This document shows positions 1-25,926 of a DNA stretch of 25,926 bases, piece after piece; positions within the stretch are counted from its first letter, which is position 1, and each line of letters opens with the position of its first letter. This DNA is from a virus, in IMG/VR virus record IMGVR_UViG_3300035660_000074, positions 1 to 25,926 of that record. The stretch is one strand, 5' to 3'. Below the pieces are notes generated by a model. It had not been told where the DNA came from. It did not search any database and saw only the letters and a program-made list of their open reading frames with translations. The position numbers were made by a program, and so were the translations under genes.

Positions 1-1009
1 CATAGGTCATTCGCAGCCCCAAGTTAATAAAACCCGCATTCCCTACTGCACAAACCCCACGAGAAGGAGTTGTCGCCTCAGAGGATGTTCGCCCCAAGGC
101 TCCCGTGATCCAAGCACCAAATGCGGTTCCAATAGAGAAAGTCGTGCCCGCGATCTTGATCAGAACATTGTATCCACCCGTGGTTGCCCCATATTCATAG
201 AACACCTCTGCTCGGGTGGGGGAATGGGTGGAGATGGAAATATCGTCCCCCGCTACGGAACCACCAATAAATAAACCTTCGCCAGCGGTAGCTACTGTAA
301 TTGCTGTACCTATCAAGGTGGCAAAAACTATATGGCCTGAAGCATCAACCCCATCCTTAAAGGCAAACATCAGTTTGTTGGTATCGCAAAGTTTGAAATC
401 CCACCCGGTCTCACCTACTCCGCTCGCTGTCACCGCATTATGCCACTCTACTTGCCCACCCGCATCCAGAGTAATAGTGGGCGTGGCATCAACGGAACCA
501 CCAATGCAATAGGCATGTTTATCAGAATCCTGAATCCAGCCAACTGCAAATGTAGTGGCGTTGACCATTCGGACTTTAGCAGACAAAGCAGCGACAACAT
601 AGTTGGCTACAGTGACTTCTGCCCCTTCGGTGATTGTCCAGGCATTGGCATCCACTTTGAAAGCCTGGGCATAGAGTTTGCTGTCCGCACTCTTGATATA
701 CACCTTAACAAATAGGGTAGCGGACAGACCGCAGATTCCCACATGAGCCAAACCTGCCGCAATCGAATCGATCTCGGATGAACCTGTCTGGAGTCCATAT
801 CCCTTTCTGATCCCAAGTCGGAACATACCCACTACATCTCCAGCGGCAATCGATTCTCCGGCAACCGTGGTCAGGGATAACATCACATAATCAGGAGAGG
901 GAGCTATCAGGTTGAGCACTTTGGACCCCACGGCCCCGGACACGAGTAGTCCTGTTCCCACACCCATGGCCTCTCCGGTAGTTCCAGCAGTCATTAGTTT
1001 ATCAACCAT
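1..1009 (-). CDS. Tail appendage / fibre-like protein, paralogue B (3' end cut by window)
   Basis: The reading frame opens at ATG 1009-1007, behind GAGGGG about 7 bases upstream, and stays open to the left edge, so the C-terminus is missing. It is a close paralogue of the complete 516-residue gene just upstream. Both begin MVDKLMTA, then an MGxGTGLxVSG segment, and both carry the blocks SPDY, TTVxGESIAAGDVVG, ADSKLYAQAFKVDANAWT, HAYCIGGSVDATPTITL, EWHNAVTASGVG and RAEVFYE at matching positions. It is Gly-, Ala- and Thr-rich with no transmembrane segment. I recognise no catalytic motif. Its place after a tail-fibre gene makes a virion surface appendage, host-binding protein or head/tail decoration the best guess; the role is inferred. 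Confidence 0.75.
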   Translation of the reverse strand, partial: MVDKLMTAGTTGEAMGVGTGLLVSGAVGSKVLNLIAPSPDYVMLSLTTVAGESIAAGDVVGMFRLGIRKGYGLQTGSSEIDSIAAGLAHVGICGLSATLFVKVYIKSADSKLYAQAFKVDANAWTITEGAEVTVANYVVAALSAKVRMVNATTFAVGWIQDSDKHAYCIGGSVDATPTITLDAGGQVEWHNAVTASGVGETGWDFKLCDTNKLMFAFKDGVDASGHIVFATLIGTAITVATAGEGLFIGGSVAGDDISISTHSPTRAEVFYEYGATTGGYNVLIKIAGTTFSIGTAFGAWITGALGRTSSEATTPSRGVCAVGNAGFINLGLRMTY

Positions 1010-1020
1010 TGTCTATCCCC

Positions 1021-2571
1021 TCACACAAAGGCGGCACATAAAGACTTCTCCATCAAGATCTGGGTCGTAGAATAAGCGTACCCAAGAGGAAATCCGGTAT
1101 GGACAGTGGTGAGAGCCCCGGCAATGGTTGAATATTGCATAAGGTCCTTGGTCAGTCCTGTTTGAACATCCGACATTCCCCAAATACAAATATCCAGGGC
1201 CGCTCCCCCACTATTAGCTTTCTGGGCGATCCCTATTGGTACTCCCACATCGTAGAGAAGAAGATGTCCCTTGGTGGCATCAGCTACATCTTGGAAGAAC
1301 ACCGCCATGATTTTTTTGTCGGTGGATATATCAACCGCAAACAAACCTCTACCGGCTACCGCATGGATGGCGGTTGGTCCTTGGCTATACCAGTTCAATC
1401 CCCCACAACTAATTTTTTCAAAGTAAGCGCTCATGGTGCTATTTGTAGCATCGTTATAAACCACAATACCCATATATGGATTTATCATTCTGATAAACAC
1501 TGCGGTCAGTCCGGTCGTCAAAGAAACAATACTCGTCCCCGGCGAGAAATATGTCGCCTCGCTGGCATACCCATAGATATGTCCCACTGTTAGATATAAT
1601 GCCGCATGTCCCATTACAGCAGCACCCCGATAATTTGTAGCAACTCCCTCTGCATCCGCTGCATTTACCGACGTCATCGCTTGCACATAAGCCGTTCCAA
1701 AAGTCGGAGTGGTCGTGGCGATCTTCACCAAAATGTTAGCGAAATTTGATCCACCAGATTCATAAAAAACTTCGGCTCTTGTGGCAGAATAAACCGCTAT
1801 TGCTATATCATCTGCCGCAGCGGTCCCCGAGAATTTCGCTTCGTGGGCCGTGTCCACCGTGACCGCTGTGCCTGCCAATGTTCCCATGACACAATGGCCA
1901 TAACTGGAATCCCCACCATCCCGAAAGGCCCACAACAAAGTATTGGTTGTGGTCAAACGAAAATCATAGCCTGTGTAACCCACCCCAGATGCCGTAACCG
2001 CATTGTGCCACTCAACCTCTCCCCCAACACTAAGGGTGATCGTAGGTGTTGCATCAACGGAACCACCAATGCAATAGGCATGGGTATCAACGTTCTTGAC
2101 CCACGAGGCTACAAAAACCGTAGCACTGACCATCCGAATCTTAGCAGACAAAGCATGGATAACGTAGTCTGCTACCTTAACCTCTGCTCCCTCGGTGATT
2201 GTCCAAGCGTTCGCGTCCACCTTAAACGCCTGGGCATAGAGTTTGCTGTCCGCACCCTTGATGTAGAGTTTAACAAAGAGAGTGGTGGACAGAGCACAAA
2301 TGGCCACTCCCGTTACCGCCTCGTTAACCGTGGTAATCTCAGTTGATCCTGTCATGATGCCATAACCCTTACGAACACCAAGCCGGAAAGCCCCTACCAC
2401 ATCACCAGCAGCAATGGATTCCCCCACCACCGTGGTTAGAGATAGGCCGATATAATCAGGGGATGGCACAACACTCAGGACTTTCGATCCTGCTCCTCCA
2501 GATACGACAAGCCCCGTTCCCATACCCAGAGCCTCACCCGTGTCCGCTGCGGTCATTAGTTTATCAACCAT
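1021..2571 (-). CDS. Tail appendage / fibre-like protein, paralogue A
   Basis: A 516-residue protein starting at ATG 2571, followed 11 bases after its stop by its paralogue. The first ~220 residues closely match the partial gene to the left. Composition is rich in Gly, Ala, Thr and Val, with alternating polar and hydrophobic residues as in beta-structured fibre or adhesin domains. Examples are the segments around residues 45-75 (LSLTTVVGESIAAGDVVG) and 160-200 (AYCIGGSVDATPTITL). There is no signal peptide, no membrane helix and no recognisable enzyme motif. The small gene at 2582 and the fibre gene at 2776 lie directly upstream in the same operon. I infer a virion surface or tail-tip component; I cannot assign a named family. 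Confidence 0.75.
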   Translation of the reverse strand: MVDKLMTAADTGEALGMGTGLVVSGGAGSKVLSVVPSPDYIGLSLTTVVGESIAAGDVVGAFRLGVRKGYGIMTGSTEITTVNEAVTGVAICALSTTLFVKLYIKGADSKLYAQAFKVDANAWTITEGAEVKVADYVIHALSAKIRMVSATVFVASWVKNVDTHAYCIGGSVDATPTITLSVGGEVEWHNAVTASGVGYTGYDFRLTTTNTLLWAFRDGGDSSYGHCVMGTLAGTAVTVDTAHEAKFSGTAAADDIAIAVYSATRAEVFYESGGSNFANILVKIATTTPTFGTAYVQAMTSVNAADAEGVATNYRGAAVMGHAALYLTVGHIYGYASEATYFSPGTSIVSLTTGLTAVFIRMINPYMGIVVYNDATNSTMSAYFEKISCGGLNWYSQGPTAIHAVAGRGLFAVDISTDKKIMAVFFQDVADATKGHLLLYDVGVPIGIAQKANSGGAALDICIWGMSDVQTGLTKDLMQYSTIAGALTTVHTGFPLGYAYSTTQILMEKSLCAAFV

Positions 2572-2581
2572 TGTATATTCC

Positions 2582-2779
2582 TTAACTACTTGCCACGAGT
2601 CCCAATGTTTCCAAGTAAGCCAGGATATTGTTTACCCTGGTATTGGTGGCGTTGATCGCAGCAATAATTTCAGCTTCAGTATCCAGACCTCCCGCAGCAT
2701 AGGCGACCGAAAGATTGGCCAAGTGGACCTGTTGCGTAAGGTTGACCTTATCTGGATTCAAAACTTTCCCGCTGCTCAA
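2582..2779 (-). CDS. Small fibre-operon protein (TTG start, coupled to fibre stop)
   Basis: I place the start at TTG 2779, giving about 65 residues. TTG overlaps the fibre stop as TTGA, and GGGAG lies 6 bases upstream. A longer ATG start at 2881 would add 34 residues that lie wholly inside the fibre gene and look like a frame shadow. The protein is mostly helical: residues after position 30 (GLDTEAEIIAAINATNTRVNNILAYLETLGLV) suggest a short amphipathic or coiled-coil helix that could trimerise. Between two structural genes, it may be a fibre-associated or chaperone-like protein. I recognise no family. Confidence 0.6.
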   Translation of the reverse strand: MSSGKVLNPDKVNLTQQVHLANLSVAYAAGGLDTEAEIIAAINATNTRVNNILAYLETLGLVASS

Positions 2780-5532
2780 TTTAGACTCCCATTGGCGTAA
2801 CCCCTCAACAGGGCATCCAGTCGATTGATCTGTGTCTGGTTTAGACAATCTGCGATGATGGATACTGCTCCGTAGCGACAATTGGCATGCGTCTTAGTTC
2901 CAGCAGCCACGGTATGGTAACTTCCAACCAATGATGTGGTGTTTTCCATCGCCGTATAAGTTCCTGAAGTAATATCCGTATCGTCAATTCGGACTCCATT
3001 GCGATAAATTTTCATTCCTGTCAAGGGAGCCCCTAAACCATCGTAGGTGACTATGTATGTGACCCATAGTCCACTGTCTTCCAGGGCCACACTGTAACTC
3101 CTACCACGGGAGGCCCCGGCGCTTTGGTCTCTACAGGTCGCCGAGAGAACTCCTGACGCAACATAGATTTCCCACTCTCGCTGGGTAGCTCCAGTCGTCA
3201 AATCCAACTTGGACAAAAATCTGAATGATCCAGTGCTGGTTCCTGGAGCTACCAATAATACCATCGTGAAAGCTTGATCCGATACAGCATTGCCAAATGT
3301 AAAGTCATCGTCGTCTATGGTATCCCAGTAACCCGTTGCCTGAGCGGTTTTCAAACTGGGACACAATCCAGCCACTTGTGGGGTCAGGGTATCCGCATTG
3401 GCCGACAAAGTAACATCATGATTATGGGAACCCCGATCCTGAATGGTAGTAACAGCCCCATCCTGATCAAATATCCATAACCCCCGGATCTTACCGTGGG
3501 CAACCGTACTGTTATAGGGAATCGTTTTGAGATTCACGAAAGTCTCGGTAATCCCTGCTGCCCCCAAATCAGTAGTCCCACTGGTAAAGGTCGTCACCCC
3601 ATCTGTTACGATTTTAAAATAACCGATGGGACAATGGCCATAGGTCAGACCGGGAAGCACTGCTATATCAGTTCCCTTCTCTTCGCCCTTTTTCACATAC
3701 ACAGTACCTGCTGAATCAACACATACCAGATATAGACAATAAGTGCTAATGGCCTGGACTGGTTGAGCAGTCATAGCAATGTTATCGGTCGCGTCCTTGC
3801 CGTAGATAATCCCTTCGATCATAAAGTCGAAGGCCCCTACCTTGAGGGTATTGGCGTTGGTCCCTTCCAACAGACGAGCACTATCCAAACATTCCGGTTC
3901 AATCTTCCCGGTGTAGGTGATATTGTAAATTCCATTGATGATATGCCCTTTGGCATTGTTTACCAGATTGTCGGCCAGGACATGGCTATTGCCAATGATG
4001 ATTTTGTTACCGGCTTCACTCCAAAGATACTTGCGAATGTCCCCGGCTACGTAATCTGCTCCCCACTCCTGCACTACGTTAGCAGGTTGGTCAGTAGGGG
4101 CTGTCCCTTGCGGGAATGCCCTGACCTTAGCTGCACTGGTTCCTACCGCAGCGGAATGCCAACGATCATTGCCAAGATTATCAATTTTAAGACGTGTTAA
4201 CCAAGTATTACTTCCAGCAGGACAAGTGTAAATCTCGAATCTGCCAGGAGAGGAAACCCCATCTACTATGGTCCCATCGACAAATGCAACAACTCGTGCC
4301 ACACCTCTCCATGCCGCTCCATCCCACACATAGAATGCCTGAACGCCAACATTGTCCCCATCCGCTGGGACCGTAGGAATAGCAATGGTTCCTTTCGCCT
4401 TCCGTTGCAAAAGACCGGGACTGTCAGTGGCAGTATCCGAATAACAATCGAAATAGATCTTAGGATTCCCCGCTTCAACAATTTGAATCTTGTCAATCGG
4501 AGTTAGAGTTCCGATACCCAAATGATCATTAACTTCATCATAGGCTGATAAAGTACCAAGTTTGATCAACCCCTTAGTAACGTGTATAGTAGATCCCAAC
4601 GTCAAGTTTTCCCCGGCAGCGACTCCACCATACTCAACTTGACCCCCGGCCCTGCCCGCCAAGAGTGCATACCCACTTAAATCGACATCACGAGCAATGC
4701 CCTCCGGAATGTCTGCATCCACCAAAGCACGGAAAGTAGGAACATCAGGTCCCCCAGCACTCGGACCAGACAGGACCGTGTTTGCAGCTTGATCCTCAAG
4801 CCCCAGTTCCTGTCCTGAAATGCTGAGGATGTCGTCAAGATCCGCACTTAGGGACACTTCATCGTGGCAAGGTATGGGAGGCGGAAGGGTAAGAGTCAAC
4901 TCTTGTCCATCTAACTCTAAAGCAGCATCGCTTTCTGCTCCAAGGGATACTTCATCATGGCAAGGTGGTGGGGGAGCAACAGTCAATGTTAACACTTGTC
5001 CTTCTAAAACAAGTGATCCATCACTTTCAGCACCCAATGAAACTTCATCATGGCAAGGTGGTGGAGGAGGAAGAGTCAAAGTTAACTCTTGTCCATCCAA
5101 CTCCAAAGCAGCGTCACTTTCAGCACCGAGGGTCACAGGGTCATGGCCAGGACCACCCTCTCCCCCTATCAGCATCACATCCCAGTATAAAGGGGACGAG
5201 TCCGGCACATTCCCTGTCCCACCATCCAAAGCAATGTAGTCAACTCCATCATATAGCACTACATCATTGGGAGCATAGGGAACATCGACAGCCCAGTTGC
5301 CCATCCAGGTAAAGGAGGTCCCATCTGCACCGGGTTCCCCAGGGTCCCCATCGTCCCCCTTCTCCCCAGCAATACCGGAGTCGACGATGCCCCCAGCAAT
5401 AGAATCAACCATCATGTCCAGGTCGTCCCTATTATCTGGGGCAGGGCCAGGAGTCAGCCCATTAGCAACCAAATACTTTTTGATCCTGGCTGCCAGGGCT
5501 TTCGCTGTAGCGGTCAACTTTGGAAATGCCAT
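2776..5532 (-). CDS. Tail fibre / receptor-binding protein with collagen stretch, 31-residue repeats and LamG-like domain
   Basis: A 918-residue modular fibre. An N-terminal helical region (1-50) leads into a collagen-like G-X-Y run (56-71, GEKGDDGDPGEPGADG). Next comes a short module at 72-122 with FTWMGNWA and APNDVVLYDGVDYIAL, like carbohydrate-binding CBM5/12 modules. Four repeats of exactly 31 residues follow, with HD(E/P)V at residues 130, 161, 192 and 223; each has an ALELDGQELTLTLP strand and most have a Pro-rich CHDE hinge. FRALVDADIP and DVDLSGYALLAG (about 265-295) are typical phage fibre motifs. The C-terminal ~200 residues (MVLLVAPG, GLWVTYIVTYDG, MKIYRNGVRID) resemble a LamG/concanavalin-type sugar-binding domain. 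The start overlaps a 7-codon leader (TAATG). Likely trimeric and host-binding; the function is inferred from architecture. Confidence 0.85.
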   Translation of the reverse strand: MAFPKLTATAKALAARIKKYLVANGLTPGPAPDNRDDLDMMVDSIAGGIVDSGIAGEKGDDGDPGEPGADGTSFTWMGNWAVDVPYAPNDVVLYDGVDYIALDGGTGNVPDSSPLYWDVMLIGGEGGPGHDPVTLGAESDAALELDGQELTLTLPPPPPCHDEVSLGAESDGSLVLEGQVLTLTVAPPPPCHDEVSLGAESDAALELDGQELTLTLPPPIPCHDEVSLSADLDDILSISGQELGLEDQAANTVLSGPSAGGPDVPTFRALVDADIPEGIARDVDLSGYALLAGRAGGQVEYGGVAAGENLTLGSTIHVTKGLIKLGTLSAYDEVNDHLGIGTLTPIDKIQIVEAGNPKIYFDCYSDTATDSPGLLQRKAKGTIAIPTVPADGDNVGVQAFYVWDGAAWRGVARVVAFVDGTIVDGVSSPGRFEIYTCPAGSNTWLTRLKIDNLGNDRWHSAAVGTSAAKVRAFPQGTAPTDQPANVVQEWGADYVAGDIRKYLWSEAGNKIIIGNSHVLADNLVNNAKGHIINGIYNITYTGKIEPECLDSARLLEGTNANTLKVGAFDFMIEGIIYGKDATDNIAMTAQPVQAISTYCLYLVCVDSAGTVYVKKGEEKGTDIAVLPGLTYGHCPIGYFKIVTDGVTTFTSGTTDLGAAGITETFVNLKTIPYNSTVAHGKIRGLWIFDQDGAVTTIQDRGSHNHDVTLSANADTLTPQVAGLCPSLKTAQATGYWDTIDDDDFTFGNAVSDQAFTMVLLVAPGTSTGSFRFLSKLDLTTGATQREWEIYVASGVLSATCRDQSAGASRGRSYSVALEDSGLWVTYIVTYDGLGAPLTGMKIYRNGVRIDDTDITSGTYTAMENTTSLVGSYHTVAAGTKTHANCRYGAVSIIADCLNQTQINRLDALLRGYANGSLN

Positions 5533-5555
5533 TAGTTACTATCGCCCCTATTCAT
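5532..5555 (-). CDS. Possible 7-codon leader peptide (MNRGDSN) coupled to the fibre start
   Basis: ATG 5555-5553 sits about 6 bases behind GGGAGAGG, and its TAA overlaps the fibre ATG as TAATG. The fibre's own start lacks a well-spaced Shine-Dalgarno; the nearest, AGGGGC, is about 12 bases away. Ribosomes may therefore reach the fibre by terminating on this mini-ORF. It is very short, so this could also be a chance arrangement. Confidence 0.3.
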   Translation of the reverse strand: MNRGDSN

Positions 5556-5570
5556 TTGCCTCTCCCTCTT

Positions 5571-5732
5571 TCATGTATGGTACACAGGGTATTCTGAGTT
5601 CCTGCCAAATACGAAGTTCTTTCCCAGTCCCCAAATCTTCTTCTGTCGCCTAAGCTCCATCCTACCAGGAGACTCCCCAGCCTCAAAAAGGATTTCATTC
5701 AGAAGATGGATAATATGTCTGGCTCTGGTCAT
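5571..5732 (-). CDS. Small basic phage protein, 53 residues
   Basis: ATG 5732-5730 follows AAAAGGTGAAAAG and lies 12 bases after the stop of the transglutaminase-like gene. The frame runs to TGA at 5571. The protein begins MTRARHIIHLLNEILFEAG, a basic amphipathic helix, followed by RMELRRQKKIWGLGKNF and then GRNSEYPVY. It has no Cys, no membrane segment and no recognised domain. Good ribosome-binding spacing and operon position support it as a real gene; its role is unknown. Confidence 0.6.
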   Translation of the reverse strand: MTRARHIIHLLNEILFEAGESPGRMELRRQKKIWGLGKNFVFGRNSEYPVYHT

Positions 5733-5744
5733 CTTTTCACCTTT

Positions 5745-6146
5745 TCACCTTGCAGTCAGAACATCAAATATAAACTGGTTGATTCCCATCTCTACCGGAC
5801 GACCATGGTAAGAAACAGGGGACCCTTTAGGATCAAAAACCCCTTGCGGTATAGAAGCATTGTCCGAGAACCACATCCTGCTCTTGTAATCCACGATAGA
5901 CCCATCTACCAATTCAATCCAATAGTGAGGGGTAAACTCCCCCATACCCTTTACACTGATCGTCCCCAGCATTGTCTTGTGAGGAACCCCAGCCCGGCTT
6001 AGTAGATAGGTGATTACTCTCGTCATGCCATCACATTCCAGAGGAAGATTTTGGTAAGGCTTTATCAAAGCGACGATCTCGTCAGTCAAACTTTCCCCAA
6101 AGAAACACACCAACTGCTTCGCCCTATTCATTTCAATCAAGTCCAT
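5745..6146 (-). CDS. Transglutaminase-like / papain-fold cysteine hydrolase
   Basis: A 133-residue protein with the order and spacing of a transglutaminase-like catalytic triad: Cys in LECDGMTRVITYLLSRAG (about residue 38), His in FTPHYWIEL (about 74) and Asp in GSIVDYKSRMWF (about 87). In such proteins the Cys attacks a peptide or isopeptide amide, with His and Asp completing the triad. No signal peptide is present. The start ATG 6146 has GGAGGA about 8 bases upstream and overlaps the preceding small gene's end by 14 bases. Just before the fibre operon, it could process, cross-link or cleave a virion or host protein; this is inference. I assign it on motifs only. Confidence 0.65.
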   Translation of the reverse strand: MDLIEMNRAKQLVCFFGESLTDEIVALIKPYQNLPLECDGMTRVITYLLSRAGVPHKTMLGTISVKGMGEFTPHYWIELVDGSIVDYKSRMWFSDNASIPQGVFDPKGSPVSYHGRPVEMGINQFIFDVLTAR

Positions 6147-6243
6147 CTGCGAAATCCTCCGGCTCCATGATTTCCTCTTCTACTTCTTGCAGCCTATCAT
6201 CTTCCTCAAGACCCCACGGGATCTCATAATCCTGTAATTGCAT
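6133..6243 (-). CDS. Small acidic protein, 36 residues
   Basis: ATG 6243-6241 has a strong AAAAGGAG six bases upstream and gives a 36-residue acidic protein (MQLQDYEIPWGLEEDD, then EVEEEIMEPEDFADGLD). The same frame can be extended to an ATG at 6324, but that extra N-terminus would be encoded by an intergenic dispersed repeat and has no ribosome-binding site, so I reject it. The protein ends inside the start of the transglutaminase-like gene. It carries roughly one acidic residue in three and no known domain. Small acidic phage proteins are often inhibitors or DNA mimics, but nothing here shows that. Confidence 0.6.
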   Translation of the reverse strand: MQLQDYEIPWGLEEDDRLQEVEEEIMEPEDFADGLD

Positions 6244-6268
6244 TTCAAACTCCTTTTCTCTACAACTC

Positions 6269-6382
6269 CAAAACTCCCCATTTAACAAGTTCATGGGTTG
6301 GGGTAAGGGACTTATAAGGGGCAAGGAAGAATAACTCGTCCTTGGGGTCGTTAGGGGCCTTGCTTGGGGTAGTTTAGGGCTC
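6269..6382 (-). repeat. Dispersed ~113-bp intergenic repeat, copy 3 (inverted)
   Basis: One of three copies of the same intergenic element; the others are at 15306-15419 and 23654-23766. This copy reads on the + strand in the orientation the other two have on the minus strand, so it is inverted relative to transcription. Shared blocks include CCCCATTTAACAAGTTCATG, GTAAGGGACTTATAAGGGG, AATAACTCGTCC and CCTTGCTTGGGGTAGTTTAG. It is the most diverged copy, and the CCCC arm of the small CCCC-TTGCTT-GGGG hairpin is changed here. It fills the gap between two small genes. Confidence 0.85.
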
Positions 6383-6578
6383 AGTCTTGCTCCCCATACT
6401 CAGGACTCTGGTAGCACTTGCACTGTTCCCATTTTTCGGACTCGATGAAAGGACAAGGGTCAACCTTCTCGACTCCTGATTCTGGACATCCGATCTTACA
6501 TTCGTAGTCGGGATTAACCCATCTACACATCTCCCGAAAATCTCCAAACTCTCTGATGATTGCTTCTGATCTGTTCAT
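6381..6578 (-). CDS. Small Cys-rich protein, 65 residues (possible metal binder)
   Basis: ATG 6578-6576 follows AAGGAGAAGCGA. The protein is acidic with six Cys in its last two thirds (CRW, ECKIGCPES, DPCPF, QCKCY), a pattern that could bind zinc or form a compact Cys cluster. No membrane segment. The N-terminus MNRSEAIIREFGDFREM is helical. It follows a possible 43-residue gene by 13 bases. I recognise no family. Confidence 0.65.
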   Translation of the reverse strand: MNRSEAIIREFGDFREMCRWVNPDYECKIGCPESGVEKVDPCPFIESEKWEQCKCYQSPEYGEQD

Positions 6579-6591
6579 TCGCTTCTCCTTG

Positions 6592-6723
6592 TTATTCAGA
6601 ATTCGGGGGACCCATCCGCTCCCGTGGGCAAGGAATAACTAAATCGGTTGCCCAGGCCGACCCAGCACTACCGAGCCCACAACCCAAGACTATCCGGGGG
6701 AGAAAGATAGCAAAGAACCCCAT
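6592..6723 (-). CDS. Possible small lipoprotein-like gene, 43 residues
   Basis: ATG 6723-6721 opens 43 codons to TAA at 6592, 13 bases before the next gene. The N-terminus MGFFAIFLPRIVLGCGLGSA is hydrophobic and contains VLGC, which fits a bacterial lipobox ([LVI]-x-[GA]-C) at residue 15; a Gly/Ala/Ser-rich stretch and a short Cys-Pro-containing tail follow. The upstream GGGAAAG is a weak Shine-Dalgarno, and there is no charged n-region before the hydrophobic part, which counts against secretion. A chance frame is possible. Confidence 0.35.
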   Translation of the reverse strand: MGFFAIFLPRIVLGCGLGSAGSAWATDLVIPCPRERMGPPNSE

Positions 6724-6763
6724 TACTTTCCCAGGTTGTTTAGATTAACGATCTTCTTAGGAG

Positions 6764-6942
6764 TTTGTCGGGCAGGTCCCCCGACGAGTTTAGGTAGGAA
6801 TGCTGTAGGTGGGCTGCACTACTGAACCACCGGGGGAGGACAACCAGGCTATCCTGACGTCCTCCCTTCTCAGTGGCACTGGAATGAGAGAGGAAATATT
6901 CTGTCTACGACGAGGATTGTTTTTGGGTTCGATGATCCTCGC
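6764..6942 (-). ncRNA. Candidate structured RNA or untranslated region with four hairpins
   Basis: This stretch codes for nothing I can support but contains four separate inverted repeats in a row. Arms are 6911-6917/6935-6941 (7 bp, perfect), 6834-6841/6859-6866 (8 bp, perfect, with a further 4-bp inner stem at 6845-6848/6853-6856), 6808-6812/6827-6831 (5 bp) and 6767-6772/6780-6785 (6 bp, perfect). None is followed by a T-tract on the minus strand, so they do not look like simple terminators. I see no tRNA cloverleaf, group I or group II intron core. It could be a regulatory RNA, a processing region, a packaging or replication site, or a decayed element. Confidence 0.4.
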
Positions 6943-6957
6943 ACTGGAGTTGGAAAA

Positions 6958-8034
6958 TCAAGGCTGAATTTCTTCACCAGTAATGTCTACTAACTCTTCT
7001 CCACATTTGGGACACTTGCTGTTGTCCGGGATTTGCTGGCCCGCAAAAACTTTCCCACAGTGGGGACATTCCACTTCTTTCTCTTGCTCTTTGATCTTGC
7101 TCTCTGTTGTTTCAGAACCAAATCCCATTCTTTGCAACCACGCCACAAGCTCGATAGGAGGAGTCTCTGCATAATATGCGTACCTTTTCACGAAGTCTAC
7201 CCAGACGGAACCCCCATCAAAATCCAAACGAAGCGCATCACCATTTCCTGGCCCCCACCGCTCCCACTCCACGTCGTCCCAGGGATATAAGTCTTCCAAC
7301 TCCTGCTGACCAGAAGTTGAATACTCTTTGATCTTGCTCTCCTCCCTTCCAGGCTCCGGAAGGAATTTCCCACTCCTCCTTATATCCCAAGCGTCAGGGG
7401 AAACATCCACTTCCATCTTTCCGCCACAACCAGTGCAGGGAACGGTTGGCTTATCCTTGTCGCTGTGAACCCACTGCCTATTTCCACAGGTAGGACAAAT
7501 CATAGCGAACTGTTTCTCGCTGATCTTACTCTCCTGCTCAGGACTTCCCATCCCCTGAGTAGGGGTTTGAATATTCTGAGGCTGTTCTTCTCCTTCTGGT
7601 TCCTCTTCAGGTTCCTCTTCAGGTTCCTCTTCAGGTTCTTCACTTGTCTTCATCACTGCACTGGACACTAACACTTGCGACAGCGTAGGAGTGACCCATC
7701 CAAGACCTGCACTAAAATCTATAATCGGTCCTACTGCTGTTTCTTTCATCGGAGGATTGAAATTACTCAGATCAACTGCCAGATCAGTTCCACTTACACT
7801 AACCATCGGAATGCTGTTTTTCCCTACTACCCATACTGTTTCAATCGATTCTTGACTTCCCTCATTCTTGAACACGACCATCACTTCCCCCAACTCGTTC
7901 ATCTTTACTTCTTCTACCTGCCATCCTTGGGGAAGTACCGAACTAAAATTTGCTTTCATTGCTTCAGGGTCAATCTCCTGTTGAACTGTAGTTTCAAGTT
8001 CTTCTATAATTCGGTTTGCTCTGCTCATTTTCAC
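6958..8034 (-). CDS. Modular zinc-ribbon protein with acidic repeat and ESKIxE linkers
   Basis: A 358-residue protein starting behind GGAGGGTGAAA. Residues 1-128 form an alpha/beta N-terminal domain. A Glu/Pro repeat follows at 131-150 (EEPE units from a 12-bp DNA repeat). A first zinc ribbon has Cys180, Cys183, Cys200 and Cys203. A middle module (240-305) contains YPWDDVEWERWG and LRLDFDGG. A second zinc ribbon has Cys323, Cys326, Cys341 and Cys344. The motif ESKI(S/K)E occurs exactly at the three module borders (168, 232, 311). I/L-x-E is the cleavage motif of T4-type prohead proteases, so these may be maturation sites; alternatively they are plain duplicated linkers. I infer an internal head, scaffold-like or tail-associated protein. 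No named family recognised. Confidence 0.7.
   Translation of the reverse strand: MKMSRANRIIEELETTVQQEIDPEAMKANFSSVLPQGWQVEEVKMNELGEVMVVFKNEGSQESIETVWVVGKNSIPMVSVSGTDLAVDLSNFNPPMKETAVGPIIDFSAGLGWVTPTLSQVLVSSAVMKTSEEPEEEPEEEPEEEPEGEEQPQNIQTPTQGMGSPEQESKISEKQFAMICPTCGNRQWVHSDKDKPTVPCTGCGGKMEVDVSPDAWDIRRSGKFLPEPGREESKIKEYSTSGQQELEDLYPWDDVEWERWGPGNGDALRLDFDGGSVWVDFVKRYAYYAETPPIELVAWLQRMGFGSETTESKIKEQEKEVECPHCGKVFAGQQIPDNSKCPKCGEELVDITGEEIQP
7598..7633 (-). repeat. 12-bp tandem repeat encoding EEPE units
   Basis: Three perfect head-to-tail copies of a 12-base unit (ggttcctcttca on the + strand), with a fourth diverging copy at 7634. They encode the Glu/Pro linker of the zinc-ribbon protein. Such a repeat can change copy number by slippage and so alter linker length without a frameshift. 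Confidence 0.8.
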
Positions 8035-8137
8035 CCTCCAAATAAAATGGTTAAGACCCTACTTACTCCCTACTAATAAACAGTTTTACAACAATTACAT
8101 TTCCGTTGATTTTCACCTAACAACAGGGACCAGACTT

Positions 8138-8704
8138 CTATCTCGCTCTTCCTTCCGTATATCCCATGTTGGACTCAAAAGATAAAACCCCCTGTATTTT
8201 TCGTTCTGCCATACAAATGGTGTCATTGTGTCCCCCACCATGACAAATAAGGATAATTTCCTCTATCTTATACCCCCGCTTCTTTCCCATGCCAATCGTG
8301 TTCCATCCAAAAGATAAAACAATCCCACCCTGAACCATTATCTCGTTTATCAGGTCTCTCTCTTGTTTCCAACGGTTCACTCGTTGACCGCCGCGAATCC
8401 CAAACACAAGTCCTACCGATTGATATACCTCGCTCATTTGCCGAGGTGAGTAGGGCGGGTCAAAAATCACCGTATTCGCCTTAACCCCTTTTTCTTTCAA
8501 CATTCCGAGAAAATCTAAAATATCCATGTGGCTATCTGCCTCTGTATTCGGATTTAGGTCGTTGGTGTAGGTAGCCCATCGTTTATTTCTTGCGAAAGGA
8601 TCAACGCTTATCCCCGAAAGATAGTGCTTTACAAATTCACCAATCGGAGGAATATCAAACGTATTCGGTGAAGGCATTGCCCAAATTCTATTAAAAACTG
8701 TCAT
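8138..8704 (-). CDS. Phage DNA adenine methyltransferase-like protein (DPPY)
   Basis: A 188-residue protein with the DPPY catalytic motif at residues 82-85 (IFDPPYSPRQ), typical of N6-adenine or N4-cytosine amino-methyltransferases. An SVDPFARN segment (33-40) and TNDLNP (47-52) fit the region that helps bind S-adenosylmethionine. GIVLSFGWN (127-135) and ICHGGGHNDTICMAE (153-167) match a small methylase family I know from many phages. It is shorter than classical Dam-type enzymes and has no obvious target-recognition domain. ATG 8704 has AAGGA upstream, with a strong hairpin just before that. It probably methylates phage DNA against host restriction, but the target is unknown. Confidence 0.85.
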   Translation of the reverse strand: MTVFNRIWAMPSPNTFDIPPIGEFVKHYLSGISVDPFARNKRWATYTNDLNPNTEADSHMDILDFLGMLKEKGVKANTVIFDPPYSPRQMSEVYQSVGLVFGIRGGQRVNRWKQERDLINEIMVQGGIVLSFGWNTIGMGKKRGYKIEEIILICHGGGHNDTICMAERKIQGVLSFESNMGYTEGRAR

Positions 8705-8716
8705 AACAAATCCTTA

Positions 8717-8744
8717 GAGCGGCGGGATAAAACCCCCGCCGCTC
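8717..8744 (-). promoter_or_regulatory. Strong 10-bp hairpin just upstream of the methyltransferase RBS
   Basis: Perfect 10-bp arms at 8717-8726 and 8735-8744 (GAGCGGCGGG / CCCGCCGCTC) with an 8-base loop. In the transcript it ends only a few bases before the AAGGA of the methyltransferase gene. No T-tract follows, so it is not a classical Rho-independent terminator. It may be an RNase processing site, an mRNA stabiliser or a translational control element. Confidence 0.6.
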
Positions 8745-8765
8745 AAGTCAAGCGTTAGACCTCAA

Positions 8766-9482
8766 TCAATTTTCTTCTTGTATGCTTTGTTCTTCAGCTT
8801 CTTTTTGAGCTCCCTTCTCCCTTGCATCACACACTAAATGGGCGATCTCAGTGAGGAAAACATTTTCTTCTGCCGCCGCCCCTGCCACCGACTCTGCCAC
8901 CGACTCTGCCGCCGCCCATGCCACCGACTCTGCCGCCGCCCCTGCCACCGACTCTGCCGCCGCCCCTGCCACCGACTCTGCCGCCGCCCATGCCGCCCTT
9001 GCCGCCTCTCTTGCCGCCGCCCATGCCGCCACTCTTGCCACCGACCTTGCCGCCTCTCTTGCCGCCGCCCATGCCGCCTTTGCCGTCCTATCTGTTCCAC
9101 TAAGCCAACCATTAGCCCAGGAAACAAAACTTGGCTCTTGATATACTCGTAAGCTACATCGGATGGCAAATTCTATCTTCATTTCCATGGTTATGATCGG
9201 CAGTGGAATGCGTTTGACGGTTGTGGCCTTAGTACATCCTACCTTCAGCCCATGATCGGTTTTCCTTACCTCACCCTCTCCTTCCCATAGGTGAGCAGTT
9301 TCTAAATTGTATTTACCCTGACACGGATTGAAGAGTACGGCAAGTAGGGGATCGGTTGTCCAGTGTGTCCATCCCGGCCCACAAAGTTCGCCTTCCCCAG
9401 AGGTTTCCACCGTTACGCCTTCTCCCCACTGGCAATCGCCGAAGGTTCGATCATTCTCTTTAGTCAATTTATATAGTTTCAT
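8766..9482 (-). CDS. Conserved phage protein with Ala-rich repeat tail (DUF7666-like)
   Basis: A 238-residue protein. Residues 1-130 contain YKLTKENDRTFGDCQWGEG, GELCGPGWTHW, DPLLAVLFNP, LKVGCTKATTVKRIPLP and FVSWANGWLSGTDRTA, which match a widespread phage family that I believe corresponds to DUF7666; its function is unknown to me. The family often ends in Ala-rich AAWAAAR-type tails, and here residues 133-205 are almost pure Ala helix built of AAxEAAR and AAAESVA(G/W) units. The acidic end EKGAQKEAEEQSIQEEN is encoded by a 50-bp segment repeated at 10423-10472. ATG 9482 overlaps the previous stop as ATGA. Reverse-strand and other-frame readings of the repeat are shadows. Confidence 0.8.
   Translation of the reverse strand: MKLYKLTKENDRTFGDCQWGEGVTVETSGEGELCGPGWTHWTTDPLLAVLFNPCQGKYNLETAHLWEGEGEVRKTDHGLKVGCTKATTVKRIPLPIITMEMKIEFAIRCSLRVYQEPSFVSWANGWLSGTDRTAKAAWAAAREAARSVARVAAWAAAREAARAAWAAAESVAGAAAESVAGAAAESVAWAAAESVAESVAGAAAEENVFLTEIAHLVCDAREKGAQKEAEEQSIQEEN
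8770..8819 (-). repeat. 50-bp exact direct repeat, copy 1 (partner at 10423-10472)
   Basis: Identical over 50 bases to 10423-10472, same orientation, 1653 bases apart. Here it encodes the acidic C-terminus EKGAQKEAEEQSIQEE of the Ala-rich protein. In the other copy it is read in a different frame. Confidence 0.9.
8896..8991 (-). repeat. 24-bp tandem repeat (four units) in the Ala-rich tail
   Basis: Four consecutive 24-base units starting GCCACCGACTCTGCCGCCGC on the + strand, differing only at the CCCCT/CCCAT end. Each encodes eight residues (AAAESVA plus G or W). A half unit precedes them at 8884, and looser GCC-rich repetition continues to about 9082. Near-perfect units suggest recent expansion. 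It is not a CRISPR array because there are no spacers. Confidence 0.85.
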
Positions 9483-9955
9483 CTATCCCCCTCATCACAT
9501 TGTCTCTGTGGTAGTTGGTAACAGTCCTCGCCGAGAACATGAACTCCGTTTAGATCTCCATACACCAAAGGAGCATAGATACCGTCTTCCGCTCGATAAT
9601 ACTCTTTGACTTCCTCACGAGCCTTAGCCAGAAACTTGCTTGCTACCGGTTCATACCCAATAACTACAGTTTCCGTCTTCTCAGTGACTTCCAATATCTC
9701 ATGCTTTCCGCTCGGAATGCACCACCAAGGATGTCCCTTCCACCTACTGGCGAACTCCTCTGCAGCTTCCTTTGTGGGGAATATTTTAGAGGATGTGGGG
9801 AATGTCATTCCCGGAATGTATGTCCAACTGGTTGCCTCTACCCAGCTATCCTTGTCGGCAATGACAAGGAATTTTTTCCCTTGGTGTGCTATAATCGGAC
9901 TTCCTTCTGATCCAGATCTCGCCTCTTTCCCTTCAACTATTAGAATAAATGGCAT
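9479..9955 (-). CDS. Hypothetical phage protein, 158 residues
   Basis: Starts at ATG 9955, nine bases after AAAGGAGG, and overlaps the next gene by four bases (ATGA). The sequence looks like a mixed alpha/beta soluble protein: MPFILIVEGKEA, KKFLVIADKDSW, a helix at FPTKEAAEEFASRWKGH and another at ASKFLAKAREEVKEYY. No membrane segment, no Cys cluster, no motif I can assign. The close coupling to the Ala-rich gene suggests linked expression only. Confidence 0.7.
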   Translation of the reverse strand: MPFILIVEGKEARSGSEGSPIIAHQGKKFLVIADKDSWVEATSWTYIPGMTFPTSSKIFPTKEAAEEFASRWKGHPWWCIPSGKHEILEVTEKTETVVIGYEPVASKFLAKAREEVKEYYRAEDGIYAPLVYGDLNGVHVLGEDCYQLPQRQCDEGDR

Positions 9956-9978
9956 CGTTGATCCTCCTTTCGAATTAT

Positions 9979-10009
9979 CATGACGGGCCGGGGCGTGTGC
10001 GCCGCCATG
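9979..10009 (-). promoter_or_regulatory. GC-rich hairpin between genes
   Basis: Arms 9979-9986 and 10002-10009 pair as an 8-bp stem with one G-U wobble, on the transcribed strand CATGGCGG and CCGTCATG, with a 15-base GC-rich loop. It lies just upstream of the AAAGGAGG of the 158-residue gene. No T-tract follows. Possible mRNA processing or translational control; no known riboswitch recognised. Confidence 0.35.
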
Positions 10010-10024
10010 ATTAGATTATGTCTC

Positions 10025-10318
10025 TCACTGGCTATCCTGCATAGCTCTTCTTTGCTCTATCCGCTTGTCCAAGGCTCGATAAAGTTTGGCTTCGTGCTTG
10101 CTAAACGTTCGGAGTTCCTCGTCTCCCCTTTTGTCCACCTTATGAAAATGACAATCCTTTCCAGAATTGTACCTTTCCATAATCCTGCCACAGATTGAAC
10201 ATCTTACAATCCGGATGCATATCGTCCTGCGCCTCTTGCATTGAGGGCAGGAAGCTCGCTTAATACCGGGCATCCCTTGCCATTCATATCCACAGGACAG
10301 GCAATAATAGAGTTTCAT
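10025..10318 (-). CDS. Small zinc-ribbon protein
   Basis: I start it at ATG 10318, which overlaps the stop of an upstream 23-codon leader as ATGA; an in-frame ATG at 10342 has no ribosome-binding site. About 97 residues. It has Cys pairs in YYCLSCGYEW, ASCPQC and VRCSICGRIM, so one zinc ribbon (CxxC...CxxC) plus a further CxxC, among many Arg and Lys. The C-terminal half is a basic helical region (FSKHEAKLYRALDKRIEQRR). It could bind nucleic acid or a protein partner. No named family recognised. Confidence 0.7.
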   Translation of the reverse strand: MKLYYCLSCGYEWQGMPGIKRASCPQCKRRRTICIRIVRCSICGRIMERYNSGKDCHFHKVDKRGDEELRTFSKHEAKLYRALDKRIEQRRAMQDSQ

Positions 10319-10386
10319 TGAGGGGGACTTACGACCTTCCATCTGTAGAATATATCGTGTCCCCAGGACCGGCTTCTTCTACCCAT
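10315..10386 (-). CDS. 23-residue leader peptide, translationally coupled to the zinc-ribbon gene
   Basis: ATG 10386-10384 has GGGGGAG about 5 bases upstream, the only good Shine-Dalgarno in this gap. It encodes MGRRSRSWGHDIFYRWKVVS plus three residues, and its TGA overlaps the zinc-ribbon ATG as ATGA. The zinc-ribbon gene lacks a site of its own, so reading this leader probably delivers ribosomes to it. It is a basic peptide of unknown separate function. Confidence 0.45.
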   Translation of the reverse strand: MGRRSRSWGHDIFYRWKVVSPPQ

Positions 10387-10402
10387 TCGTTCTCCCCCAC
10401 AG

Positions 10403-10534
10403 TTATCGTTTACTGTCCTCCTTTTTCTTCTTGTATGCTTTGTTCTTCAGCTTCTTTTTGAGCTCCCTTCTCTCTCTCATCCTTTTCTCTCTACCCATTT
10501 CTTCGTACGACTGAGAGGATACTCGTATTTCCAC
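10403..10534 (-). CDS. Small Lys/Arg-rich protein, 43 residues (GTG start)
   Basis: GTG 10534-10532 follows AAAAGGAGG with 4-base spacing, directly after the portal stop, and the frame runs 43 codons to TAA at 10403. The protein begins MEIRVSSQSYEEMGREKRM and then becomes extremely basic (RERRELKKKLKNKAYKKKKE). The basic part is encoded by a 50-bp segment that also forms the acidic end of the Ala-rich protein, read there in another frame. A nucleic-acid-binding role is plausible from charge alone. The strong ribosome-binding site is the main support. Confidence 0.6.
   Translation of the reverse strand: MEIRVSSQSYEEMGREKRMRERRELKKKLKNKAYKKKKEDSKR
10423..10472 (-). repeat. 50-bp exact direct repeat, copy 2 (partner at 8770-8819)
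   Basis: Identical over 50 bases to 8770-8819. Here it is read in a different frame and gives a Lys/Arg-rich stretch, so one DNA segment supplies opposite charges to two proteins. Confidence 0.9.
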
Positions 10535-10546
10535 GCTGCCTCCTTT

Positions 10547-12244
10547 TCAACTCATCAATTTGATGGGTGTCTTCGGGTCCGTTGTTTCTAACTCAGCCAC
10601 TACTATCTCTCCGGCAATATCCAAAAATACCTCGGGAGGAACTCCAGCCACTGACAATTCTCCCTTAACATATTCAGCCAATCGTACCTGATCGACATGC
10701 TCTTTCATATCAACCTTCAGGAAAGCTATCACGTTCTTGAGAACCTCGATGGTAGTGTCGATGTACTCCAATTCATCCAGGTTATCGATCTCAATAAGAT
10801 TGTTTTTGAACCGGACTTTCACTTTATCTTCCTGAAAAGGTATTCCCTTGGCCACCAAGTGAACCCCAGCTATCTGCAATACTCCTTTAGCAATAGCAGT
10901 CTGCACGGCCTTTAGCTTCCGAAGATACCTTGCATACCTACGAAGCAGATCTACCTTAGCTCCTTTGTCGCTGGTCGTTGTCCCACCAAAAATGACTTCT
11001 ACCGGAATGCCTGCTGCTCCACAGACCACTTCCCTTACATCCTTGGCCCACTTCGACATTTCATCCTCATTGGTATTCCGATAACTAAGAGCCGTCACCG
11101 GGGACGTTTTCTCTCCCCAGATAGGAATCAACTTGACCCGACCAGCAGACGACATCACATTCTCCAAGGAGATCGCCTTGTGATCCACATTCACCGACAC
11201 CTTCCTGTTAACCAATTCTTCCAGAGCAGTACATAACTTAATGGCTTCTTCTGGGTCCATATTTGCTGGAACACCAAGACCAACCACATTGCCGGAAGCC
11301 AAGTTAGAAAGCTGGATGGCAGGAACCAATTGCTCCAGAAGGGAGAGCTCACTAATCTTATCGATCACATCAAATAAAATCGGCTTCCCTATGCGAACGA
11401 AGCGGGGAATCTTAGTGTTAAAATCCTTTTCCAGCTTCTTGATCCTTGCAATATGAGGCTCCATCTCCCTCATAAGATCGATACGCAACCTACCCGGATC
11501 AAACGAAAACTGTATGTAGGTGTTCTTGTCGGCCAACTCTAACTTCTCTGTCTGACCAATGCCCCTCTTGACCACTCGTAGATAGCTCATTACTTTACCA
11601 AACTCTGCCAAAGAAATAATAGTGTTCTGCTCCACATCATCTCTCAGACCTACCAGTCCCTTACCAGGGGCATCCGCTGTGCCATCTACTTCTACGGACA
11701 GGTAATACTCCCCGTAGGCCAGAAAGTCCTCCTTGATAGAGTTTACGATGGCATCCAAATCGTACTCGTCCTGTAACCTTGCCAGTTCCTCTGCTACCAT
11801 CGAGTCCTTATCCACGGAAATAACTTCGAGGACCTCTTCCGTACCCACCTCAGGAGTCAGAGCATCCGTCGCGAACTGGGTGATAAGAACGTTAGCCAAA
11901 TAGAATTTGCGGAGCTCATCAATGTCCTTGTAGATACGGGTCCGCTCATTACGAACCCGACTCCATACCGTCTGGAACAAAGCCCCCATCAAATAGCCCT
12001 GGTCCCTCAGCAAATTAACTCCAGGGGGATCTGTCTCAAATTGCGATCTGGCACTCCTAACTCTGCTTAGAAAATCCTTCTTGGCCATAAGCTGAATGAT
12101 GTTTTCCTGTACCACCCTATTCTCGTTAAGCAGCTTCTTAATATCCAGAACGGCCTTTTTGGCATCCGCAGACTTTAGAATATCCGACGCCAGTACCTTG
12201 TCCTTGACCACTCCTTTCCCTTCAGGTGTCTTCTTAATCGCCAT
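10547..12244 (-). CDS. Portal protein
   Basis: A 565-residue protein starting at ATG 12244 behind AAAAGGAGG, four small genes after the large terminase. The portal is the dodecameric ring at one head vertex through which DNA is packaged. Supporting stretches: RLQDEYDLDAIVNSIKEDFLAYGEYYLSVEV (residues ~155-185), a pattern typical of T4 gp20-type portals; LSLLEQLVPAIQLSNLASGNVVGLG (about 300-325); WGEKTSPVTALSYRNTNEDEMSKWAKDVREVVCGAAGIPVEVIFGG (about 375-420), with the usual pattern before the crown helices; and a long helical region after that. Length is normal for the family. Identification rests on these patterns and on synteny with the terminase. Confidence 0.85.
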   Translation of the reverse strand: MAIKKTPEGKGVVKDKVLASDILKSADAKKAVLDIKKLLNENRVVQENIIQLMAKKDFLSRVRSARSQFETDPPGVNLLRDQGYLMGALFQTVWSRVRNERTRIYKDIDELRKFYLANVLITQFATDALTPEVGTEEVLEVISVDKDSMVAEELARLQDEYDLDAIVNSIKEDFLAYGEYYLSVEVDGTADAPGKGLVGLRDDVEQNTIISLAEFGKVMSYLRVVKRGIGQTEKLELADKNTYIQFSFDPGRLRIDLMREMEPHIARIKKLEKDFNTKIPRFVRIGKPILFDVIDKISELSLLEQLVPAIQLSNLASGNVVGLGVPANMDPEEAIKLCTALEELVNRKVSVNVDHKAISLENVMSSAGRVKLIPIWGEKTSPVTALSYRNTNEDEMSKWAKDVREVVCGAAGIPVEVIFGGTTTSDKGAKVDLLRRYARYLRKLKAVQTAIAKGVLQIAGVHLVAKGIPFQEDKVKVRFKNNLIEIDNLDELEYIDTTIEVLKNVIAFLKVDMKEHVDQVRLAEYVKGELSVAGVPPEVFLDIAGEIVVAELETTDPKTPIKLMS

Positions 12245-12581
12245 GAGTTACCTCCTTTTCAGCTGGGTGGTCCGTTATTCTAAATCCAAACGAAACGTCT
12301 GGTATTGGTTGAACAGAAGTAATGACTCTTGCGATCTCTCCTGGATCATACTTCTTTAACCGCTCCTGTATCGTTTTCAACAACTCATCCGCCAGCTTCC
12401 TATCTGACTCCTTCTCCTCATCAAGCAACTGTCCGTAGGGAGTTCTCAGCTGTCGCTTCCATCTATTTACCAATTCTACCGGCACAATAGCGCTACCGCA
12501 AACCCAAGAACACTGCGAGAACATATACGTCATCCAGCCAGACCATTGTTTGTGACACGCCTCAGCTAACTGCTCTCGCAT
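12234..12581 (-). CDS. Conserved small phage protein (WSGWMxYxFS family)
   Basis: A 115-residue protein whose layout I know from many phages: an N-terminal EQLAEACHKQWSGWMTYMFS, then IVPVELVNRWKRQLRTPYGQL, then EEKESDRKLADELLKT. The C-terminal ~35 residues are extra. It overlaps the portal start by 11 bases. In other phages such proteins appear as uncharacterised; the aromatic-rich core may bind nucleotides or a host protein, but I have no evidence here. Confidence is in the family resemblance, not in a function. Confidence 0.75.
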   Translation of the reverse strand: MREQLAEACHKQWSGWMTYMFSQCSWVCGSAIVPVELVNRWKRQLRTPYGQLLDEEKESDRKLADELLKTIQERLKKYDPGEIARVITSVQPIPDVSFGFRITDHPAEKEVTHGD

Positions 12582-12846
12582 CCTTATTCTCCTTGCTGGG
12601 GAACTCCCAAAAGATTCTGCCAGTAGAATGAAAGAGAACCAGCCTTATCAAAACATATTCTGGAGATCCGACGTGGAACGGTTTCGCAAAATCATACTCC
12701 TGAATATCATTAGTCATCTGCTCAAAACGAATGAAACGATACTTATCGATCTTCTGAGCCCTTGCAAGTATATGATCCAACCTTGCCCGCTGTTCCCGAC
12801 ACGGGATAACATATGGAACCCTTTTCATCACTTCTTGCTGTGGCAT
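12562..12846 (-). CDS. Hypothetical phage protein, 94 residues
   Basis: Overlaps its neighbours by 20 bases downstream and 19 bases upstream, the pattern of a coupled gene set. ATG 12846 has only a weak AAAGAG nearby. The middle has a helix (REQRARLDHILARAQKIDKYRF), and the second half has beta-like segments (YVLIRLVLFHSTGRIFWEFP). Basic N-terminal half. I recognise no domain. It sits between terminase and portal, where small head-assembly or unrelated inserted genes are common. Confidence 0.65.
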   Translation of the reverse strand: MPQQEVMKRVPYVIPCREQRARLDHILARAQKIDKYRFIRFEQMTNDIQEYDFAKPFHVGSPEYVLIRLVLFHSTGRIFWEFPSKENKDARAVS

Positions 12847-13124
12847 CTCTTTAACCCTACGGGGGAAATGTAAAGACCATTGTCATTTCGCTCTTTGCTC
12901 AATATCTCTTTTGCCATGATGATAACTTCTTCAGGCACGAAGCTCTCACCAATACATTTACAAGACTTTCCTTTCTGCGCCAACCAAGAAACTGCCTCTG
13001 CATTGGTCTTAAAGCCTGCCACCTTTCCCAGATGGTTCTTGGTCTTTTCGTACCGATACACAGCGACCACTTCTTCCTCAGACAGACTATCTTCCCATGC
13101 AACCAGCATCCAGTAAGTGATCAT
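12828..13124 (-). CDS. Hypothetical phage protein, 98 residues
   Basis: Begins with MITYWMLVAWED and continues VVAVYRYEKTKNHLGKVAGF, beta strands followed by an amphipathic helix (TNAEAVSWLAQKG). Two nearby Cys occur in SCKCIG. ATG 13124 is preceded by AAGG about 11 bases away, a weak site, and lies just after the preceding stop. No membrane segment or motif assigned. Confidence 0.65.
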   Translation of the reverse strand: MITYWMLVAWEDSLSEEEVVAVYRYEKTKNHLGKVAGFKTNAEAVSWLAQKGKSCKCIGESFVPEEVIIMAKEILSKERNDNGLYISPVGLKRCHSKK

Positions 13125-13125
13125 T

Positions 13126-13383
13126 TCAATTTCTGCCTTCCCGGGCCGCCTGGGATGCTACCAAACTGGTGCCCTTGGCCTCCTCATGAACGGACCGTAT
13201 CATCTCAGTAATGTAATCAAGGAGGTTCTCCTTGAGAAACAATTCCGCCTTACTGCCAGGAGTCAGAAAATCCCTTGCCCCTATCTCCACAAAGTAATGA
13301 ACCAGCAGGTTAGGGACATCCATACCACACCTTGAAGATATTTGTAATAACGGATACGGCATCTCTACTGTTTCTTCTGCCAT
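13126..13383 (-). CDS. Hypothetical phage protein, 85 residues
   Basis: First gene after the large terminase, starting 10 bases beyond its stop; the terminase's final codons supply GGAAGTGAGG as the ribosome-binding region. Acidic N-terminus (MAEETVEMPYPLLQIS), a central VPNLLVHYFVEIGARDFL helix and a C-terminal helix (FLKENLLDYITEMIRSVHEEA). Soluble and probably all-alpha. Function unknown. Confidence 0.65.
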   Translation of the reverse strand: MAEETVEMPYPLLQISSRCGMDVPNLLVHYFVEIGARDFLTPGSKAELFLKENLLDYITEMIRSVHEEAKGTSLVASQAAREGRN

Positions 13384-13392
13384 TGCATTGCC

Positions 13393-15288
13393 TCACTTCC
13401 TTGGCCAATCTTGCTCCCCAAACCGATTTAGCACATGATCAGCAGCTGAACTGCCGCTCCCCCAAAACAATTCTTTTAGACCCTCAGAGGAAGTTCCCTT
13501 TCTCTCCTCTACCCTGTCTTCCCTGGCAAACTTTTGAATAAATCTCATCTTGTCGTCCCCAAGCATTGCAAACGCTGCTCCCGCCACCGCATCAGCCACA
13601 TCCTTTGATCCGTCCTCGGCATGATCCACCTTCCTCCCGTCCGCAGACCTCTCTAACCCCAGCAATTCTTTCCTAAGCAAATTGCTACGTGGCAGGGCAC
13701 ATCGGCCATCGTATACCGCCTCTCGCAAACTTGTATAAGGCTCCACGGTTCTATCTGTGGAAATTACGACTGTCTTATACCCAACCATTTCCATTTCCTG
13801 CAGAAAGTAAGCACTTTGAAAACCATCTGCCGAAATATGAGTTATTGGATACCTCATAGACTTCAGCCACAAAATGAAAGTGGACACCCTGGGCAAGGGT
13901 ACAGGAAATCCCTTCTTGGCCTCGATAGCCAGAACCCATTCCACAGTTACCTTCGGGACCCGCATAACCGAGTTCTTGGTAGTAGTATTATCTATCGTAG
14001 CCAATAGTAGGGAGATATTCGAGACAGAGGTCCTTTCAATGATGCCAGGGCTATAAACAGCGGCCATCCCCAAACGGTCCCCGGTAATTCCGAAGTCAAT
14101 ATGTAGATACCGAGGACAACCACGAAAGGGAATACTTCCAAAATAACCGGGAGTTTCGCGAACCATATGATCCTCAATCCGGTCCTCCACATCAGCAAAG
14201 GAAAGCTGAATGACATCCGGAAACAAAGGATCAAGGACCATAGCCGCGTCAAGTTTATCCTTCTGGCGAAACAGACGATCCTTAGAAGCGGTTTCCATAC
14301 CAGCCATGTCCCTCAGAAAACCTCCGAGATCAGCTTGTGCAAGTCCCTTATACTCGACCGGCACATAAATAATTCTGCTTTTATCTTCCTCAGGTATTTC
14401 TATGTTGTCCTCCCCTACTATGAAAGCTGGACGAGTATCCGATCCGGGAAACATTTCAAAAGTCTCTCCAGAAAATTTACTTGGAACAGCCTCCCAAATA
14501 GAATGTCCAACGACCTTAACTCCTCGCTGACCTTCGTACCGCTTGATGATAGAGTTTAGCACCGAGGTCTTTTCCTGCTCGGAAGACACTACCCACACCG
14601 TGCCCTTGATGAAACGAGTCTGCATTCTACGCAACAACTCACTAAAGTTCTGATAGACCTGCCCACCAATCACTTCGAAGTTTGCCTCATCCAAGATTGC
14701 GCCAGCAACTGCTTGTCCCAAGGCATGCACCACTCTGGAACCAGCATGGAAATCAATTCTATTTGGAAAAATGGCTCTCTCCAACTTGTCCCCCGACATC
14801 TTGACTTCAGACATCTTACCCCTAAAGTATGGAGAAGTCTGAATCATTCTAAAAATCGTATCCCAGACCACATCAATCTTATTGGTCTTAGAATTCGACA
14901 GAGTAACGTTAAATATGTAAAATACCAACATGGTCTCAGGACCCAAACCAAAAAATCCTTGCGGGTCCCGCATACATAGAAACTTATGGGCACTATAAAG
15001 CAATCCCGCCCCAGCAGCCCAGGTCTTGCCCCATCCCTTACAACCCTTCAAGGCCACCAGCCAATACCGATTAGTATAAGGAGAGGGGAAGATGTCCTGC
15101 AGGCACTCCCGTACCACCTCTCTCAACTTACCTCCAAAGAAGTCCCCCAGAAAGTATGGATCGTCCAAGAAGGTTTCTATATCAACAGGAGGCTCCTTGT
15201 AATCGTCAGTGGCTGTCTGTGCGACCACTGCGTTCAATTCTGCCGCAGTCATCTTAGTAAGCTTTTCTCTTTGCTGCTCCTTAGTCAT
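13393..15288 (-). CDS. terL: Terminase large subunit (packaging ATPase and nuclease)
   Basis: A 631-residue packaging motor that pumps DNA into the prohead and cuts the concatemer. ATPase domain: Walker A GCKGWGKTW (82-90), Walker B AGAILDEANF (195-204, with Asp200-Glu201) and a coupling-type segment VVSSEQEK (233-240). RuvC-like nuclease domain with acidic residues in HIDFGITGD (Asp398), ISADGFQS (Asp488) and SKDVADAVAG (Asp563/Asp567). The length fits the family. ATG 15288 follows a GGGGGG tract 7 bases upstream. A copy of the dispersed intergenic repeat lies just before it. Both catalytic centres look intact. Confidence 0.95.
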   Translation of the reverse strand: MTKEQQREKLTKMTAAELNAVVAQTATDDYKEPPVDIETFLDDPYFLGDFFGGKLREVVRECLQDIFPSPYTNRYWLVALKGCKGWGKTWAAGAGLLYSAHKFLCMRDPQGFFGLGPETMLVFYIFNVTLSNSKTNKIDVVWDTIFRMIQTSPYFRGKMSEVKMSGDKLERAIFPNRIDFHAGSRVVHALGQAVAGAILDEANFEVIGGQVYQNFSELLRRMQTRFIKGTVWVVSSEQEKTSVLNSIIKRYEGQRGVKVVGHSIWEAVPSKFSGETFEMFPGSDTRPAFIVGEDNIEIPEEDKSRIIYVPVEYKGLAQADLGGFLRDMAGMETASKDRLFRQKDKLDAAMVLDPLFPDVIQLSFADVEDRIEDHMVRETPGYFGSIPFRGCPRYLHIDFGITGDRLGMAAVYSPGIIERTSVSNISLLLATIDNTTTKNSVMRVPKVTVEWVLAIEAKKGFPVPLPRVSTFILWLKSMRYPITHISADGFQSAYFLQEMEMVGYKTVVISTDRTVEPYTSLREAVYDGRCALPRSNLLRKELLGLERSADGRKVDHAEDGSKDVADAVAGAAFAMLGDDKMRFIQKFAREDRVEERKGTSSEGLKELFWGSGSSAADHVLNRFGEQDWPRK

Positions 15289-15305
15289 CCCAAATCCCCC
15301 CTAAC

Positions 15306-15419
15306 CCTCCCCTAAACTACCCCAAGCAAGGGGTCAAATCTCCCCCAGGACGAGTTATTATTCCTTACCCCTTATAAGTCCCTTACCCACCCCACTGAAC
15401 ATGTTAAATGGGGAGGTTT
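15306..15419 (-). repeat. Dispersed ~113-bp intergenic repeat, copy 1
   Basis: Nearly identical to 23654-23766 over its whole length and related to the inverted copy at 6269-6382. Conserved blocks: CCCCATTTAACA, GTAAGGGACTTATAAGGGG, AATAACTCGTCCTGGGGGAG and ACCCCTTGCTTGGGGTAG; the last forms a 5-bp hairpin with a 6-base loop. It fills the gap between the candidate small terminase and the large terminase. Confidence 0.9.
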
Positions 15420-15972
15420 ACTCTCCGTTCAACAATTCCCTTAACTGTTGTATTGCCATGTCCTTCAACGCCTTCTTGTCCTCCGCGTCATCAACCACCT
15501 CGGCCACGATAGCCCCTCCCGATGTACTAGTCGGCAAGGCTGTCCGCTCTACCCTACGACGGTAGTCCTCAGACACCTCTGCCATTTTCTGTACCCCGAC
15601 CATCACCTTATTGATATTCATCAGGTTGAGGGAAATTCTTGACGTTTCTGTCCCAAGGCTCTGCCATATGTCAAGGGATCGCTCTGGATCTTCCCTAAGT
15701 CTGGCTAAAAACACTGGCTCCCTAAAGTTTACTTCCAACTGATCCCTTACCGATTCTAACCGCGTCAGTCTCTGATATTGAGATCTAATATGATTTGCAA
15801 TGGCTACTCGACTGTCCAGAACTGCATCCATCACCCTTCTTGCAAAAGCTTGGGGATCTGCACGAGCCAACACATTCCAATCTTCGTCCGGCAAGGTAGA
15901 GGTACCACCCAATTCCAGCTTCTTGTATATCTTTCTGGACATCTCCAGCCTCTTATGAATCTTTTTCGACAT
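15418..15972 (-). CDS. Candidate terminase small subunit (by position)
   Basis: A 184-residue, mostly helical and charged protein immediately before the large terminase, where the small subunit, which recognises phage DNA, usually lies. It has a basic N-terminus (MSKKIHKRLEMSRKIYKKLEL), helical segments at WNVLARADPQAFARRVMDAV and RSQYQRLTRLESVRDQLEVN, and an acidic C-terminal helix (DAEDKKALKDMAIQQLRELL). I see no clear helix-turn-helix, so the assignment rests on synteny, size and helicity; a head-assembly protein is the alternative. ATG 15972 has GGAAGG seven bases upstream and overlaps the previous gene by 20 bases. Confidence 0.5.
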   Translation of the reverse strand: MSKKIHKRLEMSRKIYKKLELGGTSTLPDEDWNVLARADPQAFARRVMDAVLDSRVAIANHIRSQYQRLTRLESVRDQLEVNFREPVFLARLREDPERSLDIWQSLGTETSRISLNLMNINKVMVGVQKMAEVSEDYRRRVERTALPTSTSGGAIVAEVVDDAEDKKALKDMAIQQLRELLNGE

Positions 15973-17146
15973 GAATCGCCTTCCCTTCCCTTGTACTACC
16001 CAGCATCAACTCCACAGAACTTGTTACTGTTTTCCCCACAGCCTTATTCAACAGACAAATAAGTCGACACACTTCCTCTGTCACCAACAGATACCGATCA
16101 TCAGAAACCACTTTACCATTATCTCGCAACACCTCAACCATCTCCCCCAACAAAGTGATTAGCGTATCAATGACTATTCCAATATACTCCTCCAGCGGAA
16201 TTTCTTTGAGAGACTTCCGCAAAGAATCCGAGAGGGATTCCCCTCCCAAAGCCTTTTTCGGATGCCCATGAAGATCCAAAGGGCCAGTAATATTCTGACC
16301 TCTTAAATTAGAAATGGATACATAATTTCCGAACAGGTATTCCGGCAATAGACGAGCCCGTGCCATCACCTCATTCAATACCTTCATCTCAGGAACGCGA
16401 ATGGACTCTCCCCCTACCGACTGTACCAAACGGAACAAGCTATTAAAGTCCAGAGCAAACGCCAGATGCGAGTCCATCTTGTCCGCCAGAAATTTTCTGA
16501 GAACCAAGGCGGCTATAATGGACTTGGTTGCATCGTCTATCCTTGTAGCACCTATAAAAAACTTACCGAACTCGTTTGCCTCTTTTACTTTTCTTAGGAT
16601 AAACTCAAACGTCAAATAAAACTCTCGGAAGTCTACATCCATTTCAACTACCGACGCCTTGTCCCTATAACAAACTACTGCTAATGGCAGGTTCGTCCTG
16701 ATGCTCTCCATAGAATAAAATTCCCGCAAACCCTTCAATATCTGAGCTACCGCCAGTTCCCCGTCCATCTTTCTGTCTAACTTAGGGTCCTCTCCTGCAA
16801 GGAATGAATCAAACATTGACACACTGAACGACACTTCTCTCCCGTCGTTGCTGACCTTATTTCCCATTGTGTCCGAAAACAAGGCCCTACGAAGGTACCC
16901 CTTCAAAGGACCTACCCCAGATGGAGGCCTAAATTTCCTCTCCGCTATTCGGTAAGACAATCGCACCGCTATATCATGCGGGAACCCGGTGTCATATTCT
17001 GTCACTTTACTAACTACCTGCTCGGCCAAATCCTTTATTAGTAGATAGCCCTCGGCTAACAACTCAGGAGAGGACTTCCTGTATAACCGTGCTAAAACAG
17101 AGAAATCATAACAGGGATTCAATTTCACGGGAAAGTTCCCCCTCAT
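15953..17146 (-). CDS. Hypothetical phage protein, ~397 residues
   Basis: A large soluble protein without clear motifs. The N-terminal ~120 residues (LLIKDLAEQVVSKVTEYDTG, AVRLSYRIAERKF, GYLRRALFSDTMGNKVSNDG) weakly recall region 2 of sigma-70-like factors, but I do not consider this enough for a call. The middle and C-terminal parts are helical with many charged residues. A GTG at 17128, placed behind GAGGGGGAA, is a better start than ATG 17146 and would give 391 residues. It overlaps both neighbours, so it is part of the packaging-side operon. Confidence 0.65.
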   Translation of the reverse strand: MRGNFPVKLNPCYDFSVLARLYRKSSPELLAEGYLLIKDLAEQVVSKVTEYDTGFPHDIAVRLSYRIAERKFRPPSGVGPLKGYLRRALFSDTMGNKVSNDGREVSFSVSMFDSFLAGEDPKLDRKMDGELAVAQILKGLREFYSMESIRTNLPLAVVCYRDKASVVEMDVDFREFYLTFEFILRKVKEANEFGKFFIGATRIDDATKSIIAALVLRKFLADKMDSHLAFALDFNSLFRLVQSVGGESIRVPEMKVLNEVMARARLLPEYLFGNYVSISNLRGQNITGPLDLHGHPKKALGGESLSDSLRKSLKEIPLEEYIGIVIDTLITLLGEMVEVLRDNGKVVSDDRYLLVTEEVCRLICLLNKAVGKTVTSSVELMLGSTREGKAIHVEKDS

Positions 17147-17321
17147 CCACTACTATCCGGAACATATTGTCCCCTACATTTACCAACTGGAATAAGCCCA
17201 ATTGAATACTTTCACCAGGTTTAGTTCGCACAAGACCACCGAGTAGCCAGTGAGTCCAGCTAAGATATTTCTTTAGGGAGTTTCCTGTAACATTGAAAGT
17301 AGCCTCCAACTTTGACTTCAT
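17106..17321 (-). CDS. Hypothetical small protein, 71 residues
   Basis: Its ATG overlaps the previous stop (TGATG at 17323-17319), so it is translationally coupled to the gene before it. An N-terminal MKSKLEATFNVTGNSLKKYLSWTHWLLGG is followed by beta-like segments (GLFQLVNVGDNMFRIVVDEG). No Cys cluster or membrane segment; no family recognised. Such coupling often joins proteins made in equal amounts. Confidence 0.65.
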   Translation of the reverse strand: MKSKLEATFNVTGNSLKKYLSWTHWLLGGLVRTKPGESIQLGLFQLVNVGDNMFRIVVDEGELSREIESLL

Positions 17322-17797
17322 CAGCGAGGCCTCAAAGGAGTAAATCGAGGAATGTCCTTTAGGAAAGAAAAGGACCTCAACACTAAAAACTTCCCATAAT
17401 TCGGATCATGCACTGTGACTGCTCGCGGCTTAACTTCGTCCTCGTTGCACATACCAGAGAGAAACCAGGAGAACTCATCATGCGACACAGCCATATAGGA
17501 CCCGATGCGACTTTTTATCTCTCCCTTGTAGGCGTCCTTAACCACACACCACACAGGGTAATACAGAAGCAAAGCGTCCTCTTTGAGGCAAAGCTCCCGA
17601 AATACCCCCAACGACTCCAGTATCATTTTACTCTGTTCGTCAGTTCCTTCTACCCTGAAAAGACTGTCCAGGTCAATTCCAAACTTGCCCGCCAGCATAT
17701 GGTCCAAACCGTTCGGCTCTGTCCCCTCGCAGACCTTCTTATTTATCGACTTTGAAAATGATTCAAGAAAGCGTTGCTGGATTAGTTCTCCGCTCAA
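17321..17797 (-). CDS. Hypothetical phage protein, ~158 residues (TTG start)
   Basis: I start it at TTG 17797, which has a strong AAAGGGGGG six bases upstream. The same frame can be opened at TTG 17866, but those extra 23 codons lie in the hairpin end of a TnpB remnant and have no ribosome-binding site. The protein is mixed alpha/beta: ELIQQRFLESFSKSINK, FGIDLDSLFRVEGTD, ALLLYYPVWCVVKDAY and a DPNYGKFLVLRSFSFL stretch near the end. I recognise no domain. It appears to be the gene next to which the mobile element's right end came to lie. Confidence 0.65.
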   Translation of the reverse strand: MSGELIQQRFLESFSKSINKKVCEGTEPNGLDHMLAGKFGIDLDSLFRVEGTDEQSKMILESLGVFRELCLKEDALLLYYPVWCVVKDAYKGEIKSRIGSYMAVSHDEFSWFLSGMCNEDEVKPRAVTVHDPNYGKFLVLRSFSFLKDIPRFTPLRPR

Positions 17798-17829
17798 CTT
17801 GGTCCCCCCTTTGCTTTTACGATACCCGG

Positions 17830-17908
17830 GTGAATGCTCCGCTGGCACGAGGCCAGCGGCATCCAACTCGCCTCTTGCGAGGCTTGTAGAGACTGCATTC
17901 CCAGTCTC
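17830..17908 (-). ncRNA. Omega RNA-like three-hairpin module, copy 1
   Basis: Three consecutive perfect hairpins on the transcribed strand: arms 17902-17908/17889-17895 (7 bp, GAGACTG/CAGTCTC), 17879-17883/17870-17874 (5 bp capped by a GCAA tetraloop) and 17852-17859/17839-17846 (8 bp, CCGCTGGC/GCCAGCGG). TTCAC ends the module 9 bases after the last stem. In IS200/IS605 elements the TnpB guide RNA covers the tnpB 3' end and element end, with the guide just beyond it; here that would start at 17829. Whether this RNA is made is unknown. Confidence 0.5.
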
Positions 17909-17976
17909 AAAATGTTCTTAGCAGCGTTCAAGTCTCTATAAAAATACGCCCGGTTCCAAGGTGAAGTTCTGTTGCC
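17830..17976 (-). pseudogene. TnpB (IS200/IS605 family) C-terminal remnant, copy 1
   Basis: In the gap after the glycosyltransferase stop, a frame with no start of its own reads AYFYRDLNAAKNILRLGMQS then LQASQEASW, the last catalytic segment (RuvC-III Asp, DxNAAxNIL) of IS200/IS605 TnpB nucleases. Only about the last 40-50 residues remain; the zinc finger and the other RuvC motifs are absent. Three hairpins overlap and follow the coding part, and the minus strand ends TTCAC at 17834-17830, resembling an IS right end. No left end, TnpA or full TnpB is visible. Confidence 0.75.
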
Positions 17977-17977
17977 A

Positions 17978-20263
17978 TCATTCCTCCAGAACTTTGCTGA
18001 GACTTGTTGCCATCCACTCTGGGGACGGCAAATTTAGACATCTTTTTTCATTCATCAAGCAGTGCTTCCACCAATTGTCCCCCGAAGCAACCGCCCACCA
18101 ACAGGGCTCGCATTCCCTTCGACTCACCCACTGAGACCATCCTCCAACAATCACAAAGGGATCATACGCGAAGCACTCTGATGGAGTCGTAGTAAACCAC
18201 ATCCAACTACGGACTCCCATACTGTGGGCAAGATGTGACCAAAATCCCTCGTTACCAACGTACATCTTGGCCTTGCTCAGAGTATAAGCAGATGCCTGAA
18301 GGCTCAACTTAATTCTCAAATCGACATCCGTACCCGGCAACTTGGGGTCAGCGATCGTCCCCAACTGAACGACTCTATATCCCCTTGACTGGATGACCTG
18401 AATCAACCGACTAATCTCCGCCTCTGAGAGAACTTTCAGGTTGCCCAATTTACCTGTACTATTGTGAACTACCACATAGGGCTCCTCTGGTATCAAGCGA
18501 CGCTCGTCTGCTGTCAAATCCTCCAGTGTCGGAGGATCTACCTTCAAATCTTCAATACTCGCATACGTATCCAAACCAGTGCTCTTCAGCATCAAGTCAA
18601 CTACATGCATCCCCAGGGAACGCAACCGAGAATTGGAAAACGCCCATCCATCGTAAAACGATTTGTGTTTCGTAAAGAACTCGGTTGGCTCCTCTCCGTA
18701 GACCCGACTCACATAACGCAGATCATAAAATAAATCGAAGACGTTAGAGAAGGTCTTCACTGCAGTTTCCTGATGTACCTCTCCCACATTAACAATACCA
18801 TCTATCAACTTGTCCTTGCTACAAATCCACTTTAGAAGCTGCTCCCCGCAATTCACCACAGCCACGACATAGGAATTTGGGTGCTTCCTCTTAATCCCAT
18901 GTAGCACTGGGAGAATCTGCAACATGTCCCCAAGGCCACCAAGTTTACAGACCCCTATCGTCGGACTAAAACCTCGCTCTTTTGCCTTACGAGATTCTTC
19001 TACACCATATACTCTACCACCAATCTGTGAGGGAAATTGCCAGGAATGAGGATTAACATCCTCCTTGTCGGAGTTCAAAGCAATTTTCGCCTTCTCTTCA
19101 ATAGATTCAAAGCACCTGTCCCAGGTCTTAGTCAGAGCCCACTTCCTGGCATTCTGCACTGCCAATTTAGACATACCTGTCCAGGCGCCATCTTTCCAAT
19201 CTTCGTAAGCTGCTTCCAGCATACTCACAGCTACCTCCAATGTTGGAACAGCCAACCTCTGCCCATATTGTCCGTAAATCCAATTTTCGACCGGAAGGGT
19301 ATAACCCCTATTGTCCGCCAGAAGTTCCGGGAAAGACGAATAGTCCGTCCCTGTTACTAAAACCCCGGACACCATGGCCTCCAGGACCGGCAAACCAAAC
19401 CCCTCCGCCATTGGCCAATCAATCAACAAATGGGACTCCCTATAAATCTTTGCAATCGCTGCATCACTCAGTCCCTTAAAAACTGATAGGCCCCTGGTAA
19501 AGGAAACCTTTTCCCACAGATCCGGATAAGAAGTAATAAACGCCTGCAAATCATGGCCTTCGTGGGACTCCACATCCGTCACCAAGAACAACTTAACGTT
19601 ATTCTTGCCCTGAGAAAATTGGCGAAACACCTCAATTGTAAATGGGATGTTCTTGCGAAGACAATTCTTAGCTACTACGAGGGCTTGAAAATCAGGTGGA
19701 GGAGGAACACGAGGTAAAGAAGGAAGAAACACAGAGGCATCCACTCCATGATGAACGGCTTTAATTCTATCCGGATTCCTTGAGAACTTGGACGGAATGG
19801 ACAGCAGGACCTTCTTGCCAAACTCGGTATGAACACAGACTTCATCAAAGGCATTGATCGTCTCAAAGAACTGATGCTGTAAAGGCTCAGCATCCACATT
19901 AAGATATCCTAAAAACACAGCTGACTTGGTCTTACCAGCCCGTGCCATCGACTGGTGTTCACCCTTGATCCTTGGCAAATCCAAGAAATAAAACAGATCC
20001 CCTATGCAAAGAACAACATCGGGCTGGGATGCCGACAGAATTTCACGGACTTTGCCAGCCTGTTTCTCTCTACGATCCAAAGCATAGAAAACAGTTCGGG
20101 CATTGTAATACTCCCCCGATCCCTGCATAGTCATCTGATGAAACCAGGCGGCGTAATCTATTTCCCATCCCTGACGAAGGAACCTACTCCCCAGTTCTCT
20201 GGCAACCCTGGCCATACCTGTGTATAGAAATGGGGAGTCGGTATAGATCAATACTTTCGGCAT
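17978..20263 (-). CDS. Two-domain glycosyltransferase (GT4-like plus GT9-like)
   Basis: About 761 residues from ATG 20263, which has GGAGG seven bases upstream and overlaps the previous stop (TAATG); an upstream start at 20317 would lie inside the neighbour. Residues 1-395 look like a GT-B GT4 glycosyltransferase: SPFLYTGMARVARELG (10-25), VHHGVDASVF (170-179) and the E-x7-E motif EGFGLPVLEAMVSG (287-300), which binds the sugar-nucleotide. Residues ~432-761 look like GT9 heptosyltransferases: GVCKLGGLGDMLQILPVLHG (437-456), VVVHNSTGKLGNLK and YVGNEGFWSHLAHSMGVRSW. It probably adds one or two sugars to phage DNA, a virion protein or a host surface molecule; the acceptor cannot be told. Confidence 0.8.
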   Translation of the reverse strand: MPKVLIYTDSPFLYTGMARVARELGSRFLRQGWEIDYAAWFHQMTMQGSGEYYNARTVFYALDRREKQAGKVREILSASQPDVVLCIGDLFYFLDLPRIKGEHQSMARAGKTKSAVFLGYLNVDAEPLQHQFFETINAFDEVCVHTEFGKKVLLSIPSKFSRNPDRIKAVHHGVDASVFLPSLPRVPPPPDFQALVVAKNCLRKNIPFTIEVFRQFSQGKNNVKLFLVTDVESHEGHDLQAFITSYPDLWEKVSFTRGLSVFKGLSDAAIAKIYRESHLLIDWPMAEGFGLPVLEAMVSGVLVTGTDYSSFPELLADNRGYTLPVENWIYGQYGQRLAVPTLEVAVSMLEAAYEDWKDGAWTGMSKLAVQNARKWALTKTWDRCFESIEEKAKIALNSDKEDVNPHSWQFPSQIGGRVYGVEESRKAKERGFSPTIGVCKLGGLGDMLQILPVLHGIKRKHPNSYVVAVVNCGEQLLKWICSKDKLIDGIVNVGEVHQETAVKTFSNVFDLFYDLRYVSRVYGEEPTEFFTKHKSFYDGWAFSNSRLRSLGMHVVDLMLKSTGLDTYASIEDLKVDPPTLEDLTADERRLIPEEPYVVVHNSTGKLGNLKVLSEAEISRLIQVIQSRGYRVVQLGTIADPKLPGTDVDLRIKLSLQASAYTLSKAKMYVGNEGFWSHLAHSMGVRSWMWFTTTPSECFAYDPFVIVGGWSQWVSRRECEPCWWAVASGDNWWKHCLMNEKRCLNLPSPEWMATSLSKVLEE

Positions 20264-20592
20264 TACTTTTCCTCCACCACTGGCTCGTAAGTAGCCTCGA
20301 AAATATCTGGCTTGCAAGGATACTTCTCTCCCTTAACTCCTGTGATAATCCAGTCTCCTGGGGACACAGCATGCTTGCCCTCCATTGTATCCACCACAGC
20401 CATTCTATCCCAACTCCAGTAAGGTGGCTCTTTACTGCAGCCACTCGTGCCAAGTAATTCTGATACTTCCCGGTAGGATGTTTTCCTAACTCCATTAGGC
20501 CATTGTGAAAGTGGCAGTTCGTACCACATTAAAGCGTCAGGGTTCCATTGCATCGCTTCAATCACTATAGGTTTCTGCCTGAATTTCAACAT
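20263..20592 (-). CDS. Phage PGDYG-like family protein
   Basis: About 109 residues from ATG 20592, nine bases after GGAGGA; in-frame starts at 20652 and 20613 also exist, but the family usually begins just before the MxKFRQKPIVIEAMQW-type segment. Family features: KPIVIEAMQWNPDA (residues ~6-20), then VVDTMEGKHAVSPGDWIITG and VKGEKYPCKPDIFEATYEPV near the end. This PGDxI...GEFYPCKPDIF pattern is widespread in phages and prophages, and I relate it to the PGDYG family (PF14083). Its biochemical role is not known to me. Coupled to the glycosyltransferase through TAATG. Confidence 0.8.
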   Translation of the reverse strand: MLKFRQKPIVIEAMQWNPDALMWYELPLSQWPNGVRKTSYREVSELLGTSGCSKEPPYWSWDRMAVVDTMEGKHAVSPGDWIITGVKGEKYPCKPDIFEATYEPVVEEK

Positions 20593-20651
20593 TACTTGGC
20601 ATCCTCCATTCATCGCTTTCCCTCGCTTTGTTAGTAGAAGTCTGGAATCCA

Positions 20652-20861
20652 CTACGTTCCCTTCTCTTTCTCTTTTCTATCCTCTCTCGCCTCCGTCCGA
20701 GCTCCACTCATGCACAACAAAACCCCGCCAGCCAGTAACAGAATCCCCACAAAGATATTCCAGAGTGGATTCATAGTTACCACCAAAGCTATCCCTCGAA
20801 TTAACAGCATACTAAGTCCAACGACCACCAACAAAATAGCAATGGTCTCCTTCAGTACCAT
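20652..20861 (-). CDS. Small membrane protein with two transmembrane helices
   Basis: ATG 20861, preceded by AAGGAGCGGAAG, gives 69 residues; a start at 20927 would lie inside the previous gene and adds only a shadow. Helix 1 is about residues 5-27 (ETIAILLVVVGLSMLLIRGI) and helix 2 about 33-52 (LWNIFVGILLLAGGVLLCMS). The C-terminus is short and highly charged (ARTEAREDRKEKEKGT). The size and shape fit a class II holin, and a lytic transglycosylase is encoded nearby, but other small phage membrane proteins look the same. Confidence 0.7.
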   Translation of the reverse strand: MVLKETIAILLVVVGLSMLLIRGIALVVTMNPLWNIFVGILLLAGGVLLCMSGARTEAREDRKEKEKGT

Positions 20862-20872
20862 CTTCCGCTCCT

Positions 20873-21289
20873 TCACAAAAGAGTTAACCCAAACGCCTTG
20901 ACCTCCACTTTGAACCTCTCGATACACCCTTCGGAAACCCCCACAAACCAGCAGTTGTAGGGTCCTCCGTTCTGGTAGGTGATATATCCGTAAAGTCGGA
21001 ACACCAGCGCTTCCCCCAACGTAAACAGCTTATCCTGATTAACCCCGGCCTCTACCAGGAACAGCCAACTACCAGGAACAGACTCAGGCCGGGGTCTAAT
21101 CCACATCACCTTAGCAAGTATATTGTTCACCTTCTCAGCGACAGCTTCCAAGGGGAAATGAACCGACCGACTCAACTTCATTTCTTCGGAAAGCACCAGA
21201 GGGTCAATCGCAACAATCAAATCCCCCAGCCGGAAGAAATATGCCTCTTGCCCCAAGACCTTCCCATAGGTCAATGCAATGCCCATCAC
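20873..21289 (-). CDS. Hypothetical phage protein, 138 residues
   Basis: The ribosome-binding site AAAGGAGG lies before two adjacent in-frame starts, GTG 21289 and ATG 21286; the ATG has better spacing. Mixed alpha/beta protein (YGKVLGQEAYFFRLGDLIVAIDP, LEAVAEKVNNILAKVMW, SWLFLVEAGVNQDKLFTLGEAL). No membrane segment or catalytic motif recognised. Confidence 0.7.
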   Translation of the reverse strand: MMGIALTYGKVLGQEAYFFRLGDLIVAIDPLVLSEEMKLSRSVHFPLEAVAEKVNNILAKVMWIRPRPESVPGSWLFLVEAGVNQDKLFTLGEALVFRLYGYITYQNGGPYNCWFVGVSEGCIERFKVEVKAFGLTLL

Positions 21290-21297
21290 AACCTCCT

Positions 21298-21453
21298 TTA
21301 CTCGTCCAGCAAATCAAATTCGTTACGGATCAGCGGCAAGCAGTCAAAGTCCGGCACATCCACGCCATACCAGTTGGAGTTGTTAACACCTGGGTCTGCT
21401 GTTACCGTTCCCACCTTCCCCCGCAAGGCTATGGTCTCCGGATCGTTCGACAT
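21298..21453 (-). CDS. Small beta-rich protein, 51 residues
   Basis: ATG 21453-21451 opens 51 codons to TAA 21298, two bases before the next gene's AAAGGAGG. The sequence (MSNDPETIALRGKVGTVTAD, NNSNWYGVDVPDFDCLPLIR, EFDLLDE) looks like a small SH3-type barrel. It has no Shine-Dalgarno of its own: the sequence before the ATG is the end of a TnpB remnant whose TTCAC finishes 17 bases upstream. The original site may have been separated when the element inserted, and translation may now depend on ribosomes that finish the TnpB fragment at 21475. Confidence 0.6.
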   Translation of the reverse strand: MSNDPETIALRGKVGTVTADPGVNNSNWYGVDVPDFDCLPLIRNEFDLLDE

Positions 21454-21469
21454 AGCAAGTAAATTATCC

Positions 21470-21560
21470 GTGAACTACCCCGCCCTTACGGACGGGGCTT
21501 CTTGGTTCGGCGAGAGCGACTGGCTCTCTCCCCAAGCGTAACTTTCCGTGGTTCCCACGG
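21470..21560 (-). ncRNA. Omega RNA-like three-hairpin module, copy 2
   Basis: Three consecutive hairpins on the transcribed strand: arms 21555-21560/21546-21551 (6 bp, CCGTGG/CCACGG with a GAA loop), 21523-21528/21512-21517 (6 bp, GAGAGC/GCTCTC) and 21490-21497/21478-21485 (8 bp with one G-U pair and a GUAA tetraloop). TTCAC lies 8 bases after the last stem, at 21474-21470. This matches the layout of the copy at 17830-17908. A guide, if one exists, would start at 21469 and cover the start codon of the 51-residue gene. Confidence 0.5.
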
Positions 21561-21615
21561 TAGCTCTTAGAGCTTTTTGGAGAATGTTTCGAGCGGCATT
21601 ATGATCCCGATCCAT
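21475..21615 (-). CDS. TnpB C-terminal fragment, 46 residues (intact mini-ORF with RBS)
   Basis: ATG 21615 lies nine bases after AAAGGAG and opens 46 codons: MDRDHNAARNILQKALRATV, then GTTESYAWGESQSLSPNQEA and PSVRAG. DRDHNAARNIL is the RuvC-III segment of IS200/IS605 TnpB with its catalytic Asp; all earlier TnpB domains are missing. Frame, start and ribosome-binding site are intact, so a peptide may be made, although it cannot act as a nuclease alone. The same DNA forms the three-hairpin omega RNA-like module. I cannot tell whether this is a decayed insertion that kept its frame or a retained element. Confidence 0.6.
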   Translation of the reverse strand: MDRDHNAARNILQKALRATVGTTESYAWGESQSLSPNQEAPSVRAG

Positions 21616-21633
21616 CTTCTACCGCTCCTTTGC

Positions 21634-21864
21634 TTAGGGTCTTTCTCTCACATCGTAAACCACACCTCCGATGATCACACCCTTCAACTTAGCAACCTCA
21701 CTCCACCTCTCCGCATAGTACATTTTCGCAGACCAAGCACCAACTACCATCCCAATAACGAAAACTATCACCACCCAGAAACCTACTTTTTGAATCCTCG
21801 AAACATAATCAGGAATGACTACCCTACTTCCATCATGCTGTACTATCTCTTTCATGTCTTTCAT
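21634..21864 (-). CDS. Small single-pass membrane protein
   Basis: 76 residues starting directly after the lytic transglycosylase stop. One transmembrane helix at about residues 27-47 (VGFWVVIVFVIGMVVGAWSA) with a short charged N-terminus, predicted cytoplasmic by its Lys/Arg. Next to a transglycosylase it could be a lysis accessory or spanin-like protein, but it has no lipobox and no periplasmic coiled coil. The stop is followed closely by the TnpB fragment's ribosome-binding site. Confidence 0.7.
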   Translation of the reverse strand: MKDMKEIVQHDGSRVVIPDYVSRIQKVGFWVVIVFVIGMVVGAWSAKMYYAERWSEVAKLKGVIIGGVVYDVRERP

Positions 21865-22386
21865 CTACATTTCTCCTCTCTGAAGGTTTGCATAGAGATA
21901 CAGCACTCGTCTGGCTTGTCTCCATGCTACGGGATTATCACCCCCTTTGTATTTCGCAAGGGCCAACGGCAAATCCCCATGAGACTCGTTAAGCTTCTCA
22001 CAGAGTATTCGGGCACCATAAAGGGTATCCACATCAGCCCAGGCAAAGCTCGCCCAAGGCGTCTGCATAAGCCCTCTGTACCGACGACCATTATTCCCAC
22101 AAGGGGGTCCCACAGCTGACTTTTTGAATTCAGATTCGGTGAACATCAGGGAGCAAAGTAAAGCGGAAGAAAGATTAGTGAGACGGGAAGCAGAATCGAT
22201 AGCAGTGGAAAGCTCCGATATATGGTGGGACGGAGCCCCTAACTTCTGTAGATAAGAAATTGTTTTACTTGGTTTCGCTTGCATAATAGACACAGGAACA
22301 AATCCTTTTCCCAAGTCATGCAACTGCCATGCGAACCCGATTACCAAAGTCCCTACGAGCAAATACTCCATCAAACGTTTTACCAT
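21865..22386 (-). CDS. Membrane-anchored lytic transglycosylase (SLT-like)
   Basis: 173 residues with an N-terminal hydrophobic segment (LMEYLLVGTLVIGFAWQLHD, about 5-24) that should export and anchor it. The catalytic region follows the soluble lytic transglycosylase pattern: Glu84 in LMFTESEFKKSAVG, then GLMQTPWASF (105-114) and LALAKYKGGDN (141-151). Such enzymes cleave the MurNAc-GlcNAc bond of peptidoglycan to a 1,6-anhydro product, in endolysis or in DNA entry through the wall. The core is short, and the GxMQ motif and sugar-binding loop are conserved. ATG 22386 has AAGGAGG about 9 bases upstream. Confidence 0.85.
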   Translation of the reverse strand: MVKRLMEYLLVGTLVIGFAWQLHDLGKGFVPVSIMQAKPSKTISYLQKLGAPSHHISELSTAIDSASRLTNLSSALLCSLMFTESEFKKSAVGPPCGNNGRRYRGLMQTPWASFAWADVDTLYGARILCEKLNESHGDLPLALAKYKGGDNPVAWRQARRVLYLYANLQRGEM

Positions 22387-22482
22387 CAGCCTTACCTCCT
22401 TCGCTTGTCATTACGGATCACCCTTGGGCAAAGGCGAATCCCTCACTTGAGTTATGAGGCCAGGCTCGTAGGAACTCGGTTA

Positions 22483-22505
22483 GGCGAATTTTATTTTATT
22501 TCGCC
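22483..22505 (-). promoter_or_regulatory. AT-rich-loop inverted repeat in the 146-bp gap
   Basis: The gap 22387-22532 has no gene. It contains a perfect 6-bp stem (GGCGAA/TTCGCC) around an 11-base A/T loop, then a weaker GAGTT/AACTC pair nearer the transglycosylase. The A/T-rich segment could include a promoter, but I see no confident -35/-10 pair. It may serve as an operator or processing site for the lysis genes downstream. Confidence 0.3.
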
Positions 22506-22532
22506 GGAAATTAAAAGAGAAATCTTTTGGCA

Positions 22533-22850
22533 CTAAACCACCTTACGATCTTCTACTATCAATCCCCACAAAAGAGACAGGTACACTCTTGCATCCAACA
22601 GCCTGCCCAGAATATCCTCAGACTTAACCTCCCCGGTGGAGATGTAATTCGTGACTGCATCCAGGTGCTTCCGTAAGTAAACTCCCAGAACCACTTTGGG
22701 GTCCAGCTTAAACAGAGCACCAATTCGTTTGAAATTGTCCAAGCGATCATAACTATTCTGGTGAATATACTCGATCCCTTTTGTTTTACCAATAGCTCGT
22801 TCTTGTTCGAAAATTTCCTCCAACAAGGCATTGAAAAGTTCCTCGGTCAT
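22533..22850 (-). CDS. Conserved small phage protein (KxxDY...NFKR...KHLD layout)
   Basis: 105 helical residues with KGIEYIHQNSYDRLDNFKRIG (about 24-44), VVLGVYLRKHLDAVTNYI (53-70) and SEDILGRLLDARVYLSLLWGL (77-97). This layout recalls phage families that I associate with DUF1599/Nmad1-type proteins, possibly nucleotide-related, but the match is by eye only. The start ATG overlaps the previous stop as ATGA, so it is coupled to the IS110-like gene. Confidence 0.6.
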   Translation of the reverse strand: MTEELFNALLEEIFEQERAIGKTKGIEYIHQNSYDRLDNFKRIGALFKLDPKVVLGVYLRKHLDAVTNYISTGEVKSEDILGRLLDARVYLSLLWGLIVEDRKVV

Positions 22851-23641
22851 TTCAGGTACCTCCCTGGGTCATACATTTCTTTGTACTTTGCAATCATGGG
22901 ATCACCTATCGGCTCTGTCCCAGACTCTCGCCACCACACTATTAGCATGTGGGCAAGAAACATCTTAGCGGTCTTTCGCATTGCACGAGAGTTCACATGA
23001 CCCCGACTTATAGTCCCTTCTGGCTCGTAATGTTTAACTGTCAAAGCATCCACCGGCAAATCCTTTGCAAGTACAACCTTTATTCCCTTCTTTGCTAACT
23101 TAAATTCTATCGATTCCTTACATCGCTGATAATATCCAGCGTAAGCCTTGTCCTCCCCTATCAACCGCAAAACTTGAGACCAAACCAAAGGGCGAAGGAA
23201 AGGATTATACCTTCTCTTCTCTCCTCGCTTCCATCGGTTAACCTTTCCATTAACTGGGGAATCCAACGCATACTGCCAGAGCCCCGAAACGGTCCGACAA
23301 CGAGAGAACTGAATTAGTCCGACGATACGAGCCATAGTCTCGGGAGAGTTATTGATGGAATCGAGCCTTTCAAAGGAAGCCCGAACTGGATGGGATTGCC
23401 AATAATCGGACAACTGATTACGGAGGTCCTGTTCTACACTTCCTATTCCTACCACATTCCTCTCCCTAACAAAGCTTCGGCACTCCTGAAGGTCCATAAC
23501 AATCCCTTTGGAAAAAGTAGTAAGCTTCCCCCCCACCACACTCCCCTCATCAGAGTCCTCCAGGACCTTCCGAGCTTTTGCAAGGTAATCGAGCGCTCTA
23601 ATCACCGCTGTCAAATCCTTTTCCTCAAATACATTGCTCAA
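22847..23641 (-). CDS. Protein resembling the C-terminal half of IS110-type transposases
   Basis: 264 residues. From about residue 66 the pattern follows the Transposase_20 half of IS110/IS116/IS902-type proteins, especially the long variants with GHxxxRAxRKxxKxFLxHL: a helical lead (SVEQDLRNQLSDYWQSHPVR), then CRTVSGLWQYA (115-125), KRGEKRRYNPFLRPLVW (138-154) and GHVNSRAMRKTAKMFLAHML (214-233). The usual GIGP hairpin-helix motif is replaced by INNSPETMARIVGL. The N-terminal RuvC-like domain of real IS110 transposases is absent, and no element ends are seen, so it is probably a domesticated DNA- or RNA-binding phage protein. A dispersed-repeat copy lies just upstream. Confidence 0.65.
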   Translation of the reverse strand: MSNVFEEKDLTAVIRALDYLAKARKVLEDSDEGSVVGGKLTTFSKGIVMDLQECRSFVRERNVVGIGSVEQDLRNQLSDYWQSHPVRASFERLDSINNSPETMARIVGLIQFSRCRTVSGLWQYALDSPVNGKVNRWKRGEKRRYNPFLRPLVWSQVLRLIGEDKAYAGYYQRCKESIEFKLAKKGIKVVLAKDLPVDALTVKHYEPEGTISRGHVNSRAMRKTAKMFLAHMLIVWWRESGTEPIGDPMIAKYKEMYDPGRYLK

Positions 23642-23653
23642 ATCTTCCTCCCT

Positions 23654-23766
23654 CCTCCCCTAAACTACCCCAAGCAAGGGGTCTAATCTCCCCCAGGACG
23701 AGTTATTATTCCTTCCCCCTTATAAGTCCCTTACCCTCCACCATGAACTTGTTAAATGGGGAGTTT
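23654..23766 (-). repeat. Dispersed ~113-bp intergenic repeat, copy 2
   Basis: Nearly identical to 15306-15419, same orientation, and shares its CAAAACTCCCCATTTAACAA end with the inverted copy at 6269-6382. Includes ACCCCTTGCTTGGGGT, a 5-bp hairpin. Fills the whole gap between the half ATPase and the IS110-like gene. No ORF or clear ribosome-binding site lies inside. Confidence 0.9.
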
Positions 23767-23773
23767 TGGGGTT

Positions 23774-24433
23774 TCAAAGCCTCCTCCTCTTTTTCACAGC
23801 CACTACTTCCTCAGAACCACCTATCTGGGTCACAACTGATCTCCTATTAACTCGTTCCACCTTCCAGGCACGATCCGCAATCTCCGCAAGGGCCTCTGAA
23901 TGCGTAACCATAATAATCTGTAGCCCCAGCTTCATGGAAATTTCCTTTACCATCTCCCCACACTGCCTCGACAAAGACCCTGCGGCACTAAACGGCTCAT
24001 CCAGTATTAGCACTGCTCTGCTGCTCGGGTTCTGCAAAGACCAAAGCACCACTCGCAAGGCAAAAGAAATAATCTCTACTAAACCTCCCCCCATTTCATC
24101 TTTAGGTATGAATGGCTCCCCTTCCTCTCCCTCCTTGACCCGAAAGGAAATCTCAGCCTTGTTCCGCTTGTAATCGAAGTCAACGACAAATCTCAAATCC
24201 TCACTGTAGATGGACTGGATGGCCATAGTGACCAATTCCTCCACATACCCTTTGAGCCTTTCCTGGGTTGTCCGGGTCACTTCGGCCAGAATGAAACGGG
24301 CCTGAGAATACAACTCTGCCTGATGCTGCAAACCCTCAATCTTAGCTCCGAGTTCCTGAGTCCGAGCAGCATATAAGCTCCTCTGGGCGATCTTGGAGCC
24401 AACCAAATTCTGGAGTCGAATAAGATCAAACAC
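23774..24433 (-). CDS. Rad50/SMC-like half ATPase lacking Walker A
   Basis: 219 residues that look like the C-terminal half of an ABC-type DNA-repair ATPase: a coiled-coil first half (10-70), an ABC signature-like GGGLVEIISFALRVVLW (115-131), Walker B VLILDEPFSAAG (141-152) and an H-loop VTHSEAL (176-182). The N-terminal Walker A lobe is missing, and no partner with one is visible here. Such C-half proteins are known in phages and may pair with a separate N-half, a host SbcC/RecF-type protein, or act without ATP. The preceding 89-residue coiled-coil gene overlaps its start by 8 bases. Confidence 0.75.
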   Translation of the reverse strand: MFDLIRLQNLVGSKIAQRSLYAARTQELGAKIEGLQHQAELYSQARFILAEVTRTTQERLKGYVEELVTMAIQSIYSEDLRFVVDFDYKRNKAEISFRVKEGEEGEPFIPKDEMGGGLVEIISFALRVVLWSLQNPSSRAVLILDEPFSAAGSLSRQCGEMVKEISMKLGLQIIMVTHSEALAEIADRAWKVERVNRRSVVTQIGGSEEVVAVKKRRRL

Positions 24434-24695
24434 CGATCGTCTCCAGATCGTATTCCGATTCTATCCTTGCAACCATACCGGTCAATCTTTTCTCCAGCCT
24501 CTCTTGCTCTCTCTTAATTTCAGTCAATCGCTTCTCGGCCTCCTTGATATCCAATAACCCGAATTGCTCCTCCAGTTGGTTCAGAAGAGCCTTCTCCTCT
24601 CCCCTCAGTTGATGCAAACTGGCCTTCTTCTGCTCTATCACATTCTGAAGCCGCTTGATCGCTTCCAGTACCGTTAGTTTCTCGTTCCTTGCCAT
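24426..24695 (-). CDS. Short coiled-coil protein, partner candidate of the half ATPase
   Basis: 89 residues that are almost entirely an amphipathic coiled coil (LEAIKRLQNVIEQKKASLHQ, LLNQLEEQF, KEAEKRLTEIKREQERLEKR), highly charged, without Cys. It overlaps the half-ATPase gene by 8 bases. Its coiled coil resembles the arm that sits before the C-lobe in SMC/Rad50, so gene and ATPase may come from one split protein or form a complex. Inference from order and structure only. Confidence 0.7.
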   Translation of the reverse strand: MARNEKLTVLEAIKRLQNVIEQKKASLHQLRGEEKALLNQLEEQFGLLDIKEAEKRLTEIKREQERLEKRLTGMVARIESEYDLETIGV

Positions 24696-24710
24696 AGCAA
24701 TCTCCCTACC

Positions 24711-24965
24711 TTAATCTTTGGAAAGGTTATTGTCCGCCTTAACTTGCACGATCTTAGGTACGAAAGGCACAAGTTGAGGCTTCTGTACCTCACTCAGCAT
24801 TTTCCCCATCTCGGTAGCTATTTCCCTGAAAAGCCTCTCTGAAACAGCTACAGAGCAAACTGATTCCTCCTTCTCCTCGCTGTGAAAAATAAATTCAAAT
24901 ACCCTAATGCCATCGGCTGGACGAGTAAAGATATACAAATCATCGGCTAACAACGGAATATTCAT
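24711..24965 (-). CDS. Hypothetical phage protein, 84 residues
   Basis: Overlaps the previous stop as ATGA. Starts MNIPLLADDLYIFTRPADGI and has beta strands (VFEFIFHSEEKEESVCSVAV) followed by a helix (SERLFREIATEMGKMLSEVQ). Soluble, slightly acidic. No family recognised. Confidence 0.65.
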   Translation of the reverse strand: MNIPLLADDLYIFTRPADGIRVFEFIFHSEEKEESVCSVAVSERLFREIATEMGKMLSEVQKPQLVPFVPKIVQVKADNNLSKD

Positions 24966-25309
24966 TCTTTTGTTCCTCCGACCATCACAATCTTGTCAGT
25001 GAGAGTGGTAAGGCCACTCAGTGAAATTCCACGATAGATAGCACCGGCTTTCCCACGGCCCTTTAGAAACACCTTAGGATCGTCCTCCCCGGTCTCCTCG
25101 TCGTACCAATCCACCCACTCACCGGCCCCATCCAACATCTGAATTCCACCCGCGTTGCAATAGTCTGGCTTGATTTGGTTCCCGAACTGAAACTTATCGT
25201 AGTCCGCCAGGACATCCGTTAGCTTGACTCCCTCCTCCAGACTATCCACATCTACGAAAAACGGACTCATGGGAACCTGCGGAATCCACCAAACTCGCAA
25301 ATTGCTCAT
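24962..25309 (-). CDS. Conserved phage WWIPQVP-family protein
   Basis: 115 residues with a layout I know from many phages: MSNLRVWWIPQVPMSPFFVD at the N-terminus, a helix (SLEEGVKLTDVLADYDKFQF), QIKPDYCNAGGIQML (45-59) and GEWVDWYDEETGEDD (62-76). Some phage annotations call this family superinfection exclusion, but I know of no proof for it. The C-terminal ~35 residues (AIYRGISLSGLTTLTDKIVM) are extra. Start ATG 25309 follows GGAGGTCCAGGA. Confidence 0.75.
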   Translation of the reverse strand: MSNLRVWWIPQVPMSPFFVDVDSLEEGVKLTDVLADYDKFQFGNQIKPDYCNAGGIQMLDGAGEWVDWYDEETGEDDPKVFLKGRGKAGAIYRGISLSGLTTLTDKIVMVGGTKE

Positions 25310-25320
25310 TCCTGGACCTC

Positions 25321-25341
25321 CTACTCAATGCTGTAAGCCAT
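25321..25341 (-). CDS. Six-codon remnant ORF (MAYSIE) from a duplicated gene start
   Basis: Directly after the TAG of the coiled-coil gene comes ATG-GCT-TAC-AGC-ATT-GAG-TAG, the same first six codons as that gene, with the same ribosome-binding region. It looks like a trace of a tandem gene duplication or recombination, probably with no product function. Confidence 0.5.
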   Translation of the reverse strand: MAYSIE

Positions 25342-25355
25342 CTATTTCTCCTCCC
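25324..25355 (-). repeat. 32-bp direct repeat, downstream copy
   Basis: Identical to 25582-25613, same orientation, exactly 258 bases apart, which equals the 85-codon gene plus its stop. It contains the gene's Shine-Dalgarno (GGAGGAG), ATG and first codons. Confidence 0.9.
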
Positions 25356-25599
25356 CATCCAGCAGCGCCAACTCATCCACCAGAGTATCATACATCGTTC
25401 TCAAATTCAAAACTTCCTGGTAAGCAGCACTCCAGCCATACTGGCCTTGCTTGGCCGGATCTTTAGTTGCTCCCATAGCAGCTGCTAAGCATCCAGCCAA
25501 CTGGGTTCGTAGCTGTTCTACTTCGAATTCCAACCCTTTTACTTTGAATCTCAACTCGTTTATTTCTTTCTCCAAATCCTCCTCAATGCTGTAAGCCAT
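25342..25599 (-). CDS. Short coiled-coil phage protein, 85 residues
   Basis: ATG 25599 follows GGAGGAGAAATAG. N-terminal coiled coil (EEDLEKEINELRFKVKGLEF, EVEQLRTQLAGCLAA), then QGQYGWSAAYQEVLNLRTMY and an acidic end. Mostly alpha-helical and likely oligomeric. No family recognised. Its ribosome-binding region and first codons are duplicated right behind its stop. Confidence 0.7.
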   Translation of the reverse strand: MAYSIEEDLEKEINELRFKVKGLEFEVEQLRTQLAGCLAAAMGATKDPAKQGQYGWSAAYQEVLNLRTMYDTLVDELALLDGEEK

Positions 25600-25613
25600 C
25601 TATTTCTCCTCCC
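25582..25613 (-). repeat. 32-bp direct repeat, upstream copy (real gene start)
   Basis: Partner of 25324-25355. This copy carries the functional Shine-Dalgarno and start of the 85-residue coiled-coil gene. Confidence 0.9.
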
Positions 25614-25655
25614 ACGATTTTCAGAATTAGCTGTCTCAACTCCCCATCAATCATC

Positions 25656-25926
25656 TCAACAAAAATTCCTTAACTCCCTGGACCACTTCTTTCCTTTATT
25701 CCAGGCAAGCCTACCTTTAAGAGACGCCGACAGCTTTTTCCTCGTCTCCTCAGAAACCACTCGACCTTTAAGAGCCTCCGACAATTTCTTTTTATGCTCC
25801 TCAGAAAAATGCTTCCCCTTACTCCAACCGACCCTTCCCTTATTAGCCACCAATAACTTACTCTTATGCTCCTCAGAAAGTTGTCTACCTTTAGACCAAG
25901 TGTTCTTTCCTTTCATAGATTCAGAT
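25656..25926 (-). CDS. NUMOD3-repeat protein, homing-endonuclease type (5' end outside window)
   Basis: The frame is open to the right edge with no stop upstream of the first visible ATG (25916), so the protein probably continues beyond the window. The visible ~86 residues are repeats of the form [15 protein letters not shown] ([50 protein letters not shown]) ending in [12 protein letters not shown]. These are NUMOD3 motifs, small basic DNA-binding modules usually found behind GIY-YIG or HNH nuclease domains in phage homing endonucleases. The nuclease domain itself is not visible here. Confidence 0.8.

Follow-up and report, generated by a model that had tools for sequence, protein, structure and literature searches.

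The window analysed here (25,926 bases) comprises an entire IMG/VR virus record, which is most likely a fragment, carries a terminase gene and has its long genes on the minus strand. In the intergenic space downstream of a glycosyltransferase gene, and oriented with the transcription of both flanking phage genes, lies a complete right end of a TnpB element (M1; Table 1), in which three stems are followed by GCATTCAC on the minus strand. The 9 nt tail after stem 3 reads AGCATTCAC, its final base being 17830. No predicted pair of M1 is broken, and its fold has a z-score of -3.3. The initial annotation had placed a solo TnpB end at 17830-17976, with three hairpins (7 bp, 5 bp with GCAA, and 8 bp) and a TTCAC lying 9 nt after the last stem, against 8 nt in another copy. 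The described features were all found, on the minus strand; the hairpins were confirmed at M1 by both sequence and fold, the two spacings were reproduced, and each of the numerical statements checked holds. The strand, the missing left end and a pseudoknot joining the stem-1 loop to the terminus were absent from that description.

Table 1. Features at and around the two orphan right ends; positions are those of the window.
Feature	Position	Strand	Evidence
Orphan right end M1 (108 nt, RD codons through TTCAC), very probably a reRNA scaffold	17830..17937	(-)	covariance model R1; aligns with the right ends of full-length TnpB genes
TnpB C-terminal coding remnant RDLNAAKNILRLGMQSL	17887..17937	(-)	translation
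M1 stem 1, 7 bp GAGACTG/CAGTCTC, loop GGAATG	17889..17908	(-)	covaries in relatives, with double changes at 6/7 pairs
M1 stem 2, 5 bp GCCTC-GCAA-GAGGC, GCAA tetraloop	17870..17883	(-)	fold; the equivalent stem covaries in relatives
M1 stem 3, 8 bp CCGCTGGC/GCCAGCGG, loop CTCGT	17839..17859	(-)	fold; covaries
M1 terminal CATTC, forming the pseudoknot with the stem-1 loop GAATG (17900-17896)	17832..17836	(-)	pairing and covariation test
TTTAT directly left of M1, fitting the TTTAY motif that precedes the left end in full-length relatives	17938..17942	(-)	sequence; post hoc enrichment test
Predicted 16-nt M1 guide CCGGGTATCGTAAAAG, phage flank	17814..17829	(-)	analogy to the ISDra2 reRNA
Upstream phage gene, two-part glycosyltransferase	17978..20317	(-)	Pfam
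Downstream phage gene, homologue of L003 7196-7669	17321..17797	(-)	ORF lists
Second orphan right end M2, of another right-end type (GAAGCCCC..GGGGTAGTTCAC), tail MDRDHNAARNIL	21470..21615	(-)	R1 match, E 1.8e-4; sequence

The identity of M1 was assessed with a covariance model (R1) built from 15 cellular right ends, M1 being left out. R1 matched M1 end to end (model positions 1-101) with 65.6 bits and an E value of 1.8e-14, which, with the fold z-score, puts the module beyond chance. In an alignment of 16 right ends used for stem covariation, the three-stem structure was paired in 97.2% of cells, and the compensatory stem changes across relatives that the initial annotation had suggested as a check were found, in 51 double-change cells against 13.2 in shuffled alignments and 3-11 in slid controls; M1 itself adds little to the stem-2 part of this count, because its stem 2, though intact by sequence, is shifted in the alignment. 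The pseudoknot pairing was present in 98.8% of cells across the family, with 11 double-change cells and 0 in slid controls, and M1 pairs GAATG with CATTC as in the ISDra2 reRNA pseudoknot. The order of the stems is common to M1 and its full-length TnpB relatives. A degenerate-pattern scan of the genome collection gave one match, in a Gemmatimonadota MAG (L090), where a full-length TnpB ends NILRLGMQS.., as the M1 remnant does, and is followed by an M1-type right end closing GGAGCATTCAC; further M1-type relatives were found in the same phylum and on a Desulfosarcina plasmid. Since the stems are conserved with compensatory changes in full-length relatives, the suggestion that such ends might be common truncation products with no stem conservation fails on the latter point. 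The Rfam gathering and E-value scans of the module returned nothing credible, and the four viral-contig matches to the pattern GCAGTCTC..GGAGCATTCAC were all chance sequence inside other genes. M1 thus joins the 3′ end of tnpB to a right end with conserved stems and carries the pseudoknot between the stem-1 loop and the right-end terminus, both of which mark a reRNA, and has no cognate TnpB in cis, hence the orphan form. Taken together, the covariance match, the covarying stems and the pseudoknot indicate that M1 is very likely the scaffold of a TnpB guide RNA (reRNA) of a defined type.

The other parts of a transposon were then sought. Phage coding sequence with homology to the nearest relative continues as far as 17978, where its stop codon lies, and the stretch from there to M1 contains no left-end hairpin. 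Left-end-like sequence was found beside neither M1 nor M2, so that the two palindromic ends of a miniature IS605 element are not present. An 8-bp palindrome at 17994-17964 was rejected as a hidden left end, as it overlaps the last glycosyltransferase codons and is unsurprising by chance at such length, and a duplicated protospacer left of M1 (CCGGG..TAT on both sides) was likewise dismissed (p = 0.23 vs random stretches). Domains of tnpA (PF01797) and of TnpB OrfB (PF01385) were detected neither in the window nor in the 100-kb relative. For PF07282, the window gave sub-cut-off matches only, one of which is the M2 tail, and the 100-kb relative gave 0; a tblastn search with 23 TnpBs against that relative also returned nothing. 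The locus accordingly holds no complete IS200/IS605 element with tnpA and/or tnpB between a left and a right end. Elsewhere in the window, a strong 10-bp intergenic hairpin, perhaps a terminator, lies at 8744-8717 of the minus strand (GAGCGGCGGG..CCCGCCGCTC), and 8766-9482 of the same strand encodes a protein containing a long run of alanine-rich repeats (AAWAAAREAAR.. and AAAESVAG).

M2 terminates at 21470 with TAGTTCAC (8 nt), 3.6 kb from M1, and the two modules belong to different right-end types. The TnpB tail of M2 has an ATG of its own (21615-21613, minus strand) with a GGAG 9 nt upstream, and may thus encode a 46-aa peptide. That two TnpB ends reduced to the same part argue against chance, as the initial annotation had reasoned, stands insofar as two different right ends are indeed reduced to the same part, but the argument is weakened in that truncation with loss of the left end is not rare. 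Of about 60 right ends of the M1 type in 11 bacterial MAGs, about 7, in interior positions, lacked the left end together with all or most of tnpB, and ordinary truncation is therefore a live explanation.

The nearest relative of the phage is a 100 kb contig (L003/G001) with a 60% identical terminase, which is empty at both the M1 and the M2 sites; at the former, its next gene starts 9 bases after the glycosyltransferase. Searches via the portal, terminase and glycosyltransferase recovered only this relative, and none with an M1 insertion at the same site. R1 nevertheless matched this contig at two other places, copy A at G001 5753-5849 (L003 3517-3613; E 8.6e-14) and copy B at G001 51681-51754 (E 7e-9). 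Some 46 kb separates the two copies, which are flanked by different sequence, have unlike predicted guides and share 71/74 bases, the base differences being in a loop or preserving the pseudoknot pairing; neither is identical to M1, of which the window has one copy. Copy A keeps NASVNILALG of the TnpB tail, copy B starts just before stem 1, and no left end was found at either. Four orphan reRNAs thus occupy four sites in two related phages, all co-oriented with the neighbouring genes, and their occurrence in phages without tnpA and tnpB is the strongest sign against a one-off accident; M1 is possibly dispersed in this phage lineage. As to their surroundings, one sister orphan comes after a strong hairpin and what is probably a capsid gene, and the other lies between the tRNA-Met and lytic transglycosylase genes. 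The position corresponding to copy A is occupied in the window by a gene (22847-23641, minus strand) for a 264-aa protein matching PHROG 4285 'transposase' (E 3e-17).

Right ends without tnpB were also surveyed more widely. Among 80 viral loci with an M2-type terminus, many carry a full tnpB, and the tnpB-less viral right ends are mostly miniature elements composed of a left and a right end (L081, L074), as in L081, whose 52 bp left end and 166 bp right end are 93% identical to a full element. A miniature element of this composition, ending GCCCCGTCCGTGAGGGCGGGGTAGTTCAC, was also seen in the Acidianus tailed spindle virus (L093 1720-2033), its right part overlapping the hypothetical protein ATSV_D57. 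For the M1 type, the count given above excludes many copies that stop at a contig edge some 100 nt from the right-end terminus, these being assembly breaks. Three of the counted cases (L162, L178 and L181) begin near the RD/NAA codons, two begin elsewhere (L165, L169) and two consist of the hairpin only (L179, L180); L162 and L179 are not fully independent, because they have a right flank in common. A further candidate orphan (L171), in which the C-terminus of an IS3-family transposase runs straight into the RD codons of an M1-type right end at a contig end in G036, was left out because it is such a joined element. Break points are concentrated in the reRNA 5′ region (3/8 non-window cases; P ~0.004, post hoc). 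The left end of full-length relatives is preceded by TTTAT or TTTAC, and TTTAY was found within 16 nt of the left junction in 5 of 11 cases (M1, copy A, L162, L178 and L181; P 1.7e-6 vs the genome-wide background), an enrichment which is a lead only, because both the window size and the motif were chosen post hoc and intergenic DNA is richer in A+T.

Beyond its own site, the predicted M1 guide was matched nowhere in the window or G001, nor by any exact 18-mer in the viral contigs; for neither module did a guide target turn up among exact 18- or 19-mers of those contigs. A 12-nt match of the copy A guide in G001 was rejected as a target, as it ends at 12 nt and lacks a TAM.

Established here are the identity and structure of M1, the absence of the transposon parts from the record and the recurrence of orphans in the sister phage. 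Our favoured reading, held at a little under even confidence, is that M1 is a functional non-autonomous orphan reRNA unit, with a phage-derived guide and a nuclease supplied in trans. Read-through transcripts of the phage would contain the M1 scaffold, and a TnpB of the host or of a co-resident element, if of the right type, could trim it and load it with the guide CCGGGTATCGTAAAAG, because TnpB, which requires a TAM, trims the 5′ side of its reRNA itself (PMC8612924, PMC10278001). The loaded complex might then cut related phage DNA that carries the TAM and the guide sequence without the insert, and repair from the insert-bearing copy could help the unit to persist; a TnpB that does not accept CATTCAC as a TAM would leave the phage's own copy uncut. 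Such orphan units could disperse and survive as guide-RNA elements dependent on a nuclease in trans; the left-end-less form may have arisen by left truncation, by interrupted repair or through something linked to the reRNA 5′ end. As a related phage without tnpB carries two more of these RNAs, phages may keep them for use with another party's nuclease. It is unlikely, though conceivable, that the dispersed nuclease-less guide-RNA genes of this lineage are RNA-only homing elements, flanked by a TAM and copied or retained through the TnpB of the host or of another element, whose insertion may be reRNA-templated or associated with TnpB breaks and have a fixed 5′ boundary. TnpB guide RNAs are normally regarded as parts of their own transposon; if the favoured reading is true, intact scaffolds without a nuclease in a phage lineage would mean that guide RNAs can travel or persist alone and borrow, or interfere with, a nuclease.

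About as likely as such an orphan reRNA unit is inert debris, namely that a TnpB element inserted and then lost its left end and the bulk of tnpB to a deletion, leaving behind a right end that is harmless between genes. The truncated right ends of bacterial MAGs, with their various break points (L165, L169, L179, L180), are what this would leave, as are the core deletions common in Haloquadratum IS605 elements and the C-terminal remnants there (PMC3119063), and the failure to find a guide target in the window, G001 or the viral contigs fits it as well. Less readily explained by decay are the near-identity of two of the four orphans at distant sites, in phages devoid of tnpA and tnpB, the intactness of every predicted M1 pair and the post hoc clustering of break points at the reRNA 5′ region.

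Phage solo CRISPR repeats titrate Cas proteins, and by analogy an orphan scaffold could act as a decoy that titrates the host TnpB. An intact scaffold without a nuclease and a guide that matches nothing found are consistent with this; however, there is no evidence of TnpB harming these phages, and a single copy in a polycistronic transcript may be too little, so that we regard a decoy as improbable. It is very improbable that the hairpins have nothing to do with TnpB and serve the phage in transcription termination or RNA processing: the module is intergenic and strongly folded, which speaks for this, but has no U-run and no terminator-like site, and the pseudoknot and the tnpB codons would be left unexplained.

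Among known systems, the ISDra2 and AmaTnpB reRNAs resemble M1 in consisting of the 3′ end of tnpB plus the right end and in pairing the stem-1 loop with a UUC-containing terminus, which in the ISDra2 structure forms the pseudoknot (PMC10097598). The scaffold lengths are 116 nt for ISDra2, 106 nt for AmaTnpB (deduced from a 126-nt processed RNA with a 20-nt guide) and 108 nt for M1. Other TnpBs use a reRNA that is processed out of the tnpB transcript plus right end and whose last ~16 nt are flanking DNA serving as the guide, and TnpB also works with a separately supplied reRNA (PMC8612924, PMC10278001). Unlike these reRNAs, M1 has no tnpB in cis and is known from sequence alone. PATEs are nuclease-free IS605 derivatives, one of which, HqIRS71, retains a portion of the TnpB C-terminal region (PMC3119063), and strong transcription during infection is documented for a PATE of the archaeal virus HRTV-DL1 (PMC10544981). 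M1 is similarly IS605-derived and nuclease-free with a retained TnpB C-terminal coding part, but PATEs have palindromes near both ends, and because its left end is absent M1 is not a PATE by definition. The full elements L090 and L091 (on a plasmid of Desulfosarcina BuS5) have M1-type right ends, ending GGAGCATTCAC or GGGGAGCATTCAC, and differ from M1 in that their tnpB is full-length. For IscB, omega RNAs that stand alone have been described. The most fitting name for M1 is orphan reRNA, as a variant of the known TnpB guide RNA.
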